Of a stretch of 64,000 bases of DNA, positions 1 to 64,000 are shown piece by piece (within the stretch, counting starts at the first letter, position 1; each line of letters opens with the position of its first letter). Made by a program: the position numbers and the translations under genes. The notes beneath the pieces are model-generated. The model ran no database searches and was not told where the DNA came from. It saw nothing but the letters and a program-made list of their open reading frames with translations. The DNA comes from Flammeovirga kamogawensis. Lineage in GTDB: Bacteria; Bacteroidota; Bacteroidia; Cytophagales; Flammeovirgaceae. The stretch is from NCBI RefSeq assembly GCF_018736065.1, contig NZ_CP076128.1:434001-498000 (forward strand), read 5' to 3'.

Positions 1-867
1 CCTATTGCTTTTGAAAATGCAAAATGGGCTTATATATTGGGTGCTGCAATAGCAATTAGAAAGGGCTTAACTAAAGCTACTGATATTGCGGCTGTTTTAG
101 GTGAAGGTATTCAAGCTTTTTGTATACCAGGGTCTGTTGCAGACCAAAGAAAAGTAGGAATTGGACATGGTAATCTTGCAGCAAGATTATTACATGAAGA
201 AACAAACTGTTTTGCATTCTTAGCAGGACATGAATCTTTTGCTGCTGCAGAAGGAGCAATTAAAATTGCATTATCTGCAAATAAAGTAAGAACAAACCCT
301 CTAAGAGTTATTTTAAATGGTTTAGGAAAAGATGCAGCTTATTTAATCTCAAGAATTAATGGTTTTACGTATGTGAAAACTCAATATGATTACCAAACAG
401 GAGATTTAAATATTGTAGAAGAACGTCGTTTTTCTAAAGGACCAAGAGGAACAGTTAAATGTTATGGTGCAGATGATGTACGTGAAGGTGTATCAATTAT
501 GCATTTAGAAGATGTTGATGTTTCTATTACTGGTAATTCAACAAACCCTACTCGTTTTCAACATCCTGTAGCTGGTACATATAAAAAAGAGAGATTAGAA
601 GAGGGTAAAAAGTACTTCTCTGTAGCATCTGGCGGAGGTACAGGGCGTACTCTTCACCCAGACAATGTTGGAGCAGGACCTGCTTCTTACGGAATGACAG
701 ATACAATGGGTAGAATGCACTCGGATGCACAATTTGCTGGTTCATCTTCTGTTCCTGCACACGTAGAAATGATGGGACTTATTGGTATGGGTAATAATCC
801 AATGGTTGGAGCATCTGTTGCAGTAGCTGTAGCTTTACAAGAAGCCTTATCAGCTGAATTAGTTTAG
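1..867 (+). CDS. GGGtGRT family protein (5' end cut by window)
   Basis: The reading frame is open from base 1, so the true start lies to the left; about 288 codons are visible. I recognise the family by the segment SGGGTGRTLHPDNVGAGPAS and the downstream MTDTMGRMHSDAQFAGSSS, which give the Pfam family GGGtGRT its name. The family is conserved in many anaerobes and Bacteroidota, but I know of no established biochemical role and infer none. No signal peptide or membrane segment is visible in the part present. A shared hairpin terminator follows the stop codon, so it looks like the last gene of its transcript. The in-frame TTG at base 37 is only an internal codon, because the reading frame upstream of it is also open and encodes PIAFENAKWAYIL. 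Confidence 0.85.
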   Translation, partial: PIAFENAKWAYILGAAIAIRKGLTKATDIAAVLGEGIQAFCIPGSVADQRKVGIGHGNLAARLLHEETNCFAFLAGHESFAAAEGAIKIALSANKVRTNPLRVILNGLGKDAAYLISRINGFTYVKTQYDYQTGDLNIVEERRFSKGPRGTVKCYGADDVREGVSIMHLEDVDVSITGNSTNPTRFQHPVAGTYKKERLEEGKKYFSVASGGGTGRTLHPDNVGAGPASYGMTDTMGRMHSDAQFAGSSSVPAHVEMMGLIGMGNNPMVGASVAVAVALQEALSAELV

Positions 868-889
868 TTGATTATCATATAGTTTAACA

Positions 890-928
890 AAAAAGCCACT
901 TTTAACATTGAGTTAAGAGTGGCTTTTT
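890..928. terminator. Bidirectional rho-independent terminator
   Basis: An 11-bp stem (AAAAAGCCACT at 890-900 with AGTGGCTTTTT at 918-928) has an A-run on one side and a T-run on the other. It sits between two convergent genes and can end both transcripts. Confidence 0.85.
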
Positions 929-932
929 AATT

Positions 933-1631
933 TTATAATGTTCTATAGAAAGCGAATATTTCTTCTAAATCACTTTTATTTTTTGTTTTGAGTTTGTTTG
1001 ATTTCGCAAACTTATGTACTTCAGATTTTTTATCACCAAAAATAGAATAGAACTCTTTTTCTTTAGTAGATATCTCTTTTAATTTCCCATCAGAAAGAAG
1101 GAATAATTGAGGTTTTTTCCATGCGAATTCATCTTTTGCTTCAGAGTAAGAGTTACTAGCGCTGTCATCTTTTTTATTGAACTTTTTCTTTCTTACTTTA
1201 TAAAGGTGAAACTTATCGTCTGTGAATATTACCTCAGCATATTGTTTTTTATTTTCAATTTTTATTTGTTCAAAAAGTAACTCACCTTCTTCATCACTTT
1301 TCCAACCAAAAGAACGTACTTCTTTTTTGTTAACAACTATTATATTTTTTTCGTCTTTCATAGACCAAAGTTCATCAGAATAGGCATTAAACTTAATGAG
1401 TACATTCTGAAAACTACTTCCATCAATTAAAGTGACATGTCCCACTTCCCATTCGTTTGTATAAAATGGTGTTCCTTTAAATGTTTGAGCTTTTTTACCA
1501 TACAAAAGGTCAACATTTTGTTGATTAGGGTCTACTAATTCGTATAAATTTGTATTTGTTGTAATTTGAGCTGTTGCTATTTTAGGTGCTGTAAGAAGAA
1601 CAGCAAACGTTAAAATATAAAGAGATTTCAT
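933..1631 (-). CDS. Secreted hypothetical protein
   Basis: A 232-residue protein with a clear signal peptide (residues 1-21, MKSLYILTFAVLLTAPKIATA, cleavage before Q22), so it is probably periplasmic or surface-exposed. The mature part is rich in Lys, Glu and Phe, with repeated short beta-like stretches and no motif I recognise. It lies 48 bases downstream of the four-helix membrane protein and the ECF sigma gene on the same strand, so it may be the third gene of that operon. Envelope stress or signalling is a guess from context only. It ends just inside the shared hairpin at 890-928. Confidence 0.7.
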   Translation of the reverse strand: MKSLYILTFAVLLTAPKIATAQITTNTNLYELVDPNQQNVDLLYGKKAQTFKGTPFYTNEWEVGHVTLIDGSSFQNVLIKFNAYSDELWSMKDEKNIIVVNKKEVRSFGWKSDEEGELLFEQIKIENKKQYAEVIFTDDKFHLYKVRKKKFNKKDDSASNSYSEAKDEFAWKKPQLFLLSDGKLKEISTKEKEFYSIFGDKKSEVHKFAKSNKLKTKNKSDLEEIFAFYRTL

Positions 1632-1679
1632 TAGTTATATGTTTTAATTATTGGGATAATAATAGCTCAATTTAAAAAA

Positions 1680-2315
1680 TTATTCTTCATTTCTTAACTC
1701 TTCCATTTCTGAAATTAATTCTTCTAATTTTTTAAATTGAGATTTATAAACTAAATCCATATCTATTTTATATAGTTTTTTAGCTGATAAAGAGATAATT
1801 ATAGCACCAATACCTACAAATAGCATCCCTTTTATTGGTAAACCCATAAATAATTCAGAGGCATCAAAATTAGCTATAACTTCTTGTTTAAAAATAGTTT
1901 CCCAAACAATAATTGTAGATAGAATGAATATCAGAGGGTACATAAATCTATAAATATTGGTGTAGCCTTTAATAGTGTTTTTTAGCCATTCATCAAACTG
2001 CTTAATATATAGAAAGCTAGATGTTGTTTTCTCAAGTGATTTTAGATCATCAATCTTTTTTTTACCATAAAATACAGCAAACCATAGTTGTAAATTAATG
2101 AGTAAACATAGTAGTGTTACATTTCCAACAATACCTATAATTATAGGCACGATTGTGAAGATTAGAATTGCCCATAAATTGATTTTGAAGTCACGAATGA
2201 ATTTATCAACAAAATTAATTGACTTTTTTTCGTAAAGAGCATTTATTTTGGGGGCAACTAATGCCTCTTGATTTATAAAACCATTTTTCCATATTGATTC
2301 AATTGACTTTTCCAT
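1680..2315 (-). CDS. Four-helix membrane protein next to ECF sigma factor
   Basis: A 211-residue protein with about four transmembrane helices near residues 45-64, 66-86, 124-144 and 157-178. It has a cytoplasmic-looking, charged N terminus and a Glu/Lys-rich C-terminal tail that may form a coiled coil. Its start codon lies inside the end of the ECF sigma gene (17-bp overlap), which implies translational coupling. In Bacteroidota, membrane proteins encoded directly after an ECF sigma gene often act as its anti-sigma or sensor partner. I see no recognised anti-sigma (FecR or zinc-binding) motif, so that role rests on position alone. Confidence 0.7.
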   Translation of the reverse strand: MEKSIESIWKNGFINQEALVAPKINALYEKKSINFVDKFIRDFKINLWAILIFTIVPIIIGIVGNVTLLCLLINLQLWFAVFYGKKKIDDLKSLEKTTSSFLYIKQFDEWLKNTIKGYTNIYRFMYPLIFILSTIIVWETIFKQEVIANFDASELFMGLPIKGMLFVGIGAIIISLSAKKLYKIDMDLVYKSQFKKLEELISEMEELRNEE

Positions 2316-2790
2316 CTAATAATTTTTTTAAGCGTTGTTTAATTCTTTTTATGCGTACTCCGATATTATTAGTAGTAGCGTTAAATGTTTCAGCAATTTC
2401 TTTGTAAGACTTCTCTTCCAAGTAAAGTAAAATAACAGCTCTATCTATTTCTGATAGTTTTCTAATAGCATCATAAAGTAACTCTAGGTCTTCATCTACA
2501 AATGCTTTACTGTCTTCTTGCATTTCAACAGGGAGATAATCACTGGCGAAATTTTGGCTGTTATTTTTCTTTTTTTTGAGTAAAGTCAGATTTACATTCA
2601 AGGCTATTCTATACACCCAAGTAGACCAATCAGCTTCTTGATTAAAGTTATTTTTACTTTTCCATATTTGTAAGCATACCTCTTGAAAGTAATCCTCAAA
2701 ATCTTCTTGAGTATTTGTATATGCTCGGCATATTTTAATAATTATCCCACTATGTGGTTGAATAAATGTAGTATAGAAATCACTGCTCAC
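2299..2790 (-). CDS. ECF-type RNA polymerase sigma factor
   Basis: At 163 residues it has the usual length for this family. Region 2 is visible at residues 5-75 (EDFEDYFQEVCLQIWKS, then WSTWVYRIALN) and region 4 at about 105-160 (RKLSEIDRAVILLYLEEKSY followed by the helix-turn-helix KEIAETFNATTNNIGVRIKR). It should redirect RNA polymerase to a small regulon. The start codon is GTG at 2790-2788; I see no good ATG upstream. The downstream membrane-protein gene overlaps its 3' end, so the two are probably made in fixed proportion. The assignment to sigma-70 family ECF is firm, but the specific signal is unknown. Confidence 0.92.
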   Translation of the reverse strand: MSSDFYTTFIQPHSGIIIKICRAYTNTQEDFEDYFQEVCLQIWKSKNNFNQEADWSTWVYRIALNVNLTLLKKKKNNSQNFASDYLPVEMQEDSKAFVDEDLELLYDAIRKLSEIDRAVILLYLEEKSYKEIAETFNATTNNIGVRIKRIKQRLKKLLDGKVN

Positions 2791-2902
2791 GATACGTTTT
2801 TAATTTTATTAGTGGCTTCACTTATCAATTTATTACACATCAATTAATTTTTTTTTTCATTTTTCTGAAAAGACAAGTTAAGGATTGGACTACACAACTC
2901 TC

Positions 2903-2910
2903 TATTTTTG
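2903..2910 (+). promoter_or_regulatory. Candidate Bacteroidota -7 promoter element
   Basis: TATTTTTG matches the known Bacteroidota -7 consensus TAnnTTTG. It lies 43 bases upstream of the symporter start codon. A TTG at 2885-2887 is a weak -33 candidate with short spacing. Confidence 0.4.
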
Positions 2911-2953
2911 TCTATATTCATCTTATTAAATTAAGAACAATATTTTTTTATCT

Positions 2954-4399
2954 ATGTCAGCAACTACAGTAGCGTTAGTAATACTTTTGTACTTCGGTTT
3001 TTTAATGCTTATCTCTAAATTAACTTCTGTCTCAGGAGAAGGGCAATCGGAATCATTTTTCATCGCAAATAGATCATCAAAATGGTATTTGGTAGCTTAT
3101 GGAATGGTAGGGGCAACGTTATCTGGAGTTACTTTTATATCTGTTCCAGGAACAGTAGCAACTTCTGGGTGGAGTTATCTACAATTTATGATGGGTAATA
3201 TGGTGGGATACGTTGTAATTGCTTATGTATTGATTCCTTTGTTTTATAGTCAAAAGTTAATTTCAATTTATGAATACTTAAAAGATAGGTTTGGGGTAAA
3301 GAGCTATAAAACGGGTTCTTTCTTTTTTATGTTGTCACAAACAATAGGAGCTTCTTTTAGATTGTATTTAGCCGCGTTAGTTTTGCAATTGGCATTTTTT
3401 GATGCATACAATATACCGTTTTGGGTTGCTGTATTGGTTACCATATTTTTAATTTGGCTTTACACTTTTAAAGGTGGTATAAAAACAATTGTATGGACAG
3501 ATACTTTACAAACTACTTTTCTTTTGCTTGCTGCTATATGGACAATTTACACTATCTATAATTCATTAAACATGTCTGTAGATAGCATGTTTTCTACTGT
3601 TTACGAGAGTAAAATGTCGGATATCTTTGTATGGGATTGGAAAGCGGGTAACTTTTTTTGGAAACAATTCTTAGCTGGTATTTTTATAACCATTTCAATG
3701 AATGGTTTAGACCAAAATATTATGCAAAAGAATCTTACTTGCAAGAATGTAAGTGAGGCACAAAAGAATGTTTTGTGGTTTGCTTTAGCCTTTTTTATTG
3801 CAACAGTTGTTTTCTTATTTTTAGGAGTTTTACTTTACGAATTTGCAGCATACAATGCAATCTCTTTACCTACAAGATCAGATGAATTATATCCTATGTT
3901 AGCCTTACATCATTTTGGTTTATTTACTGCAATAGTATTTTTATTAGGAATTATAGCAGCAGCTTTTTCTAGTGCCGACTCTGCTTTAACCGCTTTAACA
4001 ACTGCTTTTTGTATAGATTTCCTGAATTTAAATGAAGAGGAGGATACATCAATTAAAAATAAAAAAAGAAAATTGGTGCATGTAATGTTCTCTTTTATAT
4101 TATTTCTTGTAATTGTTGGATTTAGGTTACTAAATGATGATAGTGTTGTTTCTTCTGTTTTTAAAGCGGCAGGGTATACTTACGGTCCATTACTGGGCTT
4201 ATTTGTATTTGGAATTTTCACAAAGAAAAAGATAAACGACAATTATGTATTAATTGTTTGCCTTTTATCACCAGTATTATCTTACATCTTAAATATTTAC
4301 TCTACTGAATTATTATTTGGGTATCAATTTGGATTTGAAATATTATTAGTAAATGCTGGGTTTACTATGTTGGGTTTAACATTGATATCAAAAAAATAA
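2954..4399 (+). CDS. Sodium:solute symporter (SSS family)
   Basis: A 481-residue polytopic inner-membrane protein with about 13 hydrophobic helices, typical of the SSS family (LeuT fold). The N-terminal helix MSATTVALVILLYFGFLMLI, the segment SGVTFISVPGTVATSGWSYL and the later IIAAAFSSADSALTALTTAF fit SSS transporters; the Ser/Ser-Ala-Asp motif in the last segment corresponds to the conserved Na2 sodium-site region. The substrate cannot be read from sequence. The next gene, 124 bases downstream on the same strand, encodes a COG4299 acyltransferase, a family sometimes found with amino-sugar uptake genes, so an amino sugar or other carbohydrate is possible. The ATG start is supported by the promoter-like element just upstream. 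Confidence 0.85.
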   Translation: MSATTVALVILLYFGFLMLISKLTSVSGEGQSESFFIANRSSKWYLVAYGMVGATLSGVTFISVPGTVATSGWSYLQFMMGNMVGYVVIAYVLIPLFYSQKLISIYEYLKDRFGVKSYKTGSFFFMLSQTIGASFRLYLAALVLQLAFFDAYNIPFWVAVLVTIFLIWLYTFKGGIKTIVWTDTLQTTFLLLAAIWTIYTIYNSLNMSVDSMFSTVYESKMSDIFVWDWKAGNFFWKQFLAGIFITISMNGLDQNIMQKNLTCKNVSEAQKNVLWFALAFFIATVVFLFLGVLLYEFAAYNAISLPTRSDELYPMLALHHFGLFTAIVFLLGIIAAAFSSADSALTALTTAFCIDFLNLNEEEDTSIKNKKRKLVHVMFSFILFLVIVGFRLLNDDSVVSSVFKAAGYTYGPLLGLFVFGIFTKKKINDNYVLIVCLLSPVLSYILNIYSTELLFGYQFGFEILLVNAGFTMLGLTLISKK

Positions 4400-4523
4400 T
4401 ACTAAATTTTTGTGAGTAGTATAATTAATGTAGTTAATGTGCAGATTTGAGCTACTCGTCTAAAAATGTTGCTGAAATATACATAGCATTTGATATTTAT
4501 AGTTCATACTAACAACACATTTT

Positions 4524-5627
4524 ATGAAAACTTCAGAACGAATATTATCTCTTGATATTTTCAGAGGACTTACAGTAATACTAATGATTCTAGTTAATAA
4601 TCCAGGGAGTTGGTCGTCTATTTATGCACCTTTTCAGCATGCATCTTGGCATGGTTGCACTCCAACCGATTTAGTTTTTCCATTCTTCTTATTTATTGTA
4701 GGTGTATCAATTAGCTTTTCTATGATGAACGTTAAAGACGATTCTGAAAAGCGACCTGCTGTGATGAAAAAAGCAATTTGGCGAGGCTTTAAATTGATTG
4801 GTATAGGTTTATTTTTAGGCTTATTTCCATTTTTTAATTTTAGTGAAATGCGAGTTCCTGGTGTGTTACAACGAATTGGGATTGTATTTATAATCACTTC
4901 GGGTTTATTTTTATACCTTCCAAAAGAAAAAATTCTATTAGTTTTTCTTTCGATACTATTTGGTTATTGGGCAGTAATGGCACTTGTTCCTGTACCAGGG
5001 TTGGAAGCTGTAGATCTTAATGATCCCAATGGAGTAATTTCAGCCTATATAGATAACTTAGTTTTAAATGGGCACATGTGGTCTGGTACTAAAACATGGG
5101 ATCCTGAAGGTTTAGTTTCTACACTTCCTGCTATTTGTACTGCAATTTTAGGCTTGTTTTCTGGTATTTTAGTAAAAGAGAATACAGGAGTTAGAGTGGT
5201 TAAGAAACTTGTTCTTTACGGTACACTTGTCATGGTTTTAGGGTTAGCTTGGCACCCTCTTTTCCCTATAAATAAAAGTCTTTGGACTTCATCATATGTA
5301 TTATTTACAGGTGGGTTAGGGGCAATATTTTTAGGGTTATCCTATTGGATATTTGATGTTAAAAAGATAGGTCGTGATAATGTTCTAATTGCAAAAGCTT
5401 TTGGCTTAAACCCGATGGCTGCTTATGTTTTAGCAGAAATGTTTGCAAGACTTTTAGGAGTAATCACAATTGGAGACGAAACAATTAAAGGTCATATTTT
5501 TACAGCAATTTTAAGTACAGGTTTACCAGCTGAGTCATGTTCTTTACTATATGCCATTAGCTATGTTCTTCTGTTATCAATTCCAATATTGATTTTATAT
5601 AGAAAGAACATTGTTATTAAGGTATAA
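4524..5627 (+). CDS. Membrane acyltransferase, COG4299 / DUF5009 (HGSNAT-like)
   Basis: A 367-residue integral membrane protein with around ten hydrophobic helices. It starts with the family signature SLDIFRGLTVILMILVNNPG and then HASWHGCTPTDLVFPFFLFI. This is the bacterial relative of heparan-alpha-glucosaminide N-acetyltransferase, which moves an acetyl group from acetyl-CoA across the membrane onto a terminal amino sugar; NagX-type proteins belong here. The conserved His in the HASWHGCT segment is a plausible catalytic residue. The real substrate in this organism is unknown. It follows the SSS symporter on the same strand and is closed by a hairpin terminator at 5652-5700, which suggests a two-gene unit. 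Full length for the family. Confidence 0.82.
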   Translation: MKTSERILSLDIFRGLTVILMILVNNPGSWSSIYAPFQHASWHGCTPTDLVFPFFLFIVGVSISFSMMNVKDDSEKRPAVMKKAIWRGFKLIGIGLFLGLFPFFNFSEMRVPGVLQRIGIVFIITSGLFLYLPKEKILLVFLSILFGYWAVMALVPVPGLEAVDLNDPNGVISAYIDNLVLNGHMWSGTKTWDPEGLVSTLPAICTAILGLFSGILVKENTGVRVVKKLVLYGTLVMVLGLAWHPLFPINKSLWTSSYVLFTGGLGAIFLGLSYWIFDVKKIGRDNVLIAKAFGLNPMAAYVLAEMFARLLGVITIGDETIKGHIFTAILSTGLPAESCSLLYAISYVLLLSIPILILYRKNIVIKV

Positions 5628-5651
5628 TATAAATACACTTTCAAATTTAGG

Positions 5652-5700
5652 CACGCTATACTTCAGAGGTTTAACACTATCTGTTATAGCGTGTTTTTTT
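5652..5700 (+). terminator. Rho-independent terminator
   Basis: Nine-bp stem CACGCTATA (5652-5660) with TATAGCGTG (5685-5693), followed by a run of seven T. It ends the symporter/acyltransferase transcript. Confidence 0.8.
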
Positions 5701-5749
5701 ATGTATATCAAAAGCTGATTTTTTTAGCTAAAGCCCAATTATTTTAAGT

Positions 5750-5757
5750 TACCTTTG
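5750..5757 (+). promoter_or_regulatory. Candidate -7 promoter element
   Basis: TACCTTTG fits TAnnTTTG and lies 23 bases upstream of the Omp85-like gene, directly after a terminator, which is a sensible place for a promoter. Confidence 0.45.
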
Positions 5758-5780
5758 TTGTATTATCAACAGAAAAGCAA

Positions 5781-6908
5781 ATGAGAAATACACAAATATT
5801 AATTCTACTAACAAGTGTGCTATTATTTTTTAATCAAGATGCCTTTGCCCAAGGAGATGATTTATCCTATGAAATAGATACATTATATAAAAGAAAATTT
5901 ACAGGCTTTCCTTATCCTGCATATGCCCAAGAAACAAGTTGGGAATTTGGTGTTGTAAGCGTTTTTCAATTTAAACCAGGGAAAGCGAGTTTTGCTACTC
6001 GTCCATCAAATGCAACGTTTATAGGTTTCTATACATTAGAAAACCAGATGCGTTTAAAACTAGAGCATACCGTTTTTACTAATAATGAAGATTGGCTTTT
6101 AGAAGGGACTTGGGAGTATGCCAAATATCCAGAAAAATACTATGGTATTGGTAATGAAACCCCGTCATCTAATGAACAATTAATGGATTGGTCAAAGTTT
6201 GACTTTCGTCAGCAGTTATTGAGAAAAATTAAAGAAAATATGTTTGTTGGCCTTCAATATAGGTATGCAAATTTTTGGGATATTAGTGTGACTCCAAGGG
6301 AAGATGGTTCAGGCTCTTTAGAAGAAATACCTGGCTATGAAGGGGGTGTAAACTCTGGTTTAGGGTTAGTATATAAATGGGATACTAGAGACATTGTTTT
6401 GGTTCCTTCCTCAGGGCATTTTATAGAATTTAGAGCTGCTTTTTATCCCACATGGTTAGGGAGTGATTATAAATTTACAAGTATAAAATTAGATATGCGT
6501 AAATATTTTGACCTTGGTAGAGAGAAAGAAGCAAAAACAATATTAGCATTTCAAGGTATTATAAACCAGACTTATGGAGATGCACCATTTAGAGAAATAT
6601 CATTAATGGGCGGTTTAAACATGATGAGAGGTGTCTATGAAGGTAGATATAGAGATAATCATATGATTGCAGCACAAGCAGAAATACGCCAACATTTATT
6701 TTGGAGGTTAGGGATGACAGCTTTTATTTCTACTGCAGAAGTAATGAATGAATGGAATGATTTTGATGTTCGAAAATTAAAGCTTGCAGGAGGTGCAGGC
6801 TTCCGTTTAACAATTAATAAAGAAGATCGAGCTACATTGAGAGCAGACTACGGAGTAGGTCCAGATGGTAGTTCAGGGTTATATCTTACATTTGGTGAAG
6901 CTTTTTAA
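5781..6908 (+). CDS. Outer membrane beta-barrel, BamA/Omp85 surface-antigen family
   Basis: A 375-residue protein with a signal peptide (residues 1-23, ending AFAQ) and alternating aromatic/polar strands through the whole mature part. It ends in GLYLTFGEAF with a C-terminal Phe, as outer-membrane barrels do. The segments VYKWDTRDIVLVPSSGHFIE and GGLNMMRGVYEGRYRDNHM resemble the Omp85 barrel, the latter matching the conserved RG-containing L6 loop. It lacks N-terminal POTRA repeats, so it corresponds to the barrel-only proteins annotated as surface antigen (PF01103). The function is probably transport or insertion at the outer membrane, with unknown substrate. The DUF748/AsmA-like gene follows 66 bases later; AsmA-like and Omp85 proteins both work in envelope assembly, which makes a functional link reasonable but unproven. 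Confidence 0.78.
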   Translation: MRNTQILILLTSVLLFFNQDAFAQGDDLSYEIDTLYKRKFTGFPYPAYAQETSWEFGVVSVFQFKPGKASFATRPSNATFIGFYTLENQMRLKLEHTVFTNNEDWLLEGTWEYAKYPEKYYGIGNETPSSNEQLMDWSKFDFRQQLLRKIKENMFVGLQYRYANFWDISVTPREDGSGSLEEIPGYEGGVNSGLGLVYKWDTRDIVLVPSSGHFIEFRAAFYPTWLGSDYKFTSIKLDMRKYFDLGREKEAKTILAFQGIINQTYGDAPFREISLMGGLNMMRGVYEGRYRDNHMIAAQAEIRQHLFWRLGMTAFISTAEVMNEWNDFDVRKLKLAGGAGFRLTINKEDRATLRADYGVGPDGSSGLYLTFGEAF

Positions 6909-6939
6909 ATATTTATTAACTTACTTCGGGAAAATGTGT

Positions 6940-6947
6940 TAATTTTG
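6940..6947 (+). promoter_or_regulatory. Candidate -7 promoter element
   Basis: TAATTTTG fits TAnnTTTG, 28 bases upstream of the DUF748 gene start. There is no clear -33 element. Confidence 0.4.
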
Positions 6948-6974
6948 TGGAAACTTTATTAACCACTTCCGTTC

Positions 6975-9206
6975 ATGAACAAACGTTTCAAAACTCCATT
7001 AATAACCGGAGCAATACTACTCGTAATCTTTGTTTTATTACGCTACATAATACCTAGTTTAGGACTAGACTATTTCAATAAAAACAGTAAAGAATTAATT
7101 GGGAGGCAAAGTACAATAGAACTACTTGACCTAAATATTTTTACAGGAGAATTGTCAATTTCCAATTTCAGACTATTTGAAGCCGATGATACAACAAAGT
7201 TTATTGGTCTAGACTCACTTTATTTAGATATTGAGTTAACAGATTTAGTTAAAAGAGAGCTTCTACTTACAGAATTAAAATTAGTTCACCCTTATGGAAA
7301 AGTGATTCAGAATAACGACTCATTTAATTTTGATGATTTAATTGAGCGTTATGCAACATCTGATTCTATCGTTATTGAAGAACCAACTGTAACTGATGAA
7401 GAAGAGCCTTTTATTGGATATACAATCAGAAATATTTCTATTGATGACGGTTTTGTTGAATTTGAAGATTTGGCAAAAAACGAAACATTCAATCTTAAAG
7501 GAGTAGGTATTGGTATTCCAGAAATTACATGGTCAAACGATCAAACATTGGTTGATTTTGGTTTTGATTTGGACAACGGAGGTTCTTTTGCTTTTAAAGC
7601 AGATTATAATATCAAGACCAATGAGTATGAACTCGATTTTGATTTACAGCAATTAAGAATTAATAAGTTAACTAATTATCTAAACGATTATTTAGAACTT
7701 AAATCAATCGATGGGTACGCGAATGCTACCTTAAATATTGTAGGAGATGCAGATCATGTTACTGATGTTTTGGTAAAAGGAGAGGCAAGTATTGATAGTT
7801 TAGTAATATTAGATACGCTTTCACAAAAAGTATTTGCTGTAGATAAAGCACTCTCTGTATTTAAATCAATTGATGTTGCTAGTAATGAGTTTAAGTTTGA
7901 GTTGTTAAAAATGGAGCACCCATATATGCGCTTCGATTTACACGAAAACACAAATAACCTCTTTCAGTTTTTTAAATTAGACGAGGAAACACAAGAGGTA
8001 GAAGTAGAAGAAAATGGAACTGTTGCAGATGACCTTCCTGAATTGAAATATCATATTGATTCGATTGCAATTATTGGTGGTGAGATGCTTTATAGAGATC
8101 AGCGAATTCCTAGAAAAGAATACAAATATGTCGTTTCTGATGTGAATGTTTATAATGGTGTTATAGGTTCAGAAGAGAAGGTTTGGGCATTTCATTCTAC
8201 AGGTACTTTAAATAAAAGAGGGAAGTTAAAAGCTGATTTAAGTATAGAACCTAACAACTTCTATAATGTAACGGTTGATTATGTAATTGAGAATTTTCAA
8301 ATTCAAGATTTTAGTTTCTTCTCAAATATCTATACTGGCTACCCAATATTTAAAGGAGCAATGACGTATTACGGCCATACAGATATTAAAGAAAATAAAT
8401 TAGTAAGTGAGAATAAAATAAAAATCGAAGACTTTGAATTAGGACGCAAAGCAGATGGATCTTATGCTTACGGTTTACCTTTAAGGTTTGCAGTTTTCTT
8501 ATTAAAAGATAAAAACGGAGATATAATTTTAGATGTTCCCGTTAAAGGTTCGTTAGATGACCCTAAGTTTAGAGTAGGTAGAATTGTTTGGCAGGTAATT
8601 AAAAACGTATGTAATAAAGTAATTGCAGCTCCTTTTAAAGCATTGGCAGGTATTTTTAAAGTTGATGAAGATGACTTAAAAGATATAAAGTTTAAACATT
8701 ATACAGATACTTTACTGACAGCTAAGCATATAAAACAACTTAAGACAATAAAGAAGGTACATGATAAAAAGCCTGAACTTCAAGTGAAACTTGTTCAATT
8801 TGTAGACCGCCATAACGAGAAAGAAAATTTAGTACAGCAATATGCAGAAGATCAATATTCTATAGCAACAAGTACGAGTTCTATTAAGCAAGTAGCTGCA
8901 GATCCTATTGATTTTAGGACATATCTTATGAATAACCTCTATGCAAGAATGGATTCTTCTTTGGTAACAGTTGATTCAACATCTAGTATAGAAGAAGTTT
9001 GTTGGTTATTTGTAGGAGAAGATAAGGCAGATTCTTTAGAAACAAGGATACTAGCCACACGTCAAAGAATTTTAGTTGATTACATAGCAGATGAATTACC
9101 TGAGATTAAAGACGCTGTAAGTATAAAGACAGCAAAAGAAACAGAAGGGAGCAATGTTGGGAGTCTTCCTTTATTTGATCTTGAATATTCTATTGAGGAT
9201 ATGTAA
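6975..9206 (+). CDS. DUF748 / AsmA-like envelope protein
   Basis: A 743-residue protein with one N-terminal membrane anchor (residues 8-27, LITGAILLVIFVLLRYIIPS) and a long periplasmic region of repeated beta-rich segments such as ISNFRLFEADDTTKFIGLDSLYLDIEL. That pattern (anchor, then a repeating strand that describes SL.LDI elements) is typical of DUF748 within the AsmA superfamily, thought to form lipid-carrying beta-grooves between the two membranes. The C-terminal third (from about residue 560) is more charged and may be helical. It lies just after an Omp85-like barrel and is followed by a strong terminator. Family placement is from pattern recognition; lipid transport is inferred from the superfamily. 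Confidence 0.72.
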   Translation: MNKRFKTPLITGAILLVIFVLLRYIIPSLGLDYFNKNSKELIGRQSTIELLDLNIFTGELSISNFRLFEADDTTKFIGLDSLYLDIELTDLVKRELLLTELKLVHPYGKVIQNNDSFNFDDLIERYATSDSIVIEEPTVTDEEEPFIGYTIRNISIDDGFVEFEDLAKNETFNLKGVGIGIPEITWSNDQTLVDFGFDLDNGGSFAFKADYNIKTNEYELDFDLQQLRINKLTNYLNDYLELKSIDGYANATLNIVGDADHVTDVLVKGEASIDSLVILDTLSQKVFAVDKALSVFKSIDVASNEFKFELLKMEHPYMRFDLHENTNNLFQFFKLDEETQEVEVEENGTVADDLPELKYHIDSIAIIGGEMLYRDQRIPRKEYKYVVSDVNVYNGVIGSEEKVWAFHSTGTLNKRGKLKADLSIEPNNFYNVTVDYVIENFQIQDFSFFSNIYTGYPIFKGAMTYYGHTDIKENKLVSENKIKIEDFELGRKADGSYAYGLPLRFAVFLLKDKNGDIILDVPVKGSLDDPKFRVGRIVWQVIKNVCNKVIAAPFKALAGIFKVDEDDLKDIKFKHYTDTLLTAKHIKQLKTIKKVHDKKPELQVKLVQFVDRHNEKENLVQQYAEDQYSIATSTSSIKQVAADPIDFRTYLMNNLYARMDSSLVTVDSTSSIEEVCWLFVGEDKADSLETRILATRQRILVDYIADELPEIKDAVSIKTAKETEGSNVGSLPLFDLEYSIEDM

Positions 9207-9222
9207 AAAATATAAAGTTTTT

Positions 9223-9261
9223 AAAAAAGGCAACTTTTCAGATCGGAAAGTTGCCTTTTTT
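9223..9261 (+). terminator. Strong rho-independent terminator
   Basis: Fifteen-bp stem (9223-9237 with 9247-9261) around a nine-base loop, core GGCAACTTT/AAAGTTGCC, ending in a T-run. It closes the DUF748 transcript. Confidence 0.9.
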
Positions 9262-9732
9262 AATAATCTAAGAAAAATGTGTGGTATTCTAATTTTATTA
9301 AAAATCAACCTCGAATCTCACATTGTAAGAAATTTACAATAGTTGTAAATGAGGTTTATTGTTGATGGGGAATATTAATTAATTTTTACTATTTCATTAC
9401 AATAAAAGACGGGCAATTAAAAAGTAGAAAATTCTACTTTGAGTAGATGTATATAGCCGTTATTAGTTAAAATGGTAAAAGCGCAAGTTTTTAGCTAATT
9501 TTTTTTGAAGAAATTTAATGCTAGTAATACAAATTATCTTTTAATCTCAATATTTACGTTGTTTGTCGAAATATTAGAAAAGTGCAATTTTAAACTATCA
9601 ACTACATGTGTTCACATAGCGCCTATTTTTCATTCAGTCAAGTAAATTAGTAGAAATTTTTTTTATTTTTTTTTTGATAAATCATCCTTTCAATTCCTTG
9701 CAAAACTGCCAAAAACACTATTTATTTGTTAG
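9262..9732. other. Intergenic region with stem-loop and inverted repeat, no gene
   Basis: I see no credible coding sequence here. Two structures stand out. The first is a long imperfect stem-loop at 9304-9366: ATCAAC/GTTGAT and CTC/GAG arms enclose an inner ATTGTAA/TTACAAT hairpin. The second is a 20-bp inverted repeat at 9421-9440 with arms AAAGTAGAA/TTCTACTTT. The second looks like a protein-binding site and lies about 290 bases before the cobalamin riboswitch. The promoter for the nrdBA leader should lie near 9650-9730 but I cannot point to it with confidence. Confidence 0.4.
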
Positions 9733-9911
9733 AACGATGGTGCCAGACATAAGATTTAAATTTTATGTAAGGTGAAAAGGGAATTAGGTGAAAATCCTAT
9801 GCTGATCCCGCAGCTGTAAAGCACGAGAACTTGTTTAAACTATATCCACTATACTTAGATGATTATGGGAAGGATAGGCAAGTAGTGCTGAGCCAGAAGA
9901 CCTGCCATCGT
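9733..9911 (+). promoter_or_regulatory. Cobalamin riboswitch upstream of nrdBA
   Basis: The conserved cobalamin aptamer landmarks appear in order. ACGATGGTGCC starts the outer stem. AGGTGAAAATCCTATGCTGA (9786-9805) carries the conserved GGTGAAAATCC. ATCCCGCAGCTGTAAAGC follows, then AGTGCTGAGCCAGAAGACCT, the B12 box, ending CCTGCCATCGT, which pairs back with the start (CGATGG/CCATCG). It lies 172 bases before nrdB. Binding of a cobalamin should reduce expression of the class I reductase when B12 is plentiful. The expression platform is not clear; a perfect hairpin AGGTGA-ACTA-TCACCT at 10037-10052 sits just before the start codon and could control translation. Confidence 0.93.
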
Positions 9912-10083
9912 GTGCTGAATATTTTCTTCGGGAAAAATAAGAAAAGCCAAAACAAATCGTCTGAATAACAATTATACATATTAGTATTGTCTACAGACCT
10001 TTGCGTTGTGAACAACAGCAAGATTTTTATTGTGTGAGGTGAACTATCACCTGTGTTGTAATAAATGAAAAACTTTAATTTTT

Positions 10084-11061
10084 ATGAGTTTATTAGATAA
10101 ACGAGTTGCTTACAAACCTTTTGAATACCCAAAAGCACAAGAATTTATAGATGCAATCCATCAAACTTTCTGGATACATTCAGAAGTAAATTTTGATGCG
10201 GATATTCAACAATTCAAAACAAATCTTTCAGATCATGAAAGAGAAGTTATTGGAAATATTTTAAAAACATTTGCTCAAACTGAAACAAATGTTCAAGATG
10301 ATTTTTGGGGTGTTGTAGGGCAATATATACCTAAGCCAGAAATTGCAGCAATGGCAATTACTTTTGCTGAAAATGAAGCAAGACATGCTTCGGCATATGC
10401 TCGTTTAAATGAACTTCTAGATCTTGATAATTTCGAGGAATTCCTTGAGGATGAGACAGCAATGGAACGTTTAGAAATGCTTTCTAAAGTAACTGTTGAT
10501 GAAACAGGGAAACCATCGCCAACAGACTTATTACAAAGTATTGCTATATTTTCTTGTTTTACTGAGAATGTAAACCTTTTCTCTCAGTTTGCAATATTAC
10601 TATCCTTTAAAAAGTTCAAAAACGAACTAAAAGGAATTGGTAATATAATTAAGTGGAGTGCAAAAGATGAAAATTCACATGCCCGTGCAGGAATGTGGTT
10701 GTACAATACTTTAATTTCTGAATATTCAGAATTGAATACACCAGAATTACAAGAACGTATTTACGAAGCAGCAAAAATATCACACGATGTTGAAGTGCGT
10801 TTATTAAATGGAATTTTTGAGAAAGGAGAGATGCCTTTCTTACCAGTAAATCAATTGATCCATTTTATGCGTGATAGACTTAATAAAAGTCTTACTGAAA
10901 TAGGATTAAAAGCAATTTTTGAAGTAGATCAAGAAGTACTTAAAGAAATGCAATGGTTTGACGAAGAAGTATTCGGACATGCTCATGACGACTTCTTTGC
11001 AGTACGACCTACAGAATATACTAAAAAGTCTCAATCTGTAACAGCAGACGACTTATTTTAA
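10084..11061 (+). CDS. nrdB: Ribonucleotide reductase class I small (radical) subunit
   Basis: A 325-residue R2 protein that houses the metal-radical cofactor needed to convert ribonucleotides to deoxyribonucleotides with NrdA. By spacing to the E. coli ligands (D84, E115, H118, Y122, E204, E238, H241), I place the metal ligands at E67, E98, H101, E161, E196 and H199 and the tyrosine at Y105 (ENEARHASAY). The first ligand is Glu instead of Asp, while the Tyr is kept. This combination and numbering resemble the dimanganese class I-d enzyme of Flavobacterium johnsoniae more than the E. coli type; that is an inference from memory of the family. There is no N-terminal ATP cone. nrdA follows 49 bases later on the same strand. 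Regulated by the cobalamin riboswitch upstream. Confidence 0.93.
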   Translation: MSLLDKRVAYKPFEYPKAQEFIDAIHQTFWIHSEVNFDADIQQFKTNLSDHEREVIGNILKTFAQTETNVQDDFWGVVGQYIPKPEIAAMAITFAENEARHASAYARLNELLDLDNFEEFLEDETAMERLEMLSKVTVDETGKPSPTDLLQSIAIFSCFTENVNLFSQFAILLSFKKFKNELKGIGNIIKWSAKDENSHARAGMWLYNTLISEYSELNTPELQERIYEAAKISHDVEVRLLNGIFEKGEMPFLPVNQLIHFMRDRLNKSLTEIGLKAIFEVDQEVLKEMQWFDEEVFGHAHDDFFAVRPTEYTKKSQSVTADDLF

Positions 11062-11110
11062 TAAAAATTCTCTATATATCCTCTTATCATTTTTATTTCC
11101 TTTAGTTTAA

Positions 11111-12850
11111 ATGGTAAGAGGGACTTACACCAAATATATCACCACCTCAGTTCCACAACTTATGTCAGAAATTAACACTGCACCGGAAGTTTCACAATTA
11201 GATCCTCACCCAAAATGGATGACAAGCGAAGGCTTGCAAACACTAAAAAATGGTTATTTATTAGAAGGTGAAACAGTACGAGATGCTGTTACACGTATTT
11301 CTAAATCTGCTGCTGCTAAATTAAAACGTCCTGATTTCGAGAAGAGATTCTTTGATGCTATATGGAATAATTATTTATGTCCAGCTTCACCTGTATGGTC
11401 TAATATGGGTACAGAAAGAGGATTGCCAATTAGTTGTTTTGGTAGTTATGTACCAGATAGTATTGCAGGTATTGGTTCTACACTAGCCGAGGTAATGATG
11501 ATGTCTAAAATTGGAGGAGGTACTTCAATTAACGTTTCAGATGTTCGTCCACGTGGTGCTGAAATTACAAATAACGGAACAAGTAATGGTGTATATCCTT
11601 TCTTAGAGATGTTTGATTCTGTAATTAATGGAACAAACCAAGGGAATACACGTAGAGGTATGCTTGCCGCTTATTTAGATGTTGAACATGCTGATATTGA
11701 TGAGTTTTTGACAATTAAGGATGTCGGGAAATCAATCCAAAATATTTTTATGGGCGTTTCTGTTTCTGATAACTTTATCCAAAAAGTTAAAGAAGGTGAT
11801 AGAAGAAGCCGTGAGGTTTGGGCAAAAGTTTTAAAGTCTCGTATAGAGAAGGGTATACCTTACATTCTTTATAAAGACAATGCAAACAACCAACGCCCAA
11901 GATGGTATAAAGATCAGAATATGGAGATTAAAGCTTCAAATTTATGTTCTGAAATTATGCTTCCATCGAGTGAAGATGAATCATTTGTTTGTTGTTTATC
12001 TTCTTTAAATTTAGTGCGTTACGACGAGTGGAAAGATACTGATTTAGTAGAAACAGCAACTTTCTTTTTGGATGCCGTAATGGAAGAATTCATTGAGAAA
12101 GCAACAGGAATTGAGCATATGGAAAGAGCAGTTAATTTTGCTAAAAACCATAGAGCTTTAGGTCTTGGTGTTTTAGGCTGGCACAGTTTCTTACAAAAGA
12201 AAAAGATTCCATTTGTTGGTATTGCAGCAGATTCTTGGACTAGAATTATATTCAAGCAAATTAAAGAACAATCTATTAGAGCATCTGAGAAATTAGCAGT
12301 AGCTTATGGCGAACCTAAAGTAATGATGGATACTGGTAGAAGAAATACTACATTACTAACTGTTGCTCCAACAACTTCTAATGCTTTAATAGCTGGAGGA
12401 TACAGTACAGGTATTGAGCCAATTGCTAGTAACTACTATGTAATGGATTCAGCAAAAGGAGCATTTACACGTAAAAACAAGCAATTAGAAGAATTACTTG
12501 ATGAGAAAGGATTGAATACATCCGATGTTTGGAAACAAATTCTAGCAGATGGAGGTTCGGTACAAAATATTGGAGGTTTAACTGAGGAAGAGAAAGAATT
12601 GTTCTTAACGTTTAAAGAAATTAATCAAATGCAGATTGTACGTCAGGCTGCATTAAGACAAACATTCTTAGACCAATCTCAGAGTTTAAATCTTAATTTC
12701 CCACCAACAACATCTGTAAAAGATATAAATTCAGTAATGTTAGAAGCTCACGCTTTAGGAGTGAAAACATTATATTACCAAAGAAGTGAAAGTATACTGA
12801 GAACACAAATGAATGTGACTCAAGATACATGTGTTTCTTGTGAAGGTTAG
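11111..12850 (+). CDS. nrdA: Ribonucleotide reductase class I large (catalytic) subunit, short form
   Basis: Catalytic alpha subunit. Visible active-site residues are the first redox cysteine in LPISCFGSYV, the N-x-C-x-E triad in SNLCSEI, the second redox cysteine in ESFVCCLSSLNL, the adjacent tyrosines in KTLYYQRSES for radical transfer, and the C-terminal CVSC pair for reduction by thioredoxin or glutaredoxin. At 579 residues it is much shorter than E. coli NrdA (about 760) because the N-terminal ATP cone is missing, so activity regulation by dATP through that domain is not expected. The start is uncertain: ATG at 11111 is used here, but ATG at 11162 (MSEINTAPEV) is equally or more plausible. 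It is co-transcribed with nrdB and ends in a terminator. Confidence 0.9.
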   Translation: MVRGTYTKYITTSVPQLMSEINTAPEVSQLDPHPKWMTSEGLQTLKNGYLLEGETVRDAVTRISKSAAAKLKRPDFEKRFFDAIWNNYLCPASPVWSNMGTERGLPISCFGSYVPDSIAGIGSTLAEVMMMSKIGGGTSINVSDVRPRGAEITNNGTSNGVYPFLEMFDSVINGTNQGNTRRGMLAAYLDVEHADIDEFLTIKDVGKSIQNIFMGVSVSDNFIQKVKEGDRRSREVWAKVLKSRIEKGIPYILYKDNANNQRPRWYKDQNMEIKASNLCSEIMLPSSEDESFVCCLSSLNLVRYDEWKDTDLVETATFFLDAVMEEFIEKATGIEHMERAVNFAKNHRALGLGVLGWHSFLQKKKIPFVGIAADSWTRIIFKQIKEQSIRASEKLAVAYGEPKVMMDTGRRNTTLLTVAPTTSNALIAGGYSTGIEPIASNYYVMDSAKGAFTRKNKQLEELLDEKGLNTSDVWKQILADGGSVQNIGGLTEEEKELFLTFKEINQMQIVRQAALRQTFLDQSQSLNLNFPPTTSVKDINSVMLEAHALGVKTLYYQRSESILRTQMNVTQDTCVSCEG

Positions 12851-12880
12851 AGATAACTAAGAAATACCTTCTAAAAGAAT

Positions 12881-12927
12881 AAAGCTGTTAGGCAATGAAG
12901 TTAATTCATGCTTAACAGCTTTTTTTA
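12881..12927 (+). terminator. Rho-independent terminator after nrdA
   Basis: Outer stem AAAGCTGTTA (12881-12890) with TAACAGCTTT and an inner imperfect hairpin (GCAATGAA/TTCATGC), followed by a run of seven T. Confidence 0.85.
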
Positions 12928-13002
12928 TTTGATTTTTATCGCTGATCAAATAAATGTTCTATCGCTTACACTTTGATAATTAAGGGGAGATTTAAATTTC
13001 TT

Positions 13003-13338
13003 GACAAGACCCTCCGGATGCTAAAATAGCAAGAGGAGGGCTTGTCTATAAGTATGGCGGGAGAGTGTCCCCGCGCTCATAAATGAGCCAAATTAATTAT
13101 TTCAATGTCATTATAACATTGAATGGTTCTGTTAAGAACAAGAAGAGTCGGAGATATATTAAAAATATTCCTACTTTCATTGGTTAGAAAGTGTTTTCAA
13201 TTATAACTAATATGCTACTTATAATAAGATCCTAAATGGAGTTGTGTTGGGGAAGGTCAGAGAGACCTTATTAATCCCTCTGACTTTATTGTAAAGTGAT
13301 AGACAAACACTTTACGGTTATACCCGCCATATATCTTA
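13003..13338 (+). ncRNA. Unassigned highly structured RNA candidate
   Basis: No coding frame fits. Hairpin A (13003-13046) has GACAAG/CTTGTC and CCCTCC/GGAGGG stems around a GGA/AGA internal loop and a TGCT/AGCA tip. A closing stem pairs TATGGCGGG (13053-13061) with CCCGCCATA (13323-13331), extended by TAAG/CTTA. Inside lie hairpins GCTCA/TGAGC (13075-13088), TTCAATGT/ACATTGAA (13101-13123), GTTCT/AGAAC (13126-13139), ACTTTC/GAAAGT (13173-13192), GTCAGAG/CTCTGAC (13256-13284, competing with AAGGTC/GACCTT) and GTAAAGTG/CACTTTAC (13291-13315). The last loop, ATAGACAA (13299-13306), is fully complementary to TTGTCTAT at 13042-13049, so a pseudoknot or switch is possible. It is more GC-rich than its surroundings, sits between two terminators, and does not match tmRNA, RNase P, SRP or 6S landmarks I know. 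The strand is inferred from flanking terminators. Confidence 0.6.
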
Positions 13339-13400
13339 ATTGAAGTATTTAATGTTTTTCTTTCATTAATTACTGTTTTTTCATTTTCATACTATAGAAT

Positions 13401-13431
13401 ACACCTCATAAATTGAGAGCTAGGTGTTTTT
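13401..13431 (+). terminator. Terminator downstream of structured RNA
   Basis: ACACCT (13401-13406) pairs with AGGTGT (13422-13427) and a short T-run follows. There is no open reading frame between the nrdA terminator and here, so it probably ends the structured RNA transcript. Confidence 0.6.
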
Positions 13432-13608
13432 GTTAAATAATTCGTATTGCCCTAATTATATCTTATATGATAAGATAAGGCTTGTTTTTTCATTTTTACT
13501 GTACTGCAATTGTACAAATGAAAAATTAATTTTACAAATATTAATCAAAAGCTAAAAATGTGTGAAATTGTACTATTTTAATGTAAATAAGTAGATTGTG
13601 ATTCAAGC

Positions 13609-13625
13609 TATTTCAATCGGTTACG
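13609..13625. promoter_or_regulatory. LacI-like operator half-palindrome
   Basis: TTTCAATCGGTTACGG shares the AATCGGTT core with the better palindrome at 13662-13677. It lies about 190 bases upstream of the EEP lipoprotein gene. Confidence 0.4.
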
Positions 13626-13661
13626 GAGTAATTTAAACCTGTTTTTCGATAGATTTTTTTA

Positions 13662-13677
13662 TTGCAATCGGTTGCAA
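13662..13677. promoter_or_regulatory. LacI-like operator palindrome
   Basis: TTGCAATCGGTTGCAA is a 16-bp palindrome, imperfect at one pair of positions, with a central CG, the typical form of LacI/GalR-family operators. It is in the long leader of the EEP lipoprotein gene. Similar cores occur upstream of susC. The regulator itself is not in this window. Confidence 0.55.
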
Positions 13678-13805
13678 ATACATCGAGAATAAACTTGTAA
13701 ATGTTCCTTTTACGCTTTAATATTGTACAATTCTATTTTTTAATGAAATGAAAAAAAATCACTTTTTTTTCGAAACCTAATTTAATCAATCCAAAACTAA
13801 CAATT

Positions 13806-14846
13806 ATGACAATTTTCAAGTGGTCAATTCTATTGATTATTCCTTTTTTATTCATCAATTGTACAAAGCAAAAGGAGCTCTCTTTACGTGTACTTCAGTT
13901 TAATATTTGGCAAGAAGGTACAATTGTTCCTAATGGATACTCTGCAATTTTAGACGAAGTTATTAATGCAAAGGCAGATCTTATAGCACTAAGTGAAGTA
14001 AGAAACTATAAACAAAAGTCTTTAGCAAAACGTCTAGTAAGAGACCTAAAAGAAAGAGGGTTTACATTTTATTCTGATAGTAGTCAGGATTCTGGGATCT
14101 TATCAAAATATCCAATTGTAAAACAAGAAGCTTTTTATCCAGTAATTGATGATAGAGGCTCTGTAACTAAGGCTGTTATTAAAATAGGGGATAAAGAAGT
14201 AGCCTTTTATTCTGCACATTTAGATTATAGAAATTGTGCTATATATTTACCAAGAGGATACGATGGAAGTACCTGGAAGCCTTTAGACGCGCCGATCACA
14301 GATATTAATTTGTTACTAGCCGATAACTTAAAATCTAAACGTATTGAAGCTATTAAAAATGTGATAGCAGATGCTAAGCTAGAGGAAGAGCTAGGGAGGA
14401 TTGTACTACTAGCAGGAGATTTTAACGAGGCATCTCACAGAGACTGGATAAAAGAGAATAAAGATTTATATGAACACAACGGGGTAGTTATTCCTTGGAC
14501 ATCAACAACAATGTTAGAAGAAGATAACTTTATTGATGCTTATCGTGAAATATATCCAAACCCAATAACACATCCTGGGTTTACTTTTCCATGTTATAAT
14601 GTCGATCTACCAGTTGAAAGGGTAGTATGGGCACCAAAATCAGATGAAAGAGATAGAATTGATTTTATTTTTTACAAGCCCAATTCATCAATTTCTCTAA
14701 AAGACATTTTTATAATAGGACCTAAACAGTCTGTAGCATACAGTAAGGTAATTGACGAAACCTCTGAAGATGTATTTCAAACACCATTAGGAGTATGGCC
14801 AACAGATCATAAAGCTGTTTTAGGTGAGTTTATTTTAAAGTTATAA
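13806..14846 (+). CDS. Endonuclease/exonuclease/phosphatase-family lipoprotein
   Basis: A 346-residue protein of the EEP superfamily, anchored as a lipoprotein: hydrophobic segment then FLFIN-C at Cys19. The metal and catalytic residues are visible in order: Asn in LQFNIWQ, Glu in LIALSEVR, His in FYSAHLDY, Asp/Asn in LLAGDFNEASH, Asp in RIDFIFY and the terminal Asp-His in WPTDHKAV. EEP enzymes cleave phosphodiester or phosphate-ester bonds; a surface lipoprotein beside a SusC/SusD pair suggests action on an extracellular phosphorylated substrate, not on DNA, but that is inference. It converges on susD, and its leader holds LacI-like operators like those upstream of susC, so the two units may be co-regulated. 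Confidence 0.85.
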   Translation: MTIFKWSILLIIPFLFINCTKQKELSLRVLQFNIWQEGTIVPNGYSAILDEVINAKADLIALSEVRNYKQKSLAKRLVRDLKERGFTFYSDSSQDSGILSKYPIVKQEAFYPVIDDRGSVTKAVIKIGDKEVAFYSAHLDYRNCAIYLPRGYDGSTWKPLDAPITDINLLLADNLKSKRIEAIKNVIADAKLEEELGRIVLLAGDFNEASHRDWIKENKDLYEHNGVVIPWTSTTMLEEDNFIDAYREIYPNPITHPGFTFPCYNVDLPVERVVWAPKSDERDRIDFIFYKPNSSISLKDIFIIGPKQSVAYSKVIDETSEDVFQTPLGVWPTDHKAVLGEFILKL

Positions 14847-14848
14847 AC

Positions 14849-14882
14849 CTAAAAAGCCTACCTCAAATAAAGAGGTAGGCTT
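14849..14882 (-). terminator. Terminator for susCD transcript
   Basis: Eleven-bp stem AAGCCTACCTC (14854-14864) with GAGGTAGGCTT (14872-14882). The A-run at 14851-14855 gives a T-run on the minus strand. It may also act weakly for the convergent EEP gene. Confidence 0.75.
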
Positions 14883-14956
14883 AAGTTAGTAAGAGGGTTT
14901 AGCTAATAGCTGATGTCAAAAACGAATGAAATATAATCTGTATTTATTAAAACAAT

Positions 14957-16594
14957 TTAGTAACCTATATTCTGATTTAAGTTAGGGTTTGCAGCAACCT
15001 GAGTAGGGGGAATAGGAAATAGTAACCTATGCGTTCCATCACTTGCTTTCCCTTTACTTGGTAACCAGAAAGTATATTCATTACCATCTGCATCTGTTCT
15101 CAATTCAAATGCATCGGCATCATTTTCCATTTGTTTGTTTTGCCAAACTTCAAGATATTTTCCATGTCTGATAAGGTCTTGTCTACGTACACCTTCCCAA
15201 CATAATTCCCATCCACGTTCAAGTAAAATAAAATCAACAGAAGAGCTTACTTTACCATCACTTAATAATTGATTATAGTGATCTGAAGCATTTGCAATAG
15301 GAGAAGAGCTATCAAAACGGTTACCTTCCGTTCTTAATTTATTTACCATTGCTAAAGCACCAGCATGGTCTCCTTTTCTACCAAGAGCTTCTGCATGCAT
15401 TAGTAAAACATCTGCGTAACGAATTAACGGGAAGTCATTTCCAGACCATCCACCCCAAGTAACACCAATTGAACCTAAGTCTGGCTCCCATTTCATTAAA
15501 CGTACACCTTGTGTTTTATTGGCATCAAAGAGTGGTAATTCTTGCTCATGCTGAATTATTTCACCAGCTTCTGTCTCGAATTCTGTATAAAATTGATCAC
15601 GTCTATTATCTTGTGCATCAAAAGATTCATAACGATCAGTCATCATAGAGAAGCCATTCCATTTTGAAGGAACTCCCCATTCAACACCTTTTACTTTATG
15701 TGTTAGATAATGAACACCCCAGCTGTTACCGTGGTTTCCAAGAGGATCATCAGCAGTATAAGTAATAGAGAAAATATAATCGGTATTACTTTCCTCATTA
15801 CCTAACTTGAAAGTTTCTAAGTAATCAGAATAGACAGCATAACCCATTCCTTCTACTTTCTGACTATATTCAATTACTTTATTTAGTTGTGCTTCTGAGG
15901 GATCAACTACCTTGGTGCCATCTTGTAAATAAACACCAGCGTTTAAGTAAATCTTAGCAAGAAGTGCATAAGCAGCACCCTGGCCAATACGTCCATAACT
16001 TGGAGAATCAGAAAGGCCATCTTTAATTTCTTCTAGCTCATCAATAATAAATTGTGTTACTTCTGGGCGAGTACTTGCAGGAGTATCTCCATTATGCTTA
16101 GTAGTAAGTACCAAAGGCACATTACCAAACATATCCATTAATGAAAAATAGTAGAAAGCTCTTAAAAAACGAACCTCGTTTGTAGTCTGAGCAATTTCTT
16201 CTGTTTGTTCAAAACCAGTCAATGACTCAATCAAACCATTCGCTCTTGCTATCCCCGTGTAAGGAGTATTCCATAACCCAGGTAAGTGAGGGTGGTTCTC
16301 GTTCCAAGTATGTGCATTTAATTGCAACCATTTTCCTCCATCATACCAGTCTCCACCTCTAGTAGGTACTAAAGTTTCGTCAGAACATACTTGAGAAAAT
16401 CCCCAATAATTTTCATGGTGATAAAATCCTCTTAGTGATGCATAAACAGGAGCTACCGCAGAAGGTAAATTTTCTGGATCTTGAAAGTATTCGTCTGTTA
16501 CAGAACTGTACAGTTTCTCGTCTAAATTTGTACATGATGTAGATGAAAATAAAGCACCTACAGCCAATGCAGTCATTAATTTATTTCTTAGCAT
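14957..16594 (-). CDS. SusD/RagB-family nutrient-binding lipoprotein
   Basis: A 545-residue surface lipoprotein: signal sequence with lipobox STS-C at Cys21, then the typical N-terminal CTNLDEKLYSSVTDEYFQDP and SusD-like TPR helices (VRFLRAFYYFSLMDMFGNVPLV is the characteristic second helical pair). The C-terminal part carries FPLIRYADVLLMHAEALGRKG, a conserved SusD segment. SusD proteins form the lid on the SusC TonB-dependent channel and capture oligosaccharides or other nutrients. The gene lies 76 bases downstream of susC on the same strand, the usual order. No glycoside hydrolase is adjacent, so the substrate cannot be predicted; the nearby EEP lipoprotein is the only candidate enzyme. 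Confidence 0.95.
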   Translation of the reverse strand: MLRNKLMTALAVGALFSSTSCTNLDEKLYSSVTDEYFQDPENLPSAVAPVYASLRGFYHHENYWGFSQVCSDETLVPTRGGDWYDGGKWLQLNAHTWNENHPHLPGLWNTPYTGIARANGLIESLTGFEQTEEIAQTTNEVRFLRAFYYFSLMDMFGNVPLVLTTKHNGDTPASTRPEVTQFIIDELEEIKDGLSDSPSYGRIGQGAAYALLAKIYLNAGVYLQDGTKVVDPSEAQLNKVIEYSQKVEGMGYAVYSDYLETFKLGNEESNTDYIFSITYTADDPLGNHGNSWGVHYLTHKVKGVEWGVPSKWNGFSMMTDRYESFDAQDNRRDQFYTEFETEAGEIIQHEQELPLFDANKTQGVRLMKWEPDLGSIGVTWGGWSGNDFPLIRYADVLLMHAEALGRKGDHAGALAMVNKLRTEGNRFDSSSPIANASDHYNQLLSDGKVSSSVDFILLERGWELCWEGVRRQDLIRHGKYLEVWQNKQMENDADAFELRTDADGNEYTFWLPSKGKASDGTHRLLFPIPPTQVAANPNLNQNIGY

Positions 16595-16670
16595 TTTTAT
16601 TTCTTTTTGGAATTATTTGATGGCAAACCGATCAAATAATTAGTTTGTGATTAGATAAAGTAAAAGGGTT

Positions 16671-19598
16671 CTAGAAACCAATTGATACACCACCCATAAA
16701 AGTTCTAGCGGCAGGGTAGTTGTTGTAATCAATTCCAATAGGAGGAACTTGATTACCACCTGCAGGTGCATTTACTTCAGGATCGTACCCAGAATAATCT
16801 GTAATCACAAATAGATTTTGACCAGATGCGTAAACTCTAATATTCCTAATATGCTTTACTTTGTTCATGTTGAAAGTATAACCTAATGTCATATTAGATA
16901 ACCTAAAGAAAGAAGCATCTTCAATAAATTTAGAATTGTACCCTGTCTGGCGGATACCTTCATCTACAGCATTTTTCATAACATTATAAGTACTTCCTTC
17001 GCCATATAGATCATTAGTAGAAGAAAATTCTAAAGCTGTATTGTTAAAGACTTGATGACCAAATGCTCCATTAAAGAAGATATTTAAATCCCAGTTTCCA
17101 TAGTTAAATGTATTATTGAAACCTAAAGTCCAAGATGGAACCGCTTGCCCTAACACTTCACTTTCTTCAGATACAATAGCATTACCACTTTCATCAAGAC
17201 CCTGATAAACAAGGCCATAAAAAGTACCATAAGGTAAACCAGGTTTGATTACTTGAGAGAACTGACCAACTTGACCACGGCCTCCAACTGCACCAGTCAA
17301 TATTTCGTCATAATCACCAATGTTTTTTACTTCATTTTCATTATAAGCAGCTACTATTCCTGTAGTCCATGTAAATTTATCTTTCGAGATATTCACTGTA
17401 TTTAAAGCAAATTCTACACCTTGGTTGTTAAGTTCACCAACATTCTGTAGATAGACATCTACTGGAGCGGGTTGAGGAGCTTGTAATTCTAACAGTAAGT
17501 TACTTGTATTTTTCTGGTAGAAATCTACAGAACCATAAAGAATACCGTTAAAGAATTCGTAGTCTACGCCAAAGTTTAACTGACGAGTTTCTTCCCATTG
17601 TAAATCTGGATTAGCATAATTATTATACGTTACACCAGAACCAATACCTACTGCACTATATCCTTTATCACCTGATAGGGTAGGTAAAGAGCGGTAGTTA
17701 CCAATTTCTTGAGAACCCGTAACACCCCAACCTGCACGTAATTTTAAATCACTTACAACGTCACTATTTTTCAAGAAATCTTCTTCGGCAATTCTCCAAG
17801 CAGCAGAAACAGAAGGGAATACACCCCACTTATTATTAGCTCCAAATCTAGAAGAACCGTCAGCTCTTACTGTAGCAGTAACTACATACTTATCTTTATA
17901 ACTCATATTTGCCCTACCTAACCAAGAAATTAACTTGCTAGACTCTTTATAAGAATCTACTATAACAGCACCATTTGCTGCATTTAAGTTATGTTCTGCA
18001 GTTTCATCAATGTCAAAACCAGTAGCATTTGCACCGTTGTATTCACGACCAAACTCTTGGAAAGTATAACCAGCTAAAGCATTTAATTTAAAATCACCAA
18101 AAGATTTAGTATAGTTTAAAGTACCTTCAAGAAGCACGTTATGTAAGAAATTATTTCTAACATCAGCAGAGCCATTTCCTTTACCAACCCATTCAATTGA
18201 ACCAGGTAAATAAGCTGTTCTTTTTGCCGATGTAAGATCACCACCTAGGTTAATTTTACCAGTCAAGCCTTTCATTAATTCAGCTTCTACAAACACATTA
18301 CCTAAAACTCTTTGTGTATTTGTAAAATCTCTTACAGACATTGCCATGGTATATGGATTTTTTTCTAATTGATTAGAAGAAGAAAAATCTGTTGGTAAAA
18401 GAGGAGACATACGTAGCATATTATTAATAACACCACCATCTAAAGCACCTCCAACACCATAGGGAAGGTTATTATTTTTAGTGAATGATCCCATCATATT
18501 AGCTCCTAAAGTAACTTTGTCTGCTAATTTTTGAGTGATATTCATTCTACCTCCAATTCTTTCCATACCAGAATTGATCATAATACCTTCTTGGTTTAAA
18601 TAGTTAACCGAGAACCTGTATTGTGTGTTTTTATTGCCTCCAGAAACACCAAGATTATGATTTTGAGTAATTGCTTCTCTAGTCATAGCATCTTGCCAAT
18701 CTGTATTTGCATCTAAATCTAAAGGATTTGAACCTTCAGCAGCGGTTGCCGCTCTGTACTCACTAGCAGAAAGTACACCTACTTTTTTAGCAATAGTAGA
18801 TACACCAACGTAAGCGTCATAATCTACTTTCGCAATACCTTCTTTTCCTTTTTTAGTGGTAATGATAATTACACCATTAGCACCACGAGCACCATATATG
18901 GCTGTTGCTGAAGCATCTTTTAACACATCAAACGATTCAATATCATTTGGGTTGATAGATGCTAGAGGGTTTTTTGAAGCCGAAGCAGAATATACGCCAG
19001 CTGTACCAGGATCTGAAGCTGTATTGTCTATAGGAAAGCCATCTATCACGTAAAGAGGCTCATTTGATGCAGTAAGAGATGTACCTCCACGCACTCGAAT
19101 GTTTACACCTGCACCCGGTTCTCCAGAAGAAGGAGTCATCTGTACGCCTGCAATTTTTCCTTGAATCAATTGATCTGGAGAGGCAACAACACCTTGGTTA
19201 AAATCTTCTGATTTAATAGAAGACATTGCACCAGTGACATCTTTTTTCTCCATTTGTCCGTAGCCAACAACCACAACTTCTTCTAGTTGTTCTGCATCAA
19301 CTTCTAATTTAATTTCGAAAGTAGATTTATTACCAATAGTGATATCTTTATCAAAATAGCCAATATAAGAAATCAATAATGCTTCTGCAGAGGCAGGTAG
19401 ACTTAGTTTAAACTTTCCTTCAAAGTCAGATGTTGTTCCAGATGAAGTGCCTTTGATAATAATATTAACCCCCGGCATTGGTTGGTTGGTTTCATCTAGA
19501 ATTACACCACTTATGTTACGGTCTTGTGCATAAGCATCAAATAAATTTAGCAATACAAGGACAGTGAAGAAACAAAAAAATTGTAATCTTTTTCTCAT
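16671..19598 (-). CDS. SusC/RagA-family TonB-dependent outer membrane transporter
   Basis: A 975-residue protein with signal peptide (residues 1-24, ending DAYAQ), an N-terminal carboxypeptidase-regulatory-like domain (SGVILDETNQPMPGVNIIIK), the SusC signature EQLEEVVVVGYGQMEKKDVT, a plug domain (RVRGGTSLTASNEPLYVIDG, then DVLKDASATAIYGARGANGV) and a long C-terminal barrel ending TFMGGVSIGF. It takes up nutrients using TonB energy with the SusD protein encoded next. Length is normal for the family. The roughly 300-base upstream region carries LacI-like palindromes and direct repeats, suggesting repressor control, not the ECF/anti-sigma control that many SusC genes have. Confidence 0.95.
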   Translation of the reverse strand: MRKRLQFFCFFTVLVLLNLFDAYAQDRNISGVILDETNQPMPGVNIIIKGTSSGTTSDFEGKFKLSLPASAEALLISYIGYFDKDITIGNKSTFEIKLEVDAEQLEEVVVVGYGQMEKKDVTGAMSSIKSEDFNQGVVASPDQLIQGKIAGVQMTPSSGEPGAGVNIRVRGGTSLTASNEPLYVIDGFPIDNTASDPGTAGVYSASASKNPLASINPNDIESFDVLKDASATAIYGARGANGVIIITTKKGKEGIAKVDYDAYVGVSTIAKKVGVLSASEYRAATAAEGSNPLDLDANTDWQDAMTREAITQNHNLGVSGGNKNTQYRFSVNYLNQEGIMINSGMERIGGRMNITQKLADKVTLGANMMGSFTKNNNLPYGVGGALDGGVINNMLRMSPLLPTDFSSSNQLEKNPYTMAMSVRDFTNTQRVLGNVFVEAELMKGLTGKINLGGDLTSAKRTAYLPGSIEWVGKGNGSADVRNNFLHNVLLEGTLNYTKSFGDFKLNALAGYTFQEFGREYNGANATGFDIDETAEHNLNAANGAVIVDSYKESSKLISWLGRANMSYKDKYVVTATVRADGSSRFGANNKWGVFPSVSAAWRIAEEDFLKNSDVVSDLKLRAGWGVTGSQEIGNYRSLPTLSGDKGYSAVGIGSGVTYNNYANPDLQWEETRQLNFGVDYEFFNGILYGSVDFYQKNTSNLLLELQAPQPAPVDVYLQNVGELNNQGVEFALNTVNISKDKFTWTTGIVAAYNENEVKNIGDYDEILTGAVGGRGQVGQFSQVIKPGLPYGTFYGLVYQGLDESGNAIVSEESEVLGQAVPSWTLGFNNTFNYGNWDLNIFFNGAFGHQVFNNTALEFSSTNDLYGEGSTYNVMKNAVDEGIRQTGYNSKFIEDASFFRLSNMTLGYTFNMNKVKHIRNIRVYASGQNLFVITDYSGYDPEVNAPAGGNQVPPIGIDYNNYPAARTFMGGVSIGF

Positions 19599-19700
19599 TA
19601 GTTATGTAGTTTTTCGGCAATGAATAGTTGCTTTCATTTCATTGTCAGTGAATATTTAGTTAGACTTTTTGTATAGCGATAGTAATTATAATTATTAGAG

Positions 19701-19710
19701 AGCTCGAGCT
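19701..19710. promoter_or_regulatory. Perfect 10-bp palindrome upstream of susC
   Basis: AGCTCGAGCT is a perfect palindrome about 100 bases before the susC start. Function unknown; it could be a regulator site. Confidence 0.25.
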
Positions 19711-19850
19711 AGTTACTATAGTTTGTCAGTACAATTCTATTACTAAATAAGGGCATATGCAAATGAAGAATTAATGAGAATACATGTAAAAATTGCACTT
19801 TAAGATGTTGTGTAATCATGTGCAACAATTAAGAGAAGAAAAGTGCTTTT

Positions 19851-19864
19851 TCAACCGGTTTCTG
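19851..19864. promoter_or_regulatory. LacI-like operator upstream of susC
   Basis: TCAACCGGTTTCTG contains the perfect 8-bp palindrome AACCGGTT with a central CG, matching the core of the operators before the EEP lipoprotein gene (AATCGGTT). Confidence 0.45.
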
Positions 19865-19906
19865 ATAGAGGTTAACGGATTTATAAATACGTTGCTCTTG
19901 TTTAGA

Positions 19907-19927
19907 AACCTGTTGCGCAACCTGTTG
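19907..19927. promoter_or_regulatory. Direct repeat overlapping palindrome upstream of susC
   Basis: AACCTGTTG occurs at 19907-19915 and 19919-19927, a 12-base period, and the junction forms the perfect palindrome GTTGCGCAAC (19912-19921). This is a likely regulator-binding site. It could serve susC or, less likely given the riboswitch between, metH. Confidence 0.45.
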
Positions 19928-20088
19928 TTGAAAGTTATAAATTGTACCAAATACATTTAAATAGTTGGATAATTTACGCATCTAAAAAAATTAGAAAAAA
20001 TTAAAAATAAACAGTAAATCAATGTCATATGCTTTAAAAATCCATAGAAAACCATGAATTATTACAATTTGTAACTATCTTGCGGCGT

Positions 20089-20194
20089 GCTTATCAAGAA
20101 TGACAGAGAGAACGGGCTCGTAGATGTCATGGCAACCGTTGTTCCCAACGAAAGGTGCCAAATCCCGCTTCGGAAGTGTCCGAGAAAGATGAGC
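20089..20194 (+). promoter_or_regulatory. SAM-I riboswitch (S-box) upstream of metH
   Basis: The S-box landmarks are present: CTTATCAAGAATGACAGAGA at the 5' side, ATGGCAACC, AAGGTGCCAAATCCC, then CGAGAAAGATGAGC, whose GATGAGC (20188-20194) pairs with GCTTATC (20089-20095) to close P1. S-adenosylmethionine binding should shut off metH. Downstream, TTAAGCACG at 20232-20240 is complementary to the 5' strand of P1 and could be the competing partner, and a hairpin CCTTAT/ATAAGG near 20250-20270, inside ACGTTT/AAACGT arms, precedes the start codon. Confidence 0.9.
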
Positions 20195-20297
20195 TGTAAC
20201 ATTCGTTTTTAGGATGAATTGTCTCAGAAATTAAGCACGTTTTTATCTCCTTATAAATAGATAAGGGGTATGTGAAACGTAACTTTCAAATAGTAAG

Positions 20298-23200
20298 ATG
20301 TCAGAACAACTTAAGCAAATCGCTAAAGAACGTGTGTTGATCTTAGATGGTGCAATGGGTACCATGATCCAACGTCATAAATTAGGTGAAGAAGATTATA
20401 GAGGAGATCGTTTTAAAGATCATCCATGTGATGTAAAAGGTAACAACGATATGTTATCTATTACACAACCTGAGATAATTAGAGATATTCACCGCCAATA
20501 TTTTAAAGCGGGTTCAGATATAGTAGAAACAAACACGTTTTCTGGTACTACCATTGCTATGGCAGATTACCAAATGGAAGCGGATGTTTATGAATTAAAT
20601 TATGCTTCTGCCAAATTAGCAAAAGAAGCAGCAGCAGAATTTACAGCAGCAGAACCAGATAAACCAAGGTTTGTTGCTGGTGCTGTTGGACCAACAAACA
20701 GAACAGCTTCTATTTCTCCAGATGTAAATGACCCTGGATATAGAGCCGTAACTTTTGATGATCTTGTTGAAGCTTACTATTTACAAGTTCAAGGTTTAGC
20801 AGAGGGTGGAGCTGATACAATCTTAATTGAGACAGTTTTTGATACCTTAAATTGTAAAGCAGCTTTATTTGCTGCAGATAAATTTTTCACAGATTTTGAA
20901 GAAGGAAAAGTAGTTTCTGCTGCCCCAAAAGGTAGAGAAGCAGAATTCCCCAATAAATATAAAGGAGAACGTTTGCCATTGATGGTTTCTGGAACAATTA
21001 CAGATGCATCTGGTAGAACGTTATCAGGACAGGTAGTTGAAGCATTTTGGAACTCTATATGCCACGCAGACTTATTTAGTGTAGGTTTAAACTGTGCGTT
21101 AGGAGCTGATTTACTCCGTCCATATATTCAAGAATTATCTCGTGTTGCAGACATTAATGTTTCTGCTTATCCGAATGCTGGTCTTCCAAACGAATTTGGA
21201 GAGTACGATCAAACTTCTGATGAAATGAGTGCCATTTTAGAATCTTTTGATGGATTGGTAAATATCATTGGTGGGTGTTGTGGTACAACTCCAGATCATA
21301 TAGAAGGTATTGCGAATACATTCAAGAAAGCGAGCGTAAGAGCACTTCCTGTTCACGAACCTTATTTACGTTTAAGTGGTTTAGAGCCAATTACAATTAA
21401 GCCAGATAGCATTTTTGTAAATGTAGGTGAGCGTGCAAACGTAACAGGTTCTGCTAAATTCCGTCGTTTAATTGAAAATGGCGATTTTGAAGCAGCTGTA
21501 GAAGTGGCCCGTCATCAAGTAGAAGGTGGTGCACAGATTATTGATGTAAACATGGATGAAGGTATGTTAGATTCTGAGGCGTGTATGACACGTTTCTTAA
21601 ATTTAATTGCCGCAGAGCCAGACATTGCTAAACTTCCAGTAATGGTCGATTCCTCTAAATGGAATATCATTGAGGCAGGGTTAAAGACATTACAAGGTAA
21701 AGGAATTGTAAACTCGATCTCTTTAAAAGAAGGAGAAGAAGATTTTATATATAAAGCTACTTTAATCAAAAAGTACGGAGCTGCAGTTGTAGTAATGGCT
21801 TTTGATGAAGAAGGACAAGCTGACAACTTCGAAAGAAGAAAAGAAATTTGTGGTAGATCGTATGATATCTTGGTTAATAAAGTAGGATTTCCACCTCAAG
21901 ACATCATTTTTGACCCGAACATTCTAGCAGTTGCAACAGGTATTGAAGAACACAATAACTATGCAGTTGATTTTATTGAGGGTACACGTTGGATAAAAGA
22001 AAACCTTCCGCATGCATTAGTAAGTGGTGGTGTATCTAATATTTCATTCTCGTTTAGAGGAAATAATGGTGTACGTGAAGCAATGCACTCTGCCTTTTTA
22101 TACCATGCAGGTAAAGCAGGTATGGATATGGGTATTGTAAATGCAGGTATGATTGAAGTGTATCAAGAAATACCTAAAGATTTATTAGAGTATGTAGAAG
22201 ATGTTCTTTTAAACAGAAGAGATGACGCTACAGAACGCTTAGTAGATTTTGCTGAGACGGTTAAATCAAAAGGAAAGAAAAAAGAAGTTGATTTAACTTG
22301 GAGAGAAAATCCTGTTGCAAAACGCCTTTCGCATGCATTGGTAAAAGGTATTGTTGAATTTATTGACGAAGATGTTGAGGAAGCACGTCAATCATTCAAT
22401 AGACCAATTGAGGTAATTGAAGGACCTTTAATGGATGGAATGAACGTAGTAGGTGATTTATTTGGAGAAGGTAAAATGTTCCTTCCTCAGGTAGTGAAAT
22501 CTGCTCGTGTAATGAAGAAAGCCGTAGCTATTCTTATTCCTTATATTGAAGAAGAAAAAGAAAAAAATCCGAATGCATCAGCCTCTTCGTCAGCAGGTAA
22601 AATCTTGATGGCTACTGTAAAAGGTGATGTTCATGATATTGGTAAAAATATTGTATCGGTAGTTTTGGCGTGTAACAACTTCGAAATAATTGATTTAGGG
22701 GTAATGGTTCCTCTAGATAAAATTATTAGAACTGCAGAAGAAGAAAATGTAGATGTAATTGGACTTAGTGGTCTTATTACGCCATCATTAGATGAGATGG
22801 TTTATGTAGCAGACGAATTAGAGCGAAAGGGCTTAAATTTCCCTGTTATGATTGGTGGTGCTACAACTTCTAGAATTCATACAGCTGTAAAGATTGACCC
22901 TAAATATTCTGGTTCTGTTGTTCACGTTTTGGATGCGTCTAAATCTGTGCCGATTGCTTCTGCTTTTGTATCAGAAAATAAAGAGTATAGAGAAGAGGTA
23001 ATTCAAGAATTTAAAGAAGAATACGCAGCTTTAAGAATTTCTCATGCAAAACGTCAATCAGCTAAAAAATTAATTTCTATAGCAGATGCACGTAAGAATA
23101 AGGTAGATATTGATTGGAAAACAACACCAATTACAAAACCATCTTTCTTAGGAGTTAAGAAATTTGAGGCATATGATTTAGAAGAAATTTCTAGCTTTAT

Positions 23201-24104
23201 AGATTGGACACCTTTCTTCCAAACATGGGAATTAGCAGGCCGTTTTCCTGCCATCTTAACTGATGAAGTTGTAGGTAAAGAAGCAACGGATTTATTTAAA
23301 GATGCAAAAGCGCTCTTAAAAGAGATAGTTGATAATAAACTATTACAAGCTAATGCTGTAGTAGGTTTCTTCCCTGCCAATAGCATTAACGATGATGATA
23401 TTGCGCTGTATGATTTTAAAGAAGAAGATGTTGAATTACCAGATGCAGAGCATCATCATTCAACATTTTATAGAGAAAACAGAGAGAAGCAAACAGGTAC
23501 ATTATGTCATTTAAGACAACAGAATAAAAAAGCAGCAGGTAAACCAAACTTCTGTTTGAGTGATTTTGTTGCCCCAGTAGAATCTGGAAGAAATGATTAC
23601 GTTGGAGCATTTGCTGTTACAGCAGGTATTGGTATTGACGCTTTAGTAGAGAAATTTGAAGCAGATCATGATGATTACAATAGTATTATGGTAAAAGCTC
23701 TTGCTGATAGATTGGCAGAAGCATTTACAGAATTAATGCATCAAAAGGTAAGAAAAGAGATTTGGGGATATGCTAAAGATGAAATCCATGATAATGAGGA
23801 ATTAATTGATGAAAAATATCAAGGTATTCGTCCTGCTCCAGGTTATCCAGCTTGTCCAGATCATACGGAGAAAGACAAACTATTTGCTTTGTTAGATGTT
23901 GAAAAGAACATTGGAGTTTCTTTAACTTCTAGTTATGCAATGACTCCTGCAGCATCTGTAAGTGGTTGGTATTTTGCTAACGAAAATTCACGTTATTTCG
24001 GTCTTGGAAAGATCAATAAAGATCAAGTAGAAGATTATGCTAAACGTGTAGAGAAAGAAGAGCATATAATGGAACGTTGGTTAGGAAGTGTATTGAGTTA
24101 CTAG
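20298..24104 (+). CDS. metH: Cobalamin-dependent methionine synthase
   Basis: A full-length 1268-residue MetH with four modules: homocysteine-binding barrel (about 1-330; zinc ligands in GLNCALG and [11 protein letters not shown]), folate-binding barrel (about 360-620; [27 protein letters not shown]), cobalamin module (about 650-910; cap then [12 protein letters not shown], where His779 is the lower cobalt ligand, and [13 protein letters not shown]), and the C-terminal activation domain ([18 protein letters not shown]). It moves the methyl group of 5-methyltetrahydrofolate to homocysteine through methylcobalamin. The SAM-I riboswitch just upstream links it to S-adenosylmethionine supply. It stands alone and is closed by a strong terminator. 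It is a main user of the B12 taken up by the btu operon in this window. Confidence 0.98.
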
Positions 24105-24128
24105 TCAATTCATATTCTAAAATATAAT

Positions 24129-24178
24129 AACACAGTATATATTGGTATTACCAAATATTATATACTGTGTTTTTTTTA
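24129..24178 (+). terminator. Terminator after metH
   Basis: Stem ACACAGTATATA (24130-24141) with TATATACTGTGT (24159-24170) followed by a run of eight T. Confidence 0.85.
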
Positions 24179-24227
24179 TTTAAAAGTTAAAACTGTTCTT
24201 GATAATACAAACTTTAAATTTTACATC

Positions 24228-24929
24228 ATGAACAAAAAAATAACCCTAGCTATTGTACTATTAATTAGTAGTATTACTTTTTGTAACGCACAAAAATACC
24301 TTAAGGCTATTGATCAATCTACAAACCTTTTAAATGTAGAAAAACACCAAGACATTAAATCTTATAAATGGTTGAATAAACCTCAAAATCACACTTTTTC
24401 TGATAATAAACTGATTATTGAGGCAGGGGAGAATACAGATTATTTTAATAATCCAGAAACGAATAAAATAAGCTCAAATGCACCTTTTCTTTACAATGAA
24501 GTAGAGGGTGACTTTGTCGCAACAGTTTTAATTAAACCGGATCTATCTTCTGTTTGGAATGCTTGCGGAGTAATGGTCTATTTTGATTCATTAAACTGGA
24601 TTAAGTTTGAGTTCGAAAATTCTGACGCAACGGGGAATAGTATTGTTTCTGTCGTTACTAAGGAATTGTCAGATGATTCTAATGGGGCTATTTTGAATAA
24701 AACAGACCATGTATGGTTAAGGGTAACAAGAAAAGGAGATGTTTACTCAATGTTCTGGTCGAATGATGGAGTCGATTATAAAATGGCTCGTTTAGTTTCG
24801 ATGAAAGGACATGAAAAGGTCTATTTCGGATTAGAAGCTCAATGTCCAGCGTCTGAGCCTAAAGAGCATTCATTTCTTTATTACTCTTTAGAGAAGCGTA
24901 CAATAAAGAATGTTAGAACAGGTAAGTAA
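24228..24929 (+). CDS. Secreted DUF1349-like beta-sandwich protein
   Basis: A 233-residue protein with signal peptide (residues 1-21, ending CNAQ). The mature part, with YKWLNKPQNHTFSDNKLIIE, APFLYNEVEGDFVATVLIKP, the Trp-rich NWIKFEFEN and the later VWLRVTRKGDVYSMFWSNDG, matches the DUF1349 concanavalin-like sandwich. Those proteins are often assumed to bind or act on carbohydrates, but the family is not well characterised. It is a single gene, following the metH terminator. The inverted repeat at 25084-25110, about 150 bases after the stop codon, may end its transcript. Confidence 0.7.
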   Translation: MNKKITLAIVLLISSITFCNAQKYLKAIDQSTNLLNVEKHQDIKSYKWLNKPQNHTFSDNKLIIEAGENTDYFNNPETNKISSNAPFLYNEVEGDFVATVLIKPDLSSVWNACGVMVYFDSLNWIKFEFENSDATGNSIVSVVTKELSDDSNGAILNKTDHVWLRVTRKGDVYSMFWSNDGVDYKMARLVSMKGHEKVYFGLEAQCPASEPKEHSFLYYSLEKRTIKNVRTGK

Positions 24930-25083
24930 TTACTATTATCTTTTTAGACAAGTTTATTTGTACTAAAGTACTTTAAAAATAAACGGATAATATTAATAAT
25001 TTTTTCTTGAATTGTATTTCCTTAAAAGATTATGATTAAATCATAATATTATTGGCTTGTGTTCTTCAAATTTTTATTATTTT

Positions 25084-25120
25084 GCCTTAGCGTATTCAAT
25101 ACGTTAAGGCATTTTATTTT
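25084..25120 (+). terminator. Hairpin terminator just before the epimerase gene
   Basis: GCCTTAGCGTATT (25084-25096) pairs with AATACGTTAAGGC (25098-25110, one mismatch) and T-rich sequence follows. It is only 23 bases before the next start codon, so it could end the previous transcript or act as an attenuator for the epimerase gene. Confidence 0.65.
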
Positions 25121-25142
25121 TATGAAAAACCTATAATTACTT

Positions 25143-26042
25143 ATGCATAAAATCGTCACATTAGAGAATGCAGTTCTCCAGGTAAAAATATCTAGAGATG
25201 GAGCAGAATTGCACTCAATTTATCATAAACAACATCAGCACGAATATCTTTGGCAAGCAGATAAAAATGTTTGGGGAAGGCATGCTCCTGTTCTTTTCCC
25301 AATAGTTGGTCAAGTAGAAGATGGAGTTTATGAAGTAGATGGAATTACATATAAATTACCTCAGCATGGATTTGCTAGAGATATGGAGCACAAGTTAATT
25401 ACTCAAGATGAGTTGTCTTGTATCTTCGAATTGCGTTTTAATCACGAAACAATGGAGAAGTATCCTTATAAGTTTGTGTTTAGAACGATATATGAAATCA
25501 AAAATAATAAACTATCAATAAGCTATCAGGTGGATAATTTAGATACAGAAGAAATTTATTTCTCTGTTGGTGCACACCCTGGTTTTAATACTGATTTTAT
25601 AAAAGATACTTCTTTTGAAGACTATACAATTGAATTTTCTGAGCAAGAGGAATTTCAACAACTTCTTTTAGATGACGGGTTAAGAAGTGGGGCAATAAAA
25701 GAGAATGCTCTAAATGGTAGTAAATTCTTGCCTCTACATTATGATACCTTTAAGGATGATGCTTTAATTTTTGATCATTTTAAATCAGAATACTTAGATA
25801 TTTTTACTAAAAGAGATGAATCTAGAAAACTAAGAATTGGCTTTAAAAATTGGCCTCTTTTAGGAATTTGGACTCCTGTTGGGAAAGAAGCAAATTTTGT
25901 TTGTATAGAACCATGGTATGGCGTAGCAGATCTTAGAGACGAAAGTCATGATTTTAAAGAAAAATATGCCAACCAAAAATTACCAGAAGGAGAGACTTTC
26001 GGGTGTACATTTACGGTAGAAATTATCGATACAGACGATTAA
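25143..26042 (+). CDS. Aldose 1-epimerase family protein (LacX/YeaD-like)
   Basis: A 299-residue cytoplasmic protein of the mutarotase superfamily. Signatures are AELHSIYHKQHQHEYLWQAD, WGRHAPVLFPIVGQVEDG, LPQHGFARDME (the conserved His region) and FSVGAHPGFNTDF. Near the end, GIWTPVGKEANFVCIEPWYG carries the conserved Glu that acts as general base in this fold. It should interconvert alpha and beta anomers of a sugar, but substrate specificity cannot be read. Its stop codon overlaps the start of the thioesterase gene as TAATG, so the two are translationally coupled although their functions do not obviously belong together. Confidence 0.85.
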   Translation: MHKIVTLENAVLQVKISRDGAELHSIYHKQHQHEYLWQADKNVWGRHAPVLFPIVGQVEDGVYEVDGITYKLPQHGFARDMEHKLITQDELSCIFELRFNHETMEKYPYKFVFRTIYEIKNNKLSISYQVDNLDTEEIYFSVGAHPGFNTDFIKDTSFEDYTIEFSEQEEFQQLLLDDGLRSGAIKENALNGSKFLPLHYDTFKDDALIFDHFKSEYLDIFTKRDESRKLRIGFKNWPLLGIWTPVGKEANFVCIEPWYGVADLRDESHDFKEKYANQKLPEGETFGCTFTVEIIDTDD

Positions 26043-26794
26043 TGATAGAAAATAAAGAAGGAGTTTGGGAAGAAGAACAAATTGTAACTTCTTATCAAAT
26101 CGGGCCTAATTATACATTAAAACCTACATCTATTTCAGAATTGTTTCAAGAAGCAGCAGGAAATCATTCTAATGCTGAACAATTTGGTTTAAGAGAAATG
26201 ATGGCAATTGGTAAAGCTTGGGTATTAGGTAGTTATAAATATCGTGTAAAACGTTGGCCAAAATGGACAGAGAAGCTATTAATGCAAACTTGGGTGCATG
26301 ATGTCCAGAAGTTTTCATCACAGCGTAATTTTCAACTAGTTGATGTAAAAGGAAATATAATTATTCAAGGTACTTCTAATTGGTTTGGTTTGGATATGAA
26401 AAAACGTAGGCCAACACCAATAGAAGAATTTGTTGATAGAATTACACCAAGAGCAGATATTTCTTGTATTTCATCTCCATCTCGACTAAAGGGTATTGAA
26501 AGAGTAGATTTTTCTTTGAAGAAAAAAGCAATGTATTCTGATTTAGACCCTGTAAATCACGTAAATAATATAAAGTATTTTGAATGGATGCTAGATAGTT
26601 TGCCTCACACCTACAAAACTGAAAAGATGCTGACGGATGTAGAAATAAATTACGTTACTGAAGTAGTATTAGATGAAGAGGTAAATGTTGTAAGTGAAGT
26701 TACAGAAGAAGAGGGAGTAACAAAAGTGATTACTTGTATAATGAAACAAGAAGGAGTGAAGCCAGCATGTATTATTCATACAAATTGGAAATAA
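26042..26794 (+). CDS. Acyl-ACP thioesterase
   Basis: A 250-residue double hot-dog protein of the acyl-ACP thioesterase family (PF01643). Visible family segments are ELFQEAAGNHSNAEQFGLRE in the first hot-dog, WVLGSYKYRVKRWPKWTEKL, and SDLDPVNHVNNIKYFEWMLD in the second, where the N-H-V-N-N motif carries the catalytic Asn/His. It releases free fatty acids from acyl carrier protein. I chose the ATG at 26042, which overlaps the upstream stop codon; an in-frame upstream ATG at 26003 lies inside the epimerase gene and would add 13 unlikely residues. The transcript ends at a hairpin a short way downstream. Confidence 0.88.
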   Translation: MIENKEGVWEEEQIVTSYQIGPNYTLKPTSISELFQEAAGNHSNAEQFGLREMMAIGKAWVLGSYKYRVKRWPKWTEKLLMQTWVHDVQKFSSQRNFQLVDVKGNIIIQGTSNWFGLDMKKRRPTPIEEFVDRITPRADISCISSPSRLKGIERVDFSLKKKAMYSDLDPVNHVNNIKYFEWMLDSLPHTYKTEKMLTDVEINYVTEVVLDEEVNVVSEVTEEEGVTKVITCIMKQEGVKPACIIHTNWK

Positions 26795-26817
26795 AACACT
26801 TTTGATATAAGACATTT

Positions 26818-26852
26818 AAAGCACTAGGGAGTACATCTTTAGTGCTTTTTTA
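26818..26852 (+). terminator. Terminator after thioesterase gene
   Basis: AAAGCACT (26818-26825) pairs with AGTGCTTT (26841-26848), followed by T-rich sequence. Confidence 0.75.
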
Positions 26853-26993
26853 ATTAAAATATCAAATTATGATTAGTTAGTTTCAAATTATAATCAAAAA
26901 CAAGTATTGTGGAGAAATTTTGTAACATTGTTGAGAGAAGACGAGTATAAACAGTCATAATTAATCTTAAAAAATATCAAAATTTTTAAAAAC

Positions 26994-27374
26994 ATGAATA
27001 CTTTAAATGTAGCTTCTTTACACTTCGAACATACAGTATGGGTTAAAGAATTATCTTTTTATAAAGAACAAATTAAATTATATGCTGATAGAGTTGAAGA
27101 ATTAACTGTTAAAAATAATAAGCAAGAAATTAGAGAAGAACTTACTCAATTTAAAAATCAATTTATCGCTCAAAACGAAGTAATTGATACATTAAATCAT
27201 AAAATTAAATTACAAGAAGAAGAGTTAGTTGCTGCAGAAAAAGAAAATCCAATTAAAGCTTCAAAGACAAAATTTGAGGACCAAGAAGGAATGTATTCAG
27301 AAATGGCAAAATTTCATTCAATTTACAATGAATTGAAAGTTAAATTCTTACGTTTCTGTGAAGAGTGGATGTAA
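26994..27374 (+). CDS. Small coiled-coil protein, unknown function
   Basis: A 126-residue acidic/basic helical protein without signal peptide or membrane segment. Residues about 15-85 have heptad-like spacing (WVKELSFYKEQIKLYADRVE, QFIAQNEVIDTLNHKIKLQE) suggesting a coiled coil or helical bundle. I recognise no family. It is monocistronic, with a 200-base leader and a strong terminator. Another protein of nearly the same size and helical make-up lies at 51688-52071, but the resemblance is only general. Complete reading frame and normal codon use make it a real gene. Confidence 0.65.
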   Translation: MNTLNVASLHFEHTVWVKELSFYKEQIKLYADRVEELTVKNNKQEIREELTQFKNQFIAQNEVIDTLNHKIKLQEEELVAAEKENPIKASKTKFEDQEGMYSEMAKFHSIYNELKVKFLRFCEEWM

Positions 27375-27400
27375 TAGTTACTTTATAGATATAAATAAGA

Positions 27401-27441
27401 AAGGGTAGTGAATTGTTTAGATAATTCGCTACCCTTTTTTC
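27401..27441. terminator. Terminator between convergent genes
   Basis: Stem AAAGGGTAGTGAATT (27401-27415) with AATTCGCTACCCTTT ending near 27438, followed by T-run. One mismatch. It mainly serves the plus strand. Confidence 0.85.
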
Positions 27442-27827
27442 TATTTCAAGACCAATTTGTTTTCATTTGGATAAATGAGGTTATTCCTTTCAAAAATAGC
27501 AGAATCTAATGTCTGATATATTCCATGAATACTCTCAATGGAGACATCAATTACATAACGTCTGTGTCGGTCTTGAACTTCATCTTCAAAAGTTTCTAAT
27601 AAATTAAATTTCCTAGTTTTTAATTCATGTTTAGCCACTTTGAAAATTTCTGAGACAATTAAAGAATCACCTTTCAGGCAATCTCTTCTATAAGTTTTCA
27701 AAAAGAGAAAGACAGATGATTTTTTTTCTGAATTGATTTCAGGAATGGAGTTGCCTTTTTGAGCTTTAGACTTTTCAATTGAAAAAAAGAATGTGATGGT
27801 TAATAAAAATAATAGTTTTAAAATCAT
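27441..27827 (-). CDS. Small secreted hypothetical protein
   Basis: A 128-residue protein with a signal peptide (residues 1-22, MILKLLFLLTITFFFSIEKSKA, cleaved before Q23). The mature part contains FLFLKTYRRDCLKGDSLIVS with a single Cys and VQDRHRRYVIDVSIESIHGI; no family comes to mind. It lies 88 bases downstream of nrdD on the same strand. No nrdG-like features are present, so it is not the NrdD-activating enzyme. Co-transcription with nrdD is possible but there is no evidence for a shared role. Confidence 0.6.
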   Translation of the reverse strand: MILKLLFLLTITFFFSIEKSKAQKGNSIPEINSEKKSSVFLFLKTYRRDCLKGDSLIVSEIFKVAKHELKTRKFNLLETFEDEVQDRHRRYVIDVSIESIHGIYQTLDSAIFERNNLIYPNENKLVLK

Positions 27828-27915
27828 AGTTAAGGGATTTAATCAATATTCAAAACTGCTAGTATAATTCGAAAACATTCATTTTTTTGAAAAAGTTTAC
27901 ATTGTAAGATATTTC

Positions 27916-29760
27916 TTAAAAATGCTTTACTCTACTTCTCACTTCATCCTTCTTTCCATTGTTAAACACTTTGTGATAAGCACCTGTAATATAGCCTGTT
28001 ACTCTTCGTAATGTGATGATTTCTTGAGATCCACATTTGTTACATTTTAGATCGGTAAAAACATCTTCATTATCGCACGATAGACAGCGGTCTTTCTGAA
28101 TATTGGTAGCAAAATAATATACCCCTTCATTCATTGCACCTCTAATTAAATCTTTATAAAGATGAGGTGTCTTTGTAATTTCCGATCTTAATTCTACATA
28201 AGTTATTGAACCTCCAGTACAATAATTATGATAAGGAGCTTCTAATGCAATTTTATCTACGTAATTGATATTGTGCCATACTGGAATATGAAAGGAATTA
28301 GTAATAAATTCTTTATCAAAAATACCTTTAACCCGACCGTATTGTTCTTGTAATTGTTTTGCAAAACGATGGCATAAACTTTCAGCAGGAGTAGCGTATA
28401 AAGAGATGTTTAATCGCCTTCTTTCAGATTCAACTTCACACAATTCAGAAAGCTCTTTTATTAACGCTAACATGTTTTTCTGAACCTGATCAGACTCTCC
28501 ATGATGCTTTCCAAACAACAATAATGCTGCTTCTGCAATACCAATAAACCCAAGAGCAAGTGTACCAGAATAAAGAATGTCTCCAATTTTAGTCATTTCA
28601 TCATAGGGTTTATTATGTTTCCATATACCGTTTTTGTACATAAAAGGAGCAGAGCCCATTAACTGTTTACGCTGCCATCTTAGACGAACTTCCATCATAT
28701 CAATTCCAGTATATGCCATCTCTTTTACCATTACTTTAAAGTCTTCCCAGTTGCCTGTTTCCATGGCATATTTAGGTAAGTTCATAGTAACAGGAGATAA
28801 ATTGCCTCTTCCAGATTTGCCGTTAGAACCGTGCTGGTTTTTTCCAAGTCGAGTTCTACAACCCATAGTGGCAGGTATTAAGTCAGGGTCAATTTTTCCA
28901 TTTTTATCAACTACATCATATATTTCTTTATGTGTATTTACATAATTAGGATACACCCTTTTTATAGAGCATTCATTGGCTAAGGCAAAGAGTTTTTCGT
29001 TTATAATTTTCCCATTCTCCTCTCTATATTGCCAAATTTGAATAGGAAAAATTGGAGTTGTTTTTTTCTCTCCTATACCTTCTAATGTAGCTTTTAAAAG
29101 ACACTTAATAAATAATTGCCCTTCTTTAGAAGTGTCACAACCATAGTTAATAGACACAAATGGTAATTGATTTCCTGCTCTACTTTCTAGATGATTTAAG
29201 TTATGAAGAAAGGCTTCACAAGCTTGGTAAGTTTCTTCTTCAGTTTGTTCCCAAGCATATTTTTCAGAATTGGGAATGCCATATTTTAAAGCAGTTTTTT
29301 GATGTTTTTCAAAACTCATCTTTATAAATTTTCCCATATGGAAATCGAAAGCATTAATTGCTATTCCTCCAAACTGTGCATTACTCTGGCATTGTAAAAC
29401 CACTGCGGTTACTTGTAAAGCCGCTCTAATACTTTTGGGAGAACGCATTGTTCCATTTGTTGTATGGATCGCTTTACTGAGAATTTCTCCAATATCAATA
29501 AACATACAATTTTGCATACCCACTGCATAAGAGCTAAAATCGTGAATGTAAATCCAACCTTCTTCGTGCATTTTTAAATGCTTTTCTGGCAGTAAATATT
29601 GCTTTGCGTATTCTTTGGCAACCTCAGAAGACATACGGGTTAATTTAGCAGTAAATACCCCCTCAGGCATATTTGCGTTCTCATTTTCAATGTTTGTTAA
29701 GTTGATTGCTTCGTTTGCGAATCTTAAAATCTTGCTGTCAATTTGTTCTACCACTTTCAA
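27916..29760 (-). CDS. nrdD: Anaerobic ribonucleoside-triphosphate reductase (class III)
   Basis: A 614-residue glycyl-radical enzyme that makes deoxyribonucleotides without oxygen or B12. Features: NCMFIDIGEIL near the N terminus, FGGIAINAFDFHMGKFIK, the C-terminal zinc site RCLSCDNEDVF with KCNKCGSQEI, and the radical loop RRVTGYITGAYHKVFN near the end, with the Gly of VTGY as radical site. The N-terminal ATP cone found in many NrdD proteins is absent. The start is a TTG codon; the frame upstream has no ATG before an in-frame stop. Its activating enzyme NrdG is not next to it. A cobalamin riboswitch lies on the same strand upstream, so it should be repressed when B12 is available. Confidence 0.95.
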   Translation of the reverse strand: MKVVEQIDSKILRFANEAINLTNIENENANMPEGVFTAKLTRMSSEVAKEYAKQYLLPEKHLKMHEEGWIYIHDFSSYAVGMQNCMFIDIGEILSKAIHTTNGTMRSPKSIRAALQVTAVVLQCQSNAQFGGIAINAFDFHMGKFIKMSFEKHQKTALKYGIPNSEKYAWEQTEEETYQACEAFLHNLNHLESRAGNQLPFVSINYGCDTSKEGQLFIKCLLKATLEGIGEKKTTPIFPIQIWQYREENGKIINEKLFALANECSIKRVYPNYVNTHKEIYDVVDKNGKIDPDLIPATMGCRTRLGKNQHGSNGKSGRGNLSPVTMNLPKYAMETGNWEDFKVMVKEMAYTGIDMMEVRLRWQRKQLMGSAPFMYKNGIWKHNKPYDEMTKIGDILYSGTLALGFIGIAEAALLLFGKHHGESDQVQKNMLALIKELSELCEVESERRRLNISLYATPAESLCHRFAKQLQEQYGRVKGIFDKEFITNSFHIPVWHNINYVDKIALEAPYHNYCTGGSITYVELRSEITKTPHLYKDLIRGAMNEGVYYFATNIQKDRCLSCDNEDVFTDLKCNKCGSQEIITLRRVTGYITGAYHKVFNNGKKDEVRSRVKHF

Positions 29761-29899
29761 AATGTTATAAGTTTTTAAAGGAAGTATTCTTGAGAATACA
29801 TTGTCTTGAAGTTTGTAATTATAGGAGTGTGGGTATCAGTTAAACACGTAGCAAAGTGTTTAGTGATTCAACTTTTCACTCGAAGTTGTTTTACAAAGT

Positions 29900-30060
29900 T
29901 ATTCATGGTAGGTCTTCTGACTTCTCTTCTTTTCATTATTACCTTCTCGATACAATCAATGGTATTAATAATGCATTTTAAAGAGTTACAGCTGCGAGGA
30001 CAGTTCTAGATTTACACTAGATTCCCTGTTATTTCTTTGGTATTCTGAAACCATGAATAC
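29900..30060 (-). promoter_or_regulatory. Cobalamin riboswitch upstream of nrdD
   Basis: On the minus strand the order is: stem ATTCATGGT (30058-30050), AACAGGGAATCTAGTGTAAA with the conserved GGGAATC(T)nGTGTAAATCT, CCTCGCAGCTGTAAC, and the B12 box GTCAGAAGACCTACC, closing with ACCATGAAT (29909-29901) that pairs perfectly with the opening stem. It ends about 140 bases before the nrdD start. I see AAACAC/GTGTTT in between but no clear terminator, so control may act on translation. Confidence 0.9.
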
Positions 30061-30272
30061 TTAAATTTGTAGGATAAAAAGAGAAGTTGCACTGATGACA
30101 ATCATTAAAATAAGTTTGGAAAATAAGCGCCTTAGAAACCATCTATTTTAAGGCATTTTTTGATATCAATTTTTATATGAAAAACTAAAAATTTATCTTC
30201 ACGTTTTAGTTTTGATTTGTAGGTAACTGCATAATTAAAGTTTTTGTGTGGCCTAATTTTAAAATAATATAT

Positions 30273-30659
30273 ATGAAACAACTTTTAGTGTTTAGCCTAT
30301 TTTTTATTACTCTTCCGTTCCTGATAATTTCATGTGATAGAGAACATGTAGAACCGCAACCAAATCCAGAAGGGTATAATTTAATAGATGGAACATATAT
30401 TTATAATGATGGGGTAACTGATATGAAAGCGACCTTGATTGACTTTACGTTTCATAATGCAATGAAAGATGTAAACTCTCCAGAAATAACTTCTATGCAT
30501 GGAGATTATGTTCAAATGAAAGGAGACGATGCTGAATTTCAAGTTGTAACTACAATTGGTGAAGTTCAGGTAAATCAGCTTATATATTTAGAACAAGCAG
30601 ATGTTACGCATATGTTGTTCAAATATGAGGGGAAAACATACAGAATGACAAAACAATAA
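30273..30659 (+). CDS. Small lipoprotein, unknown function
   Basis: About 128 residues, starting MKQLLVFSLFFITLPFLIIS with a lipobox ending at Cys20, so a lipid-anchored envelope protein. The mature part is short and beta-like, with EGYNLIDGTYIYNDGVTDMK and VNQLIYLEQADVTHMLFKYE; I recognise no family, although its size and composition resemble lipocalin-like or META-like Bacteroidota lipoproteins. I chose the ATG at 30273; the reading frame is open from a GTG at 30246, but that would put nine extra residues before the signal sequence. The NADAR-like gene starts 32 bases downstream and may be co-transcribed. Confidence 0.65.
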   Translation: MKQLLVFSLFFITLPFLIISCDREHVEPQPNPEGYNLIDGTYIYNDGVTDMKATLIDFTFHNAMKDVNSPEITSMHGDYVQMKGDDAEFQVVTTIGEVQVNQLIYLEQADVTHMLFKYEGKTYRMTKQ

Positions 30660-30691
30660 TAAACTGTTTCTAATAATAAAAAATCATCCTA

Positions 30692-31537
30692 ATGTATTAT
30701 TTATCGGTAGATGAAGTAAAGTCACTTTGTACTTTAGAGACATATAAAATAAAAGACTTTTTATTAGATAAGAAGGAATGCTTTGTATTCAATCTTAATC
30801 AATTATTTGATGCCGTTAAACAAGGTAAAGTTAAAAATGAGGCTTTAAATATGTATGTTAAGAAAAATAGTACACGACTACATATTTTACATGATGAAGC
30901 TCAACAACTATCTAATGAAGGGCTGGGTTTTCCTATAATTATTCCTCAATTCCCTCATTTTAGAACTGCAGAACATTTGTATCAGATTATAAAATTAGAT
31001 CCAGAAAAAGGGGATGATGTTGTAGAAAAACAATTAATAATTTTAGATCAAACAGCAGGTGAGAGTGCAAAAAGAATTGGTGAGAGAAGAGAAGAAATGC
31101 GTTTCTTTTGGAGATCCTCTTATATTCTTAGAGAATGGGAAATGAGAGATTTACCCTTCTCATCCTATAAAGAAAAACATTGGGAAGCACTCACAGAAAT
31201 AGTGAATGCTATGTGGTATACTTTGGTCATGAAATTAGCGAGTAACCGTAAAGAATTTGGAAGAGTGCTGCTAAAAAATGGAGCAGCTAATCAAGCTCCT
31301 ATAGTACAAATTTCTTCAGAATTGAGGAAACCTGATGTCTTTTGGTCAACAAAAATTGAACGGAATGGTAATCTTTCTGGGTTAAATGTTTTTGGTAAAT
31401 TAGTAGCTAGACTGCGTGATAAATACAGATTAGAGTTACTAGAAAAAACTGGACGTTTTAACCTTCTAAATGTGACTCCTCCATTTAATATTAATGTTTT
31501 TGGTGGGGAAATCGGAACGGTAGATTTTAATGAATAG
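30692..31537 (+). CDS. Divergent NADAR-like (YbiA/DUF1768) protein
   Basis: A 281-residue cytoplasmic protein. I place it in the NADAR superfamily by the ordered matches FRTAEHLYQIIKLD (family: vEHaYQaaKf), AGESAKRIGERREEMRFFWR, LVMKLASNRKEFGRVLLKNG (family: Kf.qn..l...LL.tg) and DVFWSTKIERNGNLSGLNVF followed by GKLVARLRDKYR (family: D.fWG...G.N.lG.lLm.iR). NADAR proteins remove ADP-ribose or cleave N-glycosidic bonds; some reverse DNA ADP-ribosylation by DarT-type toxins. The N-terminal 80 residues are unusual and unassigned, and the canonical Trp-Gly is Trp-Ser here. No toxin gene is adjacent. A terminator follows. Confidence in the superfamily is moderate. Confidence 0.6.
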   Translation: MYYLSVDEVKSLCTLETYKIKDFLLDKKECFVFNLNQLFDAVKQGKVKNEALNMYVKKNSTRLHILHDEAQQLSNEGLGFPIIIPQFPHFRTAEHLYQIIKLDPEKGDDVVEKQLIILDQTAGESAKRIGERREEMRFFWRSSYILREWEMRDLPFSSYKEKHWEALTEIVNAMWYTLVMKLASNRKEFGRVLLKNGAANQAPIVQISSELRKPDVFWSTKIERNGNLSGLNVFGKLVARLRDKYRLELLEKTGRFNLLNVTPPFNINVFGGEIGTVDFNE

Positions 31538-31561
31538 TCTTTACTTAGAAATTGATATATA

Positions 31562-31607
31562 AAAAACACCTCCTTACTACCAAATTAGTTTTAAGGAGGT
31601 GTTTTTC
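31562..31607. terminator. Bidirectional terminator
   Basis: Fifteen-bp stem (31562-31576 with 31592-31606), core CACCTCCTTA/TAAGGAGGTG, with A-run and T-run at its two ends, between convergent genes. Confidence 0.9.
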
Positions 31608-31631
31608 TTTTAAGCGGATATATCTAGCTGC

Positions 31632-33764
31632 TTACTTTGATAAAGCAGGAGTGAAATCCATATTAAACCAAGCAAAAGCAAATAGATCGGCATAACCATC
31701 AATAATCATGTCTGTAGGTTTACCTGCACCATGTCCTGCATTTGATTCAATGCGAATTAGGATTGGATTATTACCTCCATCATCATGTTGTAATTGTGCA
31801 GCAAATTTAAACGAATGTGCAGGAACAACTCTATCGTCGTGATCAGCTGTAGTAATCATTGTGGCAGGGTAAATAGTTCCTTTTTTTACGTTGTGGTATG
31901 GAGAGTAACCTCTAAGATATTCGAACATTTCTTTAGAGTCTTCTGCTGTACCATAATCGTATGCCCAACCTGCTCCAGCAGTAAATTTATTATAACGAAG
32001 CATATCTAAAACACCAACAGCAGGGAAAGCTACTTGCATTAAATCTGGTTGTTGTGTCATTACAGCACCAACAAGTAAACCACCATTAGAACCACCTCTT
32101 ATGGCTAATTTTTCAGTTGAAGTATACTTTTCTTTCTTTAGGTATTTTGCAGCAGCAATAAAGTCATCAAAAACATTTTGCTTTTGCATTTTTGTACCAG
32201 CAGTATGCCATTTTTCTCCATATTCACCACCACCACGTAAGTTAGCAACAGCATAAATCCCACCATTTTCTAACCAAACAATATTGGCTGTATTAAAACT
32301 TGGCTGAAGCGATACATTAAATCCACCATAACCATAAAGAATTGTAGGATTTTGTCCGTCTTTCTTTAATCCTTTTTTATACGTGATGATCATTGGTACT
32401 TTTGTACCATCTTTAGACGTGTAAAAAACTTGCTCTGATGTGTATTCAGAAGGGTTGAATTTTACTTTAGATTTTAAATATTCTTTTGATTCACCCGACT
32501 TAATAGTGTATTCAAACGTAGTAGAAGGGTAGATATAAGAAGTGAAAGAGTAGAACAATGTTTTGTCTTCGTCTTCTCCATAAAAACCATTTGCAGTACC
32601 AAAACCAGGTAGTTTAATTTCTCTTTCTTTCTTGCCGTTTAAATCATATTGATAAACTTTAGAAACTGCATCTACCATATAATTAGCAAATAATTTTCCA
32701 CCAGCCGTAGAAGCAGAAAGAACGTTTTCAGTTTCAGGAATAAGGTCTTTCCAATGAGCTAACTTAGGCTTTTTAGCACTTACAGTAACTACTTTCTGAT
32801 TAGGTGCGTTGTAATCTGTTTGTATAAAAAGTTGATCTCCTTTAGAATACAATACGTAAGAGTTGTTGTCAAAATTATCAACCATTGTAACTATTGGAGC
32901 ATTCTTTTTAGTCAGATCTTGAATATATAATTCATTTCCTGATGTATTTACAGAAGCCGAAATAATTAAATAGTGACTGTCATCTGTAACACTTCCTCCA
33001 ATGTATCTTCTTGGTGTTTTTTCTCCTCCAAAAACAAGTTGATCAGTAGATTGCTTAGTACCTAATTTATGATACATCAATTTATGATGTTGTGTCATAC
33101 CAGATAACTGAGATCCCTCTTTTGGTTTATCATAACTGCTGTAATAGAAACCTTCGTTTCCTTTCCAAGAGATACCTGTAAACTTAGCATCTAAAATAGG
33201 AGCTTCAACTTCTTTTTTTGAATCCGTAGAGATAATATGAATTGTTCTCCAATCAGATCCACCTGCAGATGTTGCATAAGCAGCAAGTTTACCATCTTTA
33301 GTAAATTTTATTGTTGAGAGAGAAGTCGTTCCATCTTCAGAAAATGTATTCGGGTCTAAGAAAACTTCTTCTTTATCACTATCAGCTTTCTTTCTATAAA
33401 TTACATATTGATTTTGTAAGCCATCATTTTTATAGAAATACAACCAATCTCCATGTTTTCTAGGAGCGGTGATTTTCTCATAGTTCCAAAGCTCTGTTAA
33501 ACGGTCAACTATACCTTGTTTATATGTAATTTGACTAAGGTATTTTTGTGTTAAAGCATTTTCTGCTTTCACCCATTCAGCCGTCTCTTCAGATTTATCA
33601 TCTTCTAACCAACGGTACGGATCTTTAACTTCTTCTCCAAAATATGTAGTAACTACTACATCACGTTTTGTATCTGGATACGCCATTGTTGGGGGTTTTA
33701 CTTCACAAGAGGTAATTGCAGCAGCACCTATTATTGGAGCAACTACTTTAAAAAATGTTTTCAT
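31632..33764 (-). CDS. Prolyl oligopeptidase family serine peptidase (S9A), lipoprotein
   Basis: About 710 residues. The N terminus MKTFFKVVAPIIGAAAITSC is a lipoprotein signal with lipobox ending at Cys20, so the enzyme is likely periplasmic or surface-anchored. The N-terminal beta-propeller spans about residues 70-420 and opens after DVVVTTYFGEEVKDPYRWLE, a classic S9A start. The alpha/beta hydrolase domain carries the nucleophile in IRGGSNGGLLVG, the Asp in TADHDDRVVP and the His in ESNAGHGAGKP. It cleaves after proline in short peptides. I use the ATG at 33764; the frame extends to 33830 but the extra 22 residues would bury the signal sequence. It stands alone between terminators. Confidence 0.92.
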   Translation of the reverse strand: MKTFFKVVAPIIGAAAITSCEVKPPTMAYPDTKRDVVVTTYFGEEVKDPYRWLEDDKSEETAEWVKAENALTQKYLSQITYKQGIVDRLTELWNYEKITAPRKHGDWLYFYKNDGLQNQYVIYRKKADSDKEEVFLDPNTFSEDGTTSLSTIKFTKDGKLAAYATSAGGSDWRTIHIISTDSKKEVEAPILDAKFTGISWKGNEGFYYSSYDKPKEGSQLSGMTQHHKLMYHKLGTKQSTDQLVFGGEKTPRRYIGGSVTDDSHYLIISASVNTSGNELYIQDLTKKNAPIVTMVDNFDNNSYVLYSKGDQLFIQTDYNAPNQKVVTVSAKKPKLAHWKDLIPETENVLSASTAGGKLFANYMVDAVSKVYQYDLNGKKEREIKLPGFGTANGFYGEDEDKTLFYSFTSYIYPSTTFEYTIKSGESKEYLKSKVKFNPSEYTSEQVFYTSKDGTKVPMIITYKKGLKKDGQNPTILYGYGGFNVSLQPSFNTANIVWLENGGIYAVANLRGGGEYGEKWHTAGTKMQKQNVFDDFIAAAKYLKKEKYTSTEKLAIRGGSNGGLLVGAVMTQQPDLMQVAFPAVGVLDMLRYNKFTAGAGWAYDYGTAEDSKEMFEYLRGYSPYHNVKKGTIYPATMITTADHDDRVVPAHSFKFAAQLQHDDGGNNPILIRIESNAGHGAGKPTDMIIDGYADLFAFAWFNMDFTPALSK

Positions 33765-33907
33765 GAGTGGGAAGTTGTTTATTTGTGATAATAAATTGAT
33801 GGGTGAATTTATGAAAAACACTTGACACAATTCCTATCTACCATACTTTGATTGTTAATGAACTTCAACCATGATCAACTTTAAGTTTTTCAAACATTTT
33901 GATTGCA

Positions 33908-33915
33908 TAGTTTTG
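33908..33915 (+). promoter_or_regulatory. Candidate -7 promoter element
   Basis: TAGTTTTG fits TAnnTTTG, 22 bases upstream of the small outer-membrane protein gene. Confidence 0.45.
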
Positions 33916-33937
33916 TATGTACTATTAACATTCAACA

Positions 33938-34369
33938 ATGAGAAAAATATTACTACTAATTTCAACAATAGCTTTAACTAGTCAATTTGTAAATGGTCAA
34001 TCATCACAAAAAAGTGGGAACGGAAGGGTTGAACTTTCTGGAAGTATAGGGCCTACTTTTGGAGGAGATAAAGGAACATATTTCTATGGAAATGCCGAAC
34101 TAAACTTCTTTATGAGTGGAAATATGGCCCTTACAGCAGGATATGAATACCTTACTGATAAGCATTCCTTAATTCTTGGTAATAGAATTTATGTTGTTCC
34201 AGAATTTCATTTTAGCATGAAAGGTGTTTTGGTAAATCAGACAGATTTTGCATTAGGCGGAGGGTACACTCATGGATTAAATGACGGAATGAATTTACAA
34301 GTAAATGGAGATTACTATTTTAGTAGAAGGATGTTTACGCTAAGTTTTGGGGTGGGTTTTAGACTTTAA
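33938..34369 (+). CDS. Small outer-membrane beta-barrel-like protein
   Basis: A 143-residue protein with signal peptide (residues 1-20, ending VNGQ). The mature part alternates aromatic and glycine-rich strands (GRVELSGSIGPTFGG, YFYGNAELNFFMSGNMALTA, YYFSRRMFTLSFGVGFRL) and ends in FGVGFRL, as small outer-membrane barrels of the OmpW/porin type do. About eight strands would fit. Its function is unknown. A plausible promoter element lies just upstream, and it converges on the NAD(P)HX repair gene. Confidence 0.6.
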   Translation: MRKILLLISTIALTSQFVNGQSSQKSGNGRVELSGSIGPTFGGDKGTYFYGNAELNFFMSGNMALTAGYEYLTDKHSLILGNRIYVVPEFHFSMKGVLVNQTDFALGGGYTHGLNDGMNLQVNGDYYFSRRMFTLSFGVGFRL

Positions 34370-34375
34370 AAAGCA

Positions 34376-34412
34376 TAAAAAAGAGCGAGAAGATGTAATA
34401 TCACTCGCTCTT
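34376..34412 (-). terminator. Terminator for NAD(P)HX repair gene
   Basis: AAGAGCGAG (34381-34389) pairs with CTCGCTCTT (34404-34412); the A-run at 34377-34382 gives a T-run on the minus strand. Confidence 0.75.
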
Positions 34413-34430
34413 AATTTCATAACTGATGTT

Positions 34431-35936
34431 CTACTTTAGTAACTCAAAAAATGCTTTTCCAAGATTCTCAATTACGTCAGAGGCAACCATAGATTCAAAG
34501 CCTTTTTCTGCCGAAGCATAATCACCTGCTTTGCCGTGTAAATACACACCTAAAATTGCTGCTTCATATGGTTTGTATTTTTGAGCCAATAAACTACTAA
34601 TAATTCCAAGAAGGGCATCACCACTACCTCCTTTAGCAAGACCAGCATTACCAGTTGAGTTGAAGTGAATTTGTCCGTTGGGTAAGCAAATAGCGGTATT
34701 TGCACCTTTTAATACAACGATAACCTCGCAATCTTGTGCCATTTTACTAGCAGCTTCCAATCTATCAAATGAATTAATAAATTGAATTCCCGCAAGGCGT
34801 TCAAACTCTCCAACATGCGGAGTGAGGATAGAATTTTTAGGAAGTAAAGACCACCATTCTTCATTTTTAGATAACATATTAAGTGCATCAGCATCTAATA
34901 CGATTGGCTTTTCAGCATCTTCTATAATAGATCTTACTGCTTTCTGAGTCTGTTCATGTTGTCCAATTCCAGGACCGATACCAATAGCAGAATATTTTGA
35001 AACTAATGTAGAGGCTACAATATGATTTCGTGATGGATCTGATATACACATTGCTTCGGGAATTGTAGCTTGAATAATTTCGTATCCACATGCAGGTACT
35101 AAAGCAGTAGTTTTGCCAGCTCCAGCTCTTAATCCGGCTTTTGTCGCTAATTGTACTGCACCAATCATACCTTTTGATCCACCTACAATCAGAAGGTTTC
35201 CAAATTTACCTTTATGATCAAAACGCTTTCTTGGTCTGTAAATTTGTTGAACGTTTTTATGTGTAGTAAAAAAGTAATTAGAAGGAGTTTCTTCTTTAAA
35301 TTTTTTACTTAATTCTATCGGAATAATATTTAGTTCACCTACATTTTTATCATTTTCAGGAAATAACATTGCCAATTTCGGCACTTCTAATGTAAGCGTA
35401 ATGTCAGCTTCAACTATCGTCTGAAAATGTGTAGAATAATGATCTGCATATAGGCCAGAAGCAATATCAATTGCGATTACAGGATTATTAGATTTATTAA
35501 TTTCTATAATTGTTTGCTGAGTAATCCCTTTTGGTGGTCTAGAAAGTCCAGAACCAAATATACAATCTACAATTACAGTATCTTCTTCTATTGTTGGAAG
35601 GTCATTTTCTTCCTTAATATCATAACATTGAATATTCTTTGGTAACCTAGATAGGTTCTGCTTAAAATCCTCAGATATTTTATCACTAAAATGAACAATA
35701 TAACATTTCACCTTAAAATTCATAAGATGGAGTAAACGGGCCATAACTAGTCCGTCGCCGCCATTATTGCCTATGCCACAGAAAAAAGTAATATCGTTAT
35801 ATCTCTCGCAATTTTCGTAATACCAATCTGTTAAACGTGAAGCCGCACGCTCCATAAGATCAATGCTATCAATAGGTTCATTTGCTATTGTAAAGGCATC
35901 CCAATCTCTAATTTGTTGTGTTGTAAAAAGTTTCAT
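34431..35936 (-). CDS. nnr: Bifunctional NAD(P)H-hydrate repair enzyme (epimerase + dehydratase)
   Basis: A 501-residue two-domain fusion. The N-terminal YjeF epimerase domain (about 1-215) has MKLFTTQQIRDWDAFTIANE and the CGIGNNGGDGLVMARLLHLM loop; it interconverts R and S NAD(P)HX. The C-terminal ribokinase-like dehydratase (about 225-500) has GNLLIVGGSKGMIGAVQLAT, ILTPHVGEFERLAG and the nucleotide-binding STGNAGLAKGGSGDALLGII; it restores NAD(P)H from S-NAD(P)HX using ADP or ATP. The fusion is usual in bacteria. It is monocistronic, with a terminator downstream, and needs no special context because it is a metabolite-repair housekeeping enzyme. Confidence 0.95.
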   Translation of the reverse strand: MKLFTTQQIRDWDAFTIANEPIDSIDLMERAASRLTDWYYENCERYNDITFFCGIGNNGGDGLVMARLLHLMNFKVKCYIVHFSDKISEDFKQNLSRLPKNIQCYDIKEENDLPTIEEDTVIVDCIFGSGLSRPPKGITQQTIIEINKSNNPVIAIDIASGLYADHYSTHFQTIVEADITLTLEVPKLAMLFPENDKNVGELNIIPIELSKKFKEETPSNYFFTTHKNVQQIYRPRKRFDHKGKFGNLLIVGGSKGMIGAVQLATKAGLRAGAGKTTALVPACGYEIIQATIPEAMCISDPSRNHIVASTLVSKYSAIGIGPGIGQHEQTQKAVRSIIEDAEKPIVLDADALNMLSKNEEWWSLLPKNSILTPHVGEFERLAGIQFINSFDRLEAASKMAQDCEVIVVLKGANTAICLPNGQIHFNSTGNAGLAKGGSGDALLGIISSLLAQKYKPYEAAILGVYLHGKAGDYASAEKGFESMVASDVIENLGKAFFELLK

Positions 35937-36113
35937 TTCTATTGTTTGATTTTATATTAATTTAGTGGATTTTTTTGGGCTGCCCAATAATACAATTGAC
36001 TATTTTTTCTAGTTTTTGCATATATGGTAAAATTACGTTGTTAATAATTCTGTAAATCTAATATCCATGTAAGAATAGTGACAGAAGTAACTTTATAGTA
36101 AATAGGAAATTTC

Positions 36114-36121
36114 TATTTTTG
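36114..36121 (+). promoter_or_regulatory. Candidate -7 promoter element
   Basis: TATTTTTG fits TAnnTTTG, 32 bases upstream of the secreted HAD-like gene. Confidence 0.45.
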
Positions 36122-36153
36122 ATCCATATTCAAACTATAATGCTTTACTATCC

Positions 36154-36807
36154 ATGAAAAGATATTTTATACTACTTTTATTATTATCCAATACCCTTTT
36201 CGGTCAAGAAAAAACCGCAGTTTTTAACCTAGACGGTACAATAATTTCAGAATCGAATGGCTATATGTACGAAGAATTTACGGACGTATATTCTAATCAT
36301 TCTTTTGAGACATATAATGATTTAGTTCATGAAATAGGTGAGATCTCTCAAAGAGAAAATTATCAAAAACTTGTTGATAGATTTTTCAAGAAAAATGATG
36401 TAGATGTATATGAGGATGCCATCGAAATAATTAAAAAATTAAAAGCAGAAGGATATACTTTAGTATTATGTACATCTACTGAAGAGCATTTTGCTAAAGA
36501 AATTAATAAACGCTTTTTAAATGGAGCTTTTGATAAAGTAATTGGTTCTGACTTAACTAAGGGCGTAAATAGTTATGATAAGAAGGTAAGTGAATTAAGA
36601 AAACACAATATTCATCCAGATGTAGCTTATGGTAACTCGTTATCTGATTTTCCTATGATGAACTATGCTGAAAAAGGAGTTCTAGTTGTAAACGATGATG
36701 ACGAAAGAAATAAGTACAAAGATTATGAAGAATGTGTTGATGATGCTAAAGAAAATGGCTTCGAGATCATTCATTTTGATGACGATACAGTAGAGGAAGA
36801 GGATTAA
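36154..36807 (+). CDS. Secreted HAD-superfamily protein lacking the nucleophile Asp
   Basis: A 217-residue protein with a signal peptide (residues 1-18, MKRYFILLLLLSNTLFGQ) followed at once by the HAD core. Motif I reads AVFNLDGTI, so the usual nucleophilic Asp is Asn (codon AAC) while the second Asp is kept. Motif II (LVLCTST) is present, a Lys (VNSYDKK) can serve as motif III, and motif IV appears as YGNSLSDFPMMN, again with Asn where Gly-Asp is common. The overall layout matches HAD subclass IB (phosphoserine-phosphatase-like). Loss of the nucleophile suggests a non-catalytic or binding role, unless the Asn deamidates. The C-terminal tail is very acidic (DDDTVEEED). Confidence 0.8.
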   Translation: MKRYFILLLLLSNTLFGQEKTAVFNLDGTIISESNGYMYEEFTDVYSNHSFETYNDLVHEIGEISQRENYQKLVDRFFKKNDVDVYEDAIEIIKKLKAEGYTLVLCTSTEEHFAKEINKRFLNGAFDKVIGSDLTKGVNSYDKKVSELRKHNIHPDVAYGNSLSDFPMMNYAEKGVLVVNDDDERNKYKDYEECVDDAKENGFEIIHFDDDTVEEED

Positions 36808-36823
36808 TCTTAACTATATCATG

Positions 36824-36868
36824 AAAATAGGCGATAAGAGGAGTGTTCCATTTATCGCCTATTTTTTT
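36824..36868. terminator. Terminator between convergent genes
   Basis: Stem AAAATAGGCGATAA (36824-36837) with TTATCGCCTATTTT, followed by a T-run; serves the HAD-like gene and perhaps the convergent oxidoreductase gene. Confidence 0.85.
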
Positions 36869-37811
36869 ATAAATTTTGTAAACGTTTTTTTTCTACCTCA
36901 AACTCTTTCCAAATAGATGAAAGAATATTACCTGCAGGTTGAATATCTTGAATATGCGCAGACACTTGTCCAATTTCAATTTCTCCTTCATCAAGGTCTC
37001 CCTCAAAAATTCCTTTTTTAGATCTTCTTTTTCCTAACAATTCTATGAGTTCTTCTTTAGTAGCGCCTCTTGCTTCTGCTTCTTCCACTTGTTGGTAGAA
37101 TTTATTTTTCACTAACCGAACTGCTACTAAATCTTTTAATGTAAGGATCGTATCACCTTCTTGAGTAGCAACAATTTTATGTTTAAAATTATCATGAGCT
37201 GAAGATTCTTCTGAAATAGCAAATCGACTTCCTATTTGTACTCCTTCAGCTCCTAATGCAAAAGCAGCAAGCATTGCTTTACCAGAACCAATTCCTCCTG
37301 CTGAAATTACAGGAATAGAGAGTGCTTCTGCAATAGGGGGAATAAGGCACATTGTTGTAGTTTCTTCTTTTCCATTATGGCCTCCAGCTTCAAAACCTTC
37401 TGCTACAACAACATCTACACCAGCTTCTTGAGACTTTAGTGCAAACTTTAAGGAAGAAACAACTTGTGCTACTTTAATTCCATGTTCTTTAAAAAGGCTT
37501 GTGAATTTTTTAGGGCTTCCTGCCGAGGTAAAAACAATAGGAACTTCTTCGTTGATGATAATTTCAATAAGTTTTTCAACTTCTGGATAGAAGAGTGGGA
37601 TATTTACACCAAAAGGTTTTTGAGTAGCTTGTTTACATTTTTGTACATGTTCTAAAAATGTATCAGGGTGCATAGATCCAGCACCAATAAGGCCTAAACC
37701 ACCAGCGTTACTTACAGCAGCTGCTAATTTCCACCCACTGCACCAAACCATTCCTCCAGAAATAATAGGGTATTCTATTCCAAAAATATCGCAAACTCTA
37801 TTGTTCTTCAT
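36867..37811 (-). CDS. Nitronate monooxygenase / FabK-like flavin oxidoreductase
   Basis: A 314-residue TIM-barrel flavoprotein of the NMO/2-nitropropane dioxygenase family. Key segments are YPIISGGMVWCSGWKLAAAV at the start, KPFGVNIPLF, the region EGFEAGGHNGKEETTTM with the conserved His of this family, and the FMN-phosphate binding VISAGGIGSGKAMLAAFALG followed by GVQIGSRFAISEES. Members oxidise alkyl nitronates or, in FabK, reduce enoyl-ACP; which one applies here is uncertain. The AraC regulator gene is 69 bases upstream on the same strand, so the two may be transcribed together. Confidence 0.82.
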   Translation of the reverse strand: MKNNRVCDIFGIEYPIISGGMVWCSGWKLAAAVSNAGGLGLIGAGSMHPDTFLEHVQKCKQATQKPFGVNIPLFYPEVEKLIEIIINEEVPIVFTSAGSPKKFTSLFKEHGIKVAQVVSSLKFALKSQEAGVDVVVAEGFEAGGHNGKEETTTMCLIPPIAEALSIPVISAGGIGSGKAMLAAFALGAEGVQIGSRFAISEESSAHDNFKHKIVATQEGDTILTLKDLVAVRLVKNKFYQQVEEAEARGATKEELIELLGKRRSKKGIFEGDLDEGEIEIGQVSAHIQDIQPAGNILSSIWKEFEVEKKRLQNL

Positions 37812-37880
37812 GTCTGTTTATTTATAGTTATATCATGAAGTTAAGCAATTTGTTTTTTTATAAGAAATCAGGTTTCACTT

Positions 37881-38894
37881 TTACAAAGTTCTATATTTTT
37901 TGGAAATTTCTTTTGGAGGTACTCCATATTTCTTTTTAAAGTATTCCGAGAATTTTGCTCCTGATTTGTAGCCACATGTTCTAGCTACTTCTGTAATACT
38001 TTTTGTGGTTGTAGTTAATAATATTTTTGCTTTTTCTAGCCTATAGTTTTGATGAAATCGATGTATTGTTGAACCAAAAACTTGTTGAAAATCACGTCTT
38101 AATTTTGATACAGAAAACCCATATTTATCAGCAAATTCGTTTAATGATTTTACCTCTTCTAAATTAGCAAGGAGTTCGTCCTTAATATTCATCAAGAGGA
38201 TTAAATCTGATGGATGAATAGTGTTATTCGGTAATGCATCATTTCGATTTAACAGTCTATCAAAAAAAATACTCATTGCCTCACAAGCTTTAGATAATAG
38301 TTTTAGGTTAAAAACAGGTGGTTTTAAAGTATGATCCAAGTCAAAAATATCATTTAAAATAGCATGAATTTCAAGAGGGGTTGTATCGTATTGAAACCAA
38401 AATTTTGGAAAGTTGAAGATATCACCGAAAAGTTCTTTAAAAAAGGTGTTTTCATGATCAATAACTCCTTCCGCAATTCTTATTGCTACCCATTGATTTA
38501 ATTGCCCTTTTTTAATATGACTGTTATTCGATAACCGAGTGTCATATATAATACTTCCGTTATCTAATGTAAGGTCTGGGTGATGCTCATACTTTCCTTT
38601 AGTTAGTAATTCTCCACTTCTTGTAAAACGCACGCATAGGGAATTTGTATCACTATTATTTCCTTCAAAATAAACATCGTAATCATGATAAGCAGTAATG
38701 GAGTTGATTGTAACTTCTATGCCTTCTGTGAGTTTATAATATCGAAAAAAACCTTTTCCTACAGATGTATTAAAAGAGTATTTCTGTTTTTCTAAAGAGC
38801 CACCAATTTGGTTATAAAGTTGCATAATGAGCTCTTTGGCATTCCCTTCTTTAATTCGTAAAATATTTTTATGATCATCTTGGTTCTCTATCAT
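37881..38894 (-). CDS. AraC-family transcriptional regulator
   Basis: A 337-residue protein with a C-terminal AraC DNA-binding domain (about 245-335): first helix-turn-helix in SLNEFADKYGFSVSKLRRDF, linker GSTIHRFHQNYRLEKAKILL, and second in KSITEVARTCGYKSGAKFSE, ending YFKKKYGVPPKEISKK. The N-terminal 230 residues have no Cupin or other effector domain that I can name. The sulfatase gene lies upstream on the same strand but is separated by a terminator, so control of the sulfatase/esterase region is possible but not shown. Together with the downstream oxidoreductase it may form its own unit. Confidence 0.88.
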   Translation of the reverse strand: MIENQDDHKNILRIKEGNAKELIMQLYNQIGGSLEKQKYSFNTSVGKGFFRYYKLTEGIEVTINSITAYHDYDVYFEGNNSDTNSLCVRFTRSGELLTKGKYEHHPDLTLDNGSIIYDTRLSNNSHIKKGQLNQWVAIRIAEGVIDHENTFFKELFGDIFNFPKFWFQYDTTPLEIHAILNDIFDLDHTLKPPVFNLKLLSKACEAMSIFFDRLLNRNDALPNNTIHPSDLILLMNIKDELLANLEEVKSLNEFADKYGFSVSKLRRDFQQVFGSTIHRFHQNYRLEKAKILLTTTTKSITEVARTCGYKSGAKFSEYFKKKYGVPPKEISKKYRTL

Positions 38895-38950
38895 CTTAAA
38901 TAATTATATGGCATTAGAACAAATTATTACACAATATAAGATACAGTAAT

Positions 38951-38987
38951 AAAAATACACCAAGAAGAAATTATTCAACTTGGTGTA
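38951..38987 (-). terminator. Terminator after sulfatase gene
   Basis: TACACCAAG (38956-38964) pairs with CTTGGTGTA (38979-38987); the A-run at 38951-38955 becomes a T-run on the minus strand. Confidence 0.8.
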
Positions 38988-38995
38988 AAATTTAA

Positions 38996-40546
38996 TTATT
39001 TTGCTTTTTGTCTGTTTTCATTCCATTGTTGATAAGTTTCCATCGTCTGATCAATAGAAAAGGAATCAATTTTTTCTATTTGAGGATACTTATATAATGA
39101 TTTAATGAAACCTGCTGTAGTTGCGCCTGCTTTATAGATATATGGGGCACGTTTCATAACCCACGGCCAGTAGGCATTAGAGTCTGTATCTGCTCTTTCG
39201 TAAGGATCTCTTCTTAGATTAAAAAGTTTTGGAACACGTAATGTAACAAATGGTTCTGCCCATAATTGCATTCCATGTGCTCTTTGTTCCATAAAAACAA
39301 CTTTCCAATCATCCATTCTTATTGCTGTAATGTCACCATCATCTGAAGAATAGATGAAATTATGCCTTGGAGATTTATCTTCTTTACCTGTGAAATAAGG
39401 AAGCATATTAAAACCATCAATAGTTGTTTGTACTTTACGACCAGCGTAATCTATACCGTTTTCTAATTCTTTTTTGATATTATCTTGACCCGCTGCTGCT
39501 AAGATTGTTGGTAACCAATCTTGATGAGAAACAATACCATTTAGAATTTTTCCTTCAGGAATTTGACCTTTCCACATTACATGACAAGGGACTCTGTAGG
39601 CACCTTCCCAGTTAGAGTTTTTCTCAGAACGGTAAGGTGTAACTGCACCGTCAGGCCATTCGTTGTAGTGTGGTCCATTATCTGTAGAATACATAATGAT
39701 GGTATTCTCTAATTGTCCAAGCTGTTCTAGTTTAGAAAGGATTTTACCAATATTACGATCATGATCTACCATAGCATCTGCATAGAAAGAGTCACCTCCT
39801 TGTCCCGAAATACCTTTAATATCATCGGCAGGGTAAGTAGGGAAGTGCATTCCTACAGTATTGTACCATAAGAAAAATGGTTTGTCTTCTTTAGCTCTTT
39901 CATCTAACCATTCTAAAGTACGATCAGTGATTTCTCTATCAACAGTTTCCATTCTTTTTTTAGTTAGTGGACCCGTATCAGAAATTCTACCATCAGCATA
40001 AGCGTGAATCACACCTCTTGGTCCAAATTGTTCTTTAAACCATTCTTCCTGAGGGTAATCAGGGTGTTCTGGTTCTTCTTCTGCATTTAAGTGATATAAA
40101 TTTCCGTAGAATTCATCAAAACCATGGTTTGTAGGTAGCATTTCATCTCTGTCGCCAAAATGGTTTTTACCAAATTGAGCAGTTGCATATCCTTCTCTTT
40201 TTAATAACCATGCAATAGAAGGATGCTCATTTTTAAAACCAGCTTCTGCACCAGGTAAACCAACTTTAGCAAGGCCAGATCTAATTGGATTTTGACCAGT
40301 CAGGAATGATGATCTACCAGCTGTACAAGATTGTTCGCCATAGTAATCTGTAAATGCGATACCTTCTTCAGCAATACGGTCAATATTAGGAGTGGAATAT
40401 CCCATTTGACCTCTGTTCCAATACGATAAATTAAATTGTCCAATATCATCTCCCCATAAGATAACCACATTGGGTTTTTTAGGTGCTTTATCAGCAAAAA
40501 TGGGTAACGATAGTACTGTTAGGAAAAGTATTAATAATTTATTCAT
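38996..40546 (-). CDS. Arylsulfatase (formylglycine-dependent sulfatase, S1 family)
   Basis: A 516-residue secreted protein with signal peptide (residues 1-18, ending IFAD). The sulfatase core begins KPNVVILWGDDIGQ (metal-binding Asp33/Asp34). The activation site is Cys74 in SCTAGRSSFLTG, the C-x-A-x-R motif that is converted to formylglycine. Further metal ligands lie in IIMYSTDNGPHYNEWPDG. The closest types are arylsulfatase A-like enzymes that remove sulfate from aromatic esters or polysaccharides. Its neighbours are a CE2-like esterase and an AraC regulator. It needs a maturase elsewhere in the genome. The substrate is unknown, but sulfated marine polysaccharides are likely for this lifestyle. 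Confidence 0.92.
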   Translation of the reverse strand: MNKLLILFLTVLSLPIFADKAPKKPNVVILWGDDIGQFNLSYWNRGQMGYSTPNIDRIAEEGIAFTDYYGEQSCTAGRSSFLTGQNPIRSGLAKVGLPGAEAGFKNEHPSIAWLLKREGYATAQFGKNHFGDRDEMLPTNHGFDEFYGNLYHLNAEEEPEHPDYPQEEWFKEQFGPRGVIHAYADGRISDTGPLTKKRMETVDREITDRTLEWLDERAKEDKPFFLWYNTVGMHFPTYPADDIKGISGQGGDSFYADAMVDHDRNIGKILSKLEQLGQLENTIIMYSTDNGPHYNEWPDGAVTPYRSEKNSNWEGAYRVPCHVMWKGQIPEGKILNGIVSHQDWLPTILAAAGQDNIKKELENGIDYAGRKVQTTIDGFNMLPYFTGKEDKSPRHNFIYSSDDGDITAIRMDDWKVVFMEQRAHGMQLWAEPFVTLRVPKLFNLRRDPYERADTDSNAYWPWVMKRAPYIYKAGATTAGFIKSLYKYPQIEKIDSFSIDQTMETYQQWNENRQKAK

Positions 40547-40671
40547 TCTGTTATTAGTTATAAATAAGTAACTGTATAGAATGATAAACGGAGATAACAG
40601 TAGGAAGGAATATCCTTATATTGTAATAAACTATACCTATGTGTTCTTTGTGGAAAAATGTGACTTCTGAT

Positions 40672-40708
40672 AAAAAAAGAAACAGCCTTGAAGTGAATCA
40701 AGACTGTT
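40672..40708 (-). terminator. Terminator after esterase gene
   Basis: AACAGCCTTGA (40681-40691) pairs with TCAAGACTGTT (40698-40708, one mismatch); the A-run at 40672-40679 gives a T-run on the minus strand. Confidence 0.8.
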
Positions 40709-40717
40709 TAGGATAGT

Positions 40718-42430
40718 TTACCAGCTAGAAATAGTTCGGATATAGGAAGTTAAATCTTCTGCCATACGCTGGTGTGTTGCTAAAGTAGGATGCCAATCTT
40801 CTCCATAAGGGCCGCTTTGAGGTGCTAAAGCATAATGATATACTTCCATATCATTATTATCATTAAAGCTTTTTACCACATCAGCAGTTTGCCTTTTAAT
40901 AGTAGTCCACACATTTTGATTGGCAGGAAAGTAGTCGCTCATCATCACACCGTTAACACAAATAATCTTAGTGTTAGGGTAGTGCTCCCTAATTTTAGTT
41001 ACGAAATTAATATAAGTAGTCACAAAATCATTTCCATTAAGTATGTTGTTATTTGCATTTTGAGCGTAATCATTTGTACCCAGATTTATAACAATAATAT
41101 CTGGTGTAAATAAATCAGTATTCCATATCGGTGTAGGCTGATTTGCAAAAATGCGATCATAAATTTTTGGTATTGTCAATTCTGTAGAAGCATCTACATT
41201 TCTATACATTCCTCTTCCAGAATAGGCAACACATTGGTAGTTAGCGTTTAGGTTTTTAGCTGTTATTGCACCCCAAGCTTTGTATGCGTTTTCATTAACT
41301 GCATTAAAACCTGGTTTGATAGATGGGTTATCGTAATTTACTTCATTACCATATCCACAAGTTTGAGAATCTCCGATAAATTCAATATTTCTAGTTTTTG
41401 AGATGGGCTGTTGAATGGTTGCATTTCCTCCAATTTCGAAACCATTGAAAGCACTTTTACCCACCATACATTCAGTTCTTTTTATTATTTCTATTGTATG
41501 TTTTGAATTTGATAAACCAGAGAAAAGCTCATATTTATTTTGATTACTATTGACCTCAAGTGTTTTTTCTTGTGCACCATTATCTAAAATTACTTGATAA
41601 TAATTTGTATTTACGTTGCCTCCTTTAGCAAAATCTTCTATTAAAAGGTTAATAAAATTTCCAGTAAAAGCAGTTTTAATAGAGATGCCAGGAAAACAGA
41701 ATGAAGGAGATTTTGGGTTACTATAATCAATTCTTCCAGTATAGAGTATAGCATCATTATCTGCTTCAATTATGATGTTTTCTTTTTTAAAGACTTCAAT
41801 TTCTAAACTATCAGATATACTACTTCCTAGGTTATCTTCAACAATACCTTTGATTTTATGTTTTCCTAATGTAGCAATCCAATCTACAGATGTTGAAGAG
41901 GTAACTAATGTATTGTCTATATAAATAGATGTTTTAGCAATGGTACCATCTTCATCATTTGCATTAAGGAATATGTTTATGCTATTACCTTCCAATAAAG
42001 GTGTTTCATCAAGTAGTATATTTAAAGAAGGGATACTATTTTGTTTATCAACCACTGTAAAAGAAAGACTATCCATTACAATACTTCCAGAGTCATCCTC
42101 TGCAATAGCTTTAAGCAGATAATTACCCGTAATGGCTAACCATTCGGTTGTGTCAGTTGTACTTAATTCTTTATCATTTATAAGTAACCGTTTACGTATT
42201 ATTTCACCATCTTCATCATTTGCGTCAAGAACAAAAATAAAGGTGCTTTGAGCTACAGAATCTTTTAGATCAGCTTTAATTTTGATTGTAGGTTCTAAGT
42301 TTACAGGAAAGAAAGGTTGATCTATATCTTCTTCAATTTCCTCTATAACATCGTTTAACGGAAGTGTATTAGAAGTACAATTAAAGAGAAATAAAGAAAA
42401 TATAAGATAGTAGAGTAGCTGTGTTTTCAT
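40718..42430 (-). CDS. SGNH/GDSL esterase lipoprotein, CE2-like, with Ig-like repeats
   Basis: A 570-residue lipoprotein (MKTQLLYYLIFSLFLFN then Cys18). Residues 45-215 hold two Ig-like repeats (FVLDANDEDGEIIRKRLLIN and FLNANDEDGTIAKTSIYIDN are clearly related). Next is a jelly-roll segment (about 220-345) with YSNPKSPSFCFPGISIKTAF, and then an SGNH hydrolase domain with Ser in IEFIGDSQTCGYGNE, the Asn in VINLGTNDYAQN, and the Asp/His in EDWHPTLATHQR. A jelly-roll followed by an SGNH domain is the CE2 carbohydrate esterase plan, which removes acetyl groups from plant or algal polysaccharides. It lies upstream of the sulfatase on the same strand, but a terminator separates them. Confidence 0.82.
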   Translation of the reverse strand: MKTQLLYYLIFSLFLFNCTSNTLPLNDVIEEIEEDIDQPFFPVNLEPTIKIKADLKDSVAQSTFIFVLDANDEDGEIIRKRLLINDKELSTTDTTEWLAITGNYLLKAIAEDDSGSIVMDSLSFTVVDKQNSIPSLNILLDETPLLEGNSINIFLNANDEDGTIAKTSIYIDNTLVTSSTSVDWIATLGKHKIKGIVEDNLGSSISDSLEIEVFKKENIIIEADNDAILYTGRIDYSNPKSPSFCFPGISIKTAFTGNFINLLIEDFAKGGNVNTNYYQVILDNGAQEKTLEVNSNQNKYELFSGLSNSKHTIEIIKRTECMVGKSAFNGFEIGGNATIQQPISKTRNIEFIGDSQTCGYGNEVNYDNPSIKPGFNAVNENAYKAWGAITAKNLNANYQCVAYSGRGMYRNVDASTELTIPKIYDRIFANQPTPIWNTDLFTPDIIVINLGTNDYAQNANNNILNGNDFVTTYINFVTKIREHYPNTKIICVNGVMMSDYFPANQNVWTTIKRQTADVVKSFNDNNDMEVYHYALAPQSGPYGEDWHPTLATHQRMAEDLTSYIRTISSW

Positions 42431-42642
42431 TTCATTAATAGTTGTTTTTGATACTCAAAGGTGAAGAAATGATGAACAAAAGAGGTTGAAAAGTGCTGGT
42501 AAAAATAAGACAAAAGTGTATATGTCGTATTTTTACTCTTTTTTGTTACCTAAATTTTAAGGTTGTATGAATTCGAGGAAATGATAGCGTAGAGTGGATT
42601 TTTTTTTATTGTTTCGTGGCATTAATCAAAACAAATAAACGA

Positions 42643-44298
42643 ATGAAACAACTATCAAGTAGACTCAATCTATTATTAATTTTAGTAAGTATGTGGAGTA
42701 ATTTCTCGATTGCTCAAACAACAGAAGACAAACCTAAACTAGTTGTAGGGATAGTAATTGACCAGATGCGGTACGACTATATTTCTAGGTATTGGGAGAA
42801 GTACAGCGATGGAGGCTTTAAGAGAATGATCCATAATGGTTTTTCTACCTCTAATGGATATTTTAATTATGCTCCAACTAAGACAGGGCCTGGGCATGCT
42901 TCAATATATACAGGTACTACGCCTGCATACCATGGAATTGTTGCCAACGAATTTTATAGTAGAGATGAGAATAAAGAAGTGTATTGTGCTGAAGATGTAA
43001 CAGAAAAAGTGATAGGGTCGCCTATTACAGGCGAAGGAATGTCACCTCGTAGGTTAATGAGTACAACTTGGACAGATGAATTAAAATTAGCGACAAACCA
43101 GCAATCAAAAATTATTTCTGTGAGTATGAAAAATAGGGGGGCTATTTTTCCGGCGGGGCATTTAGCAGATGGTGCTTACTGGTTAGATGACGTTACAGGA
43201 GATTGGATTACAACATCATTTTATTTAAATAAATTACCTGACTGGGTGGCGTTATTAAATAAAGGAAAAAGACGAGTAGACGAAATTGCTTCTCAGAAAT
43301 GGACTACTCTTCTGCCAATTGATGAGTACACGGAGAGTATTGCTGATGATAATCCGTATGAAAAACTTTTCCCTGGTGAAAAATCACCTACATTTCCGCA
43401 TGATCTTAAGAAAATAATGAAATCAGCAAAAGAAGAGAAATACGGTTATGTAAAAAAGACGCCTTATGGAAATACATTAACCACAGAATTCGCAATCAAA
43501 GCCATTGAACAAGAAAAACTAGGTCAGCATAAAGTAACAGACGCTTTATTAATTAGTTATTCATCTACAGATAAAATAGGACACATGTTTGCTCCAGCAT
43601 CTATTGAGGTAGAAGATACTTATTTAAGAATGGATGTAGAGCTAAAGAATTTATTTGAGTATTTGGATAGTTCAGTAGGTATGGAGAATGTTGTTGTATT
43701 CTTAACTGCGGATCATGGAGGGGCACATAATCCTCAATACCTAAAAGATTTAAAATTACCTTCCGGATTTTATGACGAAAAAGCAATACTTTCTAAAGTA
43801 GAAGAAAGTCTATCTGCAGAATTCGGAGAAGGTAAATGGATTTTATATGGAGGAGTATCAGAAATCTATTTGAATAGACCTTTAATAAAACAAAAAGGGC
43901 TAGACTTATATTCTATTGAAAAGAAAGTAGCTGATATTATGATAGAATATACTTGTTTTAGGGATGTATTACTAGGTGAAGACCTTAGAAACCAAGAATT
44001 TGATAAAGGGTATAAAGCATTGTATAGTAATAGCTATAATGTCAGAAACTCGCCTGATGTAATTGGTGTATTTGCAGGGAACTATTTCAAGGAAGGAAAG
44101 ACAAAAGGAACAGGACATAGTACTGCATTTAGTTACGATACACATGTGCCCATTATGATGATGGGATGGAAAGTTCCTCATAAAGAAACGGATCAGAAAG
44201 TATATATTACTGATATTGCTCCAACAATCTGTAGTTTATTAAAAATCAATGTTCCTTCAGCTTGTTATTACGAGCCTATAGAAGGGATCTTGAAGTAA
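42643..44298 (+). CDS. PafA-like alkaline phosphatase (nucleotide pyrophosphatase/phosphodiesterase superfamily)
   Basis: About 551 residues, with a signal peptide ending in FSIAQ near residue 25. It has KLVVGIVIDQMRYDYISRYW (metal Asp), the nucleophile Thr in YAPTKTGPGHASIYTGTTPA, the metal site FLTADHGGAHNP and a late HSTAFSYDTHVPIMMMGW with metal His. The Thr nucleophile and the G-P-G-H signature match the PafA-type Bacteroidota alkaline phosphatases, which take phosphate from sugar phosphates and other monoesters outside the cytoplasm. I use the ATG at 42643; the frame extends to a GTG at 42616 but the signal peptide starts better at the ATG. It converges on the btu operon. Confidence 0.88.
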   Translation: MKQLSSRLNLLLILVSMWSNFSIAQTTEDKPKLVVGIVIDQMRYDYISRYWEKYSDGGFKRMIHNGFSTSNGYFNYAPTKTGPGHASIYTGTTPAYHGIVANEFYSRDENKEVYCAEDVTEKVIGSPITGEGMSPRRLMSTTWTDELKLATNQQSKIISVSMKNRGAIFPAGHLADGAYWLDDVTGDWITTSFYLNKLPDWVALLNKGKRRVDEIASQKWTTLLPIDEYTESIADDNPYEKLFPGEKSPTFPHDLKKIMKSAKEEKYGYVKKTPYGNTLTTEFAIKAIEQEKLGQHKVTDALLISYSSTDKIGHMFAPASIEVEDTYLRMDVELKNLFEYLDSSVGMENVVVFLTADHGGAHNPQYLKDLKLPSGFYDEKAILSKVEESLSAEFGEGKWILYGGVSEIYLNRPLIKQKGLDLYSIEKKVADIMIEYTCFRDVLLGEDLRNQEFDKGYKALYSNSYNVRNSPDVIGVFAGNYFKEGKTKGTGHSTAFSYDTHVPIMMMGWKVPHKETDQKVYITDIAPTICSLLKINVPSACYYEPIEGILK

Positions 44299-44311
44299 GT
44301 AATTTAAGCTT

Positions 44312-44363
44312 GAAAAAATAAGCCTCCTTATTAATCAGTTGTTTTGATAGATAAGGAGGCTTA
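44312..44363 (-). terminator. Terminator for btu operon
   Basis: TAAGCCTCCTTAT (44319-44331) pairs with ATAAGGAGGCTTA (44351-44363). The A-run at 44313-44318 gives a T-run on the minus strand; it may also help end the PafA transcript. Confidence 0.8.
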
Positions 44364-44387
44364 GATGTTTTATACTATGAGAGTATT

Positions 44388-45482
44388 CTAGTAAAATACA
44401 AAGTGAAATGGACCAACACCTGTAGCTTGTTCCGATAACATATCACCATCTTTAGAATAAATTCTAAAAGAACCAGATTCAGAGAAACTTTCAGCAACTG
44501 CAACATGGATGTTACCATTGGCAGGGTTAACACCGATACCTTTAAAGTATTTACCCGAGATAACAGGACTATCAACTGAAGTATCATTAATGCCAAAGCT
44601 AACAACTTCTGTTGTTGCATTTTGATAGACATCGTCAGAACCAAGAACATAAATGCTATAGCCATCCTCAGAAATTTGAATATCACCTTCTTTACCAATA
44701 CCAGAATACTGTACTTTAGAGGCAACAGTATTATCAGTTGTGTTTAATTTAGCAACACCAAGTTCTGTAGTTGCAGGAGCAGGGAATAAATAACCAGCAG
44801 AAGTAGATACCCATAGGTTGTTTTCTCTATCAATTACAAAATGTTGAGGAGCAGCCATAACGTCAATTGTTGCTTCTAAAGCATAAGATGACATATTGTA
44901 TACTTCTACATTTGTAGAATTTGAAATTGCAACGTAAATTTTCCCGTTATAGATAACAATTCCTTCAGGTCCGCCACCAACATTAAATTCAGCAACTTGT
45001 TTACCTGTAGACGTATTTATAACGACTACTTTAGAATTTTTTAAAGAATAATCGTCTTCATAAGGGCCCCAAACAGTAGTATAGGCAAAGTTTCCTTCTT
45101 TTGCAGTGTATCTAGGAGTAAGAATACCCTCACTAATTGGGTCAAATCTTCTTACCATTGTTTTGATATCAACGATTTCGATTTTATCAGCTGCTTGAAC
45201 ACTGATGATACCAATAATACCATCTGAGTAAAAACCTTCTGTAATACCACCTAAACCAGCACCATTTGCAGAATTAAATACACGTTGTGATAGTGTAAAT
45301 TCTTCTCCATTTTGAACAACTCCAGTAATAGAGCCATTTCCTTCTGAAAAGTTACCTGAATTATTTACATAAAAACCAGCTGTCCCTGGAATATAAGGTT
45401 GCTCTTCGTTTTTCTCACAAGAAGCAAATGATAGTCCAATTAGAACTAATAATAAAGAAGATAATTTGTAAAAGTTTTTCAT
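44388..45482 (-). CDS. BtuG-like cobalamin-binding beta-propeller lipoprotein (DUF5074/YncE-like)
   Basis: A 364-residue lipoprotein (signal LLVLIGLSFAS then Cys22). The mature chain has propeller-blade repeats of the YncE/DUF5074 kind: VVVINTSTGKQVAEFNVGGG, PEGIVIYNGKIYVAISNSTN, DVMAAPQHFVIDRENNLWVS, ISEDGYSIYVLGSDD and GIGVNPANGNIHVAVAES. Bacteroidota BtuG proteins have this fold and capture B12 at the cell surface, working with BtuB. This gene follows btuB by 22 bases, within a riboswitch-controlled operon, which makes the BtuG role likely. I did not see residues proving cobalamin binding. Confidence 0.78.
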   Translation of the reverse strand: MKNFYKLSSLLLVLIGLSFASCEKNEEQPYIPGTAGFYVNNSGNFSEGNGSITGVVQNGEEFTLSQRVFNSANGAGLGGITEGFYSDGIIGIISVQAADKIEIVDIKTMVRRFDPISEGILTPRYTAKEGNFAYTTVWGPYEDDYSLKNSKVVVINTSTGKQVAEFNVGGGPEGIVIYNGKIYVAISNSTNVEVYNMSSYALEATIDVMAAPQHFVIDRENNLWVSTSAGYLFPAPATTELGVAKLNTTDNTVASKVQYSGIGKEGDIQISEDGYSIYVLGSDDVYQNATTEVVSFGINDTSVDSPVISGKYFKGIGVNPANGNIHVAVAESFSESGSFRIYSKDGDMLSEQATGVGPFHFVFY

Positions 45483-45504
45483 CTTGAATTTGAAATTTGT
45501 CTGT

Positions 45505-47373
45505 CTAAAAAGTGATTTTTGCCATAATAGAATAGTTTATCCCCGGCATAGGATAATTTTTATAGTTTTGGTATTCTTTATTCAAAAGGTTATTGACCTT
45601 AAGCGATAAAAGAAGCCCTGTTTTTTTAATAGGAATATATTTGCTTACACTCGAATTTAATAACCAATAGGGGTCAAGTGTATCAAAATCATCTGTGGTA
45701 GTTCTCCAACCCGTATAATTTGAGTCGACGCCAAATAGCCATTTGTTAAAAGAGATAGAACCATACACTTTAAACATATGCCTTGGTACATAGATTAATT
45801 GTTTGTCTTTTTCTAAGTCGGTAGCATGTGTAAATGCATAACTACTACCAACTTGCCACTCCAGCCAACTTAAGCTCTGGTTATTATTAATTTTTATGGC
45901 AGTTTCTACCCCATTGGATAAAGAATTTGCAATATTTTCTGCATAAGTTGGGTCTGCCGGAATCCACTGAATCCTATCATACATTCTTAGATAGAAAGCA
46001 GATGATACCCAGTTGAATGCTAAATCACCTAGCTTTTTTGTGTAATCAAAACCGATATCGAAATTATATCCATCTTCCGGTCTAATATTAGGATTTGCAT
46101 TTTCTCCCCAATACCTCTCGTTTAATGTCGGTACTCTATAGCTTCTTGCTATAGATGTCTTAAGTTTTAAGTTCGAACTTTCAGTATCAACAGCTGTATA
46201 AGCCATACTAAATGAAGGCGTAAATGGGGCAGAATAACCAGTTACGATGGTTTGTCTTAAAGTAGCAGAAACATTAAACCGGTTAGTGATATCCCACCTT
46301 AGTGCTCCAAAAAAGGAAACTCTTGCTTCATTTGTATTATCAGGATAAGCGTAAACATCTGGCCATATATACATGCCATTTGCGCCTGTTGTTAGAGTAA
46401 GGTTATCTTTTAGGAAAGTCTCACCTCTCCACTCTAATTGCATTCTTTGCGTTCCAATAAAAGAATTGTAAAACCATTGTTTATCATTTACATAAGAGGT
46501 TCTAAAAGTATGGTTCCATTTATCGCTCTTTAATTTGTAGTCTACTACAACTCTTATATTGCTACTTTCAATAGAATCGTAAGAGGCCGCATTATTATTA
46601 TTGCCCATTGTGGGTTGAATAGCTCTTTCTTCGGCTGTATACCATATCTTAGCAGACCATTCTTCTCTGTCATTAGGTTTAAAGTGAGTTTCATGAAGAA
46701 CACCAGCATGCCAAAAGCCGGCATTATTCATTGTCTCAGTAGTTTCTTTAATACTTGTGTTGGTAAACTCAAAATTGTTATCAGCTTTTTGATATAAAGC
46801 AACAGTTTTATTGGACCATTTTTGATTACCATACATAGCTTTAAAGCCAGTAAATACTTGGCCGAAACTACCATAAGCAGTCTGTACTTCATAACGATTA
46901 TTCTTGTTCCAATCAAAATCATTATTTAAAACAATAGTACCTCCTACAGCTCCAGATCCATATTGAGCACTTCCACTTCCATAGTTCACATCAATATTAT
47001 CAAAGTAATAAATATTGACAGATGACATGTCTAATTGTCCTAACGACAAAGAATTTAGATTTATCCCGTTCCACATTATAGCAGTGTTCTCAGGGGAAGC
47101 CCCTCTAATGGAAATAGTAGACAACTGTCCTGGTGCACCTTGTTCTCTAATATATACAGATGCTTTATTTCTTAGTAGAGTGGCAAGAGAACCTGTACTT
47201 TCAAGTTGTAATGCAGCACTATCAAAGGATTGGATGTAGGATCCTTGAGTATAATATTTTAGAGGTTGAGAATGTATTTCTACAGTTTCAAGTTCTCTAT
47301 CTGGAAACTTAAACTCTTGACCTAAAACAGAAAAAGTAGTAACAGAAAATAGAACGACTAATAAATATTTCAT
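45505..47373 (-). CDS. btuB: TonB-dependent cobalamin receptor
   Basis: A 622-residue outer-membrane barrel with signal peptide (residues 1-18, ending VLGQ). The N-terminal plug domain contains LATLLRNKASVYIREQGAPG, TISIRGASPENTAIMWNGIN and NYGSGSAQYGSGAVGGTIVL, typical of TonB-dependent receptors. The barrel strands end with YKNYPMPGINYSIMAKITF and a C-terminal Phe. Six bases separate it from the BtuF-like gene, and the operon is headed by a cobalamin riboswitch, so B12 or a corrinoid is the likely substrate. The sequence alone would not distinguish B12 from siderophore transport; the assignment depends on context. Confidence 0.85.
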   Translation of the reverse strand: MKYLLVVLFSVTTFSVLGQEFKFPDRELETVEIHSQPLKYYTQGSYIQSFDSAALQLESTGSLATLLRNKASVYIREQGAPGQLSTISIRGASPENTAIMWNGINLNSLSLGQLDMSSVNIYYFDNIDVNYGSGSAQYGSGAVGGTIVLNNDFDWNKNNRYEVQTAYGSFGQVFTGFKAMYGNQKWSNKTVALYQKADNNFEFTNTSIKETTETMNNAGFWHAGVLHETHFKPNDREEWSAKIWYTAEERAIQPTMGNNNNAASYDSIESSNIRVVVDYKLKSDKWNHTFRTSYVNDKQWFYNSFIGTQRMQLEWRGETFLKDNLTLTTGANGMYIWPDVYAYPDNTNEARVSFFGALRWDITNRFNVSATLRQTIVTGYSAPFTPSFSMAYTAVDTESSNLKLKTSIARSYRVPTLNERYWGENANPNIRPEDGYNFDIGFDYTKKLGDLAFNWVSSAFYLRMYDRIQWIPADPTYAENIANSLSNGVETAIKINNNQSLSWLEWQVGSSYAFTHATDLEKDKQLIYVPRHMFKVYGSISFNKWLFGVDSNYTGWRTTTDDFDTLDPYWLLNSSVSKYIPIKKTGLLLSLKVNNLLNKEYQNYKNYPMPGINYSIMAKITF

Positions 47374-47378
47374 TCTTA

Positions 47379-48548
47379 TTATTTTAGTTGCTTATAAAAG
47401 AATAGCTTGTGTTCAGGAAGTAGCTCAGGATGGAAAATCTTTATCAGATCTGCCACAATTAATTCAGGGTGGATAATACCCGTTCCCCAATAATCATTAG
47501 CAGTACTATTGCGAATTCTTTTATTATGGTTGTATATTTTACCTGTAGAGAAAGCTTTAAATTTTGTATACCTATTATCTAAGTTTTTTAATTCCTCTAT
47601 AGATTTAACCTGACCAGGGTTTATCCAGAAGTTAGCATCTTTGCCTTTAGCATAAACACCTTCTAAATCTAATTGAATACTACCCGTTTCTTGTGTTTCC
47701 TTCCATGGGTAATTAGCGTGTACTTCTTTTAAGGCTTGAGCTAAATAAGATTGACCTCCAGGTACAGACCACATGCCTTTATAAGGTAAGCCAGTAATTA
47801 CTTTGGGTTTAGTTTTAGCAGTTTTGGCTAACGAAAGTAATGTATCGTATTTTTTGACAACATTATCAAAAATGGTATTTGCACTTTTTTCTTTATTCAA
47901 AAGTGCACCAAAAACCTTAATCCATTCAGCTCTTCCAAGCATACTGTTTTCTTGCCAATCAGTATTTGATATTACAGGAATTTTAGAAGCATTTAATACG
48001 GGGAAAGAAGAAGATGAGCTAGAACTACTTCCTACAATCATAACAAGGTCTGCAGCTGCTCCAATAATTTTTTCAGCATTGTCATTAATATCATACCCAA
48101 CTGTAATAATGCTACCATCATTCATTTTGTCTACAATAGCCTGACTGTACATATAGTCTTTAGATGTATAGCCTTTTATAACATCAATACTGCCTAACTC
48201 TTCTAACATAGAAGTTTGAGCAGTTGTTGTTGTAATAATTCTTTTTATTGGAATACGGACAATAGTATTATTTTCAAAACCCTTTGGAACTGTGTTTCCT
48301 TTAGGTAAAAGTACAATGGTTTGAATTTCACTATTATCTTTAGAGAAGGGGTTGTTTAAATGTAGTAATTTAAAGTTATCGCGATACTCTAAATTAAAAG
48401 TTTTTGCATAACTAACTTTAGCTTGTTCTCCTGTAATTTTTACAGTGTTTTCTAAAGTATCAGATTGTTTAGTATTAGTAGTAGAAGAATTGCAACCTAT
48501 AAATAGGAGTAAGCACCCAACTAACTGTAAAGTTTGTTTAACTGACAT
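47379..48548 (-). CDS. BtuF-like cobalamin substrate-binding lipoprotein
   Basis: A 389-residue lipoprotein (LVGCLLLFIG then Cys19) of the periplasmic binding protein family used by BtuCDF and iron-siderophore ABC importers. Recognisable parts are RIPIKRIITTTTAQTSMLEE, GSIDVIKGYTSKDYMYSQ, KVFGALLNKEKSANTIFDNV and the C-terminal GTGIIHPELIVADLIKIFHP. A run of eight serines (GSSSSSSSSF) occurs in the N-terminal lobe. No permease or ATPase gene lies in this operon, so those must be elsewhere. It is the first gene after the cobalamin riboswitch, which supports a B12 role. Lipid anchoring of binding proteins is normal in Bacteroidota. Confidence 0.8.
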   Translation of the reverse strand: MSVKQTLQLVGCLLLFIGCNSSTTNTKQSDTLENTVKITGEQAKVSYAKTFNLEYRDNFKLLHLNNPFSKDNSEIQTIVLLPKGNTVPKGFENNTIVRIPIKRIITTTTAQTSMLEELGSIDVIKGYTSKDYMYSQAIVDKMNDGSIITVGYDINDNAEKIIGAAADLVMIVGSSSSSSSSFPVLNASKIPVISNTDWQENSMLGRAEWIKVFGALLNKEKSANTIFDNVVKKYDTLLSLAKTAKTKPKVITGLPYKGMWSVPGGQSYLAQALKEVHANYPWKETQETGSIQLDLEGVYAKGKDANFWINPGQVKSIEELKNLDNRYTKFKAFSTGKIYNHNKRIRNSTANDYWGTGIIHPELIVADLIKIFHPELLPEHKLFFYKQLK

Positions 48549-48587
48549 ATCAATGACTTTGCACCCGAAGATTATTTTACAGATTTT

Positions 48588-48727
48588 GAAGATATCCTGA
48601 CTTTTTTATTAAGATGCCCTTCCCAAATTACTTCAGTGGTTAATACATCATTCTATTATTAATAATAGATAAAATTACAGTAGCGGGGACTGTTTTGGAT
48701 TTTCACCAAATTCCCTCCAGAATCTTG
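48588..48727 (-). promoter_or_regulatory. Cobalamin riboswitch upstream of btu operon
   Basis: On the minus strand: GGAGGGAATTTGGTGAAAAT, with the conserved GGGAA and GGTGAAAATCC, then AGTCCCCGCTACTGTAA, a long variable arm, AATTTGGGAAGGGCATC, and a degenerate B12 box GTCAGGATATCTTC. The outer stem AAGAT (48726-48722) pairs with ATCTT (48593-48589). It ends 40 bases before the BtuF-like start codon, so control of translation is likely. The aptamer is shorter and less canonical than the one before nrdBA. Confidence 0.88.
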
Positions 48728-48861
48728 AGTGCAAATATGATTGAAGATTTTCAACAATCAAATATTTATAAGCCTTATTTATCAGTGATGTTGATCATAT
48801 GAAAATATTATAAAACACTTTATAGTAAAAATACTTCATCAATAGTGTTATGCTACAAGTA

Positions 48862-49725
48862 TTAATTGATACGTGCAACAGTGATTCCAGTATTAATTTT
48901 GCTGTTTTTAAGCCATTCGTATAAAGGCTTGTCTGTAATAACTACTTTACCTTTTGATTGGGAATCATGCATTAAATGGATTTTACCATCTGCCTCTCTT
49001 ACAGCAATACCAACATGAGTAACGTCAAGTCCTTTAATTTTGGTTACTAATGATATGATATCTCCAGATTTTATTTTACTGTCAACGCTTTCAATGTCTT
49101 TAATATAAATTTGACTTAGCTTCTTTTTATTGATTTCAGCTTCAATATGTTTTATTTTTTCAACTGCATTTTTATTATTATCCAATTGTTTATAAGCCGA
49201 TAGGTGAGTACTCATAAAATTGATTTCTTTCGAATATTCAGTTCCACCAATCTCAACGGTAACGTCTTTTATTATGCCTTTCTTAGCGTTATCGCGTACC
49301 CACTCAGTAAAATAATGTAATCTAGAGGTATACCCATCAATTACGCCGTTACGATATCGAATTCTTTCTAGTATAGAAGCATAGTGATTGATAGTTCTGA
49401 CAGATTCGAAAGATGTATCACTATATAAAATAGTGAGAGCCAATACAGACTCTACATAGGTTGTACAATCAAAACCAATAAAATTGATAACTAATTGTTC
49501 CTTTTCACCAACTTCAAGTGTCTTTTCTAAATAAGGCTGTCCTAAAAAAGTATTTCCTATTAAAGTTAGCTTTTCGTTATTTGTAATGTCTTCTAACGGA
49601 AGCTTATTTAGCTCTTTGATTTTTGCATCTAAAGCAATTTTACTTGGATTAGAGCAAATAAATTGAGCTTGTAGAGAAAAAGTAATAAATAATAACGGAA
49701 ATAATGATAAGATAAGCTTCAACAT
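48862..49725 (-). CDS. DUF1460 (NlpC/P60-like) secreted peptidase
   Basis: A 287-residue protein with signal peptide (residues 1-20, ending SLQAQ). It fits DUF1460, a papain-like peptidase/amidase group related to NlpC/P60. The catalytic Cys is in NFIGFDCTTYVESVLAL and the His in LDVTHVGIAVREADGKIHLM. A third polar residue is likely in SGDIISLVTK. Members are thought to act on cell-wall peptides, but the exact substrate is not known to me. It stands alone, divergent from the MORN-repeat gene, and just upstream of the btu riboswitch region with no sign of a shared transcript. Confidence 0.85.
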   Translation of the reverse strand: MLKLILSLFPLLFITFSLQAQFICSNPSKIALDAKIKELNKLPLEDITNNEKLTLIGNTFLGQPYLEKTLEVGEKEQLVINFIGFDCTTYVESVLALTILYSDTSFESVRTINHYASILERIRYRNGVIDGYTSRLHYFTEWVRDNAKKGIIKDVTVEIGGTEYSKEINFMSTHLSAYKQLDNNKNAVEKIKHIEAEINKKKLSQIYIKDIESVDSKIKSGDIISLVTKIKGLDVTHVGIAVREADGKIHLMHDSQSKGKVVITDKPLYEWLKNSKINTGITVARIN

Positions 49726-49883
49726 ATTTATTTTTTAGCAATTTTGCATAATGAAAGAACAGAGGTCTTTCATTTTTGTAAATGATTAACTGAACAAACG
49801 AGATTGATTCTCATATTAAACTTCAAATTAATCGAATAAAAACAAATTACCTCTTTAGATTAACTTATAAAAATCAAATAAGA

Positions 49884-51059
49884 ATGTTTAGATATTCTTG
49901 GTTATTAATTTTGATAATTATTGCCTCAATGGCAACACAAACTTCTGCACAAATTAGTGAGCATCCAGAAAAGGATTCTTATGTAGGTCAATACAATGGC
50001 GATGGAAAACGTCATGGTTCTGGTACTTATACATGGGAAGATGGTACTGTGTATCGTGGTAAATGGAGAAATGATCTAATGGATGGAAAAGGGTTATTAC
50101 TCTTTGCTAATGGAAATAAATATGAAGGTAACTTTTCTAAAGGAACACCTTTTGGAATGGGAGTGTACCATTGGGTAAACGGAGATGTTTACCAAGGAGG
50201 TTTTCTTGATGGAAAGATGAACGGGCGTGGAGTATTAGTAACAAATACAGGGGAGCGACATGAAGGCCTTTGGATAAATAACCAAGTGAATGGTGAAGGA
50301 ACCCATTGGTATAATAATGGAGCACAATATATTGGGATGTGGAAGAATGGAAAGCGTAACGGAAAGGGTATAATGCTTTACATGAATGGTGATACAGAAC
50401 AAGGCCAATGGGCAGATGATAAATATATTCCATGTGATGAATGCGCAAGAGAAAGTATTTCTGTGGAAGAATCTTATGTAGAATCTGAAGCAGTATTTAT
50501 AGGTAAAGTATTTGAAGTAGAAACAACAGATTCTGGCTATGATAGAGTAGGAATGATTGTTTCTGAGTATTGGAAAGGGTCTTTATACCCAGGTAGAAAA
50601 GTATATTTAAGAGCAGAATATTCTTCTTGTGATTTTGTCTACTTTGAAGGTGATGAGTATTTGGTTTATGCACAACCTTATGTTTTTGATAAAACTCTTT
50701 ACTTCCCGAATAAGTGTACTAGAACAATGAAAACGACATTGCCGTTAGCTCAAAACGATATTAAGATTCTTCGTTCATTGGATTGTATGATTAAAGATGG
50801 TGAAGATAGAAAAGTAGCTTTCGATTTTTCTAAAGATGCTGTTTGTGGTTGCGATGAACAAGAATATGAAAATCCATACAAAGCATTTAAAGCTGGAGTA
50901 GGACATTGGTATGCGGGTACTTGTGCAGAAAAGAAAGCTAAGGATGAAAAACTAAGAAAGGAAAGACTTAATATTAAAGACGATATTGAGAAAGAAGAAC
51001 AAAAATCAGAACCTAAAAAGGTAGAACAACCTTCTTATAACTATGTTGAAGAAGAATAA
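49884..51059 (+). CDS. Secreted MORN-repeat protein with TIMP/netrin-like C-terminal domain
   Basis: A 391-residue protein with signal peptide (residues 1-22, ending TSAQ). Residues about 30-180 are six MORN repeats of 23 residues plus a partial seventh (GDGKRHGSGTYTWEDG; YRGKWRNDLMDGKGLLLFAN; YEGNFSKGTPFGMGVYHWVN and so on). Residues about 195-300 look like an NTR/TIMP-like domain: AVFIGKVFEVETTDSGYDRV, VSEYWKGSLYPGRKVYLRA, SSCDFVYFEGDEYLVYAQPY and NKCTRTMKTT, with the paired cysteines of that fold. The C-terminal tail is charged, perhaps a coiled coil. The next gene starts within its stop codon (TAATG). Function unknown; MORN repeats suggest binding to lipids or proteins. Confidence 0.75.
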   Translation: MFRYSWLLILIIIASMATQTSAQISEHPEKDSYVGQYNGDGKRHGSGTYTWEDGTVYRGKWRNDLMDGKGLLLFANGNKYEGNFSKGTPFGMGVYHWVNGDVYQGGFLDGKMNGRGVLVTNTGERHEGLWINNQVNGEGTHWYNNGAQYIGMWKNGKRNGKGIMLYMNGDTEQGQWADDKYIPCDECARESISVEESYVESEAVFIGKVFEVETTDSGYDRVGMIVSEYWKGSLYPGRKVYLRAEYSSCDFVYFEGDEYLVYAQPYVFDKTLYFPNKCTRTMKTTLPLAQNDIKILRSLDCMIKDGEDRKVAFDFSKDAVCGCDEQEYENPYKAFKAGVGHWYAGTCAEKKAKDEKLRKERLNIKDDIEKEEQKSEPKKVEQPSYNYVEEE

Positions 51060-51181
51060 TGAAAAAGTTAACTGCCTTTTATCAAAAATATAAATCCTAC
51101 ATGAGGGTAGATCTATTAATGTATCTAACCATGATAGTAGCTTTAATTATTGGTGTACTTATCGTTTCAATTATTGATTAA
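51059..51181 (+). CDS. Small single-span membrane protein (40 aa)
   Basis: Forty codons beginning MKKLTAFYQKYKSYMRVDLL and ending with a membrane helix MIVALIIGVLIVSIID. The ATG overlaps the MORN-repeat stop codon as TAATG, which argues for translation by coupling. It has a basic N terminus, so the helix should insert with the N terminus inside. Function unknown. A PH-domain protein gene begins 54 bases downstream, so the three may be one operon. Because it is short, coding potential is supported only by the overlap, the clean hydrophobic segment and the frame. Confidence 0.55.
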   Translation: MKKLTAFYQKYKSYMRVDLLMYLTMIVALIIGVLIVSIID

Positions 51182-51235
51182 TTTTTCTAATTTTAGATAA
51201 TAACAATATAAAGTAAACAAAAGAACATACTAAAA

Positions 51236-51610
51236 ATGGGATTATTTGATAGCCTGATGGGCAATGTATCTAGTGCAGATATCGAAAAAGTTCAAGAAGA
51301 CTTAGGGTTTATCTTGGCAAGCGATGAGCAATTTGTAAAAGGTTTTAAGTTAGTAAGAGACCAATGGATATTTACCAATAAAAGATTAGTAATGGTAGAT
51401 AAACAAGGAATTACTGGTAAGAAGTCTGAATTGTTGACAATCCCTTTTAAAAGTATCGAGCTTTTCTCTATGGAAACGAAAGGAACTTTTGATGCAGATG
51501 CTGAACTTAAATTATGGGTTAAAGGAATGCCTGAACCTTTAGAAACAAAGTTTGGTAGCGATACCGATATTAAAGAAGTATATCAATTACTCTCTGAAGG
51601 AGTTTTATAA
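51236..51610 (+). CDS. Bacterial PH-domain protein (bPH_1 / YvbH-like)
   Basis: A 124-residue cytoplasmic protein matching the bacterial pleckstrin-homology-like domain PF08000. Family segments are LILASDEQ-type turn FILASDEQFVKGFKLVRDQW, then IFTNKRLVMVDKQGITGKKS, the strand TIPFKSIELFSMETKGTFDA and a final helix DTDIKEVYQLLSEGV. The fold is a seven-strand sandwich with a C-terminal helix; its biochemical role is not established. It may belong with the preceding MORN-repeat and small membrane protein genes. A strong hairpin follows the stop codon. Confidence 0.85.
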   Translation: MGLFDSLMGNVSSADIEKVQEDLGFILASDEQFVKGFKLVRDQWIFTNKRLVMVDKQGITGKKSELLTIPFKSIELFSMETKGTFDADAELKLWVKGMPEPLETKFGSDTDIKEVYQLLSEGVL

Positions 51611-51631
51611 GATTAAAACCTTATAAAGAAT

Positions 51632-51669
51632 GAAAGTCTTACTTGTTATATAATACAAGTAAGGCTTTC
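51632..51669 (+). terminator. Hairpin terminator after PH-domain gene
   Basis: GAAAGTCTTACTTGT (51632-51646) pairs with ACAAGTAAGGCTTTC (51655-51669, one mismatch). The following T-run is weak. Confidence 0.65.
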
Positions 51670-51687
51670 TAATTTATATCTTTTTGC

Positions 51688-52071
51688 TTAAAGTGAAGAT
51701 ATTGTAAATCTAACTGTTTGGTCTTTTATACACATAAAATCATTTGCAAAATCATCTAATTTTTCTTTGAAAAACTGATATTGATCAAAAGATTCAGTAG
51801 AAACTTTTTTGTCATTTTTTTTCAAAATTAATGTGTCATTAAAGCCTTCAATTTCATAAAATAAACTTTTTGCTCTACCAAGTAAAATGGTATTGCTTGC
51901 TTTAAATTTTTCTAATTTTTTAAAATCAAATTCATCGATACTTCTACTCAAATAACTATTAATTCTATCGTTTAATAACGTGATTTCATTTATATAATAA
52001 GTTAATTCATTATCCCATGATTTAATCTCATTCTTTAAGTCTGATATATATTGCAGCAAACTGATTGTCAT
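51688..52071 (-). CDS. Small helical/coiled-coil protein, unknown function
   Basis: A 127-residue protein without signal peptide. It starts MTISLLQYISDLKNEIKSWD and continues with long amphipathic helices (INEITLLNDRINSYLSRSID, YQFFKEKLDDFANDFMCIKD), rich in Asp, Lys and Phe. I know no family. Length and helical composition resemble the 126-residue protein at 26994-27374, but I see no convincing residue alignment. It converges on the PH-domain gene and is divergent from the BASS transporter gene. Confidence 0.6.
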   Translation of the reverse strand: MTISLLQYISDLKNEIKSWDNELTYYINEITLLNDRINSYLSRSIDEFDFKKLEKFKASNTILLGRAKSLFYEIEGFNDTLILKKNDKKVSTESFDQYQFFKEKLDDFANDFMCIKDQTVRFTISSL

Positions 52072-52170
52072 AATTTTTGGTATTTTATAAATCGTTAATC
52101 CTGTTTCTAATTTTCTAAACGTTTAATGTTCAACGAAAGTTGCAGTAATTTAATTTTATTGGAAGTATAA

Positions 52171-52186
52171 TTACACCAAGGTGTAA
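52171..52186. promoter_or_regulatory. Palindrome upstream of BASS transporter gene
   Basis: TTACACC-AA-GGTGTAA is a 7+7-bp palindrome with a two-base spacer, about 150 bases before the transporter start and 100 before the divergent small gene; a plausible operator. Confidence 0.4.
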
Positions 52187-52229
52187 AATAATAAGTTGAT
52201 TTGGATTGTGATTTAAACCTTAATAAATT

Positions 52230-52280
52230 GCACCCTTGTTTAAATATCTAAAGCCTATAAAGTTAAACAAGTATAGGTGC
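52230..52280 (+). other. Leader stem-loop before BASS transporter gene
   Basis: GCACC (52230-52234) and TTGTTTAA pair with TTAAACAA (52263-52270) and GGTGC (52276-52280), giving a 13-bp imperfect stem with a 19-base loop. No T-run follows, so it is not a simple terminator; it could be a 5' leader structure. Confidence 0.4.
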
Positions 52281-52337
52281 TCTATAAAACGGATCTTTAA
52301 AACATAGAATTTAATATTTCTCATTCAACCAACTACT

Positions 52338-53225
52338 ATGAATCAAACTAGTACACTACTATTAGGGTTAGCACTTGCTGTTATAATGTTAGGCATGGGT
52401 TTATCTCTAGTGACAGACGATTTTAAAAGAATTTTTCAGAAACCAAAAGCAGTCATATTAGGACTTGTTCTTCAAATTGTAGTATTACCATTAGTGGCTT
52501 TCGGAATTTCATATGCATTAATATTACCACCTTTTATTGCTTTAGGACTTGTTATTTTATCAGCATGTCCTGGTGGTCCAACATCGAATTTAATCACGCA
52601 TTTGGCCAAAGGTGATACTGCTTTATCTGTAACTTTAACAGCAGTGAGTAGCTTTCTGACAATTATAACAATTCCGTTTATTATTAACCTAGGATCATCA
52701 GTTTTCTATAGTTCAGAAACAGAAATTTTATTGGATATTCCTGATACAATAAAAAAAATATTGATTGTGAGTATCGTTCCAATTATTCTAGGTATGCTAA
52801 TCAGACGTTACTTTCCTAAGTTTGCAGATAAAATGGCTAAACCAACAAAAATTTCATCGGCAACTATATTAATTGTAATGATTGTAGGTATAGTTGTTAA
52901 AGAAAGAAACAATGTTGTAGAATATTTTACTCAAGCAGGATCAGCAGCACTATTGTTAAATGGTATTACAATGATTCTGGGATTTTTGGCAGCAAGATTA
53001 TTTAGTTTAAACGTTGCTCAATCTAAATCTATTGCAATAGAAACTGGTATTCAAAACGGAACAATGGCAATAACAATTGCTGTAGGTATTATGGGCAGGG
53101 TAGACCTATCCATAGCAGCTGGTGTTTATAGCTTAATAATGTTTTTTACATCTGGTATATTAATATTCCTATTTAATAAAAAAACTGAAAATTCATCTTC
53201 TGATTCCGTTGAACTTATGAATTAG
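52338..53225 (+). CDS. BASS-family (bile acid:sodium symporter-like) transporter
   Basis: A 295-residue integral membrane protein with about ten helices. Family features are MLGMGLSLVTDDFKRIFQKP near the N terminus, VLSACPGGPTSNLITHLAKG (in the crossover region near the sodium site; LSACPGG-SN is the BASS signature) and IAIETGIQNGTMAITIAVGI (E-T-G-x-Q-N) in the second repeat. Relatives move bile acids, pantoate, pyruvate or other organic anions with sodium, so the substrate is open. The upstream region holds a palindrome and a stem-loop that may regulate it. It is monocistronic with a terminator downstream. Confidence 0.88.
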   Translation: MNQTSTLLLGLALAVIMLGMGLSLVTDDFKRIFQKPKAVILGLVLQIVVLPLVAFGISYALILPPFIALGLVILSACPGGPTSNLITHLAKGDTALSVTLTAVSSFLTIITIPFIINLGSSVFYSSETEILLDIPDTIKKILIVSIVPIILGMLIRRYFPKFADKMAKPTKISSATILIVMIVGIVVKERNNVVEYFTQAGSAALLLNGITMILGFLAARLFSLNVAQSKSIAIETGIQNGTMAITIAVGIMGRVDLSIAAGVYSLIMFFTSGILIFLFNKKTENSSSDSVELMN

Positions 53226-53246
53226 AAAAGATGTACTATTACAAGG

Positions 53247-53275
53247 AAAGCAATACGTAAAGTGTTGCTTTTTTT
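53247..53275 (+). terminator. Terminator after BASS gene
   Basis: AAAGCAATA (53247-53255) pairs with TGTTGCTTT (53263-53271), with a T-run to 53275. Confidence 0.7.
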
Positions 53276-53466
53276 GTTTATAGGAAGAGAATTTTAGACT
53301 ATTTTTCCTATTAATAGTAAATGATAGAAACGAATTTCTGCTTTTGCATTATAGTTTCAATTAAATCTATTATTTTCGCTGATTGAAATTGTGCAGTATT
53401 ACAAATTAATCAGCTAATGGGTATTAGTATTGATGTTTTACTGCTTAATGAATAAATAATTCAGCA

Positions 53467-55221
53467 ATGCAAATTCTTAGCGAACAAGAAGTACTCCGAA
53501 GAGAAAAGAGACAACAGTTAATGGATCTTGGTATTGATCCATATCCAGCCGAAAAGTTTGATGTAAATGTATCGGCAGCAGATATTCTTAAGAATTTCGA
53601 ACGCCGTCCAAACGATTATGGAACTGTATCTATAGCAGGTCGTTTGATGAGTGTTCGTGCAATGGGTAAGGCAGCTTTTATTGAGCTACAAGACGCTACA
53701 GGACGAATTCAAGTATATATCTCTAGAGACGATATCTGTCCAGGAGAAGATAAAACTTTATATAATACGGTATTCAAGAAATTACTTGATAGAGGTGATT
53801 TTATTGGTATCGAAGGGTTTGTTTTCACTACACAAGTAGGTGAAATTTCAATCCATGCAAAGAAGTTAAAAGTGCTTTCTAAAGCATTAAAACCACTTCC
53901 TGCTGTAAAAGTAACGAAAGATGAAGATGGAAAAGAAACTGTACATGATGCATTTACTGATCCTGAATTACGTTACCGTCAGCGTTATGTTGATTTAGTG
54001 GTAAACAAAGGCGTGAAGGAAACGTTCATGAAAAGAACGAAAATCATGAACGCAATGCGTAACTTCTTTAACGATCACGGACATTTAGAAGTAGATACTC
54101 CGGTATTACAAGGCATTCCTGGTGGAGCAGCAGCAAGTCCGTTTATTACACACCACAATGCTTTAGATACTCCTTTATATTTAAGAATTGCCAACGAATT
54201 ATACTTAAAACGTTTAATCGTAGGTGGTTTTGATGGTGTATATGAATTCTCTCGTAACTTCAGAAATGAAGGTATGGATAGAACACATAACCCAGAATTT
54301 ACTGCAGTTGAAATCTATGTAGCGTACAAAGATTACAACTGGATGATGGAATTTACTGAGCAGTGTTTAGAGCACGTTGCTAATGCAGCAAATGGTTCTT
54401 CTGAAGTAACTGTTGGTAATAAGGAAATCTCATTCAAAGCTCCTTACCGTCGTGTAACAATGGCAGATGCTATTTTAGAAAACACAGGTAAAGATATTAA
54501 CGGTAAAAACGTTGAAGAATTAAAAGCTATTTGTGATGAGTTAGGAATTCCTCATGATGAAACAATGGGTAAAGGTAAATTGATTGACGAAATCTTTGGT
54601 GAAAAATGTGAGGGTAACTATATCCAACCAACTTTCATTACAGATTATCCTGTTGAGATGTCTCCTTTATGTAAACGTCATAGAGATAATCCTGAATTAA
54701 CAGAACGTTTTGAGTTAATGGTAAACGGTAAGGAAGTTGCGAATGCATATTCTGAGCTTAATGACCCTGTTGACCAACGTGAACGTTTTGAGGAGCAAAT
54801 GAAATTAATGGACGCAGGAGATGACGAGGCAATGTTTATTGACCAAGACTTCTTACGTGCATTAGAATATGGTATGCCTCCAACATCTGGTTTAGGTATT
54901 GGTATTGATCGTCTTGTGATGTTATTAACTAACAATGCATCAATCCAAGAAGTATTATTCTTCCCTCAAATGCGCCCAGAGAAATGGCCAGAAGCTTCTT
55001 CAGAAGCACAATGGGCAGAAATTGGCGTAGGTGAAGACTTAATTCAAGTGATGCATAAACTTGGTTTCTACATGACTTCTGATTTAGCAGATAAAACATC
55101 TGGTAAGTTGATGAATGATTTCATTGGAATGAAAAAGAAACTGAAATTAAAACAAATCCCTAACCCATCAAAAGATGTTGTAGAAGGATGGATAGCGAAA
55201 GCAGCAGAGCAAAACGCATAG
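53467..55221 (+). CDS. lysS: Lysyl-tRNA synthetase (class II)
   Basis: A 584-residue class II aminoacyl-tRNA synthetase. The N-terminal OB anticodon-binding domain (about 55-150) has [20 protein letters not shown]. Motif 1 is in [18 protein letters not shown], motif 2 in [20 protein letters not shown] and motif 3 in [16 protein letters not shown]. It charges tRNA-Lys and is essential. It is about 75 residues longer than the E. coli enzyme, owing to a C-terminal extension after motif 3 (from about residue 510, ending [16 protein letters not shown]), which is common in Bacteroidota. It is monocistronic with a strong terminator. Confidence 0.97.
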
Positions 55222-55240
55222 TTTAGCTTTAAATTATATA

Positions 55241-55283
55241 AAAGCCTTATCAGAGAGTTAAATCTTTGATAAGGCTTTTTTTT
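55241..55283 (+). terminator. Terminator after lysS
   Basis: AAAGCCTTATCA pairs with TGATAAGGCTTT near 55268-55278, followed by a long T-run to 55283. Confidence 0.9.
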
Positions 55284-55409
55284 GATTTAATTTTCTTGCA
55301 AAAATAATAAGTGATAGATTATTCACTTTGATTAAAATTTTCTTTATTTGTAGATACCAATCAATATATTACACAACAAATTTCAATCACCAATAAACAC
55401 ATTATTAAA

Positions 55410-56300
55410 ATGAAAAACATTTCAGTTATTGGCTCTGGCACAATGGGCAATGGTATTGCTCACGTTTTTGCTCAAAGTGGTTTTAAGGTATCTCTTATAG
55501 ATATTAATGTTTCTGCTTTGGATAGAGCAATGGCCACCATCACTAAAAACCTAGACCGCTTAATATCTAAGGAGAAAATTTCTGAAGAGACAAAAGCAAA
55601 TACAATAAATAACCTTACAACTTTTACTGAGGTTGAAGAAGGAATTAAAAATGCAGATTTAATTGTTGAGGCGGCAACAGAAAATGTAGATTTAAAGCTG
55701 AAAATCTTTAAACAACTTGACGAATTAGCAAAGCCAGAAGCAATTTTAGCTTCAAATACTTCTTCTATATCAATTACTAAAATTGGAGCAGCAACAAAAC
55801 GCCCAGAGAAAGTAATAGGTATGCATTTCATGAATCCTGTTCCAGTAATGAAGTTGGTAGAAGTAATCAAAGGGTATTTAACTGATGATGAAACAACAAA
55901 TGCAGTGATAGAAATAGCTAAGCAAATAGGTAAAGTACCTGTGCCTGCAAATGATTATGCTGGTTTTGTAGCCAATAGAATTTTAATGCCAATGATAAAT
56001 GAGGCAATTATTTCATTACAAAACGGAGTAGCTGGAGTAGAAGAGATAGATACTATTATGAAACTAGGAATGGCTCATCCTATGGGGCCACTTCAGTTAG
56101 CAGATTTTATTGGTTTAGATGTTTGCATGTCAATTATGAATGTGCTTCAAGAAGGGTTAGGGGATACTAAATATGCTCCAAGTCCACTGCTTGTAAATAT
56201 GGTTCAGGCAGGTATTTTAGGAGTGAAATCTGGTGAAGGTTTTTACGATTGGGAAAAAGGAAATAACAAATCGCTAGTAGTTAGTAAGCGTTTCTTATAA
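55410..56300 (+). CDS. 3-hydroxybutyryl-CoA dehydrogenase
   Basis: A 296-residue 3-hydroxyacyl-CoA dehydrogenase. The NAD Rossmann motif opens the chain (ISVIGSGTMGNGIAHVFAQS). The Ser and catalytic His lie in LASNTSSISITKIGAATKRP and VIGMHFMNPVPVMKLVEVIK (His with the following Asn-Pro). The C-terminal helical domain carries NDYAGFVANRILMPMINEAI and MKLGMAHPMGPLQLADFIGL. It interconverts 3-hydroxybutyryl-CoA and acetoacetyl-CoA in fatty-acid or butyrate metabolism. Length is normal, and no other beta-oxidation gene is adjacent, so the direction of use is open. It ends in a bidirectional terminator. Confidence 0.93.
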   Translation: MKNISVIGSGTMGNGIAHVFAQSGFKVSLIDINVSALDRAMATITKNLDRLISKEKISEETKANTINNLTTFTEVEEGIKNADLIVEAATENVDLKLKIFKQLDELAKPEAILASNTSSISITKIGAATKRPEKVIGMHFMNPVPVMKLVEVIKGYLTDDETTNAVIEIAKQIGKVPVPANDYAGFVANRILMPMINEAIISLQNGVAGVEEIDTIMKLGMAHPMGPLQLADFIGLDVCMSIMNVLQEGLGDTKYAPSPLLVNMVQAGILGVKSGEGFYDWEKGNNKSLVVSKRFL

Positions 56301-56305
56301 ACAAT

Positions 56306-56342
56306 AAAACGCTAGTAAGAACTGAATCTTACTAGCGTTTTA
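56306..56342. terminator. Bidirectional terminator
   Basis: AAAACGCTAGTAAGA (56306-56320) pairs with TCTTACTAGCGTTTT ending at 56341; it lies between convergent genes. Confidence 0.85.
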
Positions 56343-56360
56343 TATTTAATTTATTTCAAC

Positions 56361-56957
56361 TTATTTGCCATTTACAGCTACATAACTTTCTACAAGAGAA
56401 GCTAAATTTTTGACATCATATATTTGCCAGATATCACCTTTTTGCCTAAACTTTACAATCAAATCATCAACTCTATCAGATCCATCTAATTGAATTTGTA
56501 AAGTAAGTTCGGCTTGAGTTCCTTCTATTTTTTGATCTTTTATACCTTTAAAATTAGCACCATCTCCATGAGCTAATGTCAATAACCCTAGTACTTCTGT
56601 GCTTAATCCATCTACAGTTTTTGGAATATTAATTTGCCCTTGACTAATACTAGTTTCAATTTGTTCCTTAATGATAGATATAATAGAAGGGCGCATAAAT
56701 GCAATAAGTCCTGTTGATATATCTAACTCTCCATTATTTGCCTTTGTAGAATAATCAATATATTGATCAATTACACTATTTAAAACCTGATCAACATCTA
56801 TTAATTGATTAAAGGCGGCTAAATCTTTATTATCTATAGAAGATTTTATTTTAATGAATGTCATCTCTGGATCATTCTTTTTTGATAAGTAAAAGAACCC
56901 TCCAATTGCAGCAATTGTGATAAGAATACTAGAGATAATAATGAGACCTTTATTCAT
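56361..56957 (-). CDS. DUF2939-like membrane-anchored protein
   Basis: A 198-residue protein with one N-terminal helix (GLIIISSILITIAAIGGFFY, no clear cleavage site), so it is probably anchored with the rest outside the cytoplasm. The pattern PEMTFIKIKSSIDNKDLAAF, NQLIDVDQVLNSVIDQYIDY and the later DDLIVKFRQKGDIWQIYDVK matches DUF2939, a family of unknown function. The acyltransferase gene lies 90 bases upstream on the same strand, but a terminator separates the two. It converges on the dehydrogenase gene. Confidence 0.75.
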   Translation of the reverse strand: MNKGLIIISSILITIAAIGGFFYLSKKNDPEMTFIKIKSSIDNKDLAAFNQLIDVDQVLNSVIDQYIDYSTKANNGELDISTGLIAFMRPSIISIIKEQIETSISQGQINIPKTVDGLSTEVLGLLTLAHGDGANFKGIKDQKIEGTQAELTLQIQLDGSDRVDDLIVKFRQKGDIWQIYDVKNLASLVESYVAVNGK

Positions 56958-56995
56958 TTTAATATTTTATTGTTTTAATTCTGACATGAATAAAC

Positions 56996-57028
56996 AAAAA
57001 CAGCATTTGAAATCAAATCCAAATGCTG
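56996..57028 (-). terminator. Terminator after acyltransferase gene
   Basis: CAGCATTTG (57001-57009) pairs with CAAATGCTG (57020-57028); the A-run at 56996-57000 gives a T-run on the minus strand. Confidence 0.8.
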
Positions 57029-57047
57029 ATAAAGATATATTTTTTAT

Positions 57048-58316
57048 TTATTTAGATGTAAATAAATGTAGTAAACCTGCAACAGGAGTGTAGAATAACA
57101 AAATTTCTGGATTTTCTACAATAGTATCTACTACAGATGAAACCGACACATCTAAATCTTTTTGTTTGTCTACTATTGGTTGAACAATTTCTAACTGTTC
57201 TTGAGCATTTAAAGGATAATTGCCATTATTTACATTCTCCTTCAAGTGCTTAAAATCATTTTTATGTTTTGTAAAAATAATAGGCCATAAAGCTGGAAAG
57301 AATTTGAAAGAACGTTGAACGTTTTTTATACTAACAGAAAGTAAATCCCAAAAGTCATACGGCTTACGGCCATAAAGTTTTACAGCTTTGTTTAATTCAT
57401 CTTGCATTTGATCATGAATTTCTTCACTTAATGCTAAAATTTCTTCCTCAGAGATATCTTCTATTTCTCTTTCTCCAATCATTTTATAAGGGCTAATTCT
57501 TTTACCTCTAACAAAAGTAAGATTGGCAGGAAAAGCAAAATAAAATAACCAAGGCTGAATTGGTATTAATAGAGACATAAATCCAATAGGTAAAAAAGGT
57601 ATGCCTAATTTCTGTACAAAATCATTCAATAATGAAGCACTGTAACTAAAAGGGTTAATAAACTCTCCATTAACAGTAGCAAAAGGAACAATATCTGTTT
57701 TGTATTTTATACTCATTCTTAGCGTTGAGGTCGCTAAGCGTTGTAATGTATATTTATTATTAAATCCTTTTCCAATACCAGGAACACCTTCTGGGTAAAC
57801 TAGAATATTAGAGCCATTGTAATGCATGGCAGTTTCATAGTTTAACCAAGTAGCATCAATTGCTCCTAATTTTTTCCAAAAGTTTTGAATTAGGAAAGGA
57901 TTCATAAATTGACTTCGAGATAAGGCAGGAGCAGTAATAGCTCTTACACTTTTCTTCATGTCAAAGTTATTTTTTTCGAATAGGCCTGAAACAAACGAAA
58001 TAGCATCCCATGGGAAAGCCATTCCAGAATGGTTACTCGCATATATTAAAGGTCTATCGGGATTATTTCTTTCAGGAACTTTATCAAAACCAACAAATTT
58101 AACACGGAAATAACCATCGTTTATATGATTTAGAATCAGTTTAGTGATACTATAAGCATATCCGGCGTCAAAATAATCATCAAGTATATGTGCATTCTCC
58201 TTAATTTCTTTAGGAGCATCAGCAGTAATTAACTGACTACTATTAGTAATATCAGGTGTACTACTAGTTTTTTGGTCTTTAATTATTTCTTGCAATTCTT
58301 TTGGATTTGAGGTCAT
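57048..58316 (-). CDS. PlsC/LPLAT-like acyltransferase
   Basis: A 422-residue protein of the glycerolipid acyltransferase superfamily. The active-site block is LIYASNHSGMAFPWDAISFV: the catalytic His is followed by Asp after seven residues rather than the usual four, a spacing I associate with MGAT-like LPLAT relatives. The second block, LVYPEGVPGIGKGFNNKYTL, carries the conserved glycerol-phosphate or acceptor-binding E-G motif. Hydrophobic stretches near residue 225-260 suggest membrane association. Acceptor and acyl donor are unknown. The long C-terminal part (from about 300) has no domain I recognise. Confidence 0.8.
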   Translation of the reverse strand: MTSNPKELQEIIKDQKTSSTPDITNSSQLITADAPKEIKENAHILDDYFDAGYAYSITKLILNHINDGYFRVKFVGFDKVPERNNPDRPLIYASNHSGMAFPWDAISFVSGLFEKNNFDMKKSVRAITAPALSRSQFMNPFLIQNFWKKLGAIDATWLNYETAMHYNGSNILVYPEGVPGIGKGFNNKYTLQRLATSTLRMSIKYKTDIVPFATVNGEFINPFSYSASLLNDFVQKLGIPFLPIGFMSLLIPIQPWLFYFAFPANLTFVRGKRISPYKMIGEREIEDISEEEILALSEEIHDQMQDELNKAVKLYGRKPYDFWDLLSVSIKNVQRSFKFFPALWPIIFTKHKNDFKHLKENVNNGNYPLNAQEQLEIVQPIVDKQKDLDVSVSSVVDTIVENPEILLFYTPVAGLLHLFTSK

Positions 58317-58421
58317 TGTTGTAGGTGATAAATGTACTGTAAATTAGTCGTTGATCAAAATTACAATTTTTATTGTACTTTTTGATAATTTATTACAACA
58401 ATGTTTATTCACTTATTAGTT

Positions 58422-58625
58422 CTAATTTAAACCAAATGAAGTGATACCATAACCGTTTGTTACTTGGCCATAGAAAAACATATCTACAGTAATTAAACCA
58501 AAAATAATAAAGGCTAAAGCTACGAATGCTCTTTGTACAAGCATCTTTTTAAGAAAGACTTGGTAACATTTAACTACGATAGCAAAGTTAGCAATAATCA
58601 AGTAAATAGTAAGCATAGTGTTCAT
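58422..58625 (-). CDS. Small two-helix membrane protein, unknown function
   Basis: About 67 residues from the ATG at 58625, with helices at residues 3-20 (TMLTIYLIIANFAIVVKC) and about 31-52 (QRAFVALAFIIFGLITVDMF), joined by a basic loop (FLKKMLVQR). The frame is open further upstream to a TTG at 58706, which would add 27 polar residues; the ATG gives a cleaner membrane protein. I know no family. It stands alone between divergent and co-directional genes, and its short length makes the call moderate. Confidence 0.55.
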   Translation of the reverse strand: MNTMLTIYLIIANFAIVVKCYQVFLKKMLVQRAFVALAFIIFGLITVDMFFYGQVTNGYGITSFGLN

Positions 58626-58832
58626 ATCAGAAAGTTTAAGTGATTGAGAAGATTTAATTATATAAACTGATTTATAGCTACTTAGTTTGTCTATTTTTGC
58701 TAACAAGTTTTAAGGTTTACAGTTGTTTGTAATTAAAAACTGATTTTGAAATGGAGTTTTGATTCTAATTAATTCTTATATTGTGTAAATATTCATTCAC
58801 TTATACCAATTTTAAACACAATAACTTAACAC

Positions 58833-59360
58833 ATGAATGCCAAAGGAACACAAATGGGAGAGATGCAATTAACAAGTAAACAGAAGGGTTTTGCGTCTAA
58901 AATGCTTAATCCTTTTAAATTTAGATTATTTACTTTAACACAAGTGCCACTTGGTTTTATTGCAGGCATGAAACTAGAATCATTAAATGGTGTAACATGT
59001 TCAACATCTTTGCCTTTTAAATTTCTGAATAAGAATCCGTTTAAATCTATTTATTTTGCTGCTCAAAGTATGGCAGCAGAATTATCTACAGCGTCTTTAG
59101 GTATGCTTCATCTAAATGAACACATGAAATCAATTGCGTTTATTATTGTAGATATGGATGCCAAATTCAGTAAGAAAGCAATTAGTAAAGTTACTTTTGT
59201 ATGCGAAGATGGACATTTAGTAAAAGAAGCAATAGATAGAGCGTACGAAACAGGAGAAGCAGAAGAGATTAAAATGTTAACCATTGGAAAAATGGCAGAC
59301 GGAACAGAAGTATCAAGATTTCACTTTACTTGGTCGTTTAAGAAAAGATCAAAAAGGTAA
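58833..59360 (+). CDS. DUF4442 hot-dog fold protein
   Basis: A 175-residue protein matching the DUF4442 group of the hot-dog thioesterase superfamily. Typical segments are KMLNPFKFRLFTLTQVPLGF, TCSTSLPFKFLNKNPFKSIY, FAAQSMAAELSTASLGMLHL and IIVDMDAKFSKKAISKVTFV. Hot-dog proteins of this kind are putative acyl-CoA or acyl-ACP thioesterases, though activity has not been shown for most. No signal peptide is present. Two terminators follow in tandem, and the gene is divergent from the small membrane protein gene. Confidence 0.82.
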   Translation: MNAKGTQMGEMQLTSKQKGFASKMLNPFKFRLFTLTQVPLGFIAGMKLESLNGVTCSTSLPFKFLNKNPFKSIYFAAQSMAAELSTASLGMLHLNEHMKSIAFIIVDMDAKFSKKAISKVTFVCEDGHLVKEAIDRAYETGEAEEIKMLTIGKMADGTEVSRFHFTWSFKKRSKR

Positions 59361-59384
59361 TAAAAACTATAAATTTTAGTAAAG

Positions 59385-59415
59385 AGTGATGTAATTAATT
59401 GCATCACTTTTTTTA
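59385..59415 (+). terminator. First terminator after DUF4442 gene
   Basis: AGTGATG (59385-59391) pairs with CATCACT (59402-59408), followed by a T-run. Confidence 0.75.
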
Positions 59416-59430
59416 TGATATAAAGTGCAT

Positions 59431-59463
59431 AAAAAAAGCCGAACATTAGTGTTCGGCTTTTTC
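59431..59463. terminator. Second, bidirectional terminator
   Basis: AAAAAGCCGAAC (59433-59444) pairs with GTTCGGCTTTTT (59451-59462). It backs up the first hairpin and, on the minus strand, may end the gamma-glutamyltransferase transcript about 190 bases past its stop codon. Confidence 0.85.
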
Positions 59464-59648
59464 AGTGTTGTGTGTGCGATTGTGTGTTTCAAACAATCAA
59501 GATTTGGATAAACCTCCTCTCGATTTTAGCATTGTGTTATTATTGTATTGTTTATCGGTATAACAAAAGAACAAAAAGTGTATATATTACGCAAGCTTTA
59601 AATGTATTAAATACAATTAAGATGTTTATTTTAACTTAATTTAACAAA

Positions 59649-61370
59649 TTAATACCCTAATGCCGTTCCATCACTTCTTGTTCGGTCAGATGCGCCTTCG
59701 TAAGTGCCATCTTTATTTTTTAAAATACAGTCCATTTTACCTAAAATAGGCACAAAAGCTATTTTATGTCCCATTTTTTCTAAACCAGAAATAATAGATG
59801 GAGGAAAAGCCTTTTCTTCCAAATAGATTTCATCAGGTAACCATTGGGAATGAAACTTTTTCGCATCTACAGCTTCTTGCATACTCATATTAAACTCAGT
59901 TACGTTTAATAAAGTCTGGGCAACTGATGTAATAATTGTTGAGCCACCAGGTGTTCCCAGAACCATATATAAGTCGTTATCTTTTTCTACAATGGTTGGA
60001 GTCATACTAGAAAGCATCCTTTTATTAGGAACGATTTTATTTGCTTCTCCTCCTGTTAAACCAAATTGATTGGGTTGACCAGGTTTTATACTAAAATCAT
60101 CCATTTCATTGTTCATAAAAAAGCCTGCACCATCAATTACTACTTTACATCCAAAATTTCCGTTCAGAGTTGTAGTTATGGCAACTGCATTTCCATGTTT
60201 ATCAACTATAGAGTAATGAGTTGTTTCAAAACTTTCAATTTTAAGAACATCACCAGCTTTTATATCTTGTGAATTTGTAGCCGATGTTAAATCAATTGAT
60301 TTTATTCTTGAACGAACATACTCTTTACTTGTTAATTGCTGTATAGGTACTTTGTAAAAATCATTATCACCTAAAAAAGTAGCTCTATCTGCGTATGCTC
60401 TTCTTTCTAGTTCTGTAAGAAGGTGAATCCACTCTACAGAATTATGTTTATAGTTATTCGTATTAAAATCTTCTAGACCAATTAATATTTGAGCTAGAGT
60501 AATGCCACCAGATGAAGGAGGAGGCATAGAAATGACAGTATACTTATTTTTAAATGTTGTTTTAATTGGGGTTCTCCATACAGAAGAGTAATTTTTTAAA
60601 TCATTGTATGTAATAATGCCATTACTATTTTGCATAGCATTTATGATTTTATCAGCTACTTCACCATCATAAAAACCTGCTCGTTTATTTTCCTTAATAC
60701 TTTTTAAAGTAACGGCTAAATTAGGGTAGTTAATTTTATCACCTGCTTTCCAATTATCTTTATTATAAAGTTGAATTGCATTCTTATTATAATCGTTAAA
60801 ATCTTTCTGATATTGATTTATTTTTTCAGCTTCTAGTTGAGTTAATATAATTCCATCTTCTGCTAATCGAATTGCAGGCTGTAAAAGTACATCCCAAGGG
60901 AGTGATCCATATTTTTCGTGGATTTTAATCATTCCATCAACAGAACCAGGAACACCACTTGCTAAAAGACCTTTTAAACTTAAGTCTTTTACAGGTACTC
61001 CATTTGCATCTAAATACATTTTTTCTGATGCTGCAGCTGGCGCTTTTTCTCTAAAATCAAGACTTCCAGAATTACCAACTTGATCTCTATAAACCATAAA
61101 CCCACCGCCACCAATATTACCAGCTCTGGGGTAGACAACGGCCAGTGCAAAATGTGTTGCAATAGCAGCATCAAAAGCATTGCCTCCTTTTTTTAATATA
61201 GATATCCCAACTTCTGCAGCTAAGGGGTGAGCACAAGATACAATACCATTTTGGGCAATAGTGCCATAATTTTTATTTAAGGGTGTCTTGGTTTCACAAC
61301 TAAATAATAGTGTCCAAATACTTAAAAATAGGAGATATTGAAGATTACATTTCTTGAAAAGGTGAGTCAT
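59649..61370 (-). CDS. ggt: Gamma-glutamyltransferase (lipoprotein)
   Basis: A 573-residue Ntn-hydrolase precursor with a lipoprotein signal (lipobox LLFS-Cys25). The large-subunit start has GIVSCAHPLAAEVGISILKK and GGNAFDAAIATHFALAVVYP. The self-cleavage site is before Thr383 in ESFETTHYSIVDKHGNAVAI, which becomes the nucleophile of the small subunit. Downstream are NNEMDDFSIKPGQPNQFG and MLSSMTPTIVEKDNDLYMVL with GTPGGSTIITSV, the oxyanion-site block. It hydrolyses or transfers the gamma-glutamyl group of glutathione and related peptides in the periplasm. Anchoring as a lipoprotein is a variation from the soluble E. coli enzyme. Confidence 0.95.
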   Translation of the reverse strand: MTHLFKKCNLQYLLFLSIWTLLFSCETKTPLNKNYGTIAQNGIVSCAHPLAAEVGISILKKGGNAFDAAIATHFALAVVYPRAGNIGGGGFMVYRDQVGNSGSLDFREKAPAAASEKMYLDANGVPVKDLSLKGLLASGVPGSVDGMIKIHEKYGSLPWDVLLQPAIRLAEDGIILTQLEAEKINQYQKDFNDYNKNAIQLYNKDNWKAGDKINYPNLAVTLKSIKENKRAGFYDGEVADKIINAMQNSNGIITYNDLKNYSSVWRTPIKTTFKNKYTVISMPPPSSGGITLAQILIGLEDFNTNNYKHNSVEWIHLLTELERRAYADRATFLGDNDFYKVPIQQLTSKEYVRSRIKSIDLTSATNSQDIKAGDVLKIESFETTHYSIVDKHGNAVAITTTLNGNFGCKVVIDGAGFFMNNEMDDFSIKPGQPNQFGLTGGEANKIVPNKRMLSSMTPTIVEKDNDLYMVLGTPGGSTIITSVAQTLLNVTEFNMSMQEAVDAKKFHSQWLPDEIYLEEKAFPPSIISGLEKMGHKIAFVPILGKMDCILKNKDGTYEGASDRTRSDGTALGY

Positions 61371-61521
61371 AAATTGAAAAGTTATTTAATTGACATTTTT
61401 TTACATTAAAAGTACAGCAATGAATTAATTTTTCCACTTTAATCTTATATGATTCGATAAAATGGTTTTAAATTGCAATGCAATACAAGTTGATGAATTA
61501 CGATAAGAGTAAATATAGATT

Positions 61522-62643
61522 ATGAGTATCGAAATACGTGAAGTAGAAAATAAAAAAGAACAAAAACAATTTGTTGATGTTCAATTTAAAATATATAAGG
61601 GAAATGAATTTTGGGTTCCTCCAATCAAGAAGGATGAATTAACGGTTTTTGATGAAAATAACCCTTTTAAGAAATTCTGTGATACTCAGTATTGGATTGC
61701 ATATAAAGATAATGAGCCTGTTGGTAGAATAGGGGCAATTATTAATAAAAAGTACAACGAGAAAGAAGGGAAAGATAACGTACGTTTTACTCGTTTAGAG
61801 TTTATTGATGACAGAGAAGTAGTTCAGAAGTTATTAGAAACTGCAGAAAAATGGGGTAAAGAAAGAGGTATGACAGGAATTGTTGGTCCTCTAGGATTTA
61901 CAAACTTAGATCATCAGGGAATGATGGTGGAAGGCTTTGATCATTTACCTTCTGTTGCTTCGGAATATCACTTACCTTATTACAAAGACCATTTAGAGGC
62001 ACTTGGTTACGATAAATTAGTAGATTGGATTGAATTTCGTCTTACTTTGGATCAAGCAATCATTGATAAAGGAGCAAGAGGTGCAGCTTTATTAATGAAG
62101 AGAACAAAAACAAAAATGATCAGCTTTAATTCTTCTAAAGAATTATTAGAGTATGCAGATGGTATCTTTAATTTACTAGGAGAGGCTTTTAAAGACCTTT
62201 ACAGTGTAATTGAATTTGATGCTGACATGGTCGAATATTATAAAAAGAAATTCTTGAAGATGATCTCTCCAAAGTATGTCAAAGTACTTGTAAGTGAAGA
62301 AGATGGTGAGATGATGGGTTTTGTAATTGGTTTACCTTCTTTATCTAAGGCGCTTCAAAAAGCAAACGGTAGTATTTGGCCATTTGGTTGGTACCATATC
62401 TATAAAGCCTTAAATAATAACGATACTTGTGATATGTTACTTACAGCTGCTACACCAAAATTACAACGTTTAGGCGGAGGTGTAATGTTAGTTGGAGAAC
62501 TTCAGAAAACGATGGCGGAGAATGGTATCAAGTATTTGGAAACAACAGGTATGTTTGAGACAAATCAAAAAGCTATTCAAAACTGGAAAAATTACGACCA
62601 TATCCAGCATAAGAGAAAAAGGTGCTTTACAAAAGAACTGTAA
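61522..62643 (+). CDS. GNAT-like acetyltransferase-domain protein
   Basis: A 373-residue cytoplasmic protein with GNAT-like features. The N-terminal half has FRTRLEF-type strand VRFTRLEFIDDREVVQKLLE and WGKERGMTGIVGPLGFTNLD. The C-terminal half has YVKVLVSEEDGEMMGFVIGL and the putative acetyl-CoA pyrophosphate-binding turn TPKLQRLGGGVMLVGELQKT, then ETNQKAIQNWKNYDHIQHKR. Two GNAT domains in tandem are possible. The acceptor substrate is unknown. This family is common in Bacteroidota with no assigned role that I recall. It has a terminator downstream and no operon partner. Confidence 0.7.
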   Translation: MSIEIREVENKKEQKQFVDVQFKIYKGNEFWVPPIKKDELTVFDENNPFKKFCDTQYWIAYKDNEPVGRIGAIINKKYNEKEGKDNVRFTRLEFIDDREVVQKLLETAEKWGKERGMTGIVGPLGFTNLDHQGMMVEGFDHLPSVASEYHLPYYKDHLEALGYDKLVDWIEFRLTLDQAIIDKGARGAALLMKRTKTKMISFNSSKELLEYADGIFNLLGEAFKDLYSVIEFDADMVEYYKKKFLKMISPKYVKVLVSEEDGEMMGFVIGLPSLSKALQKANGSIWPFGWYHIYKALNNNDTCDMLLTAATPKLQRLGGGVMLVGELQKTMAENGIKYLETTGMFETNQKAIQNWKNYDHIQHKRKRCFTKEL

Positions 62644-62664
62644 TCTCTTTCATAATATTACATG

Positions 62665-62706
62665 AAAAATGCTCATTAGAATTTAACTAATGAGCATTTT
62701 TTATAT
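62665..62706. terminator. Bidirectional terminator
   Basis: AAAAATGCTCATTA (62665-62679) pairs with TAATGAGCATTTTT, between convergent genes. Confidence 0.85.
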
Positions 62707-63375
62707 ACTTCCAAATTGATAGGATAACCTTTTAATTTCTTGGTTAATATCATCTTGCCATGCACATTCAAACCATTTGGCGGCTTCTACACCTACAAAA
62801 CGCCAGTGCCAGGCTTCTTTTCTTATATTTTTCTCAATTCTGAAATAATAAGTTGGCACCCATCCATAATCAAAACCATATTTTAAGAGCCAAAGAAATA
62901 GCTTAGTATTTTCGCCAGCATATCTTATATCTATTGTAGTCAATAAATGATGTTCAGAATAACCAGGAGTTTCAGCTATTTTAGGCCCATGTTTTTTAAA
63001 TACAATTTCCTGAGTACGCTTTGATCTATATGAAGAACGAATGTTGATATTTACACCTTTTCTTAAAGCGTCTGCTTTCATTTTTTTATATTCTATATAT
63101 GCAGGGTAGAGGAGTTTGTCAGAACCAATGTTTACATATTTTTGATTTCTGATATCTATAAAGTCGATATAATTAAATGGTACACCTATAGGCATATTCA
63201 TAAAATCATAGAAAATTTTATCTGGGTGAATATCTATACCCGATTCTTGAGCTAAAAACGTACTCATATTAATTCTATATCTCCAATATTTTTTTTGGAG
63301 AGATGGAGGACAATCGTTTTGTGCAAGGGTAATATTTGATAAAAAAAAGAATGCGATACAAAAAAGTTTTTGCAT
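62701..63375 (-). CDS. D-alanyl-D-alanine carboxypeptidase, VanY-like (M15B)
   Basis: A 224-residue protein with signal peptide (residues 1-18, ending TLAQ). The M15 peptidase motifs are visible: NIRSSYRSKRTQEIVFKKHG, the zinc ligands in PGYSEHHLLTTIDIRYAG (S-x-H then Asp), and the final catalytic/zinc block KEAWHWRFVGVEAAKWF (E-x-W-H). It trims the last D-Ala from peptidoglycan peptides in the periplasm. The position of the motifs and total length fit the family. It is monocistronic and is followed on the minus strand by the bidirectional terminator. Confidence 0.9.
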   Translation of the reverse strand: MQKLFCIAFFFLSNITLAQNDCPPSLQKKYWRYRINMSTFLAQESGIDIHPDKIFYDFMNMPIGVPFNYIDFIDIRNQKYVNIGSDKLLYPAYIEYKKMKADALRKGVNINIRSSYRSKRTQEIVFKKHGPKIAETPGYSEHHLLTTIDIRYAGENTKLFLWLLKYGFDYGWVPTYYFRIEKNIRKEAWHWRFVGVEAAKWFECAWQDDINQEIKRLSYQFGSI

Positions 63376-63422
63376 TGATTGATGTTTGTTAGTTTAAAAA
63401 AGCAAGCTACAAGATTTTTGAC

Positions 63423-63457
63423 AACAAAAAAAGGGTAAATCCGAAGACTTACCCTTT
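63423..63457 (-). terminator. Terminator after GAPDH gene
   Basis: AAAGGGTAA (63430-63438) pairs with TTACCCTTT (63449-63457); the A-run on its left gives a T-run on the minus strand. Confidence 0.8.
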
Positions 63458-63485
63458 CTTATATTTAAAAAGCTAATTCAACAAC

Positions 63486-64000
<515 letters not shown>

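What the first reader, a model, noticed from the sequence alone, without database searches (positions are those of the whole stretch)
13003..13338. Unassigned ~340-nt structured RNA downstream of nrdBA
Seen directly: no reading frame, a GC-rich closing stem spanning about 285 bases (13053-13061 with 13323-13331), at least six more hairpins of 5-13 bp, and an isolated hairpin A at 13003-13046. The loop of the last hairpin (ATAGACAA, 13299-13306) is exactly complementary to TTGTCTAT at 13042-13049, which is also the 3' arm of hairpin A, so a pseudoknot or two-state switch is possible. The region is bracketed by the nrdA terminator and its own terminator. Known landmarks of tmRNA, RNase P, SRP, 6S and group I/II introns are missing. 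Inference: a new non-coding RNA class, perhaps Bacteroidota-specific.
Basis: partly seen in the sequence, partly recalled or inferred. Interest (0 to 1): 0.75.

Follow-up and report, generated by a model that had tools for sequence, protein, structure and literature searches.

The report
Flammeovirga-only structured RNA gene
A stretch between two genes in marine Flammeovirga bacteria looks like the gene for a large folded RNA that matches no catalogued family; it appears to be read from the opposite DNA strand to the one first assumed, and its job is unknown.

Summary
All 9 Flammeovirga genomes held carry a homologue with nearly invariant core strands and covarying P2, P3 and hairpin-A stems. 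Read on MINUS, the non-Watson-Crick cells of the aligned helices (P5 left out) are 23 G-U, 3 A-C and 13 others; on plus, G-U and A-C swap. Consensus energy and covariation also favour minus. The RNA then runs from about 13335 down to 13003, convergent with nrdA: P1 closes its 5' end, hairpin A is its 3' hairpin, and a two-way terminator follows (15-93 nt further, 9 of 9). The loop/tail complementarity is kept in all 9 except one cell. The adjoining genes differ between members, so it is a stand-alone gene, not a leader or nrdA 3'UTR. No Rfam family matches. RNase P and tmRNA lie elsewhere. No credible homologue was seen outside the genus (limited sensitivity). Best reading: a new genus-specific structured ncRNA whose 3' tail either docks into the core or is held in hairpin A. 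Expression and function are untested.

The parts
12994..13335 (-). Proposed RNA gene, read right to left: 5' end near 13335 (inferred), conserved 3' flank (AAGAAATTT on minus) ending near 12994
   Evidence: homologues in 9 of 9 genus genomes; strand from G-U/A-C asymmetry; model R2 hit 13041-13332 minus, 153.9 bits (the window is one of the model's own sequences)
13323..13330 (-). P1 5' strand (AUGGCGGG); pairs with 13054-13061
   Evidence: invariant in 9 of 9
13291..13315 (-). P2 hairpin (13308-13315 with 13291-13298); its 9-nt loop holds UUGUCUAU (13299-13306)
   Evidence: 6 of 8 pairs with double changes, 90.3% of cells paired on minus
13256..13284 (-). P3 hairpin
   Evidence: 7 of 11 pairs with double changes, 96.0% of cells paired
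13250..13253 (-). P4 5' strand (UCCC), pairs with GGGA at 13068-13071
   Evidence: never varies in 9 of 9; G004 has one G fewer beside it
13217..13220 (-). Linker strand AAGU of the second tail contact (PK2), pairs with ACUU at 13050-13053
   Evidence: invariant in 9 of 9 inside a variable region
13092..13211 (-). P5 (13203-13211 with 13092-13100) enclosing a variable, branched domain; site of a repeat insertion in G004
   Evidence: 6-sequence alignment A5: 0-2 mismatched pairs per sequence in the whole structure; only 65.4% of cells pair in A3, where four rows are shifted by one column; insertion
13075..13088 (-). P6 hairpin GCUCA/UGAGC
   Evidence: invariant in 9 of 9
13062..13067 (-). J4/1, CACUCN, nearly invariant unpaired linker between the 3' strands of P4 and P1
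   Evidence: last position U or A; one C-to-A change in G007
13054..13061 (-). P1 3' strand (CCCGCCAU)
   Evidence: invariant in 9 of 9
13042..13053 (-). 3' tail ACUUAUAGACAA: ACUU pairs with the linker (PK2), AUAGACAA with the loop of P2 (PK1)
   Evidence: 71 of 72 PK1 cells and 36 of 36 PK2 cells Watson-Crick; the exception is one A-C cell in G002 on minus
13003..13046 (-). Hairpin A: basal GACAAG/CUUGUC overlaps the PK1 strand; covarying distal stem; single bulged U at the junction
   Evidence: double changes in 5 distal pairs, 8 sequences; bulge in the minus fold of 9 of 9
12881..12926 (.). Two-way terminator-like hairpin shared with the convergent nrdA; a stem of 9-15 perfect pairs with A- and T-rich flanks lies 15-93 nt beyond hairpin A in 9 of 9 loci
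   Evidence: termination itself inferred
13337..13347 (-). Promoter-like region (TACNATTW in 7 of 9 members; the window and G002 read TACTTCAATTA or TACTTCAATAA)
   Evidence: by eye; weak resemblance to the recalled TAnnTTTG box

Best explanation
A stand-alone non-coding RNA gene of about 330-350 nt on the minus strand, restricted to Flammeovirga as far as searched. Shown by sequence: P1 closes a multi-branched core (P2, P3, P4, P5, P6); after P1 a 3' tail is complementary to the loop of P2 (PK1, 8 bp) and to the P4-P5 linker (PK2, 4 bp); the same GACAAG of the tail also forms the base of the 3' hairpin A. Inferred mechanism: as the transcript grows, the tail first docks onto the P2 loop and the linker and locks the core around the near-invariant CACUC linker. 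Hairpin A, completed last, can strip GACAAG from the dock by branch migration at its conserved bulged U. The RNA would thus toggle between a docked and an undocked form and act in trans, most likely as a protein- or ligand-binding RNA, ending at a terminator shared with the convergent gene.
For: Homologue in 9 of 9 genus genomes, one place in the window's genome. Double-change counts above shuffled and slid controls. A model from six members finds the other three at the right place and strand, 112-127 bits. Minus strand: 23 G-U against 3 A-C cells with P5 left out, 29 against 7 with P5; RNAalifold -54.7 against -45.8 kcal/mol on A4 and -49.0 against -43.4 on A3, covariation term about three times larger on minus; minus MFE lower in 7 of 9, and P4 complete in 7 of 9 minus against 4 of 9 plus MFEs. 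Flanking genes vary while the RNA stays. PK1 (-7.1) and basal hairpin A (-5.6, or -7.3 with the extra pair of one clade) are near-equal as isolated duplexes, as a switch would need.
Against: No transcript has been seen. P1, P4, P6, PK2 and nearly all of PK1 are invariant, so covariation cannot test them. Plus MFE is lower for G002 and G001, and P1 is complete in 8 of 9 MFEs on either strand, so folding energy alone does not decide the strand. G-U changes are shared within clades, so independent events are fewer than 23. The further-pair-types measure does not exceed shuffles. Six of 9 loci share CTATCGC to the left of hairpin A, which a plus-strand promoter could use. Hairpin A has no U-run close to its base. 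The promoter-like box is weak and differs in the window itself. No ligand, partner or target is known; trans action is inference.
Confidence: 0.75

Rival explanations
1. Same RNA, but transcribed from the plus strand, with hairpin A at the 5' end.
For: The structure is nearly symmetric; plus MFE z -8.1; plus MFE lower for G002 and G001; a terminator-like repeat on plus at 13401-13431 in the window; CTATCGC left of hairpin A in 6 of 9.
Against: Read on plus, 3 G-U against 23 A-C cells; weaker consensus energy and covariation; the terminator-like repeat is not conserved; in G008 only 15 nt separate the terminator of the upstream gene from hairpin A.
Confidence: 0.13
2. Cis-regulatory element: a riboswitch-like leader with hairpin A as terminator, or a 3'UTR element of nrdA.
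For: A tail shared between an aptamer-like core and a following hairpin is how terminator-type riboswitches are built (recalled); a cobalamin riboswitch lies upstream of nrdB.
Against: On minus, what follows is the convergent gene read antisense. On plus, the upstream gene is nrdA in 7 of 9 and other genes in G002 and G003; the next gene on the right differs among the 8 loci where it was seen (G006 ends too soon): EEP-like in 3, hydrolase-like in 3, SusD-like pointing at the RNA in 2 (labels read from the sequences, not searched).
Confidence: 0.06
3. A strongly diverged housekeeping RNA (such as 6S) of Flammeovirga.
For: No 6S was found in the window's genome with either Rfam model; genus-wide presence.
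Against: The 6S models are a weak test here (RF01685 rang in 0 of 14 controls; RF00013 in 5 of 14, none Bacteroidota), so absence says little; the multi-branched fold is not the rod with a central bubble of 6S (recalled).
Confidence: 0.04
4. A DNA-level element (mobile-element end, recombination or protein-binding site) whose inverted repeats only look like RNA stems.
For: Strong inverted repeats; a repeat family is abundant in some genus members.
Against: The G-U over A-C asymmetry has no evident DNA reason (inference); same neighbourhood in the genus; no match in plasmid or phage collections.
Confidence: 0.02

Closest known systems
Orphan large structured bacterial ncRNAs (OLE, GOLLD, ROOL, raiA and similar; recalled)
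   Same: Stand-alone, highly structured, covarying, function not known at discovery
   Different: No Rfam match better than E 6.1 in 12900-13500; found in one genus only; no fixed partner gene
Terminator-type riboswitches such as cobalamin (RF00174)
   Same: A tail strand shared between a loop contact and a following hairpin (mechanism recalled)
   Different: No gene downstream to regulate; the cobalamin riboswitches of the window are elsewhere and detected normally
tmRNA (RF00023) and RNase P RNA (RF00010)
   Same: Similar length, pseudoknots (recalled)
   Different: Both found at other places in the same genome; no match here
6S RNA (RF00013, RF01685)
   Same: Closed by a terminal stem
   Different: No match; different architecture (recalled)

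Membership tests
Any Rfam 15 family | Score above the gathering threshold | tested here: not met
   window: 4 hits, none here; 12900-13500: 3 matches, best E 6.1; 5 of 8 other homologue loci: 3 weak matches under the gathering score, none on the RNA
tmRNA | Detected tRNA-like and tag parts, or match to RF00023 | tested here: not met
   ARAGORN 0 genes in the window; tmRNA at G000:C1:1222100-1222509, 114.7 bits
RNase P RNA | Match to RF00010 | tested here: not met
   The one match is at G000:C1:3580796-3581193, 272.7 bits
6S RNA | Match to RF00013 or RF01685 | tested here: inconclusive
   No match in the genome, but RF01685 rang in 0 of 14 controls and RF00013 in 5 of 14, none of them Bacteroidota
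SRP RNA | Match to an Rfam SRP family | tested here: not met
   No SRP hit in the scans of the window; the rest of the genome was not searched for it
Cis-regulatory riboswitch | Conserved association with the 5' end of a gene or operon | tested here: not met
Stand-alone structured ncRNA gene | Conserved structure with compensatory change, independent of neighbours | tested here: met
Stand-alone structured ncRNA gene | Observed transcript | not testable with these tools
   No RNA-seq available

The most novel reading that the evidence does not exclude
A genus-specific RNA machine of unknown class with a built-in two-state 3' tail: docked into the core by two contacts, or withdrawn by the 3' hairpin, so that end-of-transcription folding or a bound factor sets its activity in trans.
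Probability: 0.3. Interest if true: 0.65.

Novelty: new member of a known kind. Interest (0 to 1): 0.5.

Why it matters
If confirmed, it is a new RNA family, conserved enough across Flammeovirga to suggest an important role, with a core of nearly invariant strands that points to a specific partner. It also shows that the strand of a near-symmetric structured RNA should be settled from G-U/A-C patterns before anything is built on it. The two mutually exclusive uses of the tail make the mechanism directly testable by paired mutations.

Tried and rejected
Plus-strand model (R1): it detected the genus members but left A-C mismatches in P2 and P3, so I replaced it with the minus-strand R2.

Homologues outside the genus. 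Five non-genus genomes had weak BLAST matches (E 4e-6 to 1e-3; four at query 332-401, one at 170-211); I dropped them as AT-rich chance without further test. The R2 match in G027 (31.3 bits, E 0.0023) is one long hairpin without the conserved core, and the one in G012 (20.9 bits, E 0.475) has a P1 that is not well paired; both judged chance. Of 20 genome and 7 viral pattern matches only the 5 Flammeovirga ones are full matches to R1. The nrdA loci of two other genera (L072, L073) have no match to R3. Sensitivity limit: the genome searches scored only a few first-look candidates per genome (up to 6, 5, 56), so a diverged relative can be missed.

6S searches found nothing but are a weak test. 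Papers: search listings for Flammeovirga with noncoding RNA, RNA-seq/transcriptom, riboswitch (0 papers), and structured/small RNA, and for Bacteroidetes structured RNAs; passages only of PMC8653839, PMC2864571 and PMC1892782. None of what I saw describes this RNA; supplements were not searched.

Full report
Observation. The window scan of Rfam gives three cobalamin and one SAM riboswitch, none here; the permissive scan of 12900-13500 gives three matches, best E 6.1.

Homologues. BLAST of 13003-13431 finds 14 of 97 genomes: all 9 of the genus, plus 5 weak matches that I dropped as AT-rich. Named loci from a pattern scan show the genus to be Flammeovirga (5 of 20 stretches). The window's genome holds one match. 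Covariance model R1 finds 9 of 390 genomes of the order at E up to 0.1, all of this genus, under strict filters, and 9 of 18 of the family at E up to 10. Corrected model R2 gives 11 of 38 relatives at E up to 10, of which 9 are the genus and 2 were judged chance, and 1 of 395 of the class, the window's own genome. These searches scored only a small part of the first-look candidates in most genomes, so they do not prove absence. No match in plasmid or phage records at E 0.01, nor for two core patterns in viral contigs. A model from six members (R3) finds the remaining three at 112-127 bits at the expected place and strand; its structure was drawn with all nine in view, so this tests sequence reach more than structure.

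Strand. Read on minus, the aligned helices without P5 (9 sequences) plus hairpin A (8 sequences, G004 left out) hold 513 Watson-Crick, 23 G-U, 3 A-C and 13 other cells. P5, which is misaligned in four rows, adds 6 G-U, 4 A-C and 24 other cells. On plus the G-U and A-C numbers swap. G-U asymmetry is the strongest strand information according to passages of PMC1892782, which also says that the problem is hard and that its own method fails for some families such as 7SK. Consensus energies and covariation favour minus on both alignments. MFE is lower on minus for 7 of 9; for G002 and G001 plus is lower; P1 is complete in 8 of 9 MFEs on each strand. A promoter-like box TACNATTW lies just upstream of P1 on minus in 7 of 9 (four of them close relatives); boxes that I read by eye before tmRNA and RNase P in this genome are TACATTTG and TACCTTTG (the Bacteroidota consensus TAnnTTTG is recalled). 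On plus, CTATCGC precedes hairpin A in 6 of 9, but in G008 the upstream terminator ends only 15 nt before hairpin A.

Anatomy on minus. P1 - P2 hairpin - P3 hairpin - P4 - linker - P5 with a variable domain - P6 - P4' - CACUCN - P1' - tail ACUUAUAGACAAG - hairpin A. Of 57 counted pairs on A3, 92.2% of cells pair and 15 pairs have double changes (shuffled mean 7.8, 0 of 500 reach it; slid versions 2-5); the further-pair-types measure is reached by 95 of 500 shuffles. P2 and P3 carry most of the covariation; P1, P4, P6 and PK2 never vary; PK1 departs by one A-C cell in G002. Hairpin A covaries in its distal stem, keeps GACAAG against CUUGUC or CUUGUU, and in all 9 minus folds has one bulged U at the junction. 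P5 pairs in 65.4% of A3 cells; in A5 (6 of 9 sequences) the whole structure has 0-2 mismatches per sequence.

Independence from neighbours. nrdA lies next to the RNA in 7 of 9; in G002 a 2163-aa ORF and in G003 seven ORFs of 90 aa or more lie between. On the other side the nearest ORF differs among the 8 loci where it was seen. A terminator-like hairpin of 9-15 perfect pairs with A- and T-rich flanks lies 15-93 nt beyond hairpin A in 9 of 9. In G004 a repeat of about 160 nt sits in the P5 domain while the core stays nearly intact. Either the domain is tolerant or this copy is beginning to decay: one G of the GGGG beside P4' is missing there, though GGGA can still pair.

Function. Not shown. 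The most likely mechanism is given in Best explanation; docking, competition and trans action are inferred. Isolated duplex energies are PK1 -7.1, hairpin A base -5.6 or -7.3, PK2 heptamer -3.8 kcal/mol; loop and tertiary costs are not included.

Verdict. Novelty is filed as a new member of a known kind (orphan structured ncRNAs) because nothing tested shows a new way of working.

Noticed in passing
L006 1252-1416 (G004:C100:12426-12590): A largely palindromic, MITE-like repeat of about 160 bp with inverted ends; 56, 47 and 54 matches in G004, G006 and G005 (both-strand matches of a palindrome counted), none in the window's genome.
   Followed up: partly
window 9721-9923 (+), 29890-30070 (-), 48590-48716 (-), 20088-20195 (+): Three cobalamin riboswitches and one SAM-I riboswitch in one 64-kb window; the first lies just upstream of nrdB.
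   Followed up: no
L075 and L076: A 2163-aa ORF (G002) and seven ORFs (G003) lie between nrdA and the RNA; in G002 a terminator like that of nrdA still precedes the RNA.
   Followed up: no
window 11111-12850: nrdA-like ORF of 579 aa, short for a class I large subunit (length recalled); matches at E 1e-50 in only 2 of 9 other genomes of the family.
   Followed up: no
window 13057-13074: On minus GCGGGGACACUCUCCCGC can also form a local hairpin (6 bp, -9.0 kcal/mol) that would exclude P1 and P4; five of its pairs are possible in all nine (by eye), so a second bistable element is possible.
   Followed up: partly
L087 654-754: Weak model match in another genus (G012) with a P2-like hairpin and loop UUUGACUAUG; judged chance.
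   Followed up: partly
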